Below, piece by piece: positions 1-64,000 of a DNA stretch of 64,000 nucleotides. The notes under the pieces were generated by a model. That model searched no databases. It had not been told where the DNA came from and was given only the letters and a program-made list of their open reading frames with translations. Position 1 is the first letter of the stretch, and every line of letters begins with the position of its first letter. Source of the stretch: Desulfarculus baarsii DSM 2075 (GTDB taxonomy: Bacteria; Desulfobacterota; Desulfarculia; Desulfarculales; Desulfarculaceae); NCBI RefSeq assembly GCF_000143965.1, contig NC_014365.1, forward strand, positions 2,197,501 to 2,261,500, written 5' to 3'. The position numbers were made by a program, and so were the translations under genes.

Positions 1-422
1 ACGATCACCGGCGTGCCGCCGGCCAAAATGACCATGGGCGGATAGCTGACCCAATAAGGCGCGGGCACGACGACCTCGTCGCCCTCGTTGAGCAGGGCCT
101 GCATCACCAGATAGCCCGAATGCTTCCCGCCGACGTTGATCATCACCTGGTCGGGAGTATAGTCAAGGCCGTTGTCCCGTTTGAATTTGCCGCACACCGC
201 CTGCTTCAGTTCGGGGGTGCCGGCCGCCGGAGTGTAGCGGGTGAAGCCGTCGTTGATGGCCTTGATGGCCGCCTGGCAAATCCGCTCGGGAGTGTTGAAA
301 TCCGGCTGACCCACGGTGAAGTTGATCACGTCGATGCCTTCGGCGCGCATCTGGTTGGCCTTGGCGTCGAGGGCCAAGGTCGGCGATGGCGCGATGCTGG
401 TCACGCGTCGAGATAGCTCCAT
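1..422 (-). CDS. Class I/II PLP-dependent aminotransferase (aspartate aminotransferase type), C-terminus outside window
   Basis: The first 140 residues of a fold-type I aminotransferase that runs off the left edge. The N-terminus shows the family signature: SRRV near the start, then INFTVGQPDFNTP around residues 34-46, a TRYTPAAGTPELK substrate-loop segment, and a small domain reaching NVGGKHSG and APYWVSYPP. Family members transfer amino groups between aspartate or another amino acid and 2-oxoglutarate using cytosolic PLP; the Schiff-base lysine lies beyond the window. The ATG at 422 follows a GAGGAG ribosome site. A TTGACA promoter lies about 100 bp upstream, so it looks monocistronic at its 5' end. 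Aspartate specificity is inferred from similarity only; other class I enzymes are possible. Confidence 0.85.
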   Translation of the reverse strand, partial: MELSRRVTSIAPSPTLALDAKANQMRAEGIDVINFTVGQPDFNTPERICQAAIKAINDGFTRYTPAAGTPELKQAVCGKFKRDNGLDYTPDQVMINVGGKHSGYLVMQALLNEGDEVVVPAPYWVSYPPMVILAGGTPVI

Positions 423-516
423 GGTTGGGGGTCTCCTCAAAATCAGGGCGGCCAAGGCCGCGTTAATGGGGGGGATGGAAATATCGACAGCGGGCCGAAA
501 CCCGATCAGGGGTAAA

Positions 517-545
517 TGCTTACCGGCAGTCGTCGCTTGTGTCAA
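517..545 (-). promoter_or_regulatory. Sigma-70 promoter for the aminotransferase gene
   Basis: On the minus strand TTGACA (540-545) and TAAGCA (517-522) are separated by exactly 17 bp, about 95 bp upstream of the aminotransferase ATG. The -35 is perfect and the -10 is weak. Confidence 0.55.
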
Positions 546-562
546 GAATGGGGCGGCGAAAG

Positions 563-949
563 CTATTTGATTTCCTTTTCCAGGTCGGGAAAAGCCGGCT
601 TGCAGAATTCCTCGGCGGCCAGATCGGGGTTGTCGGCGTTGAGCAGCACCAGGTGGCGCAGATGCATGTAGGTGTCGGGGTCCATGGAGATGAAATCGAT
701 GGCCACGCCGCCTTTGACCACCCTGGCCACCCTGCCCTCCAGGCTCAGCACGGGGGCGTCCTCGGCGTCGCTGGGCAGGTAGATCGTCACCATGCAGCCC
801 TGGCCTTCCTTCAGCGGCAGGTCGCCCAGGATGAACACGCCCTTGTGACTGAGGTCGCGGGTCTCCAGGTCGAGCATGCGCAGGCCCACCGCCTGCACGT
901 CGGCCTTGGTGCGAAACTCCACCCGCGTCCTTCTGCGTTGCTCGACCAT
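563..949 (-). CDS. PilZ domain protein (c-di-GMP effector)
   Basis: A 128-residue single-domain PilZ protein. PilZ domains bind cyclic di-GMP through an RxxxR motif and a downstream (D/N)xSxxG motif. Here RRRTR is at about residues 5-9 and DLSHKG at about 32-37, followed by the expected beta-barrel. I chose the ATG at 949 because it is preceded by GGGAGAAGAG at good spacing; the in-frame GTG at 985 has a purine stretch touching the start codon. It probably acts in the cytoplasm as a c-di-GMP-responsive adaptor. The Tad pilus operon begins further along on the same strand, but nothing here ties the two together directly. Confidence 0.85.
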   Translation of the reverse strand: MVEQRRRTRVEFRTKADVQAVGLRMLDLETRDLSHKGVFILGDLPLKEGQGCMVTIYLPSDAEDAPVLSLEGRVARVVKGGVAIDFISMDPDTYMHLRHLVLLNADNPDLAAEEFCKPAFPDLEKEIK

Positions 950-997
950 CGTCTCTTCTCCCGCCAAGTCATGACCATGGGCCACTCCGTTTGACTA

Positions 998-1003
998 ATT
1001 ATA
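998..1003 (-). promoter_or_regulatory. Perfect -10 hexamer (TATAAT) for the PilZ gene
   Basis: TATAAT on the minus strand lies about 50 bp upstream of the chosen PilZ ATG, giving a roughly 40-nt leader. The -35 is not clear; TTGATG at 15 bp spacing is the best candidate. Confidence 0.4.
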
Positions 1004-1055
1004 CTGCATACCGACCGCCATCAACATCGACAACCGCAAAAACCGCATCCCGCCG

Positions 1056-1083
1056 TTGACAACGGGCCCACCGGGTTTATGCT
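1056..1083 (+). promoter_or_regulatory. Sigma-70 promoter for the TPP riboswitch-thi4 unit
   Basis: TTGACA (1056-1061) and TATGCT (1078-1083) are separated by 16 bp. Transcription would begin near 1090, about 35 nt before the aptamer. Confidence 0.6.
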
Positions 1084-1124
1084 TAATGATGCGGCGTGGT
1101 TTTTCACAAACAACGCCGCCGAAC

Positions 1125-1220
1125 GATTGCTGGGGGAGCCGCGGCGATGCGGCTGAGAGTGCGCGATACAGGCGCAGACCCCTCGAACCTGTTGGGTAAT
1201 TCCAGCGTAGGGAAGCAGTC
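1125..1220 (+). ncRNA. TPP riboswitch aptamer (THI element)
   Basis: This is a recognisable THI box. P1 is GATTGCT (1125-1131) paired with AGCAGTC (1214-1220). Inside are the hallmark GGCTGAGAGTG loop (1150-1160), the ACCCCTCGAACCTG strand (about 1178-1191) and the GGGTAATTCCAGCGTAGGGAA segment (about 1194-1214). It senses thiamin pyrophosphate and should lower expression of the thi4 gene downstream when thiamin is plentiful. Confidence 0.95.
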
Positions 1221-1254
1221 TGGCCGAGCGCGCGAGTAGTCCAAGCACGCTGTT

Positions 1255-1309
1255 TTCGGGCCGGTTTCCCTAACGGAGGCCGGCCCGAAGGCTTTTTCGG
1301 GGGCCGGCC
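1255..1309 (+). promoter_or_regulatory. Expression platform of the TPP riboswitch: mutually exclusive hairpins
   Basis: Three complementary segments follow the aptamer: TTCGGGCCGG (1255-1264), CCGGCCCGAA (1280-1289) and a 14-nt segment at 1296-1309 that begins TTCGGGGGCC. The middle segment can pair perfectly with the first, or with the third (one 2-nt bulge), but not with both. The second hairpin ends directly before the GGAAAGG ribosome site (1310-1316) of thi4. There is no U-run, so control is more likely at translation or ribosome access than by intrinsic termination. Confidence 0.7.
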
Positions 1310-1324
1310 GGAAAGGCAAGCGAA

Positions 1325-2107
1325 ATGTTGGACGAAGTCACCATCAGCCGCGCCATTGTCAGCACCTATCTGCAAAAGTTGCAAGACCACCTGGAGCTGG
1401 ACGTGGCCATTGTCGGCGGCGGGCCCTCGGGCCTGGTGGCCGGCTACAAACTGGCCCAGGCCGGGCGCAAGGTGGCCCTGTTCGAGCGCAAGCTCTCGCT
1501 GGGCGGCGGCATGTGGGGCGGCGGCATGATGATGAACGAGATCGTGGTGCAGGAACAAGCCAAGCGCATCCTTGACGAGTTCGGCGTGCCTTCCAAGGAG
1601 TTCCAGCCGGGCTATCACACCGCCGACAGCGTTTTGTGCTCCACCACCCTGGCCTCCAAGGCCTGCCTGGCCGGGCTGACGGTGTTCAACCTGGTCTCGG
1701 TGGAGGACGTGATGGTCCGCGACAGCCGGGTGACGGGCCTGGTGATCAACTGGAGCGCCGTGGAGATGGGCGGGCTGCACGTGGACCCGCTGACCATCCG
1801 CGCCAAGTGGGTCATCGACGCCACCGGCCACGCCGCCGAGGTGCTGGGCGTCATCAGCCGCAAGGTCGACGCCCGGCTGCTGACCGAAAACGGCCGGGTC
1901 ATGGGCGAGCGCTCACTGTGGGCCGACGTGGCCGAGACCAACACCCTGGGCAACACCCGCGAGGCCTTCCCCGGCGTCTACACCGCCGGCATGTGCGCCA
2001 ACGCCGTGTTCGGCTCCTACCGCATGGGCCCGGTGTTCGGCGGGATGCTGCTTTCCGGCGAAAAAGCGGCCCAGGAGGTCCACCGCCGGCTGAGCGAGGA
2101 AGGCTAG
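1325..2107 (+). CDS. thi4: Thiamin thiazole synthase, sulfide-dependent archaeal-type Thi4
   Basis: A 260-residue Thi4-family enzyme that builds the ADP-thiazole precursor of thiamin from NAD and glycine. The Rossmann motif GGGPSGL lies at residues 31-37 and a glycine/methionine-rich [11 protein letters not shown] at 60-70. In yeast Thi4 the suicidal sulfur donor is a cysteine just before an MDP motif. Here that position is His152 in LHVDP, as in methanogen enzymes that use free sulfide and turn over repeatedly. This fits a sulfidic anaerobe. The ATG follows GGAAAGG by 8 nt. The TPP riboswitch immediately upstream confirms a thiamin role. The C-terminal [22 protein letters not shown] stretch is typical of the family. 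Confidence 0.93.
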
Positions 2108-2118
2108 TTTTTTGGCCA

Positions 2119-2150
2119 AACGCCGGGCGCGAACGCTAGCGCCCGGCGTT
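2119..2150. terminator. Bidirectional intrinsic terminator between thi4 and the Tad operon
   Basis: A perfect 12-bp stem, AACGCCGGGCGC (2119-2130) with its complement at 2139-2150, stands between the convergent stop codons of thi4 and the TPR gene. The T-runs are short. Confidence 0.7.
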
Positions 2151-2151
2151 T

Positions 2152-3222
2152 TCAGCGCCCATCCACCGCGCCCTCGGCCGCGTCATCGGCCGGCGGCGTT
2201 TGGCCGACCTGATCGACCAAGGCGCCTTGCGGCCTGGCCATGCCCACGTCGTCTTCGAACCCCGGCCCCAGGTCGGCGCGTTGGCGCACCTGGTCCAGAT
2301 GGCGGGCGGCCAGGGCGTAATAGGTCGGCGATATTTCCAGGGCCTGGCGGAACATGTCGGCGGCCTGGCGATACTGGCCCTGGCCGGCCAGCAGGCAGCC
2401 CAGGTCATGACGGGCCTTGGCCGGGCCCATGGTGGCCTCCAACAGCGCCAGCGCCTGATCGGCCCGCCCCTGGCGGAAATAAACCAGGGCCAGGTTGTTG
2501 CGCGGCTTATCGTCGGCGGGGGCCAGGCGCATGGCCCGCGTGAAGGCCCGCTGAGCCTGATCCAGCCGGCCCTGGGCCATCAAGGCCAGGCCCAGGTTGT
2601 TGTGGGGCGCGGCCTGGCCCGGTTGCAGCCGGATGGCCGCCTCGAAGTGGGCCATGGCCTCTGCGGCCCGGCCCTGGCGGTTGAGGGCCACGCCCAGGCC
2701 GTTGCGCGCCTTCCACAGGGCGGCGTCCAGGCCGACGGCCCGCTCCAGGGCCTTTTGGGCCTCGCCGGGCCTATCCTGGGCCAACAGGGCCAGGCCAAGG
2801 CCTTGCCAGGCCTGGGCGTCGCCCTCGTCGGCCTGGATCAACGCGGCGTAGATGCGCTCGGCCTGGGCGTAGCCGCCGCCGCGCAGATGCAGCAGGGCCG
2901 TCTTGCCACGCAGACGGGCGGCCTGATCGGCCGGGGCCTTGGCCAGGGCGCGGTTGTATTGAAACAAGGCGGCCATGGCCTCGCCACTGGCGGCCAATTG
3001 ATCGCCGTGGGCCTCCAGGGCCGTGGGATCGGCCTCCATGGCCCGATCGGCCTTGGCCTGAAGCTCGTCGCGGCCGGCGGCTTCTTCGCGGGCCCGCATT
3101 TCCTCGGCCTCCGCTTGATCCACCCCACGCAGGCCGGCGGCCGCGCCGCCGCCGCAGCCGGCGCAAAAAAGCGCCGCCAAGACCACCAACATCAAGGCCA
3201 ATCCAGCCATCCATCGTCCCAT
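2152..3222 (-). CDS. TPR lipoprotein, TadD-like, last gene of the Tad operon
   Basis: A 356-residue exported TPR protein. Residues 1-23 form a lipoprotein-type signal (hydrophobic LALMLVVLAALF, then CAGC with the candidate lipidated Cys at 23). At least six TPR units follow, such as AWQGLGLALLAQDRPGEAQ and APHNNLGLALMAQGRLDQA. Tad loci usually encode a TPR lipoprotein (TadD) needed for pilus secretion, and position and architecture match. The ATG at 3222 follows GGGGTGGG; the upstream in-frame extension overlaps the HDOD gene in another frame and has no protein-like character. The C-terminal ~40 residues are acidic and unlike TPR. TadD identity rests on context more than sequence. Confidence 0.75.
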   Translation of the reverse strand: MGRWMAGLALMLVVLAALFCAGCGGGAAAGLRGVDQAEAEEMRAREEAAGRDELQAKADRAMEADPTALEAHGDQLAASGEAMAALFQYNRALAKAPADQAARLRGKTALLHLRGGGYAQAERIYAALIQADEGDAQAWQGLGLALLAQDRPGEAQKALERAVGLDAALWKARNGLGVALNRQGRAAEAMAHFEAAIRLQPGQAAPHNNLGLALMAQGRLDQAQRAFTRAMRLAPADDKPRNNLALVYFRQGRADQALALLEATMGPAKARHDLGCLLAGQGQYRQAADMFRQALEISPTYYALAARHLDQVRQRADLGPGFEDDVGMARPQGALVDQVGQTPPADDAAEGAVDGR

Positions 3223-3254
3223 CGCCCACCCCGCTTTTTTCGCGCGCCGCCGCC

Positions 3255-4142
3255 TCAGCCGGCCAGCGGATCGAGTTCCTCGCCCAGGGCGCGCAGACGA
3301 TCGTCCAGGCGCTCCAGAGTGATTTCGTTGACCACCCAACCCATGCCGGCCACGAACTCGGCGGCTGGCGGGGTCAATTCCAGCCGGCGCGGCAGGCCGG
3401 GGCCGTTTTCCGCGCCGGCCAGCAGATCGGCCAGAAACACCACGCCAGCGGCCACGCCGTCGCCGTCGTCGGTCCACGGCTGGTGGTGCAGGCCCACGGC
3501 GCGGGTCATCGCCGGCGGAAAATCCCAATAGCTCAACAGGGCCTGGCCGACCTGGGCGTGATCCAGGCCCATGGTCATGCGCTCGGCCAACAGGGCGGGC
3601 AGGCCGTGGCGGCCGGCCAGGTCCATGGCTTTTTCGTAATCGGCCGGTCGATGGGCGTCCAGGGCCACCTTGCCGATATCGTGCAGCAGGCCATGGGCGT
3701 AGTAGCCGGGGCCCAGGCCCAGTTCGTGACGGGCCAACGCCTCGCAGAGCACGGCCGCGCGCCGGGCGTGGGCCCACAGATCCAAGCGCCGCATGCGTCG
3801 ACGCATGGGTCGAGCCACGCCGGCGGCCTCGAAGGCGGCGAGGCCCAGGGCCAGCGCGCGCAGTTGATCAAAGCCCAGAATGACCACCGCCCGGCTCAAA
3901 TCGTCCACCCGGCCCCGGCAGCCGTGCAGCGGCGAGTTGGCCGCGGCCAACACCTTGCCGGCCAACGACTGATCGCGGCCCACCTCGCGGGCCAGGTTGG
4001 CCGCCGAATGCTCATCGCCGCCAGCCAGTTGGGCCACGCGGATGGCCACGTCGGGCAGGGTCGGCAACTGGTCCGGCGCGCAGCCCAAGGCCTCGAGCAG
4101 ATAGTCGTGAGCCACGGCTCGCCGGTGGTCATCCAGAGACAT
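3255..4142 (-). CDS. HDOD domain signalling protein inside the Tad operon
   Basis: A 295-residue HDOD protein (a degenerate HD-hydrolase-like signalling domain). The hallmark stretch LPTLPDVAIRVAQL at about residues 27-40 and the AVVILGFDQLRALAL helix at about 85-99 are both present. An HD-like pair GLLHDIGK at about 150-157 and a second histidine segment (LHHQPW) suggest the metal site is partly kept, unlike many HDOD proteins. The start overlaps the tadC stop as TGATG, so it is translationally coupled to the pilus operon. HDOD genes are not standard members of tad loci; a regulatory link to pilus output is inferred from position. Confidence 0.82.
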   Translation of the reverse strand: MSLDDHRRAVAHDYLLEALGCAPDQLPTLPDVAIRVAQLAGGDEHSAANLAREVGRDQSLAGKVLAAANSPLHGCRGRVDDLSRAVVILGFDQLRALALGLAAFEAAGVARPMRRRMRRLDLWAHARRAAVLCEALARHELGLGPGYYAHGLLHDIGKVALDAHRPADYEKAMDLAGRHGLPALLAERMTMGLDHAQVGQALLSYWDFPPAMTRAVGLHHQPWTDDGDGVAAGVVFLADLLAGAENGPGLPRRLELTPPAAEFVAGMGWVVNEITLERLDDRLRALGEELDPLAG

Positions 4143-5059
4143 CAGAACATCTTCTCCACAATGTTGATCACCGCCGGCCCGGCCATCACGGCCATGATCG
4201 CCGGAAAAATTAAAAACAGCACTGGAAACAGCAGCTTGAGCGGAATCTTGGCCGCCTGCTCCTCCAGCTTTTGCCGGCGCTTGGTGCGCAGGTCATCGGC
4301 AAAGACGCGGATCGAGCGGCCGATGCTCACGCCAAAGCGATCAGCCTGGATCAGCATGGCCACCAGCCCGGCCATCTCGTCGACGCCGCAGCGTTTGGCC
4401 AGATTGCGCAGGGCGTCGCCACGGGCCGCGCCCAGCTTCAGCTCCAGCGAAAAGATGGCCAGTTCGTGGGCCAAAACCGGGCTGGAGGCGGCCAGATCGC
4501 GCGAGACCCGCTGCACCGCCGCGTCCAGGCCCAGGCCCGACTCCACGGCGATGACCAGCAGATCGAGCATGGAGGGCATTTGCCGGGCAATCAGCGCGCT
4601 ACGCCGCAGGGCCAGCTTTTCCAGCACGTAGCCCGGCCCGAGATACCCCAGCGCCGCGGCGATGAGCGTCGAGATGACCATGGCCGGCCGCTTGGCCTGG
4701 ATCAGCACGCCCAGGGCAAAGACGATCGCCGGCAGCAAGAACGCGGCGGCCAAGCGAACGCCGGTGAATACATTGAGCGCCTCGACCGAACGAAAACCCG
4801 CGGTGAGCAGGTCTTGGCGCAGCTTGCTCTTTTCCCAGCCCTGGCCGCGCTCTGACTTGGGGGCCAGGGCCTTGACCGCGCCCAGCAGGCGCTTTTTGAT
4901 GGCGGGCGCGGGTCTGGGCGGCGCGTTTCGCGCCAACAGCTCGTCCAGCCGCCGGCGGGCCGGATCCGGGCCGCCGCCCAGGGTTCGGCAGGCCCAAAAG
5001 GCCAGCAGCACGGCCAGGCCCGTGGCGCCCGATATGGAAATTATGAATAAATTATCCAT
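4142..5059 (-). CDS. tadC: Type II/IV secretion system inner-membrane protein TadC
   Basis: A 305-residue T2SSF-family platform protein. An N-terminal membrane segment is followed by a cytoplasmic region and a T2SSF domain (about residues 165-280) with SMLDLLVIAVESGLGLDAAVQRV and LGVSIGRS-type motifs. Two hydrophobic helices close the protein (LLFPVLFLIFPAIMAVMAG). TadC works with TadB as the inner-membrane base of the Flp pilus, coupled to the ATPase CpaF/TadA. The gene starts 3 bp after the tadB stop and its own stop overlaps the HDOD start. Confidence 0.93.
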   Translation of the reverse strand: MDNLFIISISGATGLAVLLAFWACRTLGGGPDPARRRLDELLARNAPPRPAPAIKKRLLGAVKALAPKSERGQGWEKSKLRQDLLTAGFRSVEALNVFTGVRLAAAFLLPAIVFALGVLIQAKRPAMVISTLIAAALGYLGPGYVLEKLALRRSALIARQMPSMLDLLVIAVESGLGLDAAVQRVSRDLAASSPVLAHELAIFSLELKLGAARGDALRNLAKRCGVDEMAGLVAMLIQADRFGVSIGRSIRVFADDLRTKRRQKLEEQAAKIPLKLLFPVLFLIFPAIMAVMAGPAVINIVEKMF

Positions 5060-5062
5060 GCC

Positions 5063-6031
5063 TTATACCCGCATCTTGATAATTTGCTTTATGACCACGA
5101 TGCCCAGCACCTCCAGGCATGCGCCGCTCAGCAAAATGGTCTGGCCGATGGGGTTGCCCAGGGCCATGTTGATGTATTCTGGCGTGGACCAATAGAGCAT
5201 GGCGAACAAGGCCGGCGGCATCAGCGAGAGGATCCAGCCCGAAAGCCGGCCCTCGGCCGAAAGGGCCCGCACGGTGCGTTGCAGACGAAAGCGCTCGCGG
5301 ATGATGTAGGCGATGTTGTCGAGGATCTCGGTGAGATTGCCGCCGGTCTCCCGCTGAAGGCTGACCGCGCTGGCGAAAAACTTGACGTCCTCCAGTTCGA
5401 CCCGCCGCACCAGCCCCGTCAGGGCCTCTTCCATGGTCTTGCCAAAGGAATAATCCTCGAAGGTCTTGTTGAACTCGCTGGCCACCGGCTCGCCCAACTC
5501 CTCGCCGACCATGCGCAGGCCCGCGCTGAAACTGTGCCCGGCGCGCAAAGCCCGGCCCACCAGCTCCACGGCCTCGGGAAACTGGCTTTCGAAGACGCTC
5601 AGGCGTTTGGCCTTGATCTTGCTCACCGCCATCAGCGGCAGATAGCCCAGGCCCAGGGCCAGCCCCAACGACAGGTAGCCCAGCGCCAGGCCCAGGCCCA
5701 GCAGCGCGCCAGCCACGGCCAACACGCCGCAGAGCAAGACCAGCGTGCCCAGATTTATGGGGTTGCCGGCCTTATCCAGCAAGTCTTGCAGGCGCAACAA
5801 ACGCGGCGCGCGAGCGATCAGGCGGTCCAGAAAGCTGATCTCGGAATAGGACGTCACCCGCAGCAAGGCCTCCAACTGGCTGTCGGGCGGGGTGTTTTCC
5901 GCGCCCAGACGCCGCAGCCGACGCCGCGCGGCCTGGCTCGGCGCCTCGCCGGCCGGCGAGAGCAGATAGCGCAGGCCCAAGGCCAGGCAAATGACGCTGA
6001 AAAAAACCGCCGCGCCGATCAACCAGCTCAT
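5063..6031 (-). CDS. tadB: Flp pilus inner-membrane platform protein TadB
   Basis: A 322-residue T2SSF-family protein. It opens with a transmembrane segment (residues 3-22), has two more near 105-145, a T2SSF domain with FPEAVELVGRALRAGHSFSAGL (about residues 168-189) and RETGGNLTEILDNIA, and ends with a hydrophobic C-terminus. TadB and TadC form the platform on which the Flp pilus is assembled. The start codon overlaps the cpaF stop as ATGA, so translation is coupled. Confidence 0.93.
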   Translation of the reverse strand: MSWLIGAAVFFSVICLALGLRYLLSPAGEAPSQAARRRLRRLGAENTPPDSQLEALLRVTSYSEISFLDRLIARAPRLLRLQDLLDKAGNPINLGTLVLLCGVLAVAGALLGLGLALGYLSLGLALGLGYLPLMAVSKIKAKRLSVFESQFPEAVELVGRALRAGHSFSAGLRMVGEELGEPVASEFNKTFEDYSFGKTMEEALTGLVRRVELEDVKFFASAVSLQRETGGNLTEILDNIAYIIRERFRLQRTVRALSAEGRLSGWILSLMPPALFAMLYWSTPEYINMALGNPIGQTILLSGACLEVLGIVVIKQIIKMRV

Positions 6032-7398
6032 AGGTTGGCCCCCAATCCCAGACGCCGTTCGCCGCCGAACAGGCCGCTGTCCAGGTCCACGCCGTGGGAT
6101 TTGAGCTTCTCGCTGAAGGACGGCCGGATGCCTGTCGGGCCGAAGTGGCCGATGACCTTGCCTTTTTCGTCAACGCCGCTCTGCTGGAACTTGAAGATCT
6201 CCTGCATCGTGACCATATCGCCCTCCATGCCCGTGATCTCGCTGAAGCTGATCACCTTGCGCGAACCATCGGAAAGCCGGGCCACCTGCACGATGACCTC
6301 CACGGCGCTGGCGATCTGGCGGCGGATGGCCCGTTCGCTGATGTCGAGTCCGCCCATGGAGACCAGCGTCTCCATGCGGCTGACGCAGTCGCGGGGGCTG
6401 TTGGCGTGGATGGTGGTCAGGCTGCCGTCGTGGCCGGTGCTCATGGCCTGCATCATGTCCAGGGCCTCGCCGCCGCGACACTCGCCGACGACGATGCGAT
6501 CGGGCCGCATGCGCAGGCAGTTGCGCACCAGATCGCGCATGGTCACCTGGCCCACGCCCTCGATGTTGGGCGGCCTGGTCTCCAGGCGCACCACGTGCTC
6601 CTGTTGCAGTTGCAACTCGGCCGAGTCCTCGATGGTGACGATGCGTTCGCCAAAGGGGATAAACGACGAAAAGACGTTGAGCAACGTGGTCTTGCCCGAG
6701 CCTGTGCCGCCGCTGATGACGACGTTCAAACGGGCCGTGACCACGCCCTTGATGACCTGGGCCAGCTCGGGGGTGATGCTGCCATAGCGGATCAGGTCGG
6801 CCACGGTGAGCGGATCTTTGGCAAACTTGCGGATGGTCAGGGACGGGCCGTCCAGGGCCAGGGGCGGGATGATGGCGTTGACGCGGCTGCCGTCGGCCAG
6901 GCGGGCGTCGACCATGGGCGACGATTCGTCGATGCGCCGGCCGACTTTGGTGGCTATCTTGTCGATGATTTTGAGCAAATGGGCGTCATCACGGAAACGG
7001 GCCGTGGCCTTGGTCAGCCGGCCGCAGCGCTCGACATAGACACGGTTATAGCCGTTGCACATGATCTCGCTGACGCTTTCATCGGCCAGCAACGGCTCCA
7101 GGGGGCCCAGGCCCATCACCTCGTCCTTGATCTCGATGATCAAGCGCGCGCGCTCGTCGGGGGCCAGTTGGACGCTTTCGCCTTCCAGCACCTGGGCAAT
7201 GGCTCCTTCCAGTTCTTTGTCCATCGAGCCATCGGCGGCCTGGGAGATCTGGGCCAGGTCGACCTTGTCGATGACCTTGTAGTGCATGCGGCCCTTGAGC
7301 TCCTGAAAGGCCGCCTGTCGGGCGTCATCCTCTGGCTGTTGGCAAGAAGCGGGCGTTTGCCCGCCGGGGCCCTTGCCCAATCGTTGGCGCAGACTCAT
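6028..7398 (-). CDS. cpaF: Flp pilus assembly ATPase CpaF/TadA
   Basis: A 456-residue secretion ATPase of the CpaF branch. It drives Flp pilin polymerisation from the cytoplasm. The Walker A GGTGSGKTTLLN is at about 230-241, the Asp box IEDSAEL at 256-262, Walker B RIVVGECRGGEA at about 301-312 and the His box TGHDGSLTTIHAN at about 321-333. The start ATG overlaps the cpaE stop as ATGA; the much longer open frame upstream only runs through cpaE and is not translated sequence. The stop overlaps the tadB start in the same way. Confidence 0.96.
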   Translation of the reverse strand: MSLRQRLGKGPGGQTPASCQQPEDDARQAAFQELKGRMHYKVIDKVDLAQISQAADGSMDKELEGAIAQVLEGESVQLAPDERARLIIEIKDEVMGLGPLEPLLADESVSEIMCNGYNRVYVERCGRLTKATARFRDDAHLLKIIDKIATKVGRRIDESSPMVDARLADGSRVNAIIPPLALDGPSLTIRKFAKDPLTVADLIRYGSITPELAQVIKGVVTARLNVVISGGTGSGKTTLLNVFSSFIPFGERIVTIEDSAELQLQQEHVVRLETRPPNIEGVGQVTMRDLVRNCLRMRPDRIVVGECRGGEALDMMQAMSTGHDGSLTTIHANSPRDCVSRMETLVSMGGLDISERAIRRQIASAVEVIVQVARLSDGSRKVISFSEITGMEGDMVTMQEIFKFQQSGVDEKGKVIGHFGPTGIRPSFSEKLKSHGVDLDSGLFGGERRLGLGANL

Positions 7399-8540
7399 GG
7401 CTTTTCTCCGGGGCTTTCCAGCAGTTGGCGGGCCAAGAACGCAACGGCCTTGCACCACTTGGCCTTGGGCCGCAGACTGAGGGCCGGCTGGCCGGCGTTG
7501 GCCGCCTGGGTGATGACGTCGTGTTCGTTGGGCAGCCAGGCCAAGACCTTGCGATTCAAGACGGCCTCGATCTCGCGGCCGGCGATGGCCCGCCTGGCGT
7601 CGTGGCGGTTGACCACCGGGCGCAACTTGCCGTCGCCATGACCCAGGCGGCGGCTCAGCCAGCACACGCGCGCCGCCGACTTGAGGCCCACCAACGAAGG
7701 CTCCAGCAGCAAAAGCGCCATCTCGGCCTGGTCCAGGGCCGTCAGCGTGGTCTCGGCCAGGCTGTCGCCAAGGTCGACCACCACCACCGCGTAACCACGG
7801 GCCAGCACGTCCAGAACCGACGACACGTGCTCGGCGTTGATCATCTCGGCGTCGGCCGGGTCGTCTGGGGCGGCCAGCAGGCGCAGGCCCGGGGCCACCT
7901 CGTGCAACAGGCCCTCCATGGCCGCCGCGTCCAGGCGCTCTTGCATGGCCGCCGCGTCGCTGAAATTGCGTTTGACCTCCTGGTCGAGCATGAAGGCCTC
8001 GTTGCCGCCGAACAGGTCCAGATCCACCAACGCCACGCGCAGGCCCTGCTCCTGGCTGATGGCCCAGGCCAGGTTGATGGCCAGATGACTGACGCCCACC
8101 CCGCCCTTGGCCCCCATCACGCCGATGATGCGGCCCTTGGCGTCGGGGCCCAGGTTTTGGCCGGCGGCGCGCAAACGAAACATGGCCTCCTTGAAGGAGT
8201 CGCCCAGCCGGCGCTCATCCACCAGATATTCGCGCAGGCCCAGGCGTAGCGCGGCCATGATCTGGTCGGGATTTTTCTCGGCGGCCAGGCAGATCAGCGG
8301 CGTCAGCGGAAGCAAAAGTTGGATGCGTTGAACCACGGCCGCGAAGCCATCGCCCTCTGGCGGATGTTCCAGCAAGATCACATCGGGCCGGGCCATGGCG
8401 GCGATGCGCTCGAGATCCTGCACCGACGCCACGTTGCCGACAAGCTGGACAAAGGGCGCGCCCGCGGCCAACTTGTCGATCAGCTCGCCCATGCGCTTGT
8501 CAAAATGCAGCGCCAGCAACCGCGAAGGTGCGCTGTCCAC
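7395..8540 (-). CDS. cpaE: Pilus assembly ATPase-like CpaE/TadZ with atypical Walker A
   Basis: A 381-residue TadZ-type protein: a receiver-like N-terminal domain (about 1-125) followed by a MinD/ParA-like domain. TadZ proteins mark the pole and localise the Tad machine. The P-loop reads GAKGGVGVS at residues 143-151. The signature lysine before it is kept (K145), but the Walker lysine normally at the seventh position (GKT/S) is valine. Other ParA-like elements are present: VALVDLDLFGG and AVVVVDLGDS. It starts with GTG preceded by AGGAGAACC, 10 bp after tadG. Loss of the P-loop lysine suggests weak or absent ATP hydrolysis, as described for some TadZ proteins. Confidence 0.9.
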   Translation of the reverse strand: MDSAPSRLLALHFDKRMGELIDKLAAGAPFVQLVGNVASVQDLERIAAMARPDVILLEHPPEGDGFAAVVQRIQLLLPLTPLICLAAEKNPDQIMAALRLGLREYLVDERRLGDSFKEAMFRLRAAGQNLGPDAKGRIIGVMGAKGGVGVSHLAINLAWAISQEQGLRVALVDLDLFGGNEAFMLDQEVKRNFSDAAAMQERLDAAAMEGLLHEVAPGLRLLAAPDDPADAEMINAEHVSSVLDVLARGYAVVVVDLGDSLAETTLTALDQAEMALLLLEPSLVGLKSAARVCWLSRRLGHGDGKLRPVVNRHDARRAIAGREIEAVLNRKVLAWLPNEHDVITQAANAGQPALSLRPKAKWCKAVAFLARQLLESPGEKP

Positions 8541-8550
8541 GTTGGTTCTC

Positions 8551-9579
8551 CTATTCGACGAGCGCGGCCCGGCTGGCCCGCGCGCCGTAGCACGCCCCGC
8601 CGCTCCGCGCCCCCGGGGCGACCATGGCCGCGTCGTTTTCCCAATAACCGATGATCCGCTTGGACTCCGAAGCCGGGCCGCCCGGGCCGCGCACCTCGGT
8701 GATCACGAAATGCACAAAACCCACCAGCACGCCTTGGTTTTGTGGCGAAGTCCATTGCACCACCGGCAGCAAGACCGGCCACTGGCCGGCGGCGTCCTTG
8801 CTTTGGTTGAAAAGCGTCTCCAACCTGCCGAAAAGATTGGCTATCTCGCCGTTATTCATGTAGATGGAGTCGCCGATGTTCAGCCGGGGAATCTGCTCGG
8901 GATTATCCAAAAAATTGCCGATGCTGTTGGTGTTGGTGGGCCAGACGTCAAACGAGGTCCACTGACCGTTTTCGGCGTTTTCGCTGTTGAGGACGATATC
9001 GCTGTCCGGGCCCAGGCCGTCGAGCACGGCCGCGTTGATGGCCAGCGGCAGATCGGCCTGGCCGCCGTCGCCGGCGCAGCCCAGATAGCCCACCGACACC
9101 GCGCCGACCATGACCTGGCCCAGGCCCACCGCCCGGGCGAAGAACGTCTGCACCGGCCGGCTGATGGCGACCCGCACGGCGTCCAAATCGGCCGGATCGG
9201 CGCTGGGGCCGGTCTGGGCAAAATCGTTCGAATCGAAGCTCCATTGGCCGGCCTCGACCAGATCGCCCTCTTCGTTCCAGACCAGGGGCGTGGTCAGCAG
9301 TTGGTTGGATTCGACAAAGTCGATGGCCGACTGCCGCGCGCCGTCGTAATCGGTCTGGGCCACGCCGTCGCCGTCGGGGTCGCTGAGCAGTTCGGCCGCG
9401 CCGGCGGTGGCCGCCGCGTCGGCGGCGTTTTGCAGCTCGGCCTTGCCGGCGTAGACGACGCCCAGATCCACCGCCGCGCCCACCAGCGCAACCATCGCCA
9501 TCAAGGCCAACGCGGCCACCACGGCCACGGCGGCCCGGTCGTCGCGCCAAAAGCGTCCCAACCTAAAACGCCACCTCAT
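8551..9579 (-). CDS. tadG: TadG-like pseudopilin/adhesin
   Basis: A 342-residue protein with the TadG N-terminal module: a basic start (RWRFRLGRFWRDDR), a hydrophobic helix at about 16-40 (AAVAVVAALALMAMVALVGAAVDLG) and then YAGKAELQNAADAAATAGAAEL, the usual TadG/DUF2134 helix. The rest is a soluble extracytoplasmic domain rich in Asn, Asp and Gly with no further motif I recognise. TadG proteins are minor pseudopilins or periplasmic components of Flp pili. The start overlaps the cpaC stop by 17 nt. The DPDGDGVAQTDYDG stretch near residue 67 resembles a calcium-binding loop, which would suit an adhesin. Confidence 0.85.
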   Translation of the reverse strand: MRWRFRLGRFWRDDRAAVAVVAALALMAMVALVGAAVDLGVVYAGKAELQNAADAAATAGAAELLSDPDGDGVAQTDYDGARQSAIDFVESNQLLTTPLVWNEEGDLVEAGQWSFDSNDFAQTGPSADPADLDAVRVAISRPVQTFFARAVGLGQVMVGAVSVGYLGCAGDGGQADLPLAINAAVLDGLGPDSDIVLNSENAENGQWTSFDVWPTNTNSIGNFLDNPEQIPRLNIGDSIYMNNGEIANLFGRLETLFNQSKDAAGQWPVLLPVVQWTSPQNQGVLVGFVHFVITEVRGPGGPASESKRIIGYWENDAAMVAPGARSGGACYGARASRAALVE

Positions 9580-10963
9580 GACCGAACCTGCCTTCCATCT
9601 CCATGGAGCGCTCGGCCTTCGCGCCGGCCCGGCCGGGCGGCTCGTCGTCGCCGCCGGTCTTGCCCCACAGATAAAAATCCATGTCGTCGGGGTCGTCGAA
9701 ATCGCGAGGGCCGATCAGGGGATCGGGCGTCTTGTCGCCGGGCCGCACGATGTGTGGGGTGACGACGATCAACAACTCCGTCTCGCGGTTGCGATATTGG
9801 CTGCTGCGAAAAAGCGCGCCCAAAATGGGCAGATCGCCCAAGAACGGCCACTTGCTCACGCTCCTGGTCACGTCCTGCTTAAGCAGCCCGGCAATGGCGA
9901 AGCCCTGGCCGTCGCCGAGCTCCAATTGCGTCGAGGCCCGCCGCGTGGTCAGGCCCGGCACCACGAAGCCGTCAGTGACCACGCCCGGCGAATAATCAAG
10001 CTCGCTGACCTCGGGCTCCACCTCCAGGCTGATCTTGCCGTTGGGCAGCACCTTGGGCAAAAACGTAAGCTGCACACCATATTTTTTGAAAACGATGGCC
10101 GTGTAGTCGCGGCCCGGCACGGGGATGGGAAACTCGCCGCCGGCCAGGAAATTGGCCTTTTTGCCCGAGACGCAGACCAGGTTTGGCTCGGCCAGAATCT
10201 TGGCCAGGCCGTTTTGCTTGAGGATGTCCAAAAAGGCCATGTATTGCCGGCCCGAGTCGTTGAGCCCGCCCCAGGCGCCGACATTGGCCGAAAGATCGAA
10301 TTCTATCGAGCCCTTGGAGTAGTCGATGCTGGGCGGGCCGGTCATGTTGTCCAAAAAGGTGAAAAAGATGTTGCCCGGCCGGGCCGGATCCCAATAACCC
10401 AGGTTGACGTTCATGCGCTTGGCGGCCTGGCGGTTGACCTCGGCGAAGCGCAGCTTGAGCAGCACCTGCTTTTGATCGACCACCTCCAGCAGATTGCTGA
10501 CGCGCTCTTTTTCGAAAAGTCTGGCGATGCTTTCGGCCTTTTCACGCGCCGACTCGCTGGAGACCGAACCGGCCAGGACCAGCGCGCCCTCCAACTCGTG
10601 CACCTCGATGGCCTCGCCGGGCAAAACGCGGGCAAAGGCCGCCTTGAGCCGGGTGTAATCGCGGCCGACCCCCACGGCGTAGGCGGCGATCACCCGCTCG
10701 GCGCGGTCCCAGACGGTGATGTTGGTGTTGCCGGGCTTGCGGCCGTTGACGTAGATCTGGCGGGGGTTGATCACCAAGACGTCGGCCACGGTCTCGTCGG
10801 CCACGCTGACGCGCTTGAGCGGCGCGGGCAGGTCCACCAACCGCGAATGGCCCGCCGCCACCTCCAGGCGGCCGGTCCGGGCCTCCGCCCGGGCCGACGC
10901 GGGGGTGGCCACGGCAAAGGCCACGATCAGCGCGGCCACGGCCAATCTGCAAAATCCGCTCAT
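9563..10963 (-). CDS. cpaC: Outer-membrane secretin CpaC/RcpA of the Flp pilus
   Basis: A 466-residue secretin with a cleavable signal peptide (residues 1-26, ending ATPASARA). The pilus secretin N-domain follows (LPAPLKRVSVADETVADVLVINPRQIYVNGRKPGNTNI), then a BON-like segment and the secretin core with VLLKLRFAEVNRQ and the LPILGALFRSSQYRNRETELLIVVTPHIV signature near the end. It forms the outer-membrane channel for the pilus. The ATG overlaps the cpaB stop as ATGA. The longer upstream open frame is a shadow of cpaB. Confidence 0.95.
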   Translation of the reverse strand: MSGFCRLAVAALIVAFAVATPASARAEARTGRLEVAAGHSRLVDLPAPLKRVSVADETVADVLVINPRQIYVNGRKPGNTNITVWDRAERVIAAYAVGVGRDYTRLKAAFARVLPGEAIEVHELEGALVLAGSVSSESAREKAESIARLFEKERVSNLLEVVDQKQVLLKLRFAEVNRQAAKRMNVNLGYWDPARPGNIFFTFLDNMTGPPSIDYSKGSIEFDLSANVGAWGGLNDSGRQYMAFLDILKQNGLAKILAEPNLVCVSGKKANFLAGGEFPIPVPGRDYTAIVFKKYGVQLTFLPKVLPNGKISLEVEPEVSELDYSPGVVTDGFVVPGLTTRRASTQLELGDGQGFAIAGLLKQDVTRSVSKWPFLGDLPILGALFRSSQYRNRETELLIVVTPHIVRPGDKTPDPLIGPRDFDDPDDMDFYLWGKTGGDDEPPGRAGAKAERSMEMEGRFGHEVAF

Positions 10964-11799
10964 GGCTTCAGCTCCTGCCTGGCGCGGGTCACGCCCTTGA
11001 TCAACTCCACCGTCGGCGCTGGCGGCGACGGCCTCGGCGCGGCGCATTTTTCGGCCTTGGCCGCGGGCGCTGGCGGCGGCGCGACCATGGCCCCCAGCCG
11101 CGCGCCCCGGGTCAGGGCCGGCTGGCGATCCTGGCGGTTGCGCAGGGCCAAAAGGATCTTGCCCTCGCCGGCGGCCAGGGCCAGGCGTTCGGCGTCGGCC
11201 GGCCGGGCCAGCAGGGTCAGCACCTGGCCCTTGAGCTTGGGCGGCTTTTTGCCGTCTTGCTCGGCCTGGTGGCTGACAGCCAACACCTCCAGGTCTTGTA
11301 GCGCCAGGCGCGCCACGGCCTCCTTGCCCTGGTCGAGGCCCTTGACCGTGGCGATGACGTCGACCCGGTCGCCGACCTTGAGATAGCCGGCCACGCCCAC
11401 CACCTCGTCGGCGCTGATGGTCACCGCCCGCCAGCCCGGCTTGATCGCCGCGGCCAGACCGGCGGCCGCGCCTTCGGGCGAAAGCTTGCCGGCCAGCAAG
11501 GGCTCGCCCTTGACCACGGGCTGTTGCAGCACCCGGCCCAACAGCGGCTTGACCGCGCCGAAATGCCCCGGCGGCCGGGCCTCCACGGGCCACTGGGCCA
11601 CGGCCAGTCGTCCGGCGCTCAGTTCGAGGCCGGCGGGCAGATCCACGGCGGCCACCACCAGCGGGGCCGTGCGCACGCGGCGCTCGGCCTCCTGCTGGGC
11701 CTTGTGGGCGACGTAATATTTGGCCCCAAAGGCGGCCGCCACGGCCAAGAGCACCGCCGCGGCGAACAAAAGCGGCGCCATGAGTTTGCGTGGCGGCAT
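10960..11799 (-). CDS. cpaB: Flp pilus assembly protein CpaB (SAF domain)
   Basis: A 279-residue CpaB/RcpC protein: one N-terminal membrane helix (about 9-27), then a SAF/AFP-like domain (VVAAVDLPAGLELSAGRL) and a CpaB C-terminal beta domain (GWRAVTISADEVVGVAGYLKVGDRVDVIAT). It sits in the periplasm and is thought to stabilise or gate the secretin. The ATG follows AGGGGAGGGG at ideal spacing, 10 bp after tadE. The final ~40 residues are proline/alanine-rich. Confidence 0.92.
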   Translation of the reverse strand: MPPRKLMAPLLFAAAVLLAVAAAFGAKYYVAHKAQQEAERRVRTAPLVVAAVDLPAGLELSAGRLAVAQWPVEARPPGHFGAVKPLLGRVLQQPVVKGEPLLAGKLSPEGAAAGLAAAIKPGWRAVTISADEVVGVAGYLKVGDRVDVIATVKGLDQGKEAVARLALQDLEVLAVSHQAEQDGKKPPKLKGQVLTLLARPADAERLALAAGEGKILLALRNRQDRQPALTRGARLGAMVAPPPAPAAKAEKCAAPRPSPPAPTVELIKGVTRARQELKP

Positions 11800-11809
11800 G
11801 GCCCCTCCC

Positions 11810-12226
11810 CTATTCGTGACGCATCACCGTTGTCGCCGAAAGGCTGATCGTGCCTGGCACGGCGCCGATAAAAGCGCTCAATACGGGAAACTCATAGTCG
11901 GCCGAGACATTGACCGTGACCGGATCGCCGGACGCGCCGTCCACGCCCACGGCCTGGACCACGGCCTGGCTGGGGAAACCACTGTCGCTGAGATATTGAT
12001 TGACGCGCTCTTGCACCTCTTGGGCCGTCAGGCCGCCGCTGGTGGAAAACAGCGCGCCCAGGCGCGCGCCCTCGCGGCTGGCGTTGACCAGCATCTGCTT
12101 TTGATACCAGGCCGCGCCAAGTTCGATGATGCTGAAGATCACCAGCAGAAACACCGGCAGAAACAGGGCGAACTCCACGGCCACCGAGCCGCGTCCGTCG
12201 GCCGCCAGTCGGCGAAAAGGCCTCAT
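11810..12226 (-). CDS. tadE: TadE-like minor pseudopilin
   Basis: A 138-residue TadE-like protein. Residues 13-36 carry the TadE signature GSVAVEFALFLPVFLLVIFSIIELG, including the prepilin-type Glu and hydrophobic stretch, followed by AAWYQKQMLVNASREGARLGA. TadE pseudopilins are processed by the prepilin peptidase encoded just upstream. The ATG overlaps the cpaA stop as ATGA, which fixes the start; the longer frame upstream is a shadow of cpaA. Confidence 0.92.
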   Translation of the reverse strand: MRPFRRLAADGRGSVAVEFALFLPVFLLVIFSIIELGAAWYQKQMLVNASREGARLGALFSTSGGLTAQEVQERVNQYLSDSGFPSQAVVQAVGVDGASGDPVTVNVSADYEFPVLSAFIGAVPGTISLSATTVMRHE

Positions 12227-12783
12227 GGCCGCACCGCCCACAGCAACACCACCCCGCACCAGATGGCCAGGCCATAGGGCATTGTCGGCGCGAAGCTGGC
12301 CGGCCAGCGCCGCCCGGCGATCAGCAGGCCCAGGGCCAGGGCCCCGCCGGCCAAGGCCGTCAGCAGCAAAAGCCACGCCGCCGAGGCCGGCCCGACAAAC
12401 GTGGCCAGCGCGGCCAAGGCCTTGACGTCGCCGCCGCCCAGCGCGCCCATCAGAAAAAACACCGTCGTCAGGCCCAGGACCAGCAGCCCGCCCAGCGCCG
12501 ACCAGCCCAGCCCGGCCCAGCCGCCCAGCAACCCCGACAAGGCCAGGCCCACCACCGCCGTCAACGCCGTCAGGGCGTTGGGGATGCGGCGATCGACCAC
12601 GTCATGACCGGCCATCAGGCTGGCCATCAGCGTCATCGTCGCCGGCGCGGGGCCCAGGGAGGTCTGCATGGCCAACAACGGCCAGCATAAAAATGCTGGA
12701 AGGAGACCCCAATAGGCTCCTTCCAGCTCCCTGGCCACCATGGCGGCCGCCCCTTGCCTCTCCATTGTCCGCCAGGAATTCAT
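12223..12783 (-). CDS. cpaA: Prepilin peptidase CpaA/TadV (A24 family)
   Basis: A membrane aspartyl protease that cleaves Flp and TadE/G pseudopilins. Both catalytic motifs are visible: DVVDRRIPN (about residues 61-69) and GGGDVK (about 115-120), with several hydrophobic helices between and after. The start is uncertain. The first ATG at 12783 gives 186 residues with a long N-terminus; the ATG at 12666 gives 147 residues, closer to the short TadV forms, but has no clear ribosome site. Two overlapping hairpins fall between these two starts. Confidence 0.88.
   Translation of the reverse strand: MNSWRTMERQGAAAMVARELEGAYWGLLPAFLCWPLLAMQTSLGPAPATMTLMASLMAGHDVVDRRIPNALTALTAVVGLALSGLLGGWAGLGWSALGGLLVLGLTTVFFLMGALGGGDVKALAALATFVGPASAAWLLLLTALAGGALALGLLIAGRRWPASFAPTMPYGLAIWCGVVLLWAVRP
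12682..12726 (-). promoter_or_regulatory. Two overlapping hairpins between flp and the rest of the Tad operon
   Basis: In the transcript, CTGGAAGGAG pairs with CTCCTTCCAG (12696-12726, perfect 10 bp). Directly after, CCAGCAT pairs with ATGCTGG (12682-12699, perfect 7 bp). The two share the CCAG/CTGG segment 12696-12699, so they compete. There is no U-run. They could stabilise or process the abundant flp mRNA, or attenuate expression of downstream genes. Confidence 0.55.
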
Positions 12784-12806
12784 GTCGCCCGCCGCGCGTT
12801 AGGTCG

Positions 12807-12980
12807 TTATTGACTCAGGTTGCCGGTGGCGGTGGTGATGTTGGTCTCGACCTGATCGCCCAGCAGGAAGGCCGCCGTGGCGATGCCGCCGCCGATGAGC
12901 GCCAGCAACAGGGCGTACTCCACCGCGCTGATGCCTTGCTCGTCCTTGAACAGCCGCTTGATATTCTGGAAAAGCTTCAT
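12807..12980 (-). CDS. flp: Flp-type prepilin, major pilin of the Tad pilus
   Basis: A 57-residue Flp pilin and first gene of the operon. The processing site lies after Gly16 in KDEQG/ISAVEYALLLALI, with the invariant Glu5-Tyr6 of the mature pilin and a continuous hydrophobic helix. The short mature pilin (41 residues) is typical. The ATG at 12980 follows AAGGGGTG at good spacing; the upstream in-frame extension is not Flp-like. A sigma-54 promoter lies about 100 bp upstream and a hairpin pair follows the gene, as expected for a highly expressed pilin. Confidence 0.97.
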   Translation of the reverse strand: MKLFQNIKRLFKDEQGISAVEYALLLALIGGGIATAAFLLGDQVETNITTATGNLSQ

Positions 12981-13076
12981 TTTTTCACCCCTTGTCTTGG
13001 TTTGCTTTTTCGCGTCCGTGGCGGGCGTGCCGTTTTTTTTGGGCTCTTGCCGCCGCCAGCGCTTGCCATGACTTAG

Positions 13077-13092
13077 AGCAAGGGGCGTGCCA
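13077..13092 (-). promoter_or_regulatory. Sigma-54 (RpoN) promoter of the Tad/Flp operon
   Basis: On the minus strand the sequence is TGGCACGCCCCTTGCT, an exact match to TGGCAC-N5-TTGCW. The -24 GG is at 13090-13091 and the -12 GC at 13078-13079. Transcription would begin near 13066, leaving an ~85-nt leader to the flp ATG. The gene directly upstream encodes a GAFTGA-containing sigma-54 activator. Confidence 0.92.
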
Positions 13093-13160
13093 AAAACAAA
13101 TATCTTGCTATTACTTTGAATATACGGAAGTTTTACTTGGCGGCGCAACAAAGAAAGTGA

Positions 13161-13206
13161 ATTACGAAAACGGCCTTATTACGACTTCGTAATACAAAAT
13201 CGTAAT
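13161..13206. promoter_or_regulatory. Upstream activating sites: four ATTACGA/TCGTAAT half-sites
   Basis: Half-sites: ATTACGA at 13161-13167 and 13178-13184; TCGTAAT at 13187-13193 and 13200-13206. The middle two form a perfect inverted repeat with a 2-bp spacer, and the outer two flank it symmetrically in orientation. The cluster is centred about 100 bp upstream of the -24 element, the usual distance for an NtrC-type enhancer. The regulator encoded next door is the obvious candidate binder. Confidence 0.75.
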
Positions 13207-13215
13207 GCCCGCTTT

Positions 13216-14598
13216 TCAGCGGCGACGACGGGCGTCCAACTCGGGATGGCTGATGGCCAGCTTTTGCAGCTTGTAATTGAGCGCGCGGGGCGAGATGCCC
13301 AGCAGCTCGGCCGCCCGGGCCTGGACCCAGCCGGCGGCCCGCAGGGCGGCGACGATGGTTTCGCGTTCGAGCTTTTCCAGGTCGAAGCCGCGCGACGCGC
13401 CGGGCGAATCGCCCAGGCGGTTGCCGTGCGAGCCCAGGTTTAGATCGCGGCGCGTCAGCTTGGGCCCTTCGGAAAGCAACACGGCCCGCTCCAGGGCGTT
13501 GCGCAGTTCGCGCACGTTGCCGGGCCAGTTGTGGGCCAGCAGGGCGTCGGCCGCGCCTTGGTCCAGCTCTTTGTGCGGGCGCTTGGAATCGCCACAGATC
13601 TGGTGGATGAAGCGCTCGGCCAGGGGCAGAATGTCCTCGCGACGCTGGCGCAGGGGCGGCGCTTCCAAGGTCGTCACGCCCAGGCGATAAAACAAGTCCT
13701 CGCGGAAGCGGCCGTCGGCCACGGCCTGGACCAAGTCGACGTTGGTGGCCGAGATCACCCGCACGTCGACCTTGATCGAGCGGGAGCTGCCCAGGGGCTG
13801 GATGATCTTGTCCTCCAGGGCGCGCAGCAGCTTGGCCTGGATCACCGGCGACATGTCGCCTACTTCGTCCAGAAACAGCGTGCCGCCGTGGGCCTGCTGG
13901 ATGCGCCCGACGCGGGCCTTGTCGGCCCCGGTGAAAGCGCCCTTTTCGTGGCCGAACAGTTCGCTTTCCAAAAGCGTCTCGGGCAGGGCCGCGCAGTTGA
14001 CGGTGACGAGGGTGTGCTCGGCCCGGGGGCTGTTGGCGTGGATGCCGCCGGCGATGAGGCTCTTGCCGGTGCCGGTCTCGCCGGTCAAAAGCACGGTGAT
14101 GTCCGAGCCGGCCAGCTTGGCCGCCTGGCGCAGCAGGTCTTTCATTACCGCGCTTTCGGCCACGATCTGGTCGAATTTGTAGATGTAGGGCTGTTCACGG
14201 CGCAGATAGTCGTAGGCGTGGGACAGGGCCGCCTTGTGCAGGGCCCGGTCGACGGTCATGCGCAGGTGGTCGGTGTTGAGGGGCTTTTCCTGAAAATCGT
14301 AAGCGCCGCGACGCATGGCCTCCACGGCCAGATCGATGCTGCCAAAGCCGCTCATGACGATCACCGGCGTGCCGGGCATGTTTTCGGTGATATAGCCCAG
14401 AATCTCCAGGCCGCCGGCCCCGGGCAGGCGCAGATCGGTCAGCACCAGTTGAAAGCCCTGCCGCCGCAACAAAGCCATGGCGCTATCGCCGTCGGCCGCC
14501 TCGATCACCTCGTGGCCGTCCAGGGCCAGGGCCTGGCGCACCATGATGCGCGATTGCCGGTCGTCCTCCACCACCAGGATGCAATTCTTAGGGCCCAC
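13216..14598 (-). CDS. Sigma-54-dependent response regulator (NtrC family)
   Basis: A 460-residue activator with three domains: receiver (about 5-120, phospho-Asp55 in LVLTDLRLP), AAA+ sigma-54 interaction domain (about 143-370) and Fis-type HTH (about 415-450). Walker A GETGTGKS is at 173-180, and GAFTGA, the sigma-54 contact loop, at 220-225. The GTG start follows the hybrid kinase gene by 26 bp. The gene ends ~120 bp upstream of a perfect sigma-54 promoter driving the pilus operon, so Tad pilus control is the likely role. That link is inferred from position and from the adjacent half-site cluster. Confidence 0.95.
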   Translation of the reverse strand: MGPKNCILVVEDDRQSRIMVRQALALDGHEVIEAADGDSAMALLRRQGFQLVLTDLRLPGAGGLEILGYITENMPGTPVIVMSGFGSIDLAVEAMRRGAYDFQEKPLNTDHLRMTVDRALHKAALSHAYDYLRREQPYIYKFDQIVAESAVMKDLLRQAAKLAGSDITVLLTGETGTGKSLIAGGIHANSPRAEHTLVTVNCAALPETLLESELFGHEKGAFTGADKARVGRIQQAHGGTLFLDEVGDMSPVIQAKLLRALEDKIIQPLGSSRSIKVDVRVISATNVDLVQAVADGRFREDLFYRLGVTTLEAPPLRQRREDILPLAERFIHQICGDSKRPHKELDQGAADALLAHNWPGNVRELRNALERAVLLSEGPKLTRRDLNLGSHGNRLGDSPGASRGFDLEKLERETIVAALRAAGWVQARAAELLGISPRALNYKLQKLAISHPELDARRRR

Positions 14599-14624
14599 TC
14601 TCGACGCCTATCTCCACGGATGAT

Positions 14625-17168
14625 TCACTGTTCGCGGCGCTCCGGCCCTGTTTCGTCCAGGGCCAGACGCACGGCCTGGGCCAGTTCGGCCATCAACACG
14701 GGTTTTTGGGCCAGACGCACGTTTTCGCCGCGCTGGGCCAGGATGCGCGCCACTTGCTCGCCATAGCCGGTGCACAACACCACCGGCAGGCCGCCGCGCC
14801 TGGCCCTGACGCGCTCGATCAGCTCCAGGCCGGTCATCTTGGGCATGGTCTGGTCGGTGAGCAGCAGGTCGTAACGGGCCGGTTCCGCCAAAAACATGCG
14901 CAGGGCCTCCTCGGGGTCGGTGGCGCTCTCCACACGATAGCCCAACACCTCCAGCACGCCCAGGCCCAGGCGGACCAGCTCCGGTTCGTCGTCGACCAAA
15001 AGGATCGTCTCGTGGCCCATGGGCAAATGATTGGGCGTTTCCTGGTCGTCGTCGGCGGCCAGGCCGGGAATGGGCAGAAACACCCTGAACTGGCACCCCG
15101 CGCCGGGCGCGCTCTTCACGTCGATGGCCCCGTCAAGCCCCTTGACGATGCCATGAACCACGGCCAGGCCCAAACCGGTGCCGCCGGAGGCGCTTTTCGT
15201 GCTGAAGTAAGGCTCGAAAATGCGCCCGATGTGGGCCGGCTCGACGCCAGGGCCGTTGTCGGCCACGACAAGCTGCACGTAGGGCCCCGGCGGCAGGCTG
15301 GCCATGTCCAGTTCCAACGGCCGACCGAGGGTGACCTTGCGCAGCTCCACCGTCAACAGGCCGCTTTCGCCCATGGCCTGGGCGGCGTTGGCGCACAGGT
15401 TCATCATCACCTGATGAATCTGGCTGGGATCGGCCAAGACCAGTTCGTCGGCGTTCTGGATGTTCTGCTTTATCTCGATGCCGGCCGGCAACGAGGCGCG
15501 CAGGAGTTTGAGCACCTCCTTGACGACGATGGCGACGTGGATGGGCTTTTTCTCGGGCTCGCCGCCGCGGCTGAAGGTGAGGATCTGGCGCACCAGCTCA
15601 CTGGCCCGCCGGCCGGCCTGCAAGACGTGCTTCAGATAGGCCTTGGGCGTCTCCTGTTCGCCCAGCTCGCGCAAGGTCAACTCGGTGAAACCGATGACGG
15701 CGTTGAGGATGTTGTTGAAGTCATGGGCCACGCCACCGGCCAGGCTGCCCAGGGCCTCCATCTTTTGCGCCTGGCGGATGCGGCTTTCCATGAGAACCTT
15801 GTCTTGCTCGGCCTGCTTGCGCGCGGTGATGTCGTTGGCCACCACCCGCCCCACCAGGCGCCCCTGGCCATCAAAAACAAAGTTGGCGTTGACCAGGGCC
15901 CACATGGTGCGGCCGGACTTGGTGTAAAACTGATACTCGTTGGTCTGGCTGGAGATGTCGCCGGCCAGCAGTTGTTTCTGCTGTCCCAGATAATCCCTGA
16001 GACTCTCGGGCGTCAGCAGCTTTTCGGGGCGAAGGGCCAGGAATTCGTCACGGTCGTAACCGGTGTATTCGAGCATGACCTCGTTGACGCTCAGAAACCG
16101 TGAGGCCGAAAAGTCGAATTCGTAGATGCCCGCCGGCGCGAATTCGACCAACTGGCGGTAGCGGGCCTCGCTTTCGTTGAGGGCGCGTTCCCAGTTTTTG
16201 CGCTCGGACAGATCGGCGATGGCCTGTAGCAGAACGTCCTGGCCATCGAGCTTCAGGGCGATGGCGCTGACCAGCACCGGCAGGCCCTCGCCCGAAAGGC
16301 GCATCAGCGTTGACTCGCACGGTTGCGACGGCCCTGGTTCGGCCGAAGGCGGCCACGGACTTTGCTCGTGCTCGGCAATGATCTCGCGGCAGTGGCGGCC
16401 CAGCAGGTCGTTTTCGTGGGCATGGCCGCTCAGCTTCAGGGCGGCCGCGTTGACCCGCAACACCTTGCCCGCGCTGTCGGTGATCATCAGGCCAACCGGC
16501 AGGCAGTCCAGGATCAGACGCAGATTTTGCTCCGAGCGGGCCAACTCGGCCTGGTTGGCCCTGCGGCGTTCGATTTCCTCCCGCAAGCTGGCGTTGGCCT
16601 GGGCCAGTTGAGCCGTGCGCTCTTCGACGCGGCGCTCCAACTCGCGTTGCGTCCGCTCCAGTTCGCGCTGGGAGCGCCACTTGTCGGACAGCGAGGCCAC
16701 CAACTGGCGCAGTTCGTGGGCGTGAAAGGGCTTTTGCATATAGAGCAACTTGGACGGCGGCGGGGCCATCTGGGCGATACGGCCGGGCGGCACGTCGGAG
16801 TAGGCGGTCATGACCACGATCTCCAGGGCCTGATCGCGGGCGCGCATCTCCTTGACCGCCCAGACGCCGTCGGGCCCCGGCGGCATGCGCACATCGACAA
16901 AAGCCACCGCGAACGGCCGACCCTGGGCCACGGCCTGGGCCACGGCCTCCACCGCTGGCTCGGCCTGGTTCAGCGCCGTCAGCTCCACCAACGGGCCAGT
17001 CTCGCTTTCGCCGTCGCCAAACAGCGTCCGCTCCAGGTCGCGCATGCGCTGGGCCGCGCCCTCGGCGGAGGCGGTTTTGGGGCGCAGCACCTCGCCAAAA
17101 GCCGCCAGGATCGCCGGCTCGTCATCGACCACCAAAACGCGGACGGCTTTCTCGGCGCTATCGTTCAT
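14625..17168 (-). CDS. Hybrid histidine kinase: receiver-PAS-PAS-kinase-receiver
   Basis: An 847-residue cytoplasmic hybrid kinase. Order: N-terminal receiver (about 9-165) containing an acidic insertion, phospho-Asp in AFVDVRMP; coiled coil (REL/ERR-rich, about 175-225); two PAS domains (about 230-350 and 360-475); HisKA with GSLAGGVAHDFNNIL (phospho-His); HATPase_c with DNGPGVEP and GGTGLGLAVVHG; and a C-terminal receiver with LLTDQTMPKMTG. There are no membrane segments. The ATG overlaps the upstream kinase stop as ATGA. The two receivers and the missing output domain suggest a phosphorelay node between the membrane sensor and the sigma-54 regulator downstream. Confidence 0.93.
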   Translation of the reverse strand: MNDSAEKAVRVLVVDDEPAILAAFGEVLRPKTASAEGAAQRMRDLERTLFGDGESETGPLVELTALNQAEPAVEAVAQAVAQGRPFAVAFVDVRMPPGPDGVWAVKEMRARDQALEIVVMTAYSDVPPGRIAQMAPPPSKLLYMQKPFHAHELRQLVASLSDKWRSQRELERTQRELERRVEERTAQLAQANASLREEIERRRANQAELARSEQNLRLILDCLPVGLMITDSAGKVLRVNAAALKLSGHAHENDLLGRHCREIIAEHEQSPWPPSAEPGPSQPCESTLMRLSGEGLPVLVSAIALKLDGQDVLLQAIADLSERKNWERALNESEARYRQLVEFAPAGIYEFDFSASRFLSVNEVMLEYTGYDRDEFLALRPEKLLTPESLRDYLGQQKQLLAGDISSQTNEYQFYTKSGRTMWALVNANFVFDGQGRLVGRVVANDITARKQAEQDKVLMESRIRQAQKMEALGSLAGGVAHDFNNILNAVIGFTELTLRELGEQETPKAYLKHVLQAGRRASELVRQILTFSRGGEPEKKPIHVAIVVKEVLKLLRASLPAGIEIKQNIQNADELVLADPSQIHQVMMNLCANAAQAMGESGLLTVELRKVTLGRPLELDMASLPPGPYVQLVVADNGPGVEPAHIGRIFEPYFSTKSASGGTGLGLAVVHGIVKGLDGAIDVKSAPGAGCQFRVFLPIPGLAADDDQETPNHLPMGHETILLVDDEPELVRLGLGVLEVLGYRVESATDPEEALRMFLAEPARYDLLLTDQTMPKMTGLELIERVRARRGGLPVVLCTGYGEQVARILAQRGENVRLAQKPVLMAELAQAVRLALDETGPERREQ

Positions 17169-19099
17169 GAGCTTTCTCCCGCCGGCAACAACAGATGAAA
17201 AGTCGCGCCCTGGCCAGGGCCCTCGCTGTGGGCGTAAAGCCGACCGCCCAGGGACATCGCGGCGTTGGCGCTCCAATGCAGGCCCAGGCCCGAGCCCCCC
17301 GCGCCCTTGCCGCTGAAGCCGCGTTGAAAAATCAAATCCAGTTGATCGGCGGCGATGCCCGCGCCGTCGTCGCTGACGCGCAGGTGGACCAACGGGCCGC
17401 GCTCGTGCTCTTCCCTGTCCGCGTCCACCGTCACCGTACCGGTCGCGCCGCCACGCGCGATGGCCTCGGCCGCGTTGGTCAGCAGATTGCCCATGATCTG
17501 CAACAGTGGCATGCGATGGGCGCGGATGGCCCCAACCCGCTCCAGCCCGGGGCCAAGCCGCAAGGCGAACCGGCTTTGCAGACCCGGCGCGACCATGGAA
17601 AAGGCCTCGCGGGTCAGATGATCGAGCCAGACCGGCTCCAAAGGCCTCTCGGCGCGGCGCACGTCCGTGGCTTCCTTCAATATGCGCTCCAAGCGCCCCA
17701 CCCCGGCCAAGACCGTCTGCAAATCGGCCTCCAGCGCCGCCACGCATTGTCGCACATCGTCTTGGGCCAAGCTCAGATATTCCAGCAACTGGCCGCGCCG
17801 CGCCGGCTCCAGGCCATCTTCGGCCAATTGACCCGCCGCCCTGGCCATGTTGCCCAAAGGCATGGCCCGCAAGCCGTCCAGGCTCTGGTTCAGGCCAAAG
17901 AGCAACGGGGCCAGGGCGTTGCCCACGTTGTGCAACACGCCGGCGGTCATGTCGGCCTGGCCGGAGACATATGACTTCTCGACCAGGCTCTGGCGCGCTT
18001 CCAGCAAACGCTGGGCCAAGCGGTCGAACTCGTTGGCCATGGCCCCCAATTCGTCGTCGCGCTTGAGGCGCAAGCGCTTGCTCAGATCGTCGGTCTGGCC
18101 CAGATCGACCATGTGGGCCGTCAGGCGGGCCAGGGGCGAGACCACCGTGCGGTTGAGCAACACCAGCAGCAGCGCCAGCATGATCACCACGGCGGCCAGC
18201 GTCGATGCCAGGGCGTAACCCACCGCCGCCGCGCCCTGCTCGATGATGCCCCGTTTGTTGACCGTGCGGGCCAGCAAGACCGGCCGCCCGTCCAAGCCAG
18301 CCAGCAGCGAAAGCACCTCTATGGAGCCGTCGGCCAGACGGCGGGTCAGTTTGCCGCCGTCGCGGCGCAGCACGGCCAAATCGCCGGCTATCAGCTTGTC
18401 TTTTTCCGTCACGCCGTCCAGGGGCCAGAAGCGCGCGCGCACCTTGGTCTGCTCGGCCAGGGCGGCCAGCATGTCTTTGTTCAAAAAACGGCCCATGACC
18501 ACCATGCCCCGCACGGGGCCTTGTTTTTTGCTGGTCAGGATGGGCTGAAAAGTGAGCATGATCGGGCCGTGGCCGCTCAGCCACAGGCCGCTGAAGCCCT
18601 GTTCCAGGCGCTGGCGGAAAATGGCGCGCAAAGGGCCGCGCGGGCCTTCCGGGCCGATGTCGTCGATCCGCGCCGGTCGCATGCTCGGCAGCAGATGGGC
18701 CGCGCCATAAGCCACCGCGCCGTCGGCGGCCAAGTAGTATATCAGGTTGAGCTTGTTGTCCAGGAAAGTGGAGTCGGTGATGTTGGATGCGATGAACTGG
18801 CTGTTGCGGTCGGCGACGAAGGCGTAGGAGTCGTCCCAGAAAGACCAGTCCATGCAAAAGGCCGCCAACTGGCTTTCCTCGCGCCTCAGCACCGACTCCA
18901 CGCGCTCCATGTCGTCGATGGCCTCGCGCAGTTCCAGCGCCTCGAACTCGGGCAGAATGGCCAGACGCAAAACCGCCACGTCAATGGCCGCGTAGACCGC
19001 GAACACCGCCACCAGAATCAAAATGATCTTCAGGCGCAGCGACAAGCCGTTGCCCACGTCCCTTGCGATTGCGTTAATCCGGCGTGAAAACTCTTTCAA
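17165..19099 (-). CDS. Membrane sensor histidine kinase, CHASE4-like sensor
   Basis: A ~644-residue kinase, first gene of the three-gene signalling operon. TM1 is at about 23-48; the periplasmic sensor (about 50-295) resembles CHASE4, with CMDWSFWDDSYAFV, a hallmark run of that domain. TM2 is at about 298-318, followed by HAMP, a phosphoacceptor helix (TAGVLHNVGNAL) and HATPase_c with SDDGAGI and GKGAGGSGLGLHW. The start is unsure: the first candidate is a TTG at 19099 without a ribosome site, and a GTG at 19057 is close to AAGGGA. A palindrome lies just upstream. Confidence 0.85.
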   Translation of the reverse strand: MKEFSRRINAIARDVGNGLSLRLKIILILVAVFAVYAAIDVAVLRLAILPEFEALELREAIDDMERVESVLRREESQLAAFCMDWSFWDDSYAFVADRNSQFIASNITDSTFLDNKLNLIYYLAADGAVAYGAAHLLPSMRPARIDDIGPEGPRGPLRAIFRQRLEQGFSGLWLSGHGPIMLTFQPILTSKKQGPVRGMVVMGRFLNKDMLAALAEQTKVRARFWPLDGVTEKDKLIAGDLAVLRRDGGKLTRRLADGSIEVLSLLAGLDGRPVLLARTVNKRGIIEQGAAAVGYALASTLAAVVIMLALLLVLLNRTVVSPLARLTAHMVDLGQTDDLSKRLRLKRDDELGAMANEFDRLAQRLLEARQSLVEKSYVSGQADMTAGVLHNVGNALAPLLFGLNQSLDGLRAMPLGNMARAAGQLAEDGLEPARRGQLLEYLSLAQDDVRQCVAALEADLQTVLAGVGRLERILKEATDVRRAERPLEPVWLDHLTREAFSMVAPGLQSRFALRLGPGLERVGAIRAHRMPLLQIMGNLLTNAAEAIARGGATGTVTVDADREEHERGPLVHLRVSDDGAGIAADQLDLIFQRGFSGKGAGGSGLGLHWSANAAMSLGGRLYAHSEGPGQGATFHLLLPAGESS

Positions 19100-19103
19100 T
19101 TTT

Positions 19104-19121
19104 AATTACAAAATTGTAATT
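19104..19121. promoter_or_regulatory. Palindromic operator candidate upstream of the sensor kinase operon
   Basis: AATTACAAAATTGTAATT is two perfect 8-bp arms with an AA spacer, immediately upstream of the kinase start in an otherwise GC-rich region. Its ATTACAA half-site differs by one base from the ATTACGA half-sites upstream of flp, so autoregulation by the same activator is possible. Confidence 0.5.
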
Positions 19122-19142
19122 GGCAACGCAAATAAGTCGTGT

Positions 19143-19574
19143 TCACGACCATTGGCCCTGCTGGATCAGGCAGGCGCTGCTCAGTTTGGCCACCAGCCGG
19201 CCCTGGGCGTCCTTGATCTCGGCCTCGCAATAGGCCGTGGAGCGGCCGCGACGCACCACCTGGCCCTTGGCCGAGAGTTTGCCGTCCCTGGCCGGGCGAA
19301 TGTAATTGGTGTGCAATTCCAGCGTGGTGAACAGTTCGCCCTCGCGCAGGGTGGTGATCAGCGCCGTGCCCATCACCGCGTCGCCCAAGGTGGCCACGAC
19401 CCCGCCGTGGGCCATGCCCATGGAGTTGTGATGTCGGCCGCCGACCTCCAGCTCCAACTCGGCCCAGCCGTCGCCGCAGCGGCTCATGGTGATGCCCATC
19501 AGCGCGAAAATCGGCGGCGGCTTGAGCTGGCCATCCTCCACCGCCCGCAACATGTCCATGCCGTTCATGCCCAT
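19143..19574 (-). CDS. Hotdog-fold thioesterase, PaaI/YdiI family
   Basis: A 143-residue single hotdog domain. The family signature is seen as HNSMGMAHGGVVATLGDAVMG at about residues 49-69 (HGG-x5-D core). These enzymes hydrolyse acyl-CoA thioesters in the cytosol; the substrate cannot be told from sequence. I start at the ATG at 19574, 6 nt after GGGGAGG; the GTG one codon earlier is too close to it. It is convergent with nothing and lies downstream of eno, separated by a pair of GC-rich hairpins. Confidence 0.88.
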   Translation of the reverse strand: MGMNGMDMLRAVEDGQLKPPPIFALMGITMSRCGDGWAELELEVGGRHHNSMGMAHGGVVATLGDAVMGTALITTLREGELFTTLELHTNYIRPARDGKLSAKGQVVRRGRSTAYCEAEIKDAQGRLVAKLSSACLIQQGQWS

Positions 19575-19596
19575 CACTTACCTCCCCAACGACAAT

Positions 19597-19685
19597 GCCC
19601 CGCCCCCATGACGCCGGGAGCGGGGCTCGATACGATATTTGTTGCACGCTGATTCGAACCCGCCCCCGCGACGCCGGGCGGGGCC
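19597..19685. repeat. Two diverged copies of a GC-rich hairpin downstream of eno
   Basis: Copies at 19597-19626 and 19659-19685 share CCCGCCCCC-NN-GACGCCGGG-CGGGGC and each folds into a stem of about 10 bp around a GACGCC-containing loop. They fill most of the gap between eno and the thioesterase. They may act as mRNA 3'-end or terminator structures; neither has a U-run. Confidence 0.5.
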
Positions 19686-19688
19686 GTC

Positions 19689-20960
<1,272 letters not shown>

Positions 20961-20998
20961 TTATCCCTCGCATTATGAGGTTTACGGCATTTGGCTCT

Positions 20999-21027
20999 AA
21001 CTTACGATTTTGCGTCGGCCAAGTCAA
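20999..21027 (-). promoter_or_regulatory. Sigma-70 promoter of eno
   Basis: TTGACT (21022-21027) and TAAGTT (20999-21004) on the minus strand are spaced 17 bp apart, giving a ~35-nt leader to the eno ATG. Confidence 0.6.
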
Positions 21028-21061
21028 GGACGGCCGGCGGCAACCCCGCAAATCGCATGAT

Positions 21062-21099
21062 AAAAAACCGCCCACGCCCCATGTTCGGGCACGGGCGGC
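21062..21099 (-). terminator. Intrinsic terminator of the YcaO gene
   Basis: In the transcript, CCGCCCGUGCCC pairs with GGGCGUGGGCGG (two G-U wobbles in the middle) with a 7-nt loop, followed by UUUUUU. It lies between the YcaO stop and the eno promoter. Confidence 0.85.
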
Positions 21100-21125
21100 T
21101 TTTGGGCGCGCGGCGCGTGGGCCTT

Positions 21126-22883
21126 TCAGGCCAGCATGGCCCGCAGGCGCTCCAGGCTTTGACGGGCGAAATCCAGGCCGGGGTCCAACTCCAGGGCGTG
21201 CTCGTACATGCGGCAAGCCTCCTCCAGCCGGCCCAGCTCGCGCATGTTCGCGCCGATGTTGGCGTAGTTGATGGCCGCGCCGGGCTCGATCTCGATGGCC
21301 CGCTCAAAGGCCGCGATGGCCTCCATGTGGCGTTTTTGCCGGAACAGGCAAAAGCCCATCAGGTTGAAGACTTCGTGATGGGGCTCGGGGAACGAGGCGG
21401 CCTTGGCCAGGGCCTCCAAGGCCAGGTCGTAGCGCTCCAGATCCTTGAAGGCCACGCCGCGCTGGGTGTGCATGCTGGCCTCGTCGCGGGGCGGCGGGTT
21501 GAGGCCCAGGGCCGTGTCCAGGGCGTTCAGGGCCTCCTCGGCCAAGCCCAGCTCCAACAAGGCCACCGCCCGGAAAAAATGCGTGGCGTGACTGTGGCCG
21601 GCGATGGCGGCCATTTGCTCCAGCACGTCCAGGGCCTGGGCCGCGTCGGGCAGTTGGGCGGCCAGCTTGGCGGCGTGAAAATAGACGTCAACATCAAAGG
21701 TGCGCTGGGCGAAATGGGCCCCCGGCACGATGGTGTAGACCGCTGGCACCTGCAATGTCGGATGCGTCACGTCCAGCGAATAGACCGTGTAGCCCCGCTG
21801 GTCCAGGGCCGCCACGCAGGCGGCGACCTCCGCGCCCAGGTCGTCGCGGCGCAGGTCGGGCAACTGGCCCAGGCTCACCGTCCCGCCCGCCCGGGTGACG
21901 TAGGCGGCCTCTTCCAGGTTGGCGAACTTGGGCAGGGCGCTGACCTTGTAGCTGGAGCCTGTGTGGAAATCGCCGGCCAGTTGAGCCACCTCGGTCAGGG
22001 CGCGGATGAGGGCCTTTTCCGGGTCTGGGGCCGTGCCGGCGGCGTAGACGATCTCGCTGTCCTTGGGAAAGGTGGCCGGGTCGTAGCACAGCGCGGCCAC
22101 GGTGGGCGCGCCCATGTCGCAGGTGAAGTCCTTCAGAAAGACCTCCACGCCGGCGTTTTTGAACTTGGCCAGCAACTCCAGCGAGATGGGATCGACAATG
22201 CTGGCCGGGTCGATGGCCGGCGTGGCCAGACGATGCTGGCTGACCAAGGCGCAGACGTGGCGCTCGATCACCTCGCAGAGGCTTTGCAGCACCGCCTCCT
22301 CGAGGCAATTGCCCGCGGCCGGGCCGTTGTATTCGTTGATGGCGTAAAACCAGCTCAGGGGCACAAGCTCGTCGCGGCCGGCGGCCAGATTGTGGGCCCA
22401 GGCCCATTGTTGGGGCAAAAGCTCGTAGACCGCCCGAGCCCTGGCCAAATCATGGGCCGGATGACCCACGGCCTTGGCCGCCTGGGCGAAATCCATCACC
22501 GGGCCGTCTTCGATCTGGCTGGCCGTGGCCCAGGGCAGATCGGCGCTGGCCATGAAATGAAAAAAACTGAAGCGCTCGGCCAACTCCATCAGGGCGCTGG
22601 CCTCGGCCTGCTCGGGCGAGGCGCCCTTGCCCATCTGCTTTTTCGTGCCCGTGAGCATGGTCGCCGCATCGCCGCAGAGGCTGATGAACACCGGCACGCC
22701 CAGGCGGCCGGTGTCGATGCGCTTGGTTTGGCGCAGCACGTCTTGGCCCAGGGCCGCCAGGCGCTCTCGCGCCCAGGCCACGGTCTGGGCCGGCGGCCTG
22801 GTCTTGTCCTGCTCGCCCACGTAAGCCTTGGGCGCGCGCCCCAGGCGCAGGCCGGATTTGTTTGGCGTCTGGATCATGACCAC
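21126..22883 (-). CDS. YcaO family protein with C-terminal TPR domain
   Basis: A 585-residue protein: YcaO domain (about 55-400) plus four or more TPR-like units (about 400-585). YcaO enzymes activate amides with ATP. The ATP-site motif GKGASPEQAEASALMELAERFSFF is at about 85-108, and NCLEEAVLQSLCEVIERH at about 192-209. The layout recalls E. coli YcaO, which also has a C-terminal TPR-like region and assists RimO. No ribosomal peptide precursor or TOMM cyclodehydratase partner is nearby; instead dsrC lies 110 bp upstream on the same strand. A role in sulfur transfer or methylthiolation is therefore an inference. GTG (22883) and ATG (22877) starts are nearly equal; GAGG favours the GTG. Confidence 0.85.
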   Translation of the reverse strand: MVMIQTPNKSGLRLGRAPKAYVGEQDKTRPPAQTVAWARERLAALGQDVLRQTKRIDTGRLGVPVFISLCGDAATMLTGTKKQMGKGASPEQAEASALMELAERFSFFHFMASADLPWATASQIEDGPVMDFAQAAKAVGHPAHDLARARAVYELLPQQWAWAHNLAAGRDELVPLSWFYAINEYNGPAAGNCLEEAVLQSLCEVIERHVCALVSQHRLATPAIDPASIVDPISLELLAKFKNAGVEVFLKDFTCDMGAPTVAALCYDPATFPKDSEIVYAAGTAPDPEKALIRALTEVAQLAGDFHTGSSYKVSALPKFANLEEAAYVTRAGGTVSLGQLPDLRRDDLGAEVAACVAALDQRGYTVYSLDVTHPTLQVPAVYTIVPGAHFAQRTFDVDVYFHAAKLAAQLPDAAQALDVLEQMAAIAGHSHATHFFRAVALLELGLAEEALNALDTALGLNPPPRDEASMHTQRGVAFKDLERYDLALEALAKAASFPEPHHEVFNLMGFCLFRQKRHMEAIAAFERAIEIEPGAAINYANIGANMRELGRLEEACRMYEHALELDPGLDFARQSLERLRAMLA

Positions 22884-22993
22884 GGTCCGCCTCTTAACAT
22901 TGTGGCTTATAGCCGAAATAATGTGCAGGCATGATCAAAAAGCGCGGCGCCAAGCGAAGACCGCCGGGCGCCGCGCGTCAATTCAGGCAGCTA

Positions 22994-23311
22994 TTACACG
23001 CAGCCGGTCGGCTTGGCCAGGCCGGCCATCTTGCAGGCGCCTTTGCCCGGTCCGCTGGGGAACAGCTCGTAGATCTGCTTCAGCTTGTAGCCGGTGACCT
23101 TGGTCATGATGCGGACCATCGGAGCGATGCCGTTTTTCTTGTAGTACTCCTGGAGGTAGCGGATGACCTTCCAGTGCTCGTCGGTCAGCTCGGAGATGCC
23201 TTCTTCTTCCTTCACGTAGTAGGCGAAGTCCTCGTCCCAGGACTCGGGATCCTGCAGGAAACCGTCCTCATCCACTTCGTAGGTTTTGCCTTTGAAAGTA
23301 ACGGTAGGCAT
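22994..23311 (-). CDS. dsrC: DsrC, sulfur-carrier protein of dissimilatory sulfite reduction
   Basis: A 105-residue DsrC/TusE-family protein of canonical DsrC type. The C-terminal arm ends KGACKMAGLAKPTGCV, with both redox cysteines, Cys93 and Cys104, in the positions used by DsrC to form the trisulfide intermediate with DsrAB. It carries sulfite-derived sulfur to the membrane complex DsrMKJOP in the cytoplasm. The ATG at 23311 follows AAGGAGG by 9 nt, fixing the start; 22 upstream in-frame residues are not DsrC-like. The dsrAB genes are not in the window, which is usual, as dsrC is often unlinked. Confidence 0.96.
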   Translation of the reverse strand: MPTVTFKGKTYEVDEDGFLQDPESWDEDFAYYVKEEEGISELTDEHWKVIRYLQEYYKKNGIAPMVRIMTKVTGYKLKQIYELFPSGPGKGACKMAGLAKPTGCV

Positions 23312-23350
23312 TGCGGGGTTCCTCCTTGCAATCAGCCAATAGTTTAAGAT

Positions 23351-23366
23351 TCGGTCGACAGACCGA
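23351..23366. promoter_or_regulatory. Inverted repeat upstream of dsrC
   Basis: TCGGTC-GACA-GACCGA, 6-bp perfect arms, about 40 bp upstream of the dsrC ATG. Possible operator; no matching regulator is evident. Confidence 0.3.
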
Positions 23367-23530
23367 TTTCGTGCCAAAATTGTTTAGAACTTCTATCAAT
23401 AACCCCTTTATCTGTCAAGCAAAAAACTGGACTCTCCGGTGCTTGCCAGCGGGGCTCGCTTCGTCCAAGGCCTTGTTTAATGGCCCGAAAAGACGATTGT
23501 TTTCAGTGAGCGTTTTCACAATCTCGCCAC

Positions 23531-23569
23531 GCCGCCGCCTCGCGCCAAGGGGCGGCGGCCACTTTTTTT
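23531..23569 (+). terminator. Intrinsic terminator facing right, no plus-strand gene before it
   Basis: GCCGCCGCC (23531-23539) pairs with GGCGGCGGC (23551-23559), followed by CAC and seven T. It points along the plus strand and overlaps the valS stop codon. No plus-strand CDS precedes it, so it either ends an unrecognised small RNA from the 23,380-23,530 gap or blocks antisense transcription into valS. Confidence 0.6.
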
Positions 23570-26213
23570 AGATGAAGCCGCGGATGCGCTCCAGGTTGGC
23601 CTGCAGTCGGATCATCTTGCTCTCCAACTCGGCCACCTTGGCCTTTTCCTTGTCGACCACCTCGAGCGGGGCCTTGGCCAAGAAGCCGTCGTTCAAGAGC
23701 TTTTTGCGGCTGGGGCCCACTTCCTTTTCCAGCTTGGCCAGCTCTTTGCGCAGCCGGGCCTCCTCGGCGGCAAAGTCTACCAGACCCTCCAGGGGCACGT
23801 AAAGGGTCACGCCGGGCAAGGCGATGCTGGCGGCCTTTTGCGGCGCGCCGCCCTCGCCCAGCCAGCCCAACTCGCTGATCTTGGCCAAGCCGACGATGGA
23901 GCCACGCTGGGCCTCCAGCATGGCCCGCGTGGCCGGCTCCGGCGCGGCCAGCACCAGCGGCACGGCCTTGGCCGGGCTGATGCCCATCTCGCCGCGGATG
24001 TTGCGCACGCCCGAGATCACATCCATCACCAGGCGCATGTCGGCCTCGGCGGCCTCGTCCAGCTCGTCGGGACGAGCCTTGGGCCAGACGGCCTTCATCA
24101 CGCTGCCCTCCGCGCCGGGCAGGCGTTGCCACAGCTCCTCGGTGACAAAGGGCATGAACGGATGCAACAGGCGGATCAACCGCGAAAAGACCTGGCGCAG
24201 CGTCGCCCTGGTGGCGGCCTGGCGGGCCGGGTCGGCGTCGTTGTAGAGCGGGCCCTTGATCAGCTCCAGATACCAGTCGCAGAACTCGTGCCAGGCGAAT
24301 TGATAGACCGCCCCGGCCGCGTCGTTGAAGCGATATTCATCGATGGCCAGGGCAGCCTCGTCGGCCACCCGACCCACCCGCGAGAGGATCCAGCGATCCT
24401 CCAACAACGGCTCCAGGCCCTCGGGGCGTTGGTGATCGCCCTCCAGGTGCATCAGCGTGAAGCGGGCGGCGTTCCAGATTTTGTTGACAAAGTTGCGATA
24501 GCCGGCGATGCGCTCCTCGCTGAGCTTGACGTCGCGGCCCTGGGCGGCGAAGGCGGCCAGGGTGAAGCGCACCGCGTCGGTGCCAAACTGGTCCATGACC
24601 ACCAGCGGGTCGATGACGTTGCCCTTGCTCTTGGACATCTTCTGGCCGTGCTCGTCGCGCACCAGGGCGTGGATGTAGACATCCTTGAAGGGCGCCTCAC
24701 CCATGAATTTCAGGCCCATCATCATCATGCGGGCCACCCAGAAAAACAATATGTCAAAGGCCGTGACCAGGCACGAGGTGGGATAAAACTTCTTCAGCTC
24801 GGCGGTCTGGTCGGGCCAGCCCATGGTCGAAAACGGCCAGAGGGCGCTGCTGAACCAGGTGTCCAACACGTCGGACTCGCGGCGCAATTGGTCCGCGCCG
24901 CAGGCCGGGCAGACGGTGGGATCCTGACGCGAGACGATCACCTGGCCGCATTGGCAATACCAGGCCGGGATGCGGTGTCCCCACCAGATCTGGCGGCTGA
25001 TGCACCAGTCGCGGATGCCGGTCATCCAGTCGTAGTAGGTCTTGGTCCATACTTCAGGCACGATGCGCGTGCGGCCGTCCTGCACGGCCTTCAGGGCCTC
25101 CTCGGCAAGGGGGCCCACCTTGACGAACCACTGTTTGCTGAGGATGGGCTCGACCATGGTGTGGCAACGATAGCAATGGCCGACGTTGTGCATGTGCTCG
25201 TCGCGCCGCTCCAACAGCCCCAGCGCCTCCAGGTCGGCCAGCACCTTTTCGCGGGCGGCGAAACGGTCCAGGCCCTGATAGGGCCCGCCCAGCTCGTTGA
25301 TGCGCGCGTCGTCGTCCATGACCTTGATCGAGGGCAGGCCGTGCTTGCGACCGATCATGAAGTCGTTGGGATCGTGGGCCGGGGTGACCTTGAGCGCGCC
25401 GGTGCCAAAGTCCGTGGCCACGTAACTATCGCGTATCACCGGAATTTCACGGTTGACCAGCGGCAGGACGACCACGTCGTCGGCCAGGTCTTGATAGCGC
25501 GGATCGGCGGGGTTGACGGCCACGGCCGTGTCGCCCAGCATGGTCTCGGGCCTGGTGGTGGCCACCACCAGGTAGCCCTTGCCGTTGCGGAAGGGATAGC
25601 GGATGTGATAAAGCCCGCCCTTGGTCTCCTCGTGCTCGGACTCCAGGTCGCTGAGGGCGGTGTGGCAACGCGGGCACCAGTTGATGATGTAGTCGCCGCG
25701 ATATATCAGGCCCTCTTCGTATAGCCGCACGAAGACCTCGCGCACGGCCCGGCTGAGGCCCTCGTCCATGGTGAAGCGCTCGCGCGACCAATCGCAAGAA
25801 GCGCCCAGGCGCTTGAGCTGATTGATGATCTGCCCGCCGCTTTCGGCCCGCCAGCGCCACACGCGCTCGATGAACTTTTCGCGGCCCAGGTCGTGGCGGT
25901 TCAGGCCCTCCTGGGCCAACTGGCGCTCGACCACGTTCTGGGTAGCGATGCCGGCGTGGTCGGTGCCGGGCATCCACAACACCTCCCAGCCGTTCATGCG
26001 CTTGAAGCGGCAGAGGATGTCTTGCAGGGTGTTGTTGAGGGCGTGGCCGATATGCAACTGGCCGGTGACGTTGGGCGGGGGGATGACGATGGAGTAGGCC
26101 GGGGCCGCGCTCTGCGGATCGGCCCTGAACAGGCCGTTTTCTTGCCAATATTCATACCACCGGGCCTCGACCTCGCGCGGCTCGTAGGATTTCGCCAGCT
26201 TGCCAGCGTCCAT
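23568..26213 (-). CDS. valS: Valyl-tRNA synthetase
   Basis: An 881-residue class I aminoacyl-tRNA synthetase. The HIGH motif is seen in PPPNVTGQLHIGHAL (about 46-60) and KMSKS in GQKMSKSKGNVIDP. The editing domain (TTRPETMLGDTAVAV) is present, as are Cys-rich zinc segments (WCPRC, CYRC, CQCG...CPACG). The C-terminal coiled coil (VDFAAEEARLRKELAKLEKEV) is typical of ValRS. The ATG at 26213 gives a normal N-terminus (GKLAKSYEPREVEARWY); the in-frame extension upstream crosses a terminator hairpin and is not conserved-looking. Confidence 0.98.
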   Translation of the reverse strand: MDAGKLAKSYEPREVEARWYEYWQENGLFRADPQSAAPAYSIVIPPPNVTGQLHIGHALNNTLQDILCRFKRMNGWEVLWMPGTDHAGIATQNVVERQLAQEGLNRHDLGREKFIERVWRWRAESGGQIINQLKRLGASCDWSRERFTMDEGLSRAVREVFVRLYEEGLIYRGDYIINWCPRCHTALSDLESEHEETKGGLYHIRYPFRNGKGYLVVATTRPETMLGDTAVAVNPADPRYQDLADDVVVLPLVNREIPVIRDSYVATDFGTGALKVTPAHDPNDFMIGRKHGLPSIKVMDDDARINELGGPYQGLDRFAAREKVLADLEALGLLERRDEHMHNVGHCYRCHTMVEPILSKQWFVKVGPLAEEALKAVQDGRTRIVPEVWTKTYYDWMTGIRDWCISRQIWWGHRIPAWYCQCGQVIVSRQDPTVCPACGADQLRRESDVLDTWFSSALWPFSTMGWPDQTAELKKFYPTSCLVTAFDILFFWVARMMMMGLKFMGEAPFKDVYIHALVRDEHGQKMSKSKGNVIDPLVVMDQFGTDAVRFTLAAFAAQGRDVKLSEERIAGYRNFVNKIWNAARFTLMHLEGDHQRPEGLEPLLEDRWILSRVGRVADEAALAIDEYRFNDAAGAVYQFAWHEFCDWYLELIKGPLYNDADPARQAATRATLRQVFSRLIRLLHPFMPFVTEELWQRLPGAEGSVMKAVWPKARPDELDEAAEADMRLVMDVISGVRNIRGEMGISPAKAVPLVLAAPEPATRAMLEAQRGSIVGLAKISELGWLGEGGAPQKAASIALPGVTLYVPLEGLVDFAAEEARLRKELAKLEKEVGPSRKKLLNDGFLAKAPLEVVDKEKAKVAELESKMIRLQANLERIRGFI

Positions 26214-26266
26214 GACTTTTTGTTCTCCCGGCCGGCCGCCATCGGCCCGCCTGAAATGCTCGGGGC

Positions 26267-26300
26267 AAAAAAAAGCGGCGGGGAGGCAAGCTCCCACGCC
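26267..26300 (-). terminator. Intrinsic terminator after the repeat-protein gene
   Basis: GGCG-U-GGGAG pairs with CUCCC-CGCC in the minus-strand transcript, followed by GC and eight U. A second perfect GC hairpin (CGCCGGCCC...GGGCCGGCG) lies between it and the stop codon. Confidence 0.85.
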
Positions 26301-26326
26301 CCACGCCGGCCCGACGGGCCGGCGGA

Positions 26327-27619
26327 TCAATCTACTACTTCGTCATCCAGATCGGGCGCATTGGCCTCGGCCTTGATGGCCTCGATCTCGGCGGCCACCT
26401 TTTCGGCGACCAGCTTGGGCACTATCTCGCCGATCAGCTTGCCCAGCATCTCACGGGCCACCCGCTCGAAGATCACCGCCGCCTCCAAGGGCTCCAGCGG
26501 CGCGGCGTCCACGCCCATGTCCTTGATCATGGCCGCGGCCTGGCCCACCAGCGCCGCGCTGGAAGCCGCCGGCTTTTCGGGCGGCGCGACCACGGCTTGG
26601 CGCGGGCGGCGCGGAGCCGCGGCCGCCGGCTGGGGCGGCTCGGGCGCGGGCTCTTTTTCCAATTCGGCCAGCAGCGCGTCCAGGTCGTCGTCGTCATCGG
26701 CGGCGGGCGCTGGCGCGGCCTTGGCCTTTGGCTTGGGCGCGGCGGCCGGGGCCGGGGCCGGCTTTTCAGGCGACGGCTGATTGTTGGCCCCCAAGTCGGC
26801 CAAGAGCGAATCGAGGTCGTCCTGGCCAAGCTCGGACTTCGCGGCGGCGGCCGGGGCCGGAGCCGGTTTTTCAGCCGGCGCAGCAGCGTCCAGTTCGTCC
26901 AAAAGGGCGTCGAGATCGTCTTGGCCAAGCTCGGACTTCGCGGCGGCGGCCGGGGCCGGAGCCGGTTTTTCAGCCGGCGCAGCAGCGTCCAGTTCGCCCA
27001 AAAGGGCGTCGAGATCGTCTTGGCCAAGCTCGGACTTCGCGGCGGCGGCCGGGGCCGGAGCCGGTTTTTCAGCCGGCGCAGCAGCGTCCAGTTCGCCCAA
27101 AAGGGCGTCGAGATCGTCTTGGCCAAGCTCGGACTTCGCGGCGGCGGCCGGGGCCGGGGCCGGTTTTTCAGCCGGCGGAGCAGCGTCCAGTTCGCCTAAA
27201 AGGGCGTCGAGATCGTCTTGGCCAAGTTCGGACTTCGCGGCGGCGGCCGGGGCCGGGGCCGGTTTTTCAGCCGGCGCAGCAGCGTCCAGTTCGCCCAAAA
27301 GGGCGTCGAGATCGTCTTGGCCAAGTTCGGACTTCGCGGCGGCGGCCGGGGCCGGGGCCGGTTTTTCAGCCGGCGCAGCGGCGTCGCCGCCAAGCTCGGC
27401 CAGCAGAGAGTCGAGGTCGTCGCCGGTGTCTTGGGCCGGGGCGGCGGCCGGGGCCGGCGAGCTTTTGGGCGCGGGCGCGTCGCCGCTCAGTTCGGCCAGC
27501 AGAGAGTCGAGATCGTCGCCGGCCAGCGGCGCTTGAGCCTGGGCTTGAGGTTTGTCGGCCACCTCTTCGACCAGATCTATGATCACCGCTCCGGGCGGGG
27601 GTCCGGCCTTTGCCGCCAA
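26327..27619 (-). CDS. Repeat protein with nine FliM-like 'QDDLDALL' peptides and a helical C-terminus
   Basis: A 430-residue acidic Pro/Ala-rich protein I cannot assign to a named family. Nine copies of DDLD(A/S)LL(x)(E/D)L lie between about residues 33 and 325, spaced by low-complexity linkers such as EKPAPAPAAAAK. Six units are near-identical 33-residue repeats. The core ELGQDDLDALL closely resembles the FliM N-terminal peptide SQAEIDALL that binds CheY-P. The C-terminal ~65 residues are predicted helical, with AREMLGKLIGEIVPKLVAEKV. The layout (disordered acidic/proline-rich region plus helical tail) resembles polar scaffold proteins such as PopZ. It starts at TTG, 5 nt after AGGAGG, just downstream of nfo. 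Role inferred only: multivalent docking scaffold. Confidence 0.75.
   Translation of the reverse strand: MAAKAGPPPGAVIIDLVEEVADKPQAQAQAPLAGDDLDSLLAELSGDAPAPKSSPAPAAAPAQDTGDDLDSLLAELGGDAAAPAEKPAPAPAAAAKSELGQDDLDALLGELDAAAPAEKPAPAPAAAAKSELGQDDLDALLGELDAAPPAEKPAPAPAAAAKSELGQDDLDALLGELDAAAPAEKPAPAPAAAAKSELGQDDLDALLGELDAAAPAEKPAPAPAAAAKSELGQDDLDALLDELDAAAPAEKPAPAPAAAAKSELGQDDLDSLLADLGANNQPSPEKPAPAPAAAPKPKAKAAPAPAADDDDDLDALLAELEKEPAPEPPQPAAAAPRRPRQAVVAPPEKPAASSAALVGQAAAMIKDMGVDAAPLEPLEAAVIFERVAREMLGKLIGEIVPKLVAEKVAAEIEAIKAEANAPDLDDEVVD
26823..27416. repeat. Six tandem 99-bp coding repeats
   Basis: Units begin near 26823, 26922, 27021, 27120, 27219 and 27318, each 99 bp (33 codons), and differ by only a few bases each. 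Identity at silent positions points to recent expansion or ongoing homogenisation, so copy number may vary between strains. Confidence 0.92.
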
Positions 27620-27666
27620 GGTCTCCTCCTAGCATAAGTTAGTCGGACGTGAAGGAAATTAGCATA

Positions 27667-28539
27667 TCAAGCGGTCGGAGTCAACAAGCCGCCAGGGGCT
27701 TGGCCCAAGACAAGGCGCCGCAGGTAGAGCACGTTGCGCCGGTCGGCCCAGCGCGAGTCCTTGGGTGTCTCCATCACCGCCGCCGCCGCGGCCAGGCGCG
27801 GATCTTGGGCCAGGCCAGCCAGGCCAGCCCGGCCGATGCGCCCCCGGCCCAGATGGGCGTGAATGTCGCGCCCGCAGCCGCATGGCAATTTCATGTCATT
27901 GAAATGCCACAGCAATACACTTTCCAACCCCACCACGTCGTCGACTTGATCGACAAATGCGGCCGCGCCATCGGCGCTGGAGATATCGTATCCCGCGCCC
28001 CAGGCGTGGGCCGTGTCCAGGCAAACGGCGCAGGGCGCATCGCCCAGCAGGTCGAGCATGGCCGCCAGTTGCTCCAGCCGGCCGCCCAGCGCCCCGCCAG
28101 CCCCGCAGGTGTTTTCCAAAATCACTTTTGACTGACCGCCAGCCGCCGCCAGAGCCCGGGCCGCGCCCTGGGCCACGCGCTCCAGGCCCCAATCCAGGGG
28201 CCGAGCGCCCCGGCTGCCCGGATGCACCACCACACCGGCCGCGCCGATGGCCTGGGCCATGCGCAGCTGGTCGGTCAGGGCCTCGATGGACTTGCTCCAC
28301 AAGGCCTCGTCGGCCGCGGCAAGGTTGATCAGGTAAGGCGCGTGGATCACCACCGGGTCCAGCCCAGCCAGCGCGGCCCCGGCCCGGAAACGCGCCGTCT
28401 CCTCGGCGCTCCACGCCACGCGCCGCCACGTTCGCGGGCTGCCGGCGAATATCTGCAGGCAATCAAGGCCCAGTCGTCGGGCCATCTCCACGGCATTGGC
28501 CGCGTCGCGGGCCGTGGAAAGATGCAGCCCGATGCGCAT
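27667..28539 (-). CDS. nfo: Endonuclease IV (AP endonuclease)
   Basis: A 290-residue TIM-barrel enzyme of base-excision repair that nicks DNA 5' to abasic sites using three zinc ions. The zinc ligands appear in order: HAPYLINLA (about 66-74), VVVHPGS (about 103-109), ILENTCGAG, VCLDTAHAWGAGYD, HFNDMKLPCG, DIHAHLGRG (D-x-H metal pair) and VMETPKD near the C-terminus. The DRHxHIG motif of E. coli is DIHAHLG here; metal ligands are kept. The ATG follows GGAGG by 4 nt. It diverges from copZ. Confidence 0.94.
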   Translation of the reverse strand: MRIGLHLSTARDAANAVEMARRLGLDCLQIFAGSPRTWRRVAWSAEETARFRAGAALAGLDPVVIHAPYLINLAAADEALWSKSIEALTDQLRMAQAIGAAGVVVHPGSRGARPLDWGLERVAQGAARALAAAGGQSKVILENTCGAGGALGGRLEQLAAMLDLLGDAPCAVCLDTAHAWGAGYDISSADGAAAFVDQVDDVVGLESVLLWHFNDMKLPCGCGRDIHAHLGRGRIGRAGLAGLAQDPRLAAAAAVMETPKDSRWADRRNVLYLRRLVLGQAPGGLLTPTA

Positions 28540-28589
28540 TGATCCTCCAGCTTCAGCGGGCCGTCAACAAAAATCCCGCAAATTGTTTT

Positions 28590-28617
28590 TTGCACTCGTG
28601 GCGCTTGGCCATATATT
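28590..28617 (+). promoter_or_regulatory. Promoter of the copZ-copA operon
   Basis: TTGCAC (28590-28595), 16 bp, TATATT (28612-28617). The -10 lies inside an AT-rich near-palindrome (ATATTAAATAT), which may be an operator. Confidence 0.55.
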
Positions 28618-28671
28618 AAATATAAGTTAGGCTAGGCAAAAACGCCACAATCAGCGCAAGGAGGCTACGCA

Positions 28672-28875
28672 ATGAACGAAAAAACAGTCAATATTCCTTC
28701 CATATCCTGCGGACATTGCCTGGCGGCGGTCAAACGCGAGGCCGGCGAGGTCAAGGGCGTAAGCTCCGTCGAAGGCGACGTGAGCACCAAAGACGTAACC
28801 ATCAAGTGGGACGCGCCAGCCACCTGGGAACAGATCGAAGCCCAGCTCAAGGACGCCGGCTACCCACCTCAATGA
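28672..28875 (+). CDS. copZ: Copper chaperone, heavy-metal-associated domain (CopZ type)
   Basis: A 67-residue single HMA domain with the metal-binding CGHC motif at residues 13-16 ([14 protein letters not shown]). Such chaperones carry Cu(I) in the cytosol and deliver it to the P-type ATPase. Its stop overlaps the first possible ATG of copA, confirming an operon. Confidence 0.92.
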
Positions 28876-28892
28876 CGCCTCAAGGAGCTGCT

Positions 28893-31346
28893 TTGGCCGA
28901 AAAATCCATCGATATGCCGGTGGTGGGCATGACCTGCGCCCGCTGCGCGGCCAACGTCGAGCGCGTCCTGGCCAAAAAGCTGCCTGGCGTCAGCCTGGCC
29001 GAAGTCAACTTCGCCGCCGAGACTGTCCACGTGGTCTACGACCCGGAGCAAGTCGGCCCGGAGCAAATGGCCAAGGCAGTCGAGGATGCGGGTTACAAGC
29101 TGATCCTGCCCGCGCCGACGCGCCGGGTGGAGTTGCCGGTGGTGGGCATGAGCTGCGCCCGCTGCGCGGCCAACGTCGAGCGCGTCCTGGCCAAAAAAAC
29201 GCCCGGCGTCAGCCTGGCCCAGGTCAACTTCGCCGCCGAAACCGTGGCCGTGGAGTACGATCCGGCGCAAACCAGCCTGGAGCGCATGGCCGGCGCCGTG
29301 CGCGAGGCCGGCTTCGAGCTGATCCTGCCCGTTGACGGCGAGGACCAAACCGACGCCGAACAACAGGCCCGCGCCCAGGAACTGGCCGCCCAAAAACGCT
29401 TTTTCTGGGTGGGCGTGGCCTTCACCCTGCCCCTTTTCATCCTGCACATGGGCCACGCCTTTCATGTTTTCGGGGCGTGGGCGGTCTCGCCGTGGGCCGG
29501 CTGGCTGTCGCTGGCCCTGGCCACGCCGGTGCAATTTTACACCGGCGGCGGTTTTTACGTGGGCGGCTGGAAGAGCCTGCGGGCCGGCGCGGCCAACATG
29601 GACGTGCTGGTGGCCCTGGGCGCTTCGGCGGCCTATTTTTATTCGGTGGCCGCGCTGATCTTCCCGGGCCTGGGCCATCAACTTTATTTCGAAACATCGG
29701 CCATGATCATCACGCTGATCAAGCTGGGCAAGCTCTTGGAGGCCAAGGCCAAGGGCCAGGCCGGCGCGGCCATCCGCAAGCTGATGGATCTGGCCCCCAA
29801 AATGGCCACGCTGCTGGGCGACGACGGCGCGGAAAAAACCGTGCCGGCCCAGTCGGTGCGGCCGGGTCAGGTGGTTTTGGTGCGGCCCGGCGAGGCCATC
29901 CCCGTCGACGGCGTGGTCGTCGGCGGTGAGTCGGCCGTCAACGAAGCGCTGATGACCGGCGAATCCATGCCCGTGGACAAAAAGCAGGGCGACCAGGTCT
30001 ATGGGGCCACGGTCAACCAGCAGGGCATGCTCAAGGTGCGGGCCACCGGCGTGGGCGCCGATACGGCCCTGGCCCAGATCATCCGCCTGGTGCGTCAGGC
30101 CCAGGGCTCCAAGGCCCCCATCCAACGCCTGGCCGACAAGGTGGCGGCGGTGTTCGTGCCGGCCATCATCTGCATCGCCCTGGCCACGCTGGCCGCCTGG
30201 TGGCTGATCGACGGCCTGTTCGTGCCGGCCATGGTCCGCATGACGGCCGTGTTGGTCATCGCCTGCCCCTGCGCCCTGGGCCTGGCCACGCCCACGGCGA
30301 TCATGGTCGGCTCGGGCAAGGGCGCGACGATGGGCGTATTGTTCAAAAACAGCGAGGCCCTGGAGACGGCCCACCGTGTCTCGGTGGTCATGTTCGACAA
30401 GACCGGCACCATCACCAAGGGCCAACCCCGCTTGACCGACTGGATCGCCCTGGGCGACCACGGCGGCGAGGCCCTGACCATGGCCGCCGCCGCCGAAAAC
30501 GCCTCGGAGCACCCCGTGGCCAAGGCCGTGGCCAGCGGCGCGCGGGAAAGGGGCGTGGCCCCGCCCGAAGCCGAGCGTTTCGAGGCGCTGGCCGGCTTTG
30601 GCGTGCGGGCGGTGGTCCAGGGCCGTGAAGTGCTGGTGGGCAAGCCGTCGTGGATCGCCAGCCAGGGCCTGGCCGACGCCGCCGTCATGGCCAAGGTCGA
30701 CGAATTGGCCGATCAGGGCAAAACAGTGATGATCGTGGTCATCGAAGGCAAGGCGGCCGGGTTGCTGGCCGTGGCCGACGAGGAAAAGCCCGATGCGGCC
30801 AAGGCCATCGCCAAGCTGAAAAACATGGGCCTGGAGACGATCATGCTCACCGGCGACAACCAGCGGGCCGCCGCGGCCATCGCGGCCAAGGTGGGCATCC
30901 AGCGGGTGGTGGCCGAGGTGCTGCCCGACAAAAAAGAAGAGGCCGTGCGTAAAGCCCAGGCCGACGGCCGATTGGTGGCCATGGTCGGCGACGGCGTCAA
31001 CGACGCCCCGGCCCTGGCCCGGGCCGACCTGGGCATGGCCATCGGCACCGGGGCCGACGTGGCCATGGAGGCCTCGGACGTGACGCTGGTCGGCGGCGAC
31101 CTGGCCGGCGTGCCGCGCAGCATCGCCCTTTCGCGGGCCACAATGCGCACGATCCGGCAAAATCTGTTTTGGGCCTTCTTTTATAATGTGCTATTGGTGC
31201 CCATAGCCGCCGGCGCGGCCCAACCGTTGACGTGGCTGCCGGATTTCATCCGCAACCTGCATCCGGCCATGGCCGCCGGAGCCATGGCGTTTTCCAGCGT
31301 CACGGTGGTGTTCAACAGCTTGCGCCTGGGCAGGCGTCGCCTGTGA
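28893..31346 (+). CDS. copA: Cu(+)-exporting P1B-type ATPase with duplicated HMA domains
   Basis: An 817-residue P1B-1 copper exporter in the inner membrane. Two N-terminal HMA domains ([20 protein letters not shown] and [20 protein letters not shown]) lie 74 residues apart. Then come TM helices, the TGES phosphatase motif, the CPC ion site in [11 protein letters not shown], the phosphorylation site DKTGTITKG, the HP dipeptide (ASEHPVAKA) and [12 protein letters not shown]7 (YN) and TM8 (SS) fit Cu(I). The TTG at 28893 follows AAGGAG by 5 nt; the ATG at 28872 overlaps the copZ stop and is the alternative. Confidence 0.96.
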
Positions 31347-31367
31347 CACCTAGCAGGAGTCGGCCCA

Positions 31368-31808
31368 TTGAACCGCCCCGCAGATAGTTATGCCCTGGAA
31401 TTGCCGGCCGACTTGGCCAGCCTGGCCGCCATGGCCGACTTTCTGGAAGATAAAGGCCAGGCCCTGGGTTTGGCCCAAGATGTCCGCCACGCCCTGGGCC
31501 TGGCCGCCGACGAAGCCCTGACCAACGTGGTCAGTTACGCCTATCAGGGCGGCCCAGGCCCGGTGCGCGTCTATCTGGAGCGGCGCGACGACGCGGCGGT
31601 GCTGATCATCGAGGACGAAGGCGTGGAGTTCGACCCGGCCGACGCCCACGAGCCCGACCTGGACTCGGCGCTGGAGGAGCGGCCCATCGGCGGCCTGGGC
31701 CTCTACTTCATCCAGGCCATGACCGACGAGGTCGTGCGCGAACGCAGCGGCGGGGTCAATCGCCTGAAGATGATCAAGCGCCTGACCCCACCGGATCAAT
31801 CGGCCTGA
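31368..31808 (+). CDS. RsbW/SpoIIAB-like ATP-binding regulator (anti-sigma-factor kinase type)
   Basis: A 146-residue HATPase_c_2 domain protein. Typical motifs: ADEALTNVVSYAY (N-box, about 48-60), IIEDEGVEFDP (G1-like, about 83-93) and RPIGGLGLYFIQAMTDEV (G2, about 106-123). Members are serine kinases that regulate anti-anti-sigma factors, or anti-sigma factors. No sigma factor or STAS partner is nearby. TTG start, 8 nt after AGGAG and 22 bp after copA, so possible read-through from it. Confidence 0.85.
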   Translation: MNRPADSYALELPADLASLAAMADFLEDKGQALGLAQDVRHALGLAADEALTNVVSYAYQGGPGPVRVYLERRDDAAVLIIEDEGVEFDPADAHEPDLDSALEERPIGGLGLYFIQAMTDEVVRERSGGVNRLKMIKRLTPPDQSA

Positions 31809-31815
31809 CAGGCGC

Positions 31816-32832
31816 TTAATCGCCGCCCAGGAAGGTGCCCAAGGCCCCGCCCAGCAGGCTTCCCTCGCCTTTTTGCTTGCCGCCGCCCTGCTTGGCCGCC
31901 GCGTAGATGCGGTCGGCCACGCGGCTGAGCGGCAACGATTGCAGCCAGACGCGGCCCGGCCCGCCCAGCGTGGCCAGAAACAGGCCCTCGCCGCCGAACA
32001 GCGCCGTCTTGACCCCGCCGACAAACTCCACGTCGTAGTTGACGCTGGGCATCAGGGCCACCAGGCAGCCGGTGTCGACGCGCAGCGTCTCGCCGGGCTT
32101 CAGGTCTTTTTCGAACACCGTGCCGCCGGCGTGGACAAAGGCCAGGCCATCGCCCAACAGGCGCTGCATGATGAAGCCCTCGCCGCCGAACAGGCCCGCG
32201 CCGATCTTTTTCTGGAAGGCGATCTCCAGGGCCACGCCCCGCGCCGCGCAAAGAAAGGCGTCCTTCTGGCAGATCAGTTCACCGCCCAGTTCGCCCAGGT
32301 GCATGGGCATGATCTTGCCCGGATAGGGCGCGGCAAAGGCCACGTGGGCCTTGGGCGAGGCGCCCTTGTGGGTGAAGATGGTCATGAACAGGCTCTCGCC
32401 GGTGAGCAGGCGTTTGCCCGCGCCCAGGAGCGAACCCATCAGGCCGCTGGATTTGGCGTTGTCGCGCCGGCCGTCGCCGAAAACGGTGTCCATGGCGATG
32501 TCGGCGCTCATGTAGAGCATGCCGCCAGCCTCGGCCACCACCGACTCGCCCTGGTCCAACTCGATCTCCACGTACTGCATCTCGTTGCCTTCGATGCGGT
32601 AGTCGACCTGATCGGCGGCCGGGCCGGCTTTGGGCGGCGGCGGCGGGGCGCTGGGCCGGCCCAGTTGGCCCTGCAAGGCGCCCACGGCCCTGATCGGCGT
32701 CCACTCACTGACGTCGGGGCCCCAGACCAGGCTGTCCTGGGTCAACTCCCCGGACGTCAACATGCCTCGTAGCTGATCGATCTCGTAGGGCCCACGGCTT
32801 TCGCCGCCCACGGCCACGTACCACTGCGCCAT
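31816..32832 (-). CDS. GYF_2-AIM24 (TIGR00266) family protein
   Basis: A 338-residue fusion. Residues 2-55 form a GYF_2 domain (WYVAVGGESRGPYEIDQLRGM, then LVWGPDVSEW). A proline linker follows (PPPPPK, about 62-67). The rest is an AIM24/TIGR00266 beta-barrel domain with MQYVEIELDQGESVVAEAGGMLYM and FGGEGFIMQRLLGDGLAFVHAGG. The biochemical role of TIGR00266 proteins is unknown; GYF_2 domains are presumed protein-binding. It is convergent with the RsbW-like gene, stop codons 7 bp apart. ATG follows GGAGG. Confidence 0.88.
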   Translation of the reverse strand: MAQWYVAVGGESRGPYEIDQLRGMLTSGELTQDSLVWGPDVSEWTPIRAVGALQGQLGRPSAPPPPPKAGPAADQVDYRIEGNEMQYVEIELDQGESVVAEAGGMLYMSADIAMDTVFGDGRRDNAKSSGLMGSLLGAGKRLLTGESLFMTIFTHKGASPKAHVAFAAPYPGKIMPMHLGELGGELICQKDAFLCAARGVALEIAFQKKIGAGLFGGEGFIMQRLLGDGLAFVHAGGTVFEKDLKPGETLRVDTGCLVALMPSVNYDVEFVGGVKTALFGGEGLFLATLGGPGRVWLQSLPLSRVADRIYAAAKQGGGKQKGEGSLLGGALGTFLGGD

Positions 32833-33006
32833 GGCAAACCTCCATGCGTATTATCTGAAAAACAGCGCATCCATTTGTTATTAAAATGTATTTAACTCAG
32901 TCGGACAGGGGCCCGCGCGTGGTGGGCCCGCCTGTCGTCAGCCGAGGGGAATATGGCAAAATTTCGGCGTGATTACAACAACAAAGCCGTCACGCGGCCG
33001 CTTGGC

Positions 33007-33231
33007 TCATCGCCGACAGCGGCACTGACCGTGGGCGTCGTAGTCGCCTTCCGGCGCATCGCCACGGTTGACGGCCTCGAAAAGGGCGATCTGCTCGGAC
33101 AAGGACATGCCCGCGAAACGACTGGCCGCGTCCTCGCCCTGGCCCCGGCAAAGGTTGCAACGGGCCGGCGAACAGCCCTGACACTGCCGGCAATCGGGGC
33201 ATTGATGCTTTTTTTTGCTGCTGGTGGTCAT
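33007..33231 (-). CDS. Small cysteine-rich protein
   Basis: A 74-residue protein of unknown function. After a basic start (MTTSSKKKHQ) comes CPDCRQCQGCSPARCNLCRG: six cysteines in CxxCxxCxxCx4CxxC spacing. A last CRC pair is near the C-terminus. This suggests metal or Fe-S binding. The middle (AGMSLSEQIALFEAVNRGD) is likely helical. Start supported by TAAGGAGG at good spacing and an AT-rich upstream region (TATTTATAAG) that could hold a promoter. Confidence 0.65.
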   Translation of the reverse strand: MTTSSKKKHQCPDCRQCQGCSPARCNLCRGQGEDAASRFAGMSLSEQIALFEAVNRGDAPEGDYDAHGQCRCRR

Positions 33232-33374
33232 GGCGGCCTCCTTATAAATAATAATTAATATCGAAAAGCCGCCAATGCACGCACAGCGGCACAAAACCTT
33301 TGCCCGCCCCGCGCTTGGTGGGTTAAACTCCTGTCGCCACTTGTGTTAACGCAAATTCAGCGGTGTTTGTTTTG

Positions 33375-33971
33375 ATGGATAGCCACTTTATCGAGCAGGT
33401 TGTTTCTTCGTACGGCTACTTGGCGCTGTTCGTCGGGACTTTTTTGGAGGGCGAGACCTTTTTTCTGTTGGGCGGCATCGCCGCGCGCAAGGACTTGCTC
33501 AACCCGTTCTATGTGGCCATGGCGGCCATGGCCGGTGGTTTCGTCGGCGATCAGTTCTTTTTTTTCCTGGGCCGCTGGCGGGGCGACAAGGTCATTGGCA
33601 TGTCGCGCCGGCTGGAGCGCAAGGCCGTGGAGGCGCGCGTGCTGGTGCGGCGTCACGCGGTGGCCCTGATTCTGATGTCGCGCTTCCTCTATGGCCTGCG
33701 CATGGTCATACCCCTGGCCTGCGGCGCGGCCCACATCACGCCGTGGCGCTTCGTGGCGCTCAATTTCATCTCGGCCCTGCTGTGGACGCTCACCTTCGGC
33801 GGGTTGGGCTATTTTTTCGGCGGCTGGCTGTCGGACAACATCGGCGCGTTCAAGAACATGCAGGTGATCGTGGCCGTGCTGGCCGGCGTGCTGCTGGCCT
33901 GCCTGCTGGCGGGTCGGTTGATCAAAAAAACCCTGGCCGCCAGCGGCGACGAACAGGGCTCCGGGAGATGA
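33375..33971 (+). CDS. DedA/VTT family membrane protein (YohD-like)
   Basis: A 198-residue membrane protein. DedA/VTT proteins are thought to flip or transport lipids such as undecaprenyl phosphate or phosphatidylethanolamine. Seen: FLEGETFFLLGGIAARK (about 24-40), GGFVGDQFFFFLGR (about 55-68), SRFLYGLRMVIPLACGAAH (about 100-118) and further helices. These match the GxxxxD and RFxxGxRxxxP-AG motifs. The start is the ATG (33375); the GTG 12 bp earlier has no better ribosome site. Confidence 0.88.
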   Translation: MDSHFIEQVVSSYGYLALFVGTFLEGETFFLLGGIAARKDLLNPFYVAMAAMAGGFVGDQFFFFLGRWRGDKVIGMSRRLERKAVEARVLVRRHAVALILMSRFLYGLRMVIPLACGAAHITPWRFVALNFISALLWTLTFGGLGYFFGGWLSDNIGAFKNMQVIVAVLAGVLLACLLAGRLIKKTLAASGDEQGSGR

Positions 33972-34022
33972 AGCATAACCGGCCGCGCGGCGTTAAGCCC
34001 ACGGCCGGCGCTTCGGCGTCGT

Positions 34023-34526
34023 TCAATCAACCAGCACGGTCACCGGCAGGACCAGGTCGACGGGCATGAAACACATCTGGTCGTTGCAGCCCTGGTAGGT
34101 CAGCACCAGTTCGGCTTTGCGAGGGCCCTTGGCCGCGTCGGCGGCGATGACGATTTCGGCCGTCAGTTCGATCGTGTCCTCAAAGACCGCCGCTTTTTTT
34201 TCGGCGAAGGCCAGCTTGGCCAGCCGCGCCTTGGGGTAGCTCACCAGGCCCAGGGTGAGGGCCTCGTCGCCTTCCAGGACGAGCTGCATGGGCATGCCGG
34301 CCGGGCCCTGATCGGCGTCGGCGTTGAGGTGAAAGCCCTTGGCGATCTCCAGGGTGATCATGGCCTTGGCCGTCTCGCCCGCCTTGTGCGCGGCCTTGTC
34401 CAGGGTCAATTTGCCCGAGACCTGCTGGTCGTCCGGGCCGCCCATGGCCAGGGCCGGGCATTGACAGGCCAGCACGAACAAACAGGTTAACACGGTCGCC
34501 AGCGCCGTCGTCTTTCTCACGCCCAT
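34023..34526 (-). CDS. Secreted DsbD N-terminal-domain-like protein
   Basis: A 167-residue periplasmic protein with a signal peptide (about 1-28, ending CPALAMGG). The mature part resembles DsbD-alpha, the N-terminal domain that passes electrons from the membrane to DsbC-like partners. KAGETAKAMITLEIAKGFHLNAD is followed by YQGCNDQMCFMP (redox-type Cys pair) and a PVDLVLPVTVLV strand. The membrane and thioredoxin domains of full DsbD are absent, so it is a stand-alone domain. The ATG at 34526 follows GGAAGGG; the GTG two codons earlier is less well placed. Confidence 0.82.
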   Translation of the reverse strand: MGVRKTTALATVLTCLFVLACQCPALAMGGPDDQQVSGKLTLDKAAHKAGETAKAMITLEIAKGFHLNADADQGPAGMPMQLVLEGDEALTLGLVSYPKARLAKLAFAEKKAAVFEDTIELTAEIVIAADAAKGPRKAELVLTYQGCNDQMCFMPVDLVLPVTVLVD

Positions 34527-34560
34527 CGACACCCTTCCCTTTTACGCGCCGTAGCGCTTG

Positions 34561-35595
34561 TTATTTTTGCGCGGGCAGCAATTCGTCCAGGCCGATGCGT
34601 TTGGCGGTCGGCCCGGCTTCACGCCAGCCGCCAGGCGCCTTCTGGCCTTCGGGCAGCACGCGCAGCCTGGCCACGGCCCGGGCCAGGCGCGGCCAGACCA
34701 GCCGTTGCATGACCTCCAGGTCCAGCCCGGCGTCGAGCATGACCATCTTGTCCATTAGCAGCCCCTCTTCCCTGGCCAGCTCCATGAAGGCCCACACCCG
34801 CTTGCCGCCAAGGCGCGGCAAGGCCCACGGCCGTTCGACAAAAAGCTCGGCGTCGAGCATGGCCTTGCGTCGGAAGAAATTCAAGCCCACTTCCAGGCCA
34901 CGGCCAAGGTCGTTCAGCCGACCGGCCAGATCGAACTCGCCCAGCCAGCGGGCCAAGCCGGCCAGATGAGCCAAAACTTCGGCGTCTGGCGCGGCGGCGG
35001 CCTTGCGCGGTGGCTCGCCAATGCCGGCCAGTATGGCCGCGCTGGCCCCGCCTGGCAGGTCAATGGCCATAAGCACGGCGTCGGGCTCCAGACCAAAGGC
35101 CTCCACCGCCCCGCGCCGGCTCAGGCGAAAGCCGGTGAGCGACTCGTCGACCACCAGCACCAGGCCTTGGGACTTGGCGCGGGCCGCGGCCCGCTGCACC
35201 TCGGCCGCGCCGGAGGCCCAGTCGGCCCGCAGGATGTCCACGCCGGGCGGGCCCTTGGGCGGATCGAACGGCGCGCCGGTGCCGGGGGCCACCCAGCGCA
35301 CGCCGGGATTCAGGCCCCGCTGCCGGGCCAGATGGCTAGCGGCCAACACGGCGTGGGGCGGCCGGGCGAACAGCCTGACCCAGGCCGGCCAGGCCAGCAA
35401 TCGTTGAAACATGGCGGCCACGTCATCGGCCGTCACGCCGGGAAGCGGCTGGTGCCAACGCATGGATTTATCAATGAAATCAATGCGACGATCCGTGACT
35501 TTGTCTTGGCTGGCCCAGATGGACTCGAGGGTTTGCAGTTCGTGCCTGGTGGGGGCGTCGGGGCCTGGGGCGTGGATGGAAATCAGTGAGGGCAT
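34561..35595 (-). CDS. Class-III aminotransferase-like protein lacking the PLP lysine
   Basis: A 344-residue protein related to glutamate-1-semialdehyde aminotransferase and similar class-III PLP enzymes. The conserved core is seen as LVVDESLTGFRLSRRG (about 147-162) followed by FGLEPDAVLMAIDLPGG. In active enzymes the end reads PDLxTLGKxIGGG with K forming the Schiff base; here that lysine is Ile178. The N-terminal substrate domain is short and the C-terminus reduced. It is probably not a PLP transaminase and may have a binding or structural role. Start chosen at ATG 35595; a TATAAT element lies ~75 bp upstream. Confidence 0.6.
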   Translation of the reverse strand: MPSLISIHAPGPDAPTRHELQTLESIWASQDKVTDRRIDFIDKSMRWHQPLPGVTADDVAAMFQRLLAWPAWVRLFARPPHAVLAASHLARQRGLNPGVRWVAPGTGAPFDPPKGPPGVDILRADWASGAAEVQRAAARAKSQGLVLVVDESLTGFRLSRRGAVEAFGLEPDAVLMAIDLPGGASAAILAGIGEPPRKAAAAPDAEVLAHLAGLARWLGEFDLAGRLNDLGRGLEVGLNFFRRKAMLDAELFVERPWALPRLGGKRVWAFMELAREEGLLMDKMVMLDAGLDLEVMQRLVWPRLARAVARLRVLPEGQKAPGGWREAGPTAKRIGLDELLPAQK

Positions 35596-35667
35596 CGGTC
35601 TATCCAACAGCGTTGCTTTGGGCGGCCGGCGGCCGCGTTGCCGGCGCCAAGAGGCGCGTGGATGTTG

Positions 35668-35673
35668 ATTATA
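35668..35673 (-). promoter_or_regulatory. -10 element (TATAAT) for the aminotransferase-like gene
   Basis: Perfect TATAAT on the minus strand, 73 bp before the chosen ATG. The -35 is not clear. Confidence 0.4.
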
Positions 35674-35733
35674 CAACATGATCGGCGACCTTCGCCCAAA
35701 ACGATGTTTTTTTGCCCGCGCCCAAAAAAAGCC

Positions 35734-35761
35734 TAAAGCTTTGCAGCAACGACGCCGATAT
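35734..35761 (+). promoter_or_regulatory. Sigma-28 (FliA)-type promoter of the FlaG-like gene
   Basis: TAAAGCTT (35734-35741) and GCCGATAT (35754-35761) match TAAAGTTT and GCCGATAA at 7 of 8 positions each. The spacer is 12 bp against a usual 11. The leader to the ATG would be about 60 nt. The downstream gene is FlaG-like, which makes a flagellar sigma factor plausible. Confidence 0.75.
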
Positions 35762-35829
35762 GGAGATTAAGGATAGTTTCGGCATAGGCTTGAATGCCCC
35801 TAGAGCCAACGTGCCACGGAGGGCATGAA

Positions 35830-36192
35830 ATGGAAATCATGAGCATCAGCGCGACGAAGATCGTCGAGGCCGCCTCACGGCAAGCGCAAGCTCGCCAACA
35901 CTCGCGGGAAGAACTCTCCAGCATCACCGCCGGCGTCAACCAGGCCGCCGATCAGCAAGCCGCCGAACCCGCCCCCCGCGAGGCGTTGACCCAAGCCATG
36001 GAGCAACTCAAGCAGACGTTCAAGGTTGAAGTCCGGCTGGAAGTTGACGAGGAATCGGGCCGTGACGTGGTCAAGATCCTCAGCTCCGACGGCCAACGGT
36101 TGATCCGCCAAATACCGCCAAAGGCTGCCATAGCGATGGCCCAAAAGGCCAGGAACGGCCATCTCGAAGGCATCCTGGACTCCCTGGCGTAG
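35830..36192 (+). CDS. FlaG family flagellar protein
   Basis: A 120-residue protein with the FlaG fold in its C-terminal half: VEVRLEVDEESGRDVVKIL and QRLIRQIPPKAAIAMAQ, the latter like the conserved VIRQIPP of FlaG proteins. FlaG is linked to flagellar filament length or assembly. The N-terminal half is Gln/Ala-rich and likely disordered. The ATG at 35830 follows GGAGGG by 6 nt. A FliA-type promoter precedes it and a strong hairpin follows, so it is monocistronic. No other flagellar genes are nearby. Confidence 0.82.
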   Translation: MEIMSISATKIVEAASRQAQARQHSREELSSITAGVNQAADQQAAEPAPREALTQAMEQLKQTFKVEVRLEVDEESGRDVVKILSSDGQRLIRQIPPKAAIAMAQKARNGHLEGILDSLA

Positions 36193-36232
36193 CTTTCCGG
36201 GGCCCGGCAACCCCGTGTCGGGCCCCGGAAAG
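36193..36232. terminator. Strong hairpin after the FlaG-like gene
   Basis: CTTTCCGGGGCCCG (36193-36206) and its perfect complement (36219-36232) form a 14-bp stem starting at the stop codon. Only a short T stretch (ATTTC) follows. Confidence 0.7.
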
Positions 36233-36432
36233 CCATTTCCCGTCACCACCACATCCGCCTTGGTCGGCGCTTTTGGCGGCGACGGGCAATCGCGTTCTAG
36301 TTCTGTCGATCCCGATGTGCTACAATCTCTGTGTTTTGCGGTGGACATGCAGTCAGCTCAACATGTTGCATTGTCTTGTCAGCAGGGCCCGCCACCGCCC
36401 GCGCACGCCCAATTTGACCGGAGAACGCCGGG

Positions 36433-38037
<1,605 letters not shown>

Positions 38038-38070
38038 ACGGGTCACCAACCATAGCCAGGAAAACGAGCC

Positions 38071-38646
38071 ATGCCCGAGAGCCATAGCCACGACCGCGAT
38101 TTTTTTCGCGCCCCGGCCAGATTGTCGGTGCGCTACGGCCCCGACACGCCCGAGGGCCGACGCGCGATGTCCATGGACCAAAGCCTGTGGCAGACCCAGA
38201 GCCAATTGGAAGAAGCGGCCAGGGCCGTCAAGGAAAACCGCAACATCAGCGACAGTCTGCTGCCCCTGCTGGACGTGCTGCGTTGGCTCGATTTCAAGGT
38301 AGACATGGTTTTGCATCACCTGCGCCAGCGTGAACACGACCAACACTTCCCCCACTTGCTGGAGACCTTCGACATCTCTGGCTCGGGCCTGGGCGTGGCC
38401 AGCCACGGCGCGCTGGCCCTGGGCCAAAGGCTCATCTTGGCCATAAGCCTGCCCAACCGGCCGTGGCGGCCCATCTACGCCCGCGGCGAAGTGGTGCGCG
38501 ACAAGAAAGACGCCCACGGACAACCCAGGTTCGGCGTGCGCTTCAGCCATATTCCCGAGGCCGATCAGGAACGGCTCGTCCGCTTCACCTTCGAGCAGCA
38601 ACGCCGCCAATTGGCCAGGCGCAACCAGGAGGCCGACGACCAATGA
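38071..38646 (+). CDS. PilZ domain protein
   Basis: A 191-residue PilZ protein. The arginine motif is near the start (FFRAPARLSVRY) and the DxSxxG element appears as DISGSGLGV at about residues 101-109. Between them is an inserted helical segment (about 35-95). This split arrangement resembles PilZ proteins with an inserted helical domain. It lies 33 bp after the HD-GYP gene and its stop overlaps the next start as ATGA, which suggests it acts with the c-di-GMP phosphodiesterase and the kinase. Confidence 0.82.
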   Translation: MPESHSHDRDFFRAPARLSVRYGPDTPEGRRAMSMDQSLWQTQSQLEEAARAVKENRNISDSLLPLLDVLRWLDFKVDMVLHHLRQREHDQHFPHLLETFDISGSGLGVASHGALALGQRLILAISLPNRPWRPIYARGEVVRDKKDAHGQPRFGVRFSHIPEADQERLVRFTFEQQRRQLARRNQEADDQ

Positions 38647-39371
38647 ACCCCGCGCAGATGCCACCCCGGATCGTCGAAGCCCTGATCAGGCGCGAGAAGC
38701 TGGCCATGGTCGGCAGGCTGCTCAAGGGCGTGGTGCATAACATTTCCGGAGCGGTGCAGATGGTTCGTCTGCCCCTGGACCTGCTCGAACTGAAACTGGC
38801 CAGCGTCACCACCAGCCAAGTGGCCGACAAGCTGACCGCGGCTCAGCAAGGCCTCAACCGCCTGACCGACGAGGTCTCCATGCTCTCGGCCAAGGCCGCG
38901 ATCCAGGCCCAGCCGACGCCAGACCCCGTCGACCTCTGCGCCCTGCTGCGCGATCAACTCCGTTTTTGGCGCGCCGATCCCTATTTCAAGCATCAGGTCA
39001 AGTTGACCTTGGACCTGTCCGACAACCTGCCTTTTCTGCGCGTGGACCCCTCCGACCTGGCCTTGGCCTTCAACGCCTTGGTGGCCAACGCCGTCGAGGC
39101 GCTGAACGCGGCCCAGCGCGGCCAGCTTTCGGCGCGCGCCTGGCGCTTGGACGGCGAGCTGCTGGTCGAGGTCGTCGATGACGGGCCGGGGCCGTCGCCA
39201 ACGATGGCCGCGGGCCTGTTTGAGCCCTTCAACACCGACAAGGGCTGGCCCCATGACGGCCTGGGCCTGTTTCTGGCTCGCCAGGCGCTGGCCCCCTGGC
39301 GCGGCGACGTGCGTTGGAGCGCCCAGCGCCCCAACGCCTTCCTTTTGGTCCTGCCCCTGGCCAAGGCATGA
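38643..39371 (+). CDS. Small cytosolic histidine kinase
   Basis: A 242-residue kinase: phosphoacceptor helix with LKGVVHNISGAVQMV (His36) and a HATPase_c domain with ALVANAVEALN (N box, about 140-150), VVDDGPGPSP (G1) and HDGLGLFLARQAL (G2). There is no sensor or membrane region, so it may take input from a partner protein. It is translationally coupled to both neighbours (ATGA overlaps at each end). Confidence 0.85.
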   Translation: MNPAQMPPRIVEALIRREKLAMVGRLLKGVVHNISGAVQMVRLPLDLLELKLASVTTSQVADKLTAAQQGLNRLTDEVSMLSAKAAIQAQPTPDPVDLCALLRDQLRFWRADPYFKHQVKLTLDLSDNLPFLRVDPSDLALAFNALVANAVEALNAAQRGQLSARAWRLDGELLVEVVDDGPGPSPTMAAGLFEPFNTDKGWPHDGLGLFLARQALAPWRGDVRWSAQRPNAFLLVLPLAKA

Positions 39372-41269
39372 CCTCCCACGAGACATCCCGCCTGCTGGCG
39401 GGCCTGAACAACCCCTCGCCGGCCGTGCGCCGCGAGTCGGCCCGCGCCCTGGGCCATGTGGGTGAACGTTCGGCCATCCCGGCGCTGATCGACCACCTGG
39501 CCGACGGCGATCCGGACGTGGAAGACGCCGCCGCCGAGGCCCTGACCAAGCTGCGCGGCCGCGACGTGGCCGCTCGCCTGGTGCCCATGCTCGCGCTGGA
39601 ACACGTGGGCCTGCGCAACCGAGCCATGCAGCTTCTGCGACGGGTGGGCGGCGACGCGCCCGACCTCCTGCTGCGCATGCTCCAGGACGGCGACCGCGAC
39701 CAGCGCATCTTCTGCGCCGACATCATCGGCTCCTTGCGGGTGGGCGGCGCGGTCAAGGCCCTGTGCGCCGCCCTTTTGCGCGACCCCGACCCCAACGTGC
39801 GCGCCGCGGCGGCCACCAGCCTGGGCCAGCAAAACGACCCGGCCTGCCTGCCGAGCCTGGTCGAAAGCCTTGGCGACGACGAATGGGTTCAGTTCGCGGT
39901 GGTGGAGGCCATGGCCAACATCGGCGATCCGGCCGCCGTCGATCCGTTGCTTGGCCACATGGAAAACTGCTCCGAGCTTGTCCGCGCCCGCATCGCCGAG
40001 GCCCTGGGCGAGTTGGCCGACCCCAAATCAGCGCCCCACCTGCTGGAGGCCGTCGCCAAGGCCCAAGGCATGTTGCTGTGCCTGTTGTGCGGCGCGCTGG
40101 TCAAGACGTCCGAGCCGGAGGCCCTGCTGGGCCTGGCCGACGATCTGCGCGAGAAAGTCTACACGGGCCTGCTGGACGCCCTTTACGAGCCGTCGGAACA
40201 ACTCCAGGCCCTGGCTCTGCGCGGCTTGTGCGTGCTGGCCGATTCGGGGGCGGTCTACAGCATCCTGGATCTGGCCCGCGACACCAACTCCGAGATGATC
40301 GCCCAATTGGCCCAGCAAGCCCTTTGCGCCATCGGCGCGACCCCGCCGCTGTTGAGCGCCGCCCGCGATCCCGACGCCCGCCTGGCCGGCGCGGCCATCT
40401 CCACCCTCAGCCGCCTGGGCGGCCACGAAGCCCACCAGATTCTGCGCGAGGCGCTTGGGCACCCGTCCGCCGCTGTGCGTCGCCTGGCCGTGGCCGGGCT
40501 GGGCCGGCTGGGCCACGCCTCGGATATCGACCATCTCCTGGATCTGTCTGCCGACCCCGAGCCAAGCGTGCTCATGGAAGTGGCCAAGGCCCTGGGCAAA
40601 AGCGGCCGACCAGAGGCCCTGGACCGCCTGGGCGAGCTGTTGGAGCACGACGACCCGGAGGTGCGCCTCCAGGCGCTGGCCAGCATGTTGCGCATGCCCG
40701 GCGAGCAGTTGATGGACGCCTTGGAGCGCGGCCTGACCGCCGACAACGCCAAGCGTCGCCAATTGTGCGCCATTGGCCTGGGCCAACTGAAGGCCGAGGA
40801 GGCGTTTGGGCAACTGGCCCAACTGCTGGACGACCCCGAGCCCAGCGTGCGCCGGGCCGCGGCCTGGGCCGTCTTGCAGGGCCGTGGCCTGCCGCCGTTG
40901 GCGCATCTGGAAAAAGTGCTGGACGACCCGGCGCGGGAAGTGCGCCTGGCCCTGGTGGAGGCCCTGGCCCAAACGGCCGACCGGGCCAGTCACGCGCTGT
41001 TGGTCAGGGCCATGGACGACGCGGACTTGGATATCCGTCTGCTGGCCATCCGCTCGCTGGGCCAAGCGCGGGCCACCGACGCCGTCTCGGCCCTGGCGTC
41101 GCGCCTGGCCGCCACCGAAACCGCCGTCAAGCTGGCCGCCGCCGCGGCCCTGGGCGAGATCGGCGACCCCACGGCCGAAGGCATGCTGCTGGCCTTGCTG
41201 GCCGACGAAAACCCGACCGTGCGCCAGGTGGCCAACGACGCCATCCAAAAAATCGGCGGCCGGTTTTGA
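39368..41269 (+). CDS. HEAT-repeat protein
   Basis: A 633-residue solenoid built almost wholly of HEAT/PBS-lyase-type repeats of ~31 residues (for example AVRRESARALGHVGERSAIPALIDHL, and the last unit AVKLAAAAALGEIGDPTAEGMLLALL). I estimate close to 20 units. There are no signal peptides or membrane helices. It is translationally coupled to the kinase gene. HEAT solenoids are protein-binding scaffolds; here it may link the kinase to partners of the PilZ/CheY set. No enzymatic motif is seen. Confidence 0.9.
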   Translation: MTSHETSRLLAGLNNPSPAVRRESARALGHVGERSAIPALIDHLADGDPDVEDAAAEALTKLRGRDVAARLVPMLALEHVGLRNRAMQLLRRVGGDAPDLLLRMLQDGDRDQRIFCADIIGSLRVGGAVKALCAALLRDPDPNVRAAAATSLGQQNDPACLPSLVESLGDDEWVQFAVVEAMANIGDPAAVDPLLGHMENCSELVRARIAEALGELADPKSAPHLLEAVAKAQGMLLCLLCGALVKTSEPEALLGLADDLREKVYTGLLDALYEPSEQLQALALRGLCVLADSGAVYSILDLARDTNSEMIAQLAQQALCAIGATPPLLSAARDPDARLAGAAISTLSRLGGHEAHQILREALGHPSAAVRRLAVAGLGRLGHASDIDHLLDLSADPEPSVLMEVAKALGKSGRPEALDRLGELLEHDDPEVRLQALASMLRMPGEQLMDALERGLTADNAKRRQLCAIGLGQLKAEEAFGQLAQLLDDPEPSVRRAAAWAVLQGRGLPPLAHLEKVLDDPAREVRLALVEALAQTADRASHALLVRAMDDADLDIRLLAIRSLGQARATDAVSALASRLAATETAVKLAAAAALGEIGDPTAEGMLLALLADENPTVRQVANDAIQKIGGRF

Positions 41270-41396
41270 CCGGCGGCGGCGGCGATGGGCCAATGGGGGC
41301 TCTCCGACCAGTTGCGTGGTTGTGCTGGCGGGGCATGCGTGGTACGTTATGCCGTCAACGGCTTGCTCGTTGCATCCTTGATCGGTCAGGCGAACG

Positions 41397-41762
41397 ATGA
41401 AACACCGCATACTTGTCGTTGACGACTCCCTCACCATCAGAAACCTGCTCAGCATGGTCCTGCGCCAAAACGGTCACGACGTCGTCACCGCCGGCGATGG
41501 GTTCGAGGGCCTGCAACAACTGGCGGCCCATCGCGTCGACCTGATCATCTCCGACCTGAACATGCCGCGCATGGATGGGCTGAGTTTCATCAAAAAGATC
41601 AGGCAAAACGACTCCACCAGCGCCATTCCGGTAATTTTGCTCTCCACCGAAAAAGCCTCCAGGGACATCGACAACGCCATGGACGCGGGCGCGAGCAAAT
41701 ATCTGGTCAAGCCGGTGCTGCCGGCGGTGCTGGCCGCCGAGGTCAAAAAACTCTTGCGTTGA
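41397..41762 (+). CDS. Single-domain response regulator (CheY-like)
   Basis: A 121-residue receiver. Acidic pocket DD at residues 9-10, phospho-Asp in LIISDLNMPRMDG (about Asp53), switch Ser/Thr in LLSTE, and Lys in YLVKPV. There is no output domain, so it signals by binding targets. Short leader, weak AGG ribosome site. It follows the HEAT gene by 127 bp. Confidence 0.93.
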   Translation: MKHRILVVDDSLTIRNLLSMVLRQNGHDVVTAGDGFEGLQQLAAHRVDLIISDLNMPRMDGLSFIKKIRQNDSTSAIPVILLSTEKASRDIDNAMDAGASKYLVKPVLPAVLAAEVKKLLR

Positions 41763-41874
41763 GGCGGCGGCGCAATCATCTTGACCAACGTCGGCGCTCA
41801 TCCCTAAAGTATATACGTAAAGCGCATTTTATTATCTTGGCGCGTTCGGCCCGGTCAGGGCCAAACGGAGGATT

Positions 41875-43038
41875 ATGGCAGTGGACAACGCCCGCGACCC
41901 CAACATCAGGTTCATGGTCATCGACGATCAATTCAACGTCCGCCGCATGATTTTCAATTTTCTGCGCACCTTTGGCTACACCAAGGTCGAGGACGCCTCC
42001 GACGGCCAGGACGCCTGGAACAAGCTGGGCTACACGCAAGTGGATTTCATCATCTGCGACTGGAACATGCCCAAGATGACCGGGCTGGATTTGCTCAAAA
42101 AAGTCCGCAACGACGACGCCATGCGCAACGTGCCGTTTTTGATGGTCACCGCCGAGGTGGTCGAGGAAATCGTGGCCGAGGCCATCGAGGAGGGCGTCGA
42201 CGGCTACATCGTCAAGCCATTCCAGGCCCAAACGCTCATCGAGCGCATCGACAGCATCCTGGAAAAGCGCCGCAACCCAGACCCCGTGGACGTGGCCTTC
42301 GAGCGAGGCAAGGCCCTCTTGGCCGCCGGCAAGCCCGACCAGGCCCTGGAGTCCTTTGACGAGGCCCTGAAGCTTTCGCCCAAAAGCCCGCGCACCCTGC
42401 TGGCCATCGGCGAGGCCCTTGAGGCCCTGCAAAAGGACGAGGAAGCCCTTTCGCGCTACAAGGAGGCCGCCAACCTGGCCGAGCGCTTCGTCAAGGCTCA
42501 CGATCGCCTGGCCACGCTCTACCAAAAAATGGGCGACGCGGAAGAGGCCACCAAGCACCTGCGGCGCGCCGCCAAGATCAGTCCGCGCAACGCCAGGCGT
42601 CAGCTCAACCTGGGCAAGGCGCTCATCGAACAGGGCATGCTGGAAGAAGGCATGGCCGCCCTGACCAACGCTCAAAACGCGGCCAAAAAAGACCCCGACC
42701 TGTTCTCGGAAGTGGGTGAGGTGCTCCTGAGCGCCGGACTCAACGAGCAGGCGGCCGAGGCCTTCAGCGAGGCCGTGAGCATCGACCCCAACATGGTTCA
42801 CCTCTACAACCGCCTGGGCATCGCCTACCGCCGTCAAAAACGCTACGACGACGCCCTGCGCGTCTACGGTCAGGCCATGTCGGTGGCCCCCGATGACGAA
42901 AACCTGCTCTACAACATGGCCCTGGCCCTGATCGAATCCAAGCGGGCCAAAGAGGCCAGGGTCTGCCTGCAAAAGGCCTTGCAACTGCGCGAGGACTTCA
43001 AGGAGGCCCGGGTCCTGTTGGCCAAGCTGCCCGCCTGA
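41875..43038 (+). CDS. CheY-like receiver fused to TPR domain
   Basis: A 387-residue protein. The receiver (about 10-130) has DD (VIDDQFN), phospho-Asp in IICDWNMPKMTG, Thr in MVTAE and Lys in YIVKPF. About six TPR units follow (about 140-385), e.g. VAFERGKALLAAGKPDQALESFDEALKLSP. The TPR part is probably the output, docking partner proteins when the receiver is phosphorylated. Strong CGGAGG ribosome site. A candidate promoter TTGACC (41781-41786), 18 bp, TAAAGT (41805-41810) precedes it. Confidence 0.92.
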   Translation: MAVDNARDPNIRFMVIDDQFNVRRMIFNFLRTFGYTKVEDASDGQDAWNKLGYTQVDFIICDWNMPKMTGLDLLKKVRNDDAMRNVPFLMVTAEVVEEIVAEAIEEGVDGYIVKPFQAQTLIERIDSILEKRRNPDPVDVAFERGKALLAAGKPDQALESFDEALKLSPKSPRTLLAIGEALEALQKDEEALSRYKEAANLAERFVKAHDRLATLYQKMGDAEEATKHLRRAAKISPRNARRQLNLGKALIEQGMLEEGMAALTNAQNAAKKDPDLFSEVGEVLLSAGLNEQAAEAFSEAVSIDPNMVHLYNRLGIAYRRQKRYDDALRVYGQAMSVAPDDENLLYNMALALIESKRAKEARVCLQKALQLREDFKEARVLLAKLPA

Positions 43039-43061
43039 GCGCCCCTCGGCCGCGCCGGCGC

Positions 43062-43742
43062 TCAGCCGTCGGCGCGACGCACCAGAATCTTGTCGGCCTC
43101 GCCGCAGCCCAGGGCCAGGCGCGTGCCGCGCACCGCCACCACCATCGGCCCGTGACCGGCCGAAAGCACGTCCATCTCCACGCCCTTGCTGATGCCCATG
43201 GCCATCAGCCGGGCGGCGGCCTGTTCACCGCGAGGCAGTTGCTCCACCCGCACCCGCTCACCGGTGCTGGCCTCGGTCAGACGCTTGGCGCCGGGGTGGC
43301 GCGCCAGGCACTTTTTGCACAGGCCGTAGATCTGCATGCGATGGCGCAGATGGTGAAAACCATGCTGACGGGCCACTTCCTCTTGCAGGCGCTCCAACTC
43401 GGGGCTGCAAAACTCCTCAATGGCCCCGCAGGCGGTGCAGATCATGTGATCGTGGTGTTCGCCCAGGTGCTGATGCTCGTAGCGGGCGGCCGCGCCCTCG
43501 AACTCGCGCTTGGTGGCCATGCCCAGCCGCGTCAGCAGCTCCAGGTTTTCGACGACGAAGTCCAGGTCCATGTTCAAGCCGCGACGGCGCATCAGCTTTT
43601 GCCAGCCATCGGCGGTGTGATGTTCTTCGTGGCCCAGAAAGGCGTCGACAAAGGCCACCCGTTCGCCGGCCCGCCCCAGGCCCAATTGCCCAAGCAGGCT
43701 GACAAACTGTCGTTTTTCATCGTCGTGCGGCGGCGTCTGCAT
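43062..43742 (-). CDS. Fur family regulator fused to a FeoA domain
   Basis: A 226-residue two-domain protein. Residues 1-145 are a Fur repressor with the winged helix (LMRRRGLNMDLDFVVENLELL), metal site HQHLGEHHDHMICTACGAIEEF and the structural zinc pair GLCKKC. Residues 155-226 are a FeoA SH3-like domain (VRVEQLPRGEQAAARLMAMGISKGVEMDVL). FeoA is normally a small partner of the ferrous iron transporter FeoB, or fused to DtxR-type regulators. No feoB lies nearby. The ATG follows AGGGG. A promoter lies ~60-85 bp upstream. Confidence 0.9.
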   Translation of the reverse strand: MQTPPHDDEKRQFVSLLGQLGLGRAGERVAFVDAFLGHEEHHTADGWQKLMRRRGLNMDLDFVVENLELLTRLGMATKREFEGAAARYEHQHLGEHHDHMICTACGAIEEFCSPELERLQEEVARQHGFHHLRHRMQIYGLCKKCLARHPGAKRLTEASTGERVRVEQLPRGEQAAARLMAMGISKGVEMDVLSAGHGPMVVAVRGTRLALGCGEADKILVRRADG

Positions 43743-43800
43743 GGCTAGCCCCTGTCAGTGGCCACATCTTCAAGTTGGCCACGGCGAAATTCTTCAGCTC

Positions 43801-43828
43801 AAGATAACAACAATTCGCCTCTGGTCAA
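43801..43828 (-). promoter_or_regulatory. Promoter of the fur-feoA gene
   Basis: TTGACC (43823-43828), 16 bp, TATCTT (43801-43806) on the minus strand. No clear Fur box overlaps it. Confidence 0.55.
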
Positions 43829-43890
43829 GAACCGAAGCGCATTTTGGCCACATCCGGCCGGCTGGCGATCCGCGTTCCCAAAACGGCCTT

Positions 43891-43920
43891 TTGACCGTTT
43901 CGCCAATGACGCTATATAAT
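43891..43920 (+). promoter_or_regulatory. Promoter of the Tat ferredoxin operon
   Basis: TTGACC (43891-43896), 18 bp, TATAAT (43915-43920), about 60 bp before the ferredoxin ATG. Confidence 0.7.
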
Positions 43921-43979
43921 TGATGCAATATGGCCCGGGCCAATGGTTGACCAGGGCGTTGGCAAGGAGCGTTCACACC

Positions 43980-45098
43980 ATGACAAAACGCGTTTCCCGC
44001 CGCGATTTCCTGAAATCGGGCCTGGCGGCGGCCACGGTGGCCGCCAGCGGCGCGGCCCTGCCCAGGCTGGCCATGGCCGCCACGGACGATGAACTGTGCA
44101 CGGTCCTGGACGTGGGCAAGTGCATCGGCTGCGAGGCCTGCGTGGAGGCCTGTCGCGAGGCCTGGCAATCATCGACGCCCGACCCGGTCAGCCCCATCCC
44201 CCAGCCCTTTCCCGCGCGGGTGCCCATCGAGGACTGGTCCAAGCGCAAGGACGTGCAAGACCGCCTGACGCCTTACAATTTCCTCTACGTGGAAATGCTG
44301 GCCGTGTCACACAAGGGCCAGGAGGTGGAGATCAACATCCCCCGGCGCTGCATGCACTGCCGCAACGCGCCCTGCGCCAATCTGTGCCCCTTTGGCGCGG
44401 CGCGCGTCGAGGGCAATGGCGTGGTGCATATCGATGGCGACCTGTGCCTGGGCGGGGCCAAGTGCAAAAACGTCTGCCCATGGAAGATACCCCAACGCCA
44501 ATCGGGCGTGGGGCTTTATCTGCATCTGCTGCCCGAGTACGCCGGCAACGGGGCGATGTTCAAGTGCCACCGTTGCCTGCCCCTGGTCCGCCAGGGCCAG
44601 ACGCCCCGCTGCATCGAGGTCTGTCCCGAGAAAGTCCAAGCCATCGGCCCGCGCCAGGAGATGGTCGCCGCGGCTGCCGAAATGGCCCGAGCCTACGCCC
44701 AGGCCGACGGCCGAGCGGCCGATCTTTGGCCCGAATACGTCTATGGTCTGGAAGAAAACGGCGGAACGAACACCATTTACGTGGCGCCCGTCCCCTTCGC
44801 GGCCATCAACCAGGCCATGATCGCCCAGCACAAGGAGCAGGCCAGGGAAGATATCGACGCGGCGTTGAGCGCCGGCGGCGGCCGTGGTCTGGGACCGGGG
44901 CGCGGCGACGGCGCCGGCCCGGAGCTTGCGCGCTTTGGCCGGCCGTCCATGGGCCCCCAGCCCGACGCCATGCAAAGCGCCAAAAACCTCACCTGGGCTT
45001 TGGCCATCGCGCCCGTGGCCGGCCTGGCCGCCGGTCTGGGCAAATTCCTGTCGTCGACCAAGGATAAGGGCCTGGGCGAGGCCGGAGGCAAAAAATGA
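43980..45098 (+). CDS. Tat-exported multi-[4Fe-4S] ferredoxin, membrane-anchored
   Basis: A 372-residue periplasmic iron-sulfur protein. The Tat signal RRDFLKSGLAAATVAASGAAL is at residues 7-27. Cluster motifs: CIGCEACVEAC, CMHCRNAPCANLCP, CLGGAKCKNVCPW and CHRC...CIEVCP. The third lacks the usual second Cys (CxGC becomes CLGG), so that cluster may be [3Fe-4S] or ligated differently. A hydrophobic stretch near the C-terminus (LTWALAIAPVAGLAAGLG) can anchor it. It resembles the beta subunits of DMSO-reductase-family or HybA-type complexes, but no catalytic subunit is present. The next gene is a small membrane protein, start overlapping its stop. Confidence 0.85.
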   Translation: MTKRVSRRDFLKSGLAAATVAASGAALPRLAMAATDDELCTVLDVGKCIGCEACVEACREAWQSSTPDPVSPIPQPFPARVPIEDWSKRKDVQDRLTPYNFLYVEMLAVSHKGQEVEINIPRRCMHCRNAPCANLCPFGAARVEGNGVVHIDGDLCLGGAKCKNVCPWKIPQRQSGVGLYLHLLPEYAGNGAMFKCHRCLPLVRQGQTPRCIEVCPEKVQAIGPRQEMVAAAAEMARAYAQADGRAADLWPEYVYGLEENGGTNTIYVAPVPFAAINQAMIAQHKEQAREDIDAALSAGGGRGLGPGRGDGAGPELARFGRPSMGPQPDAMQSAKNLTWALAIAPVAGLAAGLGKFLSSTKDKGLGEAGGKK

Positions 45099-45568
45099 AA
45101 CCGCGCGCGCAGGCCCCCGGCGGGGCGTTGATCAAGGTGCTCTATGGCCTGGCCGTGCTGGCGGCCGCCTTTTCGGGCCTGGGCCAGATGCCCCTGACCA
45201 AACGTTACTATATCGCCGATCTGCCGGGCATGGCCTGGTCGGCCGATTTTTATCGGCTTAGCGAGCTGCACTATGTCGCGGTGGCGCTGCTGGCGGCGCT
45301 GTTTGGCTGGCGTCTGGGCCTGAAGCTGCGCGCCAACCCCGAAGGCTGGAGTTGGGGTCCGCGCACATGGTGGGGCTGGACGTTGCTGGCGCTATTGGCG
45401 CTCACGGGCGCGGTCAAGGTGGCGGCCAACGCCGGAGTTTTGTTCGCGCCGTGGCTGTTGGTGGCGGTCAACTTCACGCACCTGTTCTGCGGCATGGCCT
45501 TCGCGTTCACCGCGCTGGGGGCGCTGTTTCGGCCCAAACCAAAGTCGGACAAACTATTGCTGCCGTGA
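45095..45568 (+). CDS. Four-helix membrane protein, cytochrome-b-like partner
   Basis: A 157-residue protein with four predicted membrane helices (about 12-34, 57-79, 92-113 and 117-142). Histidines inside or near helices 2 and 4 (ELHYVAVAL, NFTHLFCGM) could ligate haem, as in the gamma subunits of formate dehydrogenase-type complexes. It may pass electrons between the quinone pool and the ferredoxin encoded just upstream, to which it is coupled by an ATGA overlap. Haem binding is inferred. Confidence 0.7.
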   Translation: MKPRAQAPGGALIKVLYGLAVLAAAFSGLGQMPLTKRYYIADLPGMAWSADFYRLSELHYVAVALLAALFGWRLGLKLRANPEGWSWGPRTWWGWTLLALLALTGAVKVAANAGVLFAPWLLVAVNFTHLFCGMAFAFTALGALFRPKPKSDKLLLP

Positions 45569-45617
45569 GGCTGGAAAAAAACCGCGCCACGCGCTGACGA
45601 GGCCGGCCAAGGCGGCG

Positions 45618-45650
45618 AATTTGCGCCCCAAGGCGCTCGGGCGCTAAATT
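45618..45650. terminator. Inverted repeat after the ferredoxin operon
   Basis: AATTTGCGCCC pairs with GGGCGC-T-AAATT (one bulged T), 10-nt loop. It lies 50 bp after the operon stop and 23 bp before the next promoter. Terminator or operator. Confidence 0.4.
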
Positions 45651-45672
45651 AGTTCCGAAAGTAACGAGCGGC

Positions 45673-45701
45673 TTGACAGGGCTTGGCGTTCCTGATATTC
45701 A
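45673..45701 (+). promoter_or_regulatory. Promoter of the HdrD-like gene
   Basis: TTGACA (45673-45678), 17 bp, TATTCA (45696-45701). This gives a ~90-nt leader. Confidence 0.75.
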
Positions 45702-45794
45702 AGGTCCGTTAGATACATTTGCAGACGCACGCGCGCGGCCGTCCGTCGCGCGTGTCTGATATTTTTTTCGATCCAGCCAAGGAGTTAAAGGAAC

Positions 45795-46937
45795 ATGACC
45801 GCTACGCCGTTCCTGGAAGTCGCTGAAGCCATTGCCGCGATGGGCGGCGAGACCCTGACCCAATGCATGCAGTGCGGCTTGTGCTCGGGCCTGTGCCCGT
45901 GGCCGGCCGTTGGTTCCGAATTCCGCACCCGCAAGCTCATCCGCATGGCTCAGATGGGTCTGGAGGGCTTCGAGTCCGACGATATCCTCTACGCCTGCAC
46001 CACCTGTAAACTGTGCGTGGAAAACTGTCCCCGGCAGGTTGGCATCATCGACACAGTGCGGGCAATGCGGGCCATGATCGCCGAGTCCGGCGCGGCCCCC
46101 AGCAGCCTGCGCACGATCATGGGCTCGATCCACTCCCAGGGCAACCCCTGGTCGGGCCAACGCGACGCCCGCGAAAAGTGGACCGAAGGCCTCAACGTGC
46201 CGCGCTTCGACGAAAACACCGAGTACTTCCTCAGCGTCTGCTGCACCAGCGCCTACGACCCCCGCGCCATCCAGATCGCCCGGGCCCTGGTCAAGGTGCT
46301 CGACGCCGCCGGCGTCAGCTACGGCATCATCGGCAACGAGGAAAGCTGCTGTGGCGAGGCCCTGCGCAAGATGGGCGACGAAGAGCAGTTCACTTCCCTG
46401 GTCGAGAAAAACATCAATTTGTTCAACGACAAGGGCGTCAAGAAGATCATCACCACCAGCCCTCACTGCAACATGACCTTCACCCAGGAATACCCCGAGT
46501 TCGGCGGCGAGTTCGAGGTCGTCCACTACACCGAGTTGCTCAAGCAACTGGTCGACGAGGGCAAGCTGAAGATCGATCCCAAGATGGCCAAGAAGATCAT
46601 CTACCACGATCCCTGCTACCTGGGCCGTCACTGCAAGGTCTACGAGCAGCCCCGCGACCTGCTCAAGGCCGCCGGCGCCGACTTGATGGAGTTCAATCGC
46701 AACAAGGGCCTGGCCATCTGCTGTGGCGGCGGCGGCGGTCGCCTGTGGATGGAAGCCGACGCCGAGCAGCGCTTCAGCACCCACAAGGTCCGCGAGGCCG
46801 TGGCCAAGGGCGCCGAGGTCGTGGCCATGGCCTGCCCCTACTGCATCAACATGTTTGTCGACTCCACCAAGACCGAAAACGTCGACGACAAACTCCAGGT
46901 CATGGATATCGCCGAAGTTCTGGCCGCCTGCCTCTAA
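45795..46937 (+). CDS. HdrD-like iron-sulfur protein with two CCG domains
   Basis: A 380-residue soluble protein. N-terminal clusters: CMQCGLCSGLCPW (about 24-36) and CTTCKLCVENCPR (about 69-81). Two CCG domains follow: SVCCTSAYDPR with EESCCGEA, and DPCYLGRHC with CCGGGGGRLWMEADAEQ and CPYCIN. The pattern matches HdrD/DsrK/GlpC proteins, in which a non-cubane [4Fe-4S] cluster held by CCG motifs handles disulfide-type substrates. In sulfate reducers such proteins exchange electrons with thiol carriers. The partner and substrate are not clear. Own promoter and strong terminator, so monocistronic. Confidence 0.9.
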   Translation: MTATPFLEVAEAIAAMGGETLTQCMQCGLCSGLCPWPAVGSEFRTRKLIRMAQMGLEGFESDDILYACTTCKLCVENCPRQVGIIDTVRAMRAMIAESGAAPSSLRTIMGSIHSQGNPWSGQRDAREKWTEGLNVPRFDENTEYFLSVCCTSAYDPRAIQIARALVKVLDAAGVSYGIIGNEESCCGEALRKMGDEEQFTSLVEKNINLFNDKGVKKIITTSPHCNMTFTQEYPEFGGEFEVVHYTELLKQLVDEGKLKIDPKMAKKIIYHDPCYLGRHCKVYEQPRDLLKAAGADLMEFNRNKGLAICCGGGGGRLWMEADAEQRFSTHKVREAVAKGAEVVAMACPYCINMFVDSTKTENVDDKLQVMDIAEVLAACL

Positions 46938-46960
46938 GCGGCGACAAAGCTTTTCGTCAC

Positions 46961-46994
46961 AAGCCCCCGGGCCGGACGGCCCGGGGGCTTTTTT
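46961..46994 (+). terminator. Intrinsic terminator of the HdrD-like gene
   Basis: AGCCCCCGGGCC pairs perfectly with GGCCCGGGGGCT around a GGAC loop, followed by TTTTT, 25 bp after the stop. Confidence 0.93.
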
Positions 46995-47050
46995 CATGCG
47001 CCCGGCCGAACGAATATTTCCCAATTCACAGGCAAAACCTTGTTATTGAT

Positions 47051-47078
47051 TTGCCTCGCGAAGATTGCTTGTTATATT
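47051..47078 (+). promoter_or_regulatory. Promoter of the small membrane-protein gene
   Basis: TTGCCT (47051-47056), 16 bp, TATATT (47073-47078), about 55 bp before the ATG. Confidence 0.55.
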
Positions 47079-47134
47079 TTTTAGGCAAACAAGCCCGCGC
47101 CGACCTATTTTTGACACAGTTGAGGATGAACTTC

Positions 47135-47620
47135 ATGAAAGTGGTCACGCCCGATCATCTGTTTTCCCTTTCGCCGGCGCACATTGTCTTGCACGTGCTG
47201 GTAGTGGCCGCCACGATCAGCGTGATCGGCGCGTTCATCCTGCGTTTCGCGCTGCGCAAGGGGGCCAAGGTCCAGATGGGCTACGGCCGGGCGTATCTAC
47301 TCAACTTCCTGCTGTCGTTGATTATCCTCCTCTGCGAGGTCATGTTCGTCTATCGGGTGGTGCATCACACCATCCTCACGCCCAGCGATTTCATCGGGCC
47401 TGGCAACTGGTTCGCGATCCTGCTGGCCATCGGCTTTTCGCTGGTGGTCGCCACGATATTTCTCGGTTTCATGGTCAAGCGCCCCGACGGACGACGCATC
47501 GGCACCACCGCCAGCCTGGCCGTGGCCCTGATCTACGCCTGCATCTACGTGCCCATCGGCCTTGGTTATCGCGCCCTCTATTTCTGGGTGTTGCAGCAGC
47601 AGGGGGCTTTGGGCGGCTGA
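47135..47620 (+). CDS. Four-helix membrane protein of unknown function
   Basis: A 161-residue protein with predicted helices at about 15-38, 52-75, 87-110 and 122-152. Histidines lie near membrane ends (SPAHIVLHVLVV, YRVVHHTIL), which leaves haem or quinone binding possible. I do not recognise the family. The ATG at 47135 follows GAGG by 9 nt; an ATG 9 bp earlier touches the ribosome site. It lies 23 bp before the radical SAM gene, so the two may be co-transcribed. Confidence 0.65.
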   Translation: MKVVTPDHLFSLSPAHIVLHVLVVAATISVIGAFILRFALRKGAKVQMGYGRAYLLNFLLSLIILLCEVMFVYRVVHHTILTPSDFIGPGNWFAILLAIGFSLVVATIFLGFMVKRPDGRRIGTTASLAVALIYACIYVPIGLGYRALYFWVLQQQGALGG

Positions 47621-47642
47621 GCGGTCAAGGCGTCAACAATAC

Positions 47643-48812
47643 ATGGAGATAGCGTTGCCCACCGGTTTGGACAAAACGCTGGATTTTGAGCAAGGGCCCA
47701 TCCGCCCGCCATCGGAGGCCCGCAGCCTGTTGCTGCGCTTTTCGCGCAACTGCCCGTGGAACAAGTGCAAATTCTGCCCGGTTTACAAGGGCAGCCGCTT
47801 CAGCCGGCGCGGCCTGGACGAGATCAAGGCCGACATCGACGCCGCCGCCGAGATGGCCCGCCAGATCGACCAGCTATCGTGGCGCATGGGCCACGGCGGC
47901 CGCATGACCGATGAGGTCGTCAACGCCGTCTTTGGCGACCCCGGCATTGGCGACGCCTTCCGCAACGTGGCGGCCTGGCTTTATTACGGCACGGGCAACG
48001 TTTTTTTGCAGGACGCCAACAACCTGATCATCGAGCCGGAAACCCTGGCTCAGGCCTTGCGCTATCTGCGCCAGCGCCTGCCCCAGGTCAAACGGGTGAC
48101 CACCTACGCCCGCAGCTCCAGCGCCGCCCGCCGTAGCGTCGAGGAGCTGCGCATGCTCAACGACGCCGGCCTGGACCGCATCCACGTCGGCATGGAGAGC
48201 GGCTGCGACCAGGTGCTGGCCTTCATGAAAAAAGGCGTCAGCCAGGCCCAGCAGATTCAGGCCGGCCGCAACATCAAACAGGCCGGCATCGAGCTCAGCG
48301 AATACGTCATGCCCGGCCTGGGCGGCAAAAAGTGGACAACCCAACACGCCATCGACACCGCCCACGCCCTCAACCAGATCAACCCCGACTTCATCCGCCT
48401 GCGCAGCCTGCGCGTGCCCGGCCGGGTGGAGCTGCACGACGACCTGGCCCAAGGGCGCTTCGAGAAGCTTTCCGAAGACGAAATGGCCGCCGAGATACGC
48501 CTGTTCATCTCGGAACTGGACGGCATCGACTCCACCGTCACCAGCGATCACATCATGAACCTCATCGAGACCGTCAGCGGACGCCTGCCCCAGGACAAGG
48601 GCCTGATGCTGGCCAAGCTCGACGATTACCTGGCCTTGCCGCCGCGCCAACGCCTGATCTATCGCCTGTGCCGCCGCATGGGCCGCTGCCGCGAGCCCGA
48701 GGACATCGACCGCCTGGGCCTGCGGCCCCAGTTGGAGGCGATTCTGGCCGATGTGGAGCAGCGTGGCGACCCTGATCAAATACTTTCGGACATGGCCGAC
48801 GGCTTCATCTAG
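47643..48812 (+). CDS. Radical SAM protein with CX4CX2C cluster motif
   Basis: A 389-residue radical SAM enzyme. The cluster motif is NCPWNKCKFCPVYKG: Cys37, Cys42 and Cys45, i.e. CX4CX2C, not the usual CX3CX2C. Later core elements are visible: RIHVGMESGCDQVLAFMKKG (the GxE-type SAM/substrate element) and ELSEYVMPGLGG. The C-terminal ~130 residues show no recognised domain. Substrate unknown. The start is either ATG 47643 or the TTG at 47655, which is the better placed after GGAG. Possibly co-transcribed with the membrane protein upstream. Confidence 0.82.
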   Translation: MEIALPTGLDKTLDFEQGPIRPPSEARSLLLRFSRNCPWNKCKFCPVYKGSRFSRRGLDEIKADIDAAAEMARQIDQLSWRMGHGGRMTDEVVNAVFGDPGIGDAFRNVAAWLYYGTGNVFLQDANNLIIEPETLAQALRYLRQRLPQVKRVTTYARSSSAARRSVEELRMLNDAGLDRIHVGMESGCDQVLAFMKKGVSQAQQIQAGRNIKQAGIELSEYVMPGLGGKKWTTQHAIDTAHALNQINPDFIRLRSLRVPGRVELHDDLAQGRFEKLSEDEMAAEIRLFISELDGIDSTVTSDHIMNLIETVSGRLPQDKGLMLAKLDDYLALPPRQRLIYRLCRRMGRCREPEDIDRLGLRPQLEAILADVEQRGDPDQILSDMADGFI

Positions 48813-48894
48813 CGGGTTGGCGAAAAAGTTCGTTTCGGCTTTTTGGGGCTGGACAGTCCCGACCCGCCGCACGGGCTGACGTTCAGCGGCTAGC

Positions 48895-49620
48895 TCAAGC
48901 GCTACGCCACAACAGCGCCGCCGAAACCATCAGCAGCGCGTCGGCGGCCAGGCGATAGACGCCAGCGCCGATGCGCCGCGCCAAGGCAAAACCCACGACC
49001 ATGCCCAGCACCACCGCCGGCGAAAAAGCCAGCGATCGGCCCAGCACGGGCCAAGTCATCAGGCCCGACCAAAAGTACATGGCCATCACCACCACGTCGG
49101 TCAGGGCGAAATAGGCGGCCAAAACGCCCTTGGTCTCCTGGGGATCTTTGGTGGCGGCCATGGCGTAGATCACCGCCGGCGGCCCGCCGGTGGTGTAGGC
49201 CCCGCCAAACCAACCGCTGACCACGCCCATCACCACGCCCATGGCCGGCGTGGCCGCCCAGCGGCTGGCCCAGCGCCGGCCTATCTCCAGACGACCGTTG
49301 ATCACCGCCGCGACAATGAAAACCGCCAGCGCCGTTTTCATGAACGAGGCCGAGAAATGCTGCAACGAGAGCATGCCCAAGGGCATGGCCACCAGGGCCC
49401 CGAACATCAGCGGCACGATCGAGCGCCAATTGAAATCGTGGCGATAGCGCCAGGTGTTGTAGACCACCAGCAGCATCGAGACCGGAAACTGCAGGGCCAC
49501 GGCCTCTTGGATGGGCATCGCAAGCGCCAGCAGCGGCACCGAGATCAGGCCAAAGCCAAAGCCGGCCAAGCTGAAGATCAAGGCGCTGAGGGCCAGAATG
49601 GCGGCGATTTGCAGTTCCAT
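48895..49620 (-). CDS. TauE/SafE family anion exporter
   Basis: A 241-residue membrane protein with about eight hydrophobic helices. TauE signatures: LAGFGFGLISVPLLAL (about 20-35), GMVSGWFGGAYTTGGPPAVIYAM-like glycine-rich segment (about 130-150), and ALVAMPLGMLSLQHF. Family members export sulfite, sulfoacetate or organosulfonates, fitting a sulfur anaerobe, but the substrate is unknown. The ATG at 49620 follows AAGGG by 8 nt; 49626 is the alternative. A TATAAT -10 lies at 49660-49665. Confidence 0.88.
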   Translation of the reverse strand: MELQIAAILALSALIFSLAGFGFGLISVPLLALAMPIQEAVALQFPVSMLLVVYNTWRYRHDFNWRSIVPLMFGALVAMPLGMLSLQHFSASFMKTALAVFIVAAVINGRLEIGRRWASRWAATPAMGVVMGVVSGWFGGAYTTGGPPAVIYAMAATKDPQETKGVLAAYFALTDVVVMAMYFWSGLMTWPVLGRSLAFSPAVVLGMVVGFALARRIGAGVYRLAADALLMVSAALLWRSA

Positions 49621-49683
49621 GGTCATTGCCCTTGCCCGCCCATGAGAGGTTGAGCGCCGATTATAACCCGCGATGCGGCAAAA

Positions 49684-49719
49684 ATAATCATATGCCCATA
49701 TAATCACATGCGATAATCA
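49684..49719. promoter_or_regulatory. Three direct ATAATCA repeats in the tauE / L,D-transpeptidase divergent region
   Basis: ATAATCATATGC (49684), ATAATCACATGC (49700) and ATAATCAACAGC (49713) are repeated in the same orientation at 16- and 13-bp steps. The second overlaps a TATAAT hexamer (49699-49704). They lie between divergent genes and could be a regulator-binding array. Confidence 0.45.
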
Positions 49720-49794
49720 ACAGCGCGACCGGCCGCGCCAGCCGGCCCGATCCATAAAACACACCGCGCGCCCGCCATGATCGGAGATGACGCC

Positions 49795-50382
49795 ATGGCC
49801 AAAATCACCCGCCTGCTATTGTTCGCCGCCGTGGCCCTGGCTTTTTGGGGCGGCGCGGCCCCGGCCGCCGATCTGGACATCTGGCCCGACGGCCGGGCGA
49901 CCATCGACGGCCAGAGCTTTCGTTGCGCCCTGGGCCGGGCGGGCGTGAGCGCCGCCAAGCGCGAGGGCGACGGGGCCACGCCCGTGGGCCAATTCCCGCC
50001 GCGCATGGTGCTTTTTCGGCCGGACATCTTCGCCGCGTCGCCGCCCACCAAACTGCCCGTCCAGCCACTCGCCGTTGACGATGGCTGGTGCGACGACCCG
50101 GCCCTGGCCCAATACAACCGCATGGTCAAACTGCCCTTCGCCGGCAGCCACGAGATATTGTGGCGCGCGGACGACCGGCGTTACGACCTGATCGTGCCCT
50201 TGGGCTACAACGACGACCCGCCGCGGCCGGGCCTGGGCAGCGCCATTTTCCTGCACGTGGCCAAGGATGATTACGAGCCCACCTCCGGCTGCGTGGGTTT
50301 CGCCAAGGGCGACCTGCTGGCCATCGTCGGCCGGCTGGGCCCCGACTCGCTGGTGCGCATTCACGCCACCCCGGCCCGCTGA
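49795..50382 (+). CDS. Secreted L,D-transpeptidase family protein (YkuD fold)
   Basis: A 195-residue exported protein with a signal peptide (about 1-25, ending GGAAPAAD). The YkuD catalytic motif appears as IFLHVAKDDYEPTSGCVGF, with His and Cys in the H-x8-SGCxG arrangement. L,D-transpeptidases crosslink peptidoglycan or anchor lipoproteins; the GDGATPVGQFPPR stretch is also usual. This short single-domain form lacks LysM. The ATG at 49795 follows GGAG by 8 nt. Confidence 0.85.
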   Translation: MAKITRLLLFAAVALAFWGGAAPAADLDIWPDGRATIDGQSFRCALGRAGVSAAKREGDGATPVGQFPPRMVLFRPDIFAASPPTKLPVQPLAVDDGWCDDPALAQYNRMVKLPFAGSHEILWRADDRRYDLIVPLGYNDDPPRPGLGSAIFLHVAKDDYEPTSGCVGFAKGDLLAIVGRLGPDSLVRIHATPAR

Positions 50383-50390
50383 ATGGCGGT

Positions 50391-50419
50391 TTGACGGCCA
50401 CGTCCCAAGCCTGTATAGT
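50391..50419 (+). promoter_or_regulatory. Promoter of trpS
   Basis: TTGACG (50391-50396), 17 bp, TATAGT (50414-50419), ~40 bp before the ATG. Confidence 0.8.
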
Positions 50420-50459
50420 GCGTGGTTGATTTGCCAACGTAGCGCGGGAGGAATGCAAC

Positions 50460-51425
50460 ATGCGCGTGCTTTCGGGCGTCCAGCCGTCGGGCACGCTTCA
50501 CATCGGCAATTATTTCGCCATGATGAAGCGCATGATCCAATACCAGAACGAGCATACGCTGTTCTGCTTCATCGTCAACTACCACGCCCTGACCACTGTC
50601 GGCGAGCCGGACAAGCTTCGCCAAGGCGCGCTCAACGCGGCCATGGACTTCCTGGCCCTGGGCCTGGACCCGGCCAAGTGCTATTTCTGGATGCAATCGG
50701 ACATCCCCGAGGTCTGCGAGTTGACGTGGATTTTGTTCCAGCAGACGCCGGTGGGCCTGCTGGAGCGAGCGCATTCCTACAAAGACAAGCTGGCCAAGGG
50801 CTTTTCGCCCCAGGCCGGGCTGTTCAACTACCCCGTGCTGATGGCCGCCGACATCCTCATGTTCCAGTCCGAGGCCGTGCCCGTGGGCAAAGACCAAAAA
50901 CAACATATTGAAATAACACGTGATATCGCCATCAAGTTCAACAACCAATACGGCGAAGTCTTCACCCTGCCCGAACCCTGGATCGACGACGACACCGCCA
51001 CCGTGCCCGGTATCGACGGCCAGAAAATGTCCAAGAGCTACGACAACACCCTGGAGATTTTCCTGCCCGAGAAGCAACTGCGCAAAAAGATCATGAGCAT
51101 CGTCACCGACTCCACGCCGGTCGAAGCGCCCAAAGACCCTGAAAAGTGCAACGTCTACAAGCTGATATCGCTTTTCATGACCGCCGCCGAGCGCGAGGAA
51201 CTGGCCCAGCGTTACCGCGCCGGCGGCTTGGGCTATGGCCAGGTCAAAAAAGAGCTGTTCGAGCGCATGTGGGCCTATTTCGCGCCCTACCGCGACAAGC
51301 GGGCCGCCTTGGCCGCCGACCCCGAAGAGGTGCGACGGATCATGGCTCAAGGGGCGCAAAAAGCCCGCGCCCTGGCCATGGAGACCATCGACAAAGTCCG
51401 CCGGGCCGTGGGCCTCAACTACTAG
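50460..51425 (+). CDS. trpS: Tryptophanyl-tRNA synthetase
   Basis: A 321-residue class I synthetase of full length. HIGH-type motif SGTLHIGNY (about 10-18) and GIDGQKMSKSYDN are both present, as is LMAADILMFQSEAVPVGKDQKQHIEITRD. It charges tRNA-Trp. ATG follows GGGAGG by 8 nt. Own promoter and terminator. Confidence 0.98.
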   Translation: MRVLSGVQPSGTLHIGNYFAMMKRMIQYQNEHTLFCFIVNYHALTTVGEPDKLRQGALNAAMDFLALGLDPAKCYFWMQSDIPEVCELTWILFQQTPVGLLERAHSYKDKLAKGFSPQAGLFNYPVLMAADILMFQSEAVPVGKDQKQHIEITRDIAIKFNNQYGEVFTLPEPWIDDDTATVPGIDGQKMSKSYDNTLEIFLPEKQLRKKIMSIVTDSTPVEAPKDPEKCNVYKLISLFMTAAEREELAQRYRAGGLGYGQVKKELFERMWAYFAPYRDKRAALAADPEEVRRIMAQGAQKARALAMETIDKVRRAVGLNY

Positions 51426-51444
51426 GCGTCAGCGTCAAAATCAA

Positions 51445-51480
51445 CGGGCCGCGCCCCCTTGGTTGGAGCGCGGCCCGCTT
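51445..51480. terminator. Bidirectional terminator between trpS and the OYE-family gene
   Basis: CGGGCCGCGC (51445-51454) and its complement (51468-51477) flank a 13-nt loop. T-rich sequence follows on both strands (CTTGTGTTTG and TTGATTTTG). Confidence 0.8.
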
Positions 51481-51503
51481 GTGTTTGCGCGGATGGCGCG
51501 CCT

Positions 51504-52601
51504 TTAGTCTTCCTTGGCCAGATCCAGCGCGCAGGCCAGGCCCTGGCGCATGGCCACGCCGATGCATTTGCCGCAGGAGACACAGGTGGGGCTCTCTTCG
51601 GAACCCTGGGCCCAGCGTCGCGGCAGATCGGGCTGGCGCACCAGCGGCCGGCAGATGGCCACGGCGTCGATGGCGTCGAGGGCCTGCTCGATGCGAGGCC
51701 GCGTACGCCAACCACCCACCGAGATCACCGGACATTTGACCGCCGCCTTGATGGCCTTGGCCTCGGCCAGGAAGTAACCTTCCTGCTCGGGGCCCTTGAC
51801 CAGGCGCGAGGGCGAGTTCTTGCCGGCGGCGATCACCCCGCCGCTGGCCTCGATGGCGTCGACGCCCATTGCGTCCAGCCGGCGGGCCACGTGCAGGGCG
51901 TCCTCCAGGACCAGGCCGCCTTCCATGGCGTCGTGGGAGCTGAGCTTGATGAACACGGGGTAATCCGGGCCCACGGCCTGGCGCGCGGCCTGATAGGCCT
52001 CCAGGCAGAATCGGGCCCGGCCGTCGATGTCGCCACCGTATTCATCGTCTCGTAGGTTGGTGTTGGGCGAGAGGAACTGGTTGATCAGATAGCCGTGGGC
52101 GCCGTGGAGTTGCACGCCGTCGAAGCCGGCGGCCTTGGCCCGGGCCGCGGCCCGGCCGAAACAGTCGATGACGTCGGCGATCTGGTCTTTGCTCATGGCC
52201 GCGATGGGCGCGCCAAAGGCCGGGTGGACAATGGCCGATGGGCCGATAAGCTGGTGGCCGGCGTGCCACTCGGGTTTGCTCTGGCCGCCGGCGTGGACGA
52301 TCTGCAGGGCCACCTTGCCGCCGCAACGATGCACGGCGTCGCTGACCCGAGCCAGGGGGCCGACCTGGGCGTCGATGTAAACGCCGGTTTGGTTGGGCAG
52401 GCCCAGGCCGTCGGAGCGCACGTAGGCGTAGCCGGTGATGATCAGGCCGACGCCGCCCTCGGCCAGATCGCCCAGCAGGTTGGCCAGTTCGATTTTCGGC
52501 GTGCCATCGGGCTCGGCCAGGCCTTCGTAAGTGGCGCTGCGCACCAGGCGATTTTGCAGAGCAAGGCCCCCCAATCGCCACGGGGTGAAGATGTCGCCCA
52601 T
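51504..52601 (-). CDS. NADH:flavin oxidoreductase, Old Yellow Enzyme family
   Basis: A 365-residue FMN TIM-barrel. Seen: FTPWRLGGLALQNRLVRSAT (N-terminus), QIVHAGGQSK, the GVQLHGAHGYLINQFLSPNTNLRDDEYGG active-site strand with the HGAH pair, and the C-terminal phosphate-binding ISVGGWRT. The last ~35 residues carry CVSCGKCIG, with Cys residues like those binding [4Fe-4S] in the enoate reductase/TMADH branch. It reduces activated C=C bonds in the cytosol; substrate unknown. ATG follows AGGAG by 6 nt. Confidence 0.92.
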   Translation of the reverse strand: MGDIFTPWRLGGLALQNRLVRSATYEGLAEPDGTPKIELANLLGDLAEGGVGLIITGYAYVRSDGLGLPNQTGVYIDAQVGPLARVSDAVHRCGGKVALQIVHAGGQSKPEWHAGHQLIGPSAIVHPAFGAPIAAMSKDQIADVIDCFGRAAARAKAAGFDGVQLHGAHGYLINQFLSPNTNLRDDEYGGDIDGRARFCLEAYQAARQAVGPDYPVFIKLSSHDAMEGGLVLEDALHVARRLDAMGVDAIEASGGVIAAGKNSPSRLVKGPEQEGYFLAEAKAIKAAVKCPVISVGGWRTRPRIEQALDAIDAVAICRPLVRQPDLPRRWAQGSEESPTCVSCGKCIGVAMRQGLACALDLAKED

Positions 52602-52683
52602 TTTTTTCTCCTGTAGGCGGATGCGAAAAAAGATGCGACTAAGGTAAGCACTCCCACCTGTCGGGGCAAGGCCGGCGCGGCGC

Positions 52684-54540
52684 TCAATCGCCGGCGGTCT
52701 CCTCGGCCAACCGCTCCAAGTCGGCCCAGGCGTCGTAGGCCGCCTCCAGTTGGGCCTCCAACTCCGCCAACTCGGCGGCAAGCCCGACGGCCTCCTTGGC
52801 CGCGCTGGCGTAGAACTCCGGGTCGGAGAGCCGCGCTTGTATCGCCGCCTGACGACGTTCGAGCTCCTCGATGCGCGCGGGCAGGGCCTCCAGCTCTTGA
52901 CGCTGCTTGAAGCTCAGCCTGCGCGGCTGTTCGGCCCTGGGACGCTGGCGCTTGGCTTTTGGCTCTTTGGGCGCGGCCGCCGGCTCGGACTCCACCGGCC
53001 GCTGGGCCAGCCAGTCGTCATAGCCGCCCACGTATTCGCGGGCCACGCCGTCGCCCTCCAAGGCCAGGATGCACGAGACGGTGTTGTTGATGAACTGACG
53101 ATCGTGGCTGACCAGAAGCACCGTGCCCGCGAACTCCACCAGCAGGTGCTCCAGCAGTTCCAAAGTGTCGCCGTCCAGGTCGTTGGTGGGCTCGTCGAGC
53201 ACCAGCAGGTTGGCCGGGCGGGCAAAGAGCTTGGCCAGCAGCAGCCGGTTGCGCTCGCCGCCCGAGAGCACGCGGGCCGGGCTGTGGGCGCGGTCGGGGG
53301 TAAAGAGAAAGTCTTGCAGATAGCTGATGACATGGCGCTGGTTGCCGTTGATGATCAGGCTGTCGTGACCCTCGACCAGGTTGTCGCGCACGCTCTTGTC
53401 GCCGTCGATTTCTTGGCGCATCTGGTCGAAGTAGGCCGGCTCCAGGTTGGCCCCCAGGATGATCTGGCCGCTTTGCGGCGCTAGTTGGCCCAGGATGAGG
53501 CGCAGCAAGGTCGTCTTGCCCGAGCCGTTGGGCCCGATGACGCCCACCTTGTCGCCGCGCATGATCAGGGCGTTGCAGCCCTTGATCAGCGGCCGTTCGC
53601 CATAGCCGAAGCTCACATCTTTCAGTTCGGCCACGACTTTGCCCGACAGCCCGGCCTCCTGGGCGCGCAGCCTGGCCGAGCCCAGGGCCTCGCGCCGCTG
53701 GGCCCGCTCGGCGCGCATGGCCATCAGCCTTCGCACACGGCCTTCGTCGCGGGTGCGCCGGGCCTTGACGCCTCGACGCAGCCATTGTTCTTCCTGGGCC
53801 ATTTTCTTGTCGAAGCGGGCCTGACGTTCGCTTTCGTTTTGCAGGGCGTCCTCGCGCCGTTGCACGAACTCGTCGTAGGAGCAGTTCCAGTCCAGCAGCC
53901 GGCCGCGATCCAATTCCACCGTTCTGGTGGCCAGGTTGCGGGCAAAGGCGCGGTCGTGGGAGACAAAGACCATGGCCCCGTCGCGCCCGGCCAGAAAGTT
54001 CTCCAGCCAGACGATGGAGTCGATGTCGAGGTGGTTGGTGGGTTCGTCCAGCAGCAGCAATTCCGGTTGAGCGGCCAGGGCCCGGGCCAGCAGCGCCCGC
54101 CGCTTGAGCCCGCCCGAAAGCGACTCCATGGCCGCCTCGCCGTCCAGGCCCAGGCGATCCAGCACCGCGGCCAGCTGATGATCCAGCCGCCAAAGCTCCT
54201 GATCGTCGTGGCCGGCCGAGGCGGCGCGGCCTCGGCGCAGATCGGCCAGGACGCGGCCGGGTTCGCCCAGGCCAGCGGCCACCACCTCGTAAACCGAACC
54301 TTGCAGACCCATGGGCACGTTTTGGGGCAGATAGGCGCAACGCAGCCCCACCTCCCGGCTGACCTCGCCGTGCTCGGGCGCAAGCTGTCCGGCCAGGATT
54401 TTCAGCAGGCTCGACTTGCCCGCGCCATTGCGGCCCACCAGGCAGACCCGCTCGCCGGGCCGCACCAAAAAGCTGATTTGGTCCAGCAGCTTGGGCCCGC
54501 CAAAGGCCAGCCCCACGTTGAACAGGTTAATCAGGGCCAA
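52684..54540 (-). CDS. uup: ABC-F ATPase, Uup type
   Basis: A 618-residue soluble protein with two ABC domains. First: GRNGAGKSSLL (Walker A), LSGGLKRRALLARAL (signature), LLLDEPTNHLDI. Second: GPNGSGKTTLL, LSGGERNRLLLAKL, LVLDEPTNDLD. A charged linker with KMAQEEQWLRRGVKARRTRDEGRVRRL and a C-terminal coiled coil (ELEALPARIEELERRQAAI) match Uup. ABC-F proteins act on ribosomes or DNA intermediates rather than in transport. TTG start, 8 nt after GGAGG. Confidence 0.95.
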   Translation of the reverse strand: MALINLFNVGLAFGGPKLLDQISFLVRPGERVCLVGRNGAGKSSLLKILAGQLAPEHGEVSREVGLRCAYLPQNVPMGLQGSVYEVVAAGLGEPGRVLADLRRGRAASAGHDDQELWRLDHQLAAVLDRLGLDGEAAMESLSGGLKRRALLARALAAQPELLLLDEPTNHLDIDSIVWLENFLAGRDGAMVFVSHDRAFARNLATRTVELDRGRLLDWNCSYDEFVQRREDALQNESERQARFDKKMAQEEQWLRRGVKARRTRDEGRVRRLMAMRAERAQRREALGSARLRAQEAGLSGKVVAELKDVSFGYGERPLIKGCNALIMRGDKVGVIGPNGSGKTTLLRLILGQLAPQSGQIILGANLEPAYFDQMRQEIDGDKSVRDNLVEGHDSLIINGNQRHVISYLQDFLFTPDRAHSPARVLSGGERNRLLLAKLFARPANLLVLDEPTNDLDGDTLELLEHLLVEFAGTVLLVSHDRQFINNTVSCILALEGDGVAREYVGGYDDWLAQRPVESEPAAAPKEPKAKRQRPRAEQPRRLSFKQRQELEALPARIEELERRQAAIQARLSDPEFYASAAKEAVGLAAELAELEAQLEAAYDAWADLERLAEETAGD

Positions 54541-54671
54541 ATTGAGCGCCTCCGCCGCGCAAGATCACCGGCGGCCACGCCGGGCGACGGGGCAATCATA
54601 CCGTCAATGGCTGGATCGTTCATGGACAAAGGAATAGTCGGGCGACGAACAGCCGCAGCCGGCGCACTGGT

Positions 54672-55598
54672 TCATTCGTCGATAAAATAGTCCATGTCGA
54701 CTTTTTTCAGCTCGATGCTCTGTACTACCGCCACACCGACATTGTGCTCGACCATAAGCCCGGCCAGTCGCTCGCCATCGACTAGAATTATTTTGCTGTC
54801 GATTGCTCCCGCAAAATCGTAAGCATCTTTGGTGAAGCAAGAAGTGGTAATATACACGCCCTTCTTGGCGCGCTTGCCTTGAAGGGCGCCGGCAAACTTC
54901 TGAATTTCCGGCCTGCCTACAGCATGTTCCCATCTTTTGGCCTGTACATAAATCACATCAAGGCCAAGTCTGTCTTCGTTGATGACCCCGTCGATTCCTT
55001 CGTCACTGCCCTTGCCCGTAAGCATGCCAGATTCTTGACGCGAGCCGCCATAGCCCATTGCCAGCAAGAGGTCGACCACCAATTTTTCAAAAAAACGTGG
55101 CGAACAAGCCTTTATGTTGCTCATGAGTTCCTGCTTCAGCTTGAGCATGATGGTATCAACGCCAAGCCCGATATGCTCCTCGGCAGTCCTGTCCGGGGAA
55201 TTGCCATCGCCGCAATCTGTGTCTTGCGCGGCGATTGAGGCGCTGACACCCTTACCAACTCTGAACGTAACAAAAGACGGGAATTTTAGCAGATAATTTA
55301 TGCCAATCTTGTCAAGGCTTTTATCGGCAGCCACGGCCTTTCCGGTCTTGGAGATTTTATAAAAACCGCGGCCAGCCGCATCAATAAGGCCGGCTTGCTT
55401 CATGTATGATTTGGCCCAGCCTATCCTGTTGATAAATACTCTTTGCTTGCCGCTGGGCAAAAGCTCGGCTTTTTCCTCATCTGTCATGGTGAACTGGCTT
55501 TCCAATGCTTCATAAATATCTTGATTAGAGTGCACCATTTCGTCTGCCAGATATCGCAACAGAGGCAGCATGATGCTTTGGAAATCAGGTATGGGCAT
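54672..55598 (-). CDS. mrr: Mrr-type restriction endonuclease, likely horizontally acquired
   Basis: A 308-residue Mrr protein. N-terminal Mrr_N winged-helix region (PLLRYLADEMVHSNQDIYEAL, about 11-31) and C-terminal Mrr_cat nuclease (about 175-290). Catalytic motif seen as GSDEGIDGVI then DVIYVQAKRW, the D-x(n)-QAK form of PD-(D/E)XK. Type IV enzymes of this kind cut modified DNA. Base composition is clearly more AT-rich than the neighbours, and codon choice is different (AAA, GAT, TTT frequent), suggesting transfer. No methylase is adjacent. Start at ATG 55598 after AAAAGGCG. Confidence 0.9.
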   Translation of the reverse strand: MPIPDFQSIMLPLLRYLADEMVHSNQDIYEALESQFTMTDEEKAELLPSGKQRVFINRIGWAKSYMKQAGLIDAAGRGFYKISKTGKAVAADKSLDKIGINYLLKFPSFVTFRVGKGVSASIAAQDTDCGDGNSPDRTAEEHIGLGVDTIMLKLKQELMSNIKACSPRFFEKLVVDLLLAMGYGGSRQESGMLTGKGSDEGIDGVINEDRLGLDVIYVQAKRWEHAVGRPEIQKFAGALQGKRAKKGVYITTSCFTKDAYDFAGAIDSKIILVDGERLAGLMVEHNVGVAVVQSIELKKVDMDYFIDE

Positions 55599-55857
55599 TT
55601 TATTTCGCCTTTTTTCGTACGCTGCGAGCGCATAAATATCATTATTGACTCGGACTATAGCAGAAATTACGCACAATTGCCCACCTGTCGAACCAACAAG
55701 CCCGAGTCGATCGCCAAAACCGGCTCCCTTTGGCGGCAATATGCTTGACAGCCCTGAGGTCATGGGCTCACCCTGTCGGCATCAGCGACGCGGCGCGCCA
55801 GGTGAAACCCGCGCACAGCCGGCCGCGCATCGACCACCCTATCCCCGGAGCGACAAC

Positions 55858-56979
55858 ATGAAGATGGGCAAAATTTCCCTTGTGGCCCTGGTCCTCTGCC
55901 AGATCATCGCCTGCGGCGCGGTCGGCCGCGCGGCGGCCTGCACCGGCGTCTCCCTCCAGGCGGCCGACGGCGCGGTGGTCTATGGCCGCACCATGGAGTG
56001 GGGCAACTACGACCTGGGCAGCCGGGTCAACATCGTCCCGCGTGGCGTGGAGCTGATCGGCGCCACGCCCGATGGCAAGCCCGGCCACAAGTGGTCGACC
56101 AAGCTGGGCGTGGTCGGCGTGGACTGCCTGGGCAAGGACTTGTTGCTCGACGGCATGAACGAAGCCGGCCTGACGGTCGGCGCGTTCTATCACCCCGGTT
56201 TCGCCGAGTACGGCCCCTACGGCCCGGCCGACGCCGCCAAAACCATCAGTCCCAGCGACGTAACCACCTTCATCCTCAGCCAGTTCGCCACCATCGAGCA
56301 AACGCGCCAGGGCATGGCCAAGGTGCTGGTCGCGCCGGTGGTCGAGCCGACCCTGGGCTTCCCCTTCCCCGTGCATTTTTTGGTGACCGAGCCCAGCGGC
56401 AAGGCCATCGTCATCGAGTTCCTGAAAGGCAAGATGGTCATCTTCGACAACCCCCTGGGCGTGATCACCAACGCGCCCAGCTTTGATTGGCACCTGACCA
56501 ATCTGCGCAACTACATCAACCTTTCGCCGACTTCGCTGGCCAACAAAAAAATTCGCGGCCTGGAGCTGACCCCCGTGGGCGTGGGCAGCGGCATGATCGG
56601 CCTGCCCGGCGACTTCACGCCGCCCTCGCGCTTCGTGCGCGCGGTGACCTTCACCCAGACCGCCCGCCCCACCGCCGACGGGCCAGAGACCATCTACGAA
56701 TTCTTCCGCATCATGGATAACTTCAACCTGCCCATGCACGCCGGCGAAGGCCCGAAGGACGCCGCCCAAAGCACGCGCGGCATGCGCAGCTCCACCCTGT
56801 GGACCACCGCCTACGACACCAAAAACAAGGTGCTCTACTATCACACCCAGCACAACCGCCGCGTGCGCAAGGTCGAGGTGGGAGCCATCGATTTCGGCGC
56901 GCTCAAGGGCGGCCCGCGGCACATCCCCCTCGACAAGGTCAAGGCCCAGGACATCGAGGACGTGACGCCAAAGTTTTAG
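55858..56979 (+). CDS. Secreted choloylglycine hydrolase family (Ntn) amidase
   Basis: A 373-residue Ntn-hydrolase of the penicillin V acylase / bile salt hydrolase family. Signal peptide (about 1-27) ends at RAAA, leaving Cys28 of CTGVSLQAADG as the new N-terminal nucleophile. Further motifs: VYGRTMEWG, DGMNEAGLTVGAFYHPG, FPVHFLVTEPSGKAIVIE, and NAPSFDWHLTNLRNY with the conserved Asn. In a free-living anaerobe the substrate may be an N-acyl homoserine lactone or other amide, but this is not visible in the sequence. Start ATG, 7 nt after GGAG. A long perfect hairpin follows at 57001-57028. Confidence 0.9.
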   Translation: MKMGKISLVALVLCQIIACGAVGRAAACTGVSLQAADGAVVYGRTMEWGNYDLGSRVNIVPRGVELIGATPDGKPGHKWSTKLGVVGVDCLGKDLLLDGMNEAGLTVGAFYHPGFAEYGPYGPADAAKTISPSDVTTFILSQFATIEQTRQGMAKVLVAPVVEPTLGFPFPVHFLVTEPSGKAIVIEFLKGKMVIFDNPLGVITNAPSFDWHLTNLRNYINLSPTSLANKKIRGLELTPVGVGSGMIGLPGDFTPPSRFVRAVTFTQTARPTADGPETIYEFFRIMDNFNLPMHAGEGPKDAAQSTRGMRSSTLWTTAYDTKNKVLYYHTQHNRRVRKVEVGAIDFGALKGGPRHIPLDKVKAQDIEDVTPKF

Positions 56980-57000
56980 TTAATCGTTTTGCCCGACGGC

Positions 57001-57028
57001 GCGCCGCTGGCCCGGGGGCCAGCGGCGC
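57001..57028. terminator. Hairpin after the Ntn hydrolase
   Basis: GCGCCGCTGGCCC and its perfect complement are nearly adjacent (2-nt gap, so inner pairs must open). No U-run; the next promoter starts 10 bp later. Confidence 0.5.
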
Positions 57029-57037
57029 GGCCACGGC

Positions 57038-57066
57038 TTGACAAAACGCCGCGTTTTTTGTAAATA
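57038..57066 (+). promoter_or_regulatory. Promoter of the cobalamin-riboswitch unit
   Basis: TTGACA (57038-57043), 17 bp, TAAATA (57061-57066). Transcription starts near 57073, just before the aptamer. Confidence 0.82.
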
Positions 57067-57087
57067 ATCACCAAACTCAATCGGGCG

Positions 57088-57250
57088 GCTGTTGGGCGGC
57101 CCCCAGGCCTCAATAGGGAAGCCGGTGCGATTCCGGCGCGGACCCGCCGCTGTGACCGGGGACGAAACCCGCGAAAAGCCACTGCCCCACCGGGGTGGGA
57201 AGGCGCGGGGACTAGGACGATCCGGAAGCCAGAAGACCTGCCCAACAACC
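57088..57250 (+). ncRNA. Cobalamin riboswitch aptamer
   Basis: The closing helix TGTTGGGC (from about 57090) pairs with GCCCAACA near 57240-57247. Inside are the hallmark AATAGGGAAGCCGGTGCGA (57112-57130), the GACCCGCCGCTGTGACCGGG B12-box region (57141-57160), GCGAAAAGCCACTGCC, and the AGCCAGAAGACCTGCC 3' element (57227-57242). It senses a cobalamin. The terminator just downstream gives a transcriptional off-switch for the ThiC-family gene. Confidence 0.96.
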
Positions 57251-57268
57251 GGCGACCGGGGAGATGGC

Positions 57269-57311
57269 AAATCCTCGCGACGCATCGCGTCGGGGGATTT
57301 TTGTCTTTTTT
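57269..57311 (+). terminator. Riboswitch-controlled terminator
   Basis: AATCCTC...GACGC pairs with GCGTC...GGGGATT (one bulge), followed by TTTTGTCTTTTTT, between the cobalamin aptamer and the gene. It is the likely OFF-state structure when cobalamin is bound. Confidence 0.85.
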
Positions 57312-57371
57312 GGCCTGGCGCGGTTCTCGGTAAACCATGTTTCCATCCAAACGGGAATGAGGAGGAAGATC

Positions 57372-58682
57372 ATGGCTAGCCAAGTGGAACTGGCCGTCCA
57401 AGGCAAGATCACCCCGGCCATCGCGCGCATCGCCGCGCATGAAGGACTCGACCCCGAACAAGTGCGCCAAGGCTTCGCCAACGGCCGCATCGTCGCGCCC
57501 ATCGGCTCCAACCACGCCCACGACGCCGTGGGCATCGGCCAGGGCCTGCGCACCAAGGTCAACGCCTCCATCGGCACATCCACCGACATCATCGACATCG
57601 ACGCCGAGGTCAAGAAGGCCCAGGCCGCCCAGGCCGCCGGCGCCGACACCCTCATGGAACTGAGCGTGGGCGGCGATCTGGACAAGGTGCGGCGCGAGGT
57701 GCTGGCGGCGGTGAGCCTGCCCGTGGGCAATGTGCCATTATATCAAGCCTTTGCCGAGGCACAGCGCAAATACGGCGACCCCAACAAGCTCGACGAGGAA
57801 ATGCTCTTCGAGCTGATCGAACGCCAATGCGCCGACGGCATCGCCTTCATGGCCGTGCACTGCGGCATCAATCTCTACACCATCGAGCGCCTGGAGCGGC
57901 AAAATTATCGCTACGGCGGCCTGGTCAGCAAGGGCGGGGCCTACATGGTGGCCTGGATGAAGGCCAACAACCGCGAAAACCCGCTCTACGCCAGGTTCGA
58001 CCGCGTGGTCGAAATCCTCAAGAAATACGACGTGGTGCTCTCGCTGGGCAACGGCCTGCGGGCCGGGGCCATCCACGACTCCTTTGACCGGGCCATGGTC
58101 CAGGAGCTTTTGATCAACTGCGAACTGGCCCAGCTAGGCCGCGAGATGGGCTGCCAGATGCTGGTCGAAGGCCCCGGCCACGTGCCCCTGGATGAGATCG
58201 AGGCCAACATCATCTTGCAAAAACGCATGAGCGACCACGCGCCCTATTACATGCTGGGGCCCATCCCCTGCGACGTGGGCGCGGGCCTCGATCACATCAC
58301 CGCGGCCATCGGCGCGGCCCAGAGCGCCCGCTTCGGGGCCGATCTGATCTGCTACATCACCCCGGCCGAGCACCTGGCCCTGCCCAACGAGCGCGACGTC
58401 ATCGAGGGCGTCAAGGCCGCCCGCCTGGCCGCCTACATCGGCGACACGGCCAAGTATCCCCAAAAGGGCCGCCAGCGTGACATGGCCATGAGCAAGGCCC
58501 GCCGCGACTCCGATTGGCAAAAGCAATACGATCTGGCGCTATTCGGCGACGAGGCCATGGCCATCCGCGCCGAGCGCTGCCCGGCCGACGAGAAAGTCTG
58601 CACCATGTGCGGTGAATTCTGCGCCAATCGCGGCGGCATGAAGGTCTTTGGGCATTTGCTGGAAGGGGCCTGCAAGGCCTGA
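57372..58682 (+). CDS. bzaF: ThiC-family radical SAM enzyme, probably 5-hydroxybenzimidazole synthase (BzaF)
   Basis: A 436-residue ThiC-superfamily enzyme. Motifs: ARIAAHEGLDPEQVRQGFANGRIVAP, MELSVGGDLD, FMAVHCGINLYTIERL, LVEGPGHVPLDEIEAN, PYYMLGPIPCDVGAGLDHITAAIGA, and the C-terminal cluster motif CTMCGEFC (CX2CX3C). ThiC makes the thiamin pyrimidine from AIR. BzaF, its paralogue, makes 5-hydroxybenzimidazole (a cobamide lower-ligand precursor) from the same substrate and is known to be controlled by cobalamin riboswitches. The cobalamin riboswitch here, rather than a TPP one, is the main reason I prefer BzaF. A true thiC remains possible. ATG after GAGGA. Confidence 0.75.
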   Translation: MASQVELAVQGKITPAIARIAAHEGLDPEQVRQGFANGRIVAPIGSNHAHDAVGIGQGLRTKVNASIGTSTDIIDIDAEVKKAQAAQAAGADTLMELSVGGDLDKVRREVLAAVSLPVGNVPLYQAFAEAQRKYGDPNKLDEEMLFELIERQCADGIAFMAVHCGINLYTIERLERQNYRYGGLVSKGGAYMVAWMKANNRENPLYARFDRVVEILKKYDVVLSLGNGLRAGAIHDSFDRAMVQELLINCELAQLGREMGCQMLVEGPGHVPLDEIEANIILQKRMSDHAPYYMLGPIPCDVGAGLDHITAAIGAAQSARFGADLICYITPAEHLALPNERDVIEGVKAARLAAYIGDTAKYPQKGRQRDMAMSKARRDSDWQKQYDLALFGDEAMAIRAERCPADEKVCTMCGEFCANRGGMKVFGHLLEGACKA

Positions 58683-58754
58683 GGCGACACGGCCCACCCG
58701 GTGCGTGTTTGGCCGCTTGGCGCCATTCGCGCATCGGCCTGGGCCGGGCTTGGG

Positions 58755-61283
58755 TTAGAAGGGTTTCAGCTCCAGGCGCAGCTTGACCGGTTGGCCCACC
58801 ACCAGGGTCACGGGCACGGTCAGGTCTTGATAACCAACGGCGCGCAAGATGATGGTGGCCGGTCCCACGGGCAGGTTGAACAGGGCCAGGGGCGTGTCGC
58901 CCATGGGCTTGCCGTTGAGGAAAAGCTGCGCCGCGGGCTTGGCGTCGACCTGCAACGAAGCGCCCAGAATGTCCATGGTGTTGAGCTTGGTGAGGGTGCG
59001 GCCGCGCACCTCGACGGTCTTGCGCGTGGCGCCGCCGTAGGCCCGCACCTCCACCACGCGGCGGCCCACCGGCACGTCGTGCAGTAAAAGCGGCGTGGAG
59101 CCCACGGGCCGGCCGTCCAGAAACACGCTGGCCTCCACCCGGCAATCAACCTCCAGGCTGCCCAGATTGACGGCGCGGGCCATCTCGCGGGCCTGGGCCA
59201 GGTAGTCGGCGATGACCTTGTCGTTGGGATAGACCGCGGCGACTTTCTCGAAGTTTTCCACGGCGCGCTGATACTTGCCTTCGTTGAAAAAGCGCACGCC
59301 CTCCACCAGCAGCTCTTGGGGCCCCACGCCGCGCACGGCCGGCGCGGCCGGACGAGCGGTCGGCGTGGCGCTGGGGGTCGCGACGGCCACCGGCGAGATG
59401 GATTGGCCCGGGCTCGAGCCACGGACCTTGGCCGCCGTGCGGGCCAGGGCGGCTTCCAGGGCGGCGGCCTCGTCGGCCGCGGCCCGTTCCTGGGCCTGGG
59501 CCTGGCGACGCTGGTCGGCGAGTTGGGCCAGTTCGCGGCGGCGGAAGTCGATGGAGCGTTGGGTCTGGTCGGAGCCGGCCAAGGTGGCGTCCAGGGCCCG
59601 CGACTGGTTCAGCAAGTCCTGGGCCAGATCCAGATCGTCCTTGCCCAGGGCCACGGCGGCCTGGTCGAGCAGTTGCTGGGCCTGGGCCAGGCTCTGCCGC
59701 TTGCGTTCCTGTTCGGCCTTGGCCTGTTGCTCGCGTTGACGGCGCTCTTGCTCCAGGCGCTCTTGTTCCTGGCGCTGGGCCTGCTGGGCGCGCAACTCTT
59801 CCTGCCGGCGACGCTCCTGTTCGGCTCGCGCCTCCTCGGCCCGACGTTGGGCTTCCAGCGCGGCCGCGTCGGGGGTAGCGGAGGCGGCGGCCGCCACGGC
59901 GTGGCCGTTCTGGCCATCGCGCAACGCGCCCTCATCGCCGCTGTCGGCCATGGCCAAAAGGGCTCCCGACGCTTGCTCGCCGGCCTCGGAGCGACCGTTT
60001 TTCAGTCGATCGAGCTGGATGCGCCGGGCCTTGATCTCGCGCAGGCCCTCCTTGGCCTCGGAGGTGTAGAGTCCCGAGGCCTTGACTTCCTTCAAGATCG
60101 CCTCGGCCTGGTCCAGCCTGTTTTGGTCGAAAAGCTGACGGGCCTGTTCCAGGCGAGCCGCAGCTTGGCGTTTGGCGTCGACCTTGGTCAGCCCGCCCAA
60201 GGCCGGGGCAAAGCCGGGTTCTTGCTCCAGGGCGGCGCGATAGCGCGCTTCGGCCTCGTTGAGCTGGCCGATCTCCAGCAGGCGGTCGCCCTCGCTCACC
60301 ACCACCTGAAGCTTGGCCAGCAGTTGCTCACGGGGATCAACCCCTGGAAACTGGCCGCCAGGCTCCTGGCTGGCCGGACCCAGAGCCCACCACGCGCCCA
60401 TGCCCAACAGGCCAAAAACCACCACCGCCACGGCCAGCCACAGCCCCAGGCGCGATGAAGGCTTGGCCGGCATGCCGCCCGGCGGCCCGGCGTAGGCCTG
60501 GTAGTCGTCGCCGGCGTCGTCGTCGAGCATGTGCGGTCCGGACCAGCCCTTGGCGACCGGCTCGTCGAGGTCCAACCCCGCCGGCTCGTCGGATCGGTCG
60601 ATGCCTTCCAACGCGACCAGGGCTTGGCCCGCGCCGACAAAGTCGCCATCCCACAGGCGCAGCACGAAATCGGCCAACTCGGGCGAAAGGCGCTGTTCGA
60701 CGGCTCGCGGCAGCCTCGTCGGCCGGTCGGCGTCTGCCAGGCGGCCGCTGGCCATGGCCGCCATCAGCCAACCCCAGACGCGCAGATCGTCGCCAGCCGC
60801 GCTCCCGTCGGGGCCAAAGGCGATTATCACCGCCTCGCCGCGCTTGTCGATGACGATGTTCTCGGGCCGGATGGCGCGGTTGGCCACGCCGGCCCGGCGG
60901 GCCGCCTCCAGGGCCGAAAGGGCCTGGCGGCTGACGGCGATGATGTCCTCCTCGGCCAACGGCCCCTGGTCGTCAATGATCTCGGCCAAAAAGCGCCCCT
61001 CGACGTGGTCGGTGGCGAAGTAATCCACCCCTTCGGCCTGGTCGGCGTCGTGGACGCTGGCGATATTCGGATGGCGCAAACGGGCGACGGCGCGCACGTC
61101 GCCCATCAGCCGCGCGGTCAGGTCGCGGTCGCGGCTGATGGACTGGGGCAGCGTCTTGACCATGACCCGATTGCCCAATATTTCGTGTTCGGCCAAATAG
61201 ACATCACCGCTGGGGCCGCGGCCCAGCAGGCGCAACAGGCGGTATTTGCCCAGAACCTGGCCGACAAAGTCGCGTTCGCTCAA
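58755..61283 (-). CDS. Membrane pseudokinase with TPR, coiled coil and PEGA domains
   Basis: An 842-residue protein. Residues 14-215 have the Ser/Thr protein kinase fold: G-loop LGRGPSGDVYLAE (20-32) and the VMVK lysine (K43). The catalytic loop reads NRAIRPENI where HRDLKPEN is expected, and DFG is AFG (residues 155-157), so both catalytic aspartates are missing: a pseudokinase. One TM helix is at about 285-305. Outside are TPR-like repeats (about 325-420), a Glu/Gln/Arg-rich coiled coil (about 475-560), a further TPR (about 680-720), and two PEGA domains at the C-terminus (VFLDGRPVGSTPL and LFLNGKPMGDTPL). The TTG at 61283 follows GGAGGA by 6 nt. Confidence 0.88.
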   Translation of the reverse strand: MSERDFVGQVLGKYRLLRLLGRGPSGDVYLAEHEILGNRVMVKTLPQSISRDRDLTARLMGDVRAVARLRHPNIASVHDADQAEGVDYFATDHVEGRFLAEIIDDQGPLAEEDIIAVSRQALSALEAARRAGVANRAIRPENIVIDKRGEAVIIAFGPDGSAAGDDLRVWGWLMAAMASGRLADADRPTRLPRAVEQRLSPELADFVLRLWDGDFVGAGQALVALEGIDRSDEPAGLDLDEPVAKGWSGPHMLDDDAGDDYQAYAGPPGGMPAKPSSRLGLWLAVAVVVFGLLGMGAWWALGPASQEPGGQFPGVDPREQLLAKLQVVVSEGDRLLEIGQLNEAEARYRAALEQEPGFAPALGGLTKVDAKRQAAARLEQARQLFDQNRLDQAEAILKEVKASGLYTSEAKEGLREIKARRIQLDRLKNGRSEAGEQASGALLAMADSGDEGALRDGQNGHAVAAAASATPDAAALEAQRRAEEARAEQERRRQEELRAQQAQRQEQERLEQERRQREQQAKAEQERKRQSLAQAQQLLDQAAVALGKDDLDLAQDLLNQSRALDATLAGSDQTQRSIDFRRRELAQLADQRRQAQAQERAAADEAAALEAALARTAAKVRGSSPGQSISPVAVATPSATPTARPAAPAVRGVGPQELLVEGVRFFNEGKYQRAVENFEKVAAVYPNDKVIADYLAQAREMARAVNLGSLEVDCRVEASVFLDGRPVGSTPLLLHDVPVGRRVVEVRAYGGATRKTVEVRGRTLTKLNTMDILGASLQVDAKPAAQLFLNGKPMGDTPLALFNLPVGPATIILRAVGYQDLTVPVTLVVGQPVKLRLELKPF

Positions 61284-61400
61284 GCTGCTTCCTCCAAAGA
61301 AGATCAACGGGCAAGGCGTCCCGCGCATAGTCCTCTGGTTGCCCAGTATATCTCAACCTGCCCGGCCGTGAAAGATCATACAACGGCCCGGCCTCGCGTC

Positions 61401-61451
61401 AAAAAAAGCGCGGCGGCCAGCCAGGCCTTCGGGCCTTGGCGACCGCCGCGC
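61401..61451 (-). terminator. Intrinsic terminator of the autotransporter gene
   Basis: In the minus-strand transcript a ~20-bp imperfect stem with a CGAA loop (61408-61451) is followed by seven U (61401-61407), ~30 bp past the stop. Confidence 0.9.
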
Positions 61452-61479
61452 GCTGGCGCGTCGATTGGGCCGGCGCGGG

Positions 61480-64000
61480 CTAGAAGGCCACGTTCAGACC
61501 GGCGGTGACGGCCTGGGCGCTCCACGACGACGATTGCAGGATCGTGCCTTCGACGAACAACGAAAACGTCGGACCAAAGGCGGCTGAGAGGCCCAGGCCG
61601 GCCTCGAGCATGTCGGCGGCCGGCTCCAGGCCCTCGACGCTGATGGGCGCGGAGCCGTAGTCACGGAAGGTCGCCTGGACCGTCCGGGCGTCGGCGTCAA
61701 AATTGTGCAGCCAGTTGACATAGCCGCCGGGGCTGAGCGTCGCCGCGCCGCAGGCCCAGTCGTAGGCCGCCCGCGCGCCCAGACGCGAGCCCAGGTAGTT
61801 CTCGCTGCGATCCTTGACCCGCAAGCTCATCAGCCCGGCTCCCGATTCGTCAAAGGCGTCTTCCCGCAGGTTGACGTACTCCAGCGAGGCCGTCGGGCCC
61901 ACGCGCCAGCCGGCCAGCAGCCAGTCGTGGCCGCCGCCCAGGCGGGCCAGCCATGTCTGGCCGTCGAAGTCGGCGTTGGCCTTGACGCCCTGGCCGTCCA
62001 ACCAACTCTGGCGCTTGGCGCTGTTGTCGTAAGCGCCGTAGCTGAAGGCCGCGTTGAGGTAAAAGGCCTCCAGATCGGCCGAAGCGTAGAGCCCGATGTT
62101 GAGCGCGCGTTGATCGCCTTCGTGGCCGGCCATGCTCCAGTCGATGTTGGTCACGCTGCTGGCCATGGCCAAGCCGGTGCTCAGCCAGGGCAAGACACGG
62201 CCGTCCACGCCGACGATGGCCCCACCGCTGCCCAGGCGATAGCCCAAGTGGCCGCTGTCACCGCTCTGGTTGGACCAGTCGCCCAGGGCCCGGGCCCAGG
62301 CCGACCAGCCACCGCCGGCCTGGCCGTTGGCGCTGAGCTCCTGGGAGGCGGCCTGGGTCGGGCCGGACGCGCCGGCCGCCTGGTTGGCGGCGCTGCGGGC
62401 CGTCAGCGAGCGCCACCACAGCATGCGATCGAAGGTGCGGGCCCCGCTCAGGCTGGCGGCGCTGAAGGCGTCGTACATCTCGGGATTGGCCGCCTCCAGC
62501 GTCTGGCGGATCTGGCTCAGGTCGTAGCTCCAGTCCATGGCCAGAAGCAACTGGGTCATTTGATCTTGCCGAGCCTGGGCCAGGGGCACGATGGCGTCCA
62601 GGGCCGCGCCCACGCCCTTTTGGCCCGGGGTGAGCGCCAGCGAGGCGAAGCTGACGCGCGCGATGTCCAGACTGACGCTATCGGCGTGGTAGACCGGCGT
62701 GAGGCTGACGGTCTGGGACGTGGGCAGGCCCTGCAGGCCCAGGAACGAGCCTTGCACCGCGCCGGCGCTGATGATCGTCCAGCTCTGGCCGTTGGTGTAG
62801 AGCGCCTGGGGCAGGCTGACCTGGGCATAGCCGTCGAGGTAGGCCACGCCGTTGTTGAGGATCCTGACCAGATCGCAGGCCCCGCTGGGGTCCAGCTCGA
62901 TGAGCAGCACGCCATCGCTGGCGTTGTGGTAGTCGCCGATGACGGTCATGGTCCCGATGCTGTTGCCGGGCGAGAACCAGCCGTGGTTGACCACGTTGCC
63001 CAAGATGGCCCCGACGCCGCCCAGGAAGCCGCCGGGGTTGATCGTCACCAGGCGGCTATCCAACGTGCCGTTGATGAAGGCCGAGCCGCTGAGGGTGAAC
63101 GTCGGCGCGCCGATGGTCTGGTCATCGGGCAGGGTGAGCCTGCCACGGATATAGAGGCTGCTGGTGAACTCCCAGTCGTTGATGAAGGTGGCGTTGCCCG
63201 TGCCGTCGTAGCTGATGCGCTCGAAATCGAAGAACTTGTCGGCGTCGAATACGCCCGAGCCGACCAGGGACAGCGAGTCCACGCCGCTCTGGCCGGAGAC
63301 GCCGCTGCCCACCGAGCTGCCACCGGAATAGATCACGGTGTCGTCACCGTCGCCGGCCAGAACCCAACCGCCCACCGAGCCGCCCAGCAGGTGGATGACG
63401 TCGTCGCCGTCGCCGGACCAGATCGATTCACCCACGACGCCGTAGTTGAAGATCACGTTGCCAGTGCTGGTCGCGTTCCCGCCGCGGTCGTCGCTGCCGC
63501 GGATGGAGCCCTGCACCGTGCCGTAGTTGTAAATATGATTGCCGCCGCCGCTGGTGTCCATGCCGGCGTTGACGCCGCCGTAGACGCTGCCCAACACCGT
63601 CCCGTAGTTGGCGATGTAATTGTCGCCGCCGCTGGTGTTCGCGCCGTAGTTGAAGCTGCCGTGGATGCTGCCGCTCACCGTGCCGTAGTTGTAGATTTGG
63701 TTGTCGCCGCCGCTGGAGCCCACGCCGTCGTTGGCCGAGCCGTAGATGTCGGTGAGCACCAGGCCGCCGGCGTAGTTGTAGATGGTGTTTTCGCCGCCCG
63801 ACGAACCGTCGCCGATGTTCCACGAGCCGTCGATGTAGTCGGCTTGGCCGGTGTTTTCGATGCTGTTTTCGCCACCGCTGGCGTTCGCGCCCTGGTTGTA
63901 GCTGCCCAGGATGGAGTCGCCCACCGCGCTGGTGTTGTAGATTTGGTTTTCGCCGCCGCTGGAGCCCGCGCCGACATTGGCGCTGCCGCAGAGGTTGTAT
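61480..64000 (-). CDS. Autotransporter (type Va) with tandem repeat passenger, N-terminus outside window
   Basis: The last ~840 residues of an autotransporter; the frame stays open to the right edge, so the N-terminus and signal peptide are missing. The passenger starts with ~27-residue repeats built on IYNYGTV-x-GSI-x-GS-x-N-x-G-x-xTSGGDN, six to eight visible, which should form a beta-helix. A non-repeat segment follows, then a pertactin-like stem (GGFLGGVGAILGNVVNHGWFSPGNSIGTM). The C-terminal ~280 residues form the outer-membrane beta barrel, ending GLNVAF with terminal Phe. It is a surface adhesin or enzyme; no protease triad is seen in this part. Confidence 0.9.
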   Translation of the reverse strand, partial: YNLCGSANVGAGSSGGENQIYNTSAVGDSILGSYNQGANASGGENSIENTGQADYIDGSWNIGDGSSGGENTIYNYAGGLVLTDIYGSANDGVGSSGGDNQIYNYGTVSGSIHGSFNYGANTSGGDNYIANYGTVLGSVYGGVNAGMDTSGGGNHIYNYGTVQGSIRGSDDRGGNATSTGNVIFNYGVVGESIWSGDGDDVIHLLGGSVGGWVLAGDGDDTVIYSGGSSVGSGVSGQSGVDSLSLVGSGVFDADKFFDFERISYDGTGNATFINDWEFTSSLYIRGRLTLPDDQTIGAPTFTLSGSAFINGTLDSRLVTINPGGFLGGVGAILGNVVNHGWFSPGNSIGTMTVIGDYHNASDGVLLIELDPSGACDLVRILNNGVAYLDGYAQVSLPQALYTNGQSWTIISAGAVQGSFLGLQGLPTSQTVSLTPVYHADSVSLDIARVSFASLALTPGQKGVGAALDAIVPLAQARQDQMTQLLLAMDWSYDLSQIRQTLEAANPEMYDAFSAASLSGARTFDRMLWWRSLTARSAANQAAGASGPTQAASQELSANGQAGGGWSAWARALGDWSNQSGDSGHLGYRLGSGGAIVGVDGRVLPWLSTGLAMASSVTNIDWSMAGHEGDQRALNIGLYASADLEAFYLNAAFSYGAYDNSAKRQSWLDGQGVKANADFDGQTWLARLGGGHDWLLAGWRVGPTASLEYVNLREDAFDESGAGLMSLRVKDRSENYLGSRLGARAAYDWACGAATLSPGGYVNWLHNFDADARTVQATFRDYGSAPISVEGLEPAADMLEAGLGLSAAFGPTFSLFVEGTILQSSSWSAQAVTAGLNVAF

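Follow-up and report, generated by a model that had tools for sequence, protein, structure and literature searches.

What is the function of a protein that strings nine FliM-like peptides along one chain? Its gene lies in the window, as we call the whole 64,000-nucleotide stretch of the Desulfarculus baarsii DSM 2075 genome analysed here, and a sequence-only reading had proposed that the product is a multivalent scaffold for response regulators. The gene is single-copy in the D. baarsii genome (3,655,731 bases), and GGAGGAG precedes its TTG start (27617–27619). The gene, its parts and its flanking genes are as follows:

26327..27619, minus strand: PopZ-type scaffold gene, 430 amino acids, TTG start
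27554..27589, minus strand: N-terminal motif AVIIDLVEEVAD, residues 11–22, with counterparts in relatives and PopZ linkers
26660..27520, minus strand: Pro/Ala/Asp-rich chain with nine DDLD[A/S]LL helices, residues 34–320
26519..26566, minus strand: short predicted helix preceding the C-terminal domain, residues 352–367
26363..26491, minus strand: C-terminal helical domain, residues 377–419, counterpart of PopZ H3–H4
26330..26338, minus strand: C-terminal tail VVD, kept in close orthologues
23568..26213, minus strand: valS (valyl-tRNA synthetase), 113 bp downstream, a conserved neighbour
27667..28539, minus strand: upstream neighbour, which from its sequence we take to be endonuclease IV-like

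Nine repeats and a helical C terminus had been claimed, and both were confirmed by mapping and prediction. The DDLD[A/S]LL cores are found at residues 35, 67, 102, 135, 168, 201, 234, 267 and 311; six of the cores follow one another at exactly 33 residues, and the remaining spacings are 32, 35 and 44. One repeat, read from the window protein, is ELGQDDLDALLGEL, and the repeat peptide is AKSELGQDDLDALLGELDAA. The underlying DNA forms a 99-bp tandem array of 5.8 copies with 97% matches (26811–27385), accompanied by a diverged 96-bp pair. AlphaFold, run on the single sequence, gave low confidence over the whole protein (mean pLDDT 53); in this model each of the nine repeats bears a short helix, as does the N-terminal motif, and longer helices are predicted at residues 352–367 and 377–419. 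When the C-terminal fragment was predicted alone, a helix spanned residues 38–80 of its 91, with a pLDDT of 91–96 in the mid-part. A search of the PDB with the C-terminal profile returned weak, unrelated helices only, and one with a single repeat returned no match.

Tandem repeats also occur elsewhere in the window. The copper-type P-type ATPase at 28716–31346 carries two near-identical heavy-metal-binding domains, encoded by a 219-bp tandem repeat at 28915–29331, and is preceded by a stand-alone 67-residue domain at 28672–28875. An autotransporter-like protein (61480–63999), which extends past the end of the window, contains 27-residue SGGDNxIYNYGTV repeats (an 81-bp tandem repeat).

A scan of genome contigs with the single protein found no relatives. 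Searches of related genomes identified orthologues with the N-terminal motif, repeats and C-terminal helix in about ten genomes, so the ORF is not a chance frame. Their common layout begins with PPPGxEIIDLVEVVEE, continues as a linker rich in acidic residues and Pro, along which the DDLDALLxEL helices lie, and leads into a tail like ARAIFERVAREVIERLVGEMVPKLVAEQVEREIEAIKRQ; in close orthologues VVD (VVE once) then stands at the very C terminus after a variable spacer. The window protein's AVIIDLVEEVAD corresponds to EIIDLVEVVEE in these relatives, and its equivalent in the linkers of PopZ is DVLELTEVVEE. In nearly all genomes valS directly follows the orthologue; in one (G005) the two are on separate contigs. 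A TTG start with a ribosome-binding site was read directly in seven of the ten orthologues, and in the remaining three TTG is the most probable start (compared in L003–L007 and L021, also L011, L149 and L276); possibly this conserved start limits how much scaffold is made. Domain scans with Pfam and NCBIfam were of little help. Pup (PF05639) matched residues 219–244 above the cut-off (E 1.2e-8), a match that we judged compositional and rejected as an identity for the repeats, and that is a trap for automatic annotation; a match to Slr1339, below the cut-off, was rejected as spurious.

We traced the likeness of the repeats to the FliM peptide through the genome and its relatives. The FliM of D. 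baarsii itself starts MSKILTQDEVDALLKG, and the repeats match the peptide pattern LxQ[DE]ExDALL, with Leu for Ile/Val. Searched at the codon level, Q[DE][DE]hDxLL had seven sites in 3.66 Mb, six within the scaffold gene and one at the FliM N terminus, and the reversed codon pattern, used as a control, had none. Within this genome the core is thus shared by the scaffold gene and FliM only. Including D. baarsii, nine genomes have both FliM and the scaffold, and FliM-like cores are present in all nine (1–9 each), one of these orthologues being a fragment and another broken by a sequence gap. The core degenerates in relatives that lack FliM: four such genomes keep LxxLLxxL repeats, and 0 of their 12 repeats have the FliM-like core. 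All four belong to a single genus, so the contrast counts as one event, and the pattern used for the core had been modelled on the flagellate form. The evidence, which also includes the receiver domains carried by many homologues at the valS locus, is good but circumstantial, and the repeats plausibly dock receivers. The stand-alone CheY (41397) and CheY-TPR protein (41875) noted earlier in the window are both real receivers, though they lie 14 kb from the scaffold gene. The C-terminal peptide of CheZ is probably similar. That peptide is another CheY ligand, and a CheZ–peptide complex is mentioned in PMC9659070. There is also precedent for receiver capture by a PopZ-type hub: phosphorylation controls the binding of CpdR, a receiver, to the N-terminal hub of PopZ (PMC11519897).

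The gene also shares its position with popZ, which encodes the cell-pole organiser of Caulobacter. In Caulobacter and Agrobacterium valS comes immediately after popZ (PMC5686542), and this order was seen in 79 of the 80 alphaproteobacterial loci that we fetched. We compared the C-terminal domain of the Desulfobacterota proteins, as a close family and as a broad set, with the oligomerisation domain of PopZ, represented by 59 non-redundant PopZ tails, using hhalign. The close family aligned at 85.9% (score 27.1) and the broad set at 95.1% (score 31.9); full column shuffles peaked at a score of 17.0, and shuffles that keep the hydrophobic pattern reached the observed score in 2 of 150 cases for the close family and in 0 of 150 for the broad set. 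When HMMs of the Desulfobacterota domain were run against 6,130 alphaproteobacterial ORFs, the top 50 hits were all PopZ. Pattern-keeping shuffled HMMs also favoured PopZ (a mean of 17–29 of the top 50), so part of this signal is composition. At E<0.01 the broad set found 20 PopZ proteins, as against at most two from the pattern-keeping shuffled HMMs, and the best E-value that the close family reached by itself barely beat the best shuffle.

The linker provided a second line of evidence. The motif [DE][VIL][VILM][DEN]L[TVLAISE][DENQ] was present in 25 of 38 Desulfobacterota proteins (0.6 expected) and in 74 of 113 PopZ proteins (0.2 expected); the window protein reads AVIIDLVE, with its first acidic residue replaced, and is no strict match. 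Taken together, the profile comparison, the linker motif and the shared valS locus make common descent of the window-protein family and PopZ likely. Nothing in the D. baarsii genome matched the Pfam family DUF2497 (PF10691) at E≤10, the window protein did not match it in the Pfam and NCBIfam scan, and by sequence comparison the client-binding helix H1 of PopZ (of the EPTMEEILASIRRIISED type) is absent from the N terminus of the window protein; the protein is therefore a distant PopZ-type relative and not PopZ. Of the earlier proposal of a hub that oligomerises as PopZ does, the scaffold half is well supported by homology, the valS locus and the linker motif, evidence that a sequence-only reading could not have had, and the protein would probably assemble.

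We also surveyed the locus across the phylum in an unbiased way. We found valS in 140 of 148 genomes and took the upstream stretch from 80. An iterated HMM search of ORFs ending no more than 350 nt from valS detected the helical C-terminal domain, that of residues 377–419 in the window protein, just upstream of valS in 37 of the 80; E-values were calculated for a database size of 100 sequences, and a few of the weakest hits among the 37 are borderline. More distant homologues, spread phylum-wide, share a similar C-terminal domain and are likewise followed by valS, and several start with a CheY-like receiver. Of 38 proteins examined, approximately 17 have such a RomR-like N terminus, as flagged by a text pattern. 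None of the 17 has the repeats. We give little weight to mutual exclusion of repeats and a cis receiver, since the repeats belong to one order. In several other Desulfobacterota (L150–L152, L173, L191, L194 and L223) another conserved family occupies the position upstream of valS; it ends in VCDFIAGMTDRYAxxLYxxIFxPxPW, an ending by which it resembles a dGTPase-like protein.

The receiver-bearing proteins upstream of valS end in sequences such as IERIAWEVVPDLAENIIREEVRRLK. RomR consists of a receiver, a disordered linker and the helical, Glu-rich RomR-C with an invariant Trp and Pro, which was described as non-homologous to characterised domains (PMC3441718); oligomerisation requires RomR-C, which also suffices for it, and without RomR-C polar localisation fails (PMC10329633). 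That the receiver-bearing proteins fit this published description is a lead to RomR. The distant homologues have both Trp and Pro, and the window protein has the Pro without the Trp.

These observations are best accommodated, with slightly better than even probability, if the window protein is a hub of the PopZ type, distantly related to PopZ, and its repeats are docking sites for receivers. This reading builds on what the computation established: the anatomy of the protein, its conservation, the shared locus, the link to PopZ through domain and linker motif, and the near-exclusive sharing of the core with FliM. The C-terminal helices would join copies of the protein into multimers, probably at a cell pole, and the long Pro/Ala/acidic linker would project its client-binding elements. 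In Desulfarculales these elements would be short amphipathic helices, in arrays of as many as nine, that imitate the FliM N-terminal peptide, such that the assembly could hold many receiver domains near the pole. Phosphorylated CheY is the first candidate, and binding may depend on phosphorylation; other lineages carry a receiver in cis at the same locus upstream of valS. More tentatively, and well short of an even chance, we can picture a superfamily of PopZ/RomR-like pole organisers encoded upstream of valS in Alphaproteobacteria and Desulfobacterota, with receivers either fused in cis or, in Desulfarculales, caught in trans by a FliM-mimicking array; the window protein would then gather phosphorylated CheY as a multivalent hub at the pole.

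The strongest competitor keeps the PopZ-like hub and changes its clients. Its repeats would bind ParA/ParB, chemoreceptor-array, flagellar or division proteins in the manner of PopZ H1, and their likeness to FliM would reflect convergent evolution of a helix that is short, acidic and amphipathic. PopZ H1 has at least 11 binding partners, and the persistence of diverged repeats in FliM-less relatives implies some use without flagellar CheY. We nevertheless regard this as unlikely, as the FliM match spans LxQDxxDALL, is unique in the genome and is lost where FliM is lost.

Two further explanations are considerably less probable. The window protein could be a polarity regulator of the RomR type that has no receiver, its C-terminal domain serving the MglA/MglB pathway as RomR-C does. 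The oligomerisation and polar targeting of RomR-C and the Trp and Pro of the receiver-bearing homologues speak for such a kinship, but Response_reg had no match in the window protein, its C-terminal domain contains no Trp and no Roadblock/LC7 (MglB) protein was found in the D. baarsii genome; MglA/MglB polarity is accordingly disfavoured as the host pathway, and we consider this explanation improbable. Slightly less probable still is a low-complexity protein of no specific function, with repeats produced by slippage of the 99-bp unit and a compositional similarity to PopZ. The near-identity of the units (97%), the compositional share of the HMM signal and the spurious Pup match, which shows how such a sequence misleads, would fit this account, but the N-terminal motif, C-terminal domain, start codon and valS neighbour are all conserved across genera.

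The earlier statement that no system of this design has been described needs correcting: the overall design is already PopZ/RomR-like, and the new part is the repeat array. PopZ is known from studies in alphaproteobacteria; among open-licence papers, our searches turned up none that reports PopZ from Desulfobacterota or a domain link between PopZ and RomR. With locus, domain and linker motif in common, hubs of the PopZ type would reach into another phylum and be tied to RomR-like proteins that bear a receiver, so that the origin of bacterial pole organisers becomes testable. If the repeats bind CheY, they would constitute a natural multivalent scaffold for collecting receivers.

Three known systems frame the protein. 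It resembles PopZ in having its gene directly upstream of valS, a disordered linker that is rich in Pro and acidic residues and contains a [DE][VI][IL][DE]L[TV][DE] motif, and a C-terminal helical domain related to PopZ H3–H4 by profile comparison; it differs in coming from another phylum than the alphaproteobacterial PopZ and in carrying nine FliM-like helices instead of the EPTMEEILASIRRIISED N-terminal helix. With RomR of Myxococcus it shares, by description, a disordered linker and a helical, Glu-containing C-terminal domain, and a receiver like that of RomR is present in some of its homologues at the valS locus, whereas the window protein lacks the N-terminal receiver of RomR. The likeness to FliM lies in the repeat itself, LGQDDLDALL as compared with LTQDEVDALL in the genome's own FliM, each a short amphipathic helix like the CheY-binding N-terminal peptide. 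FliM has Ile or Val where the repeats have Leu, and the window protein offers this peptide in nine copies on a single chain, without a FliM domain.
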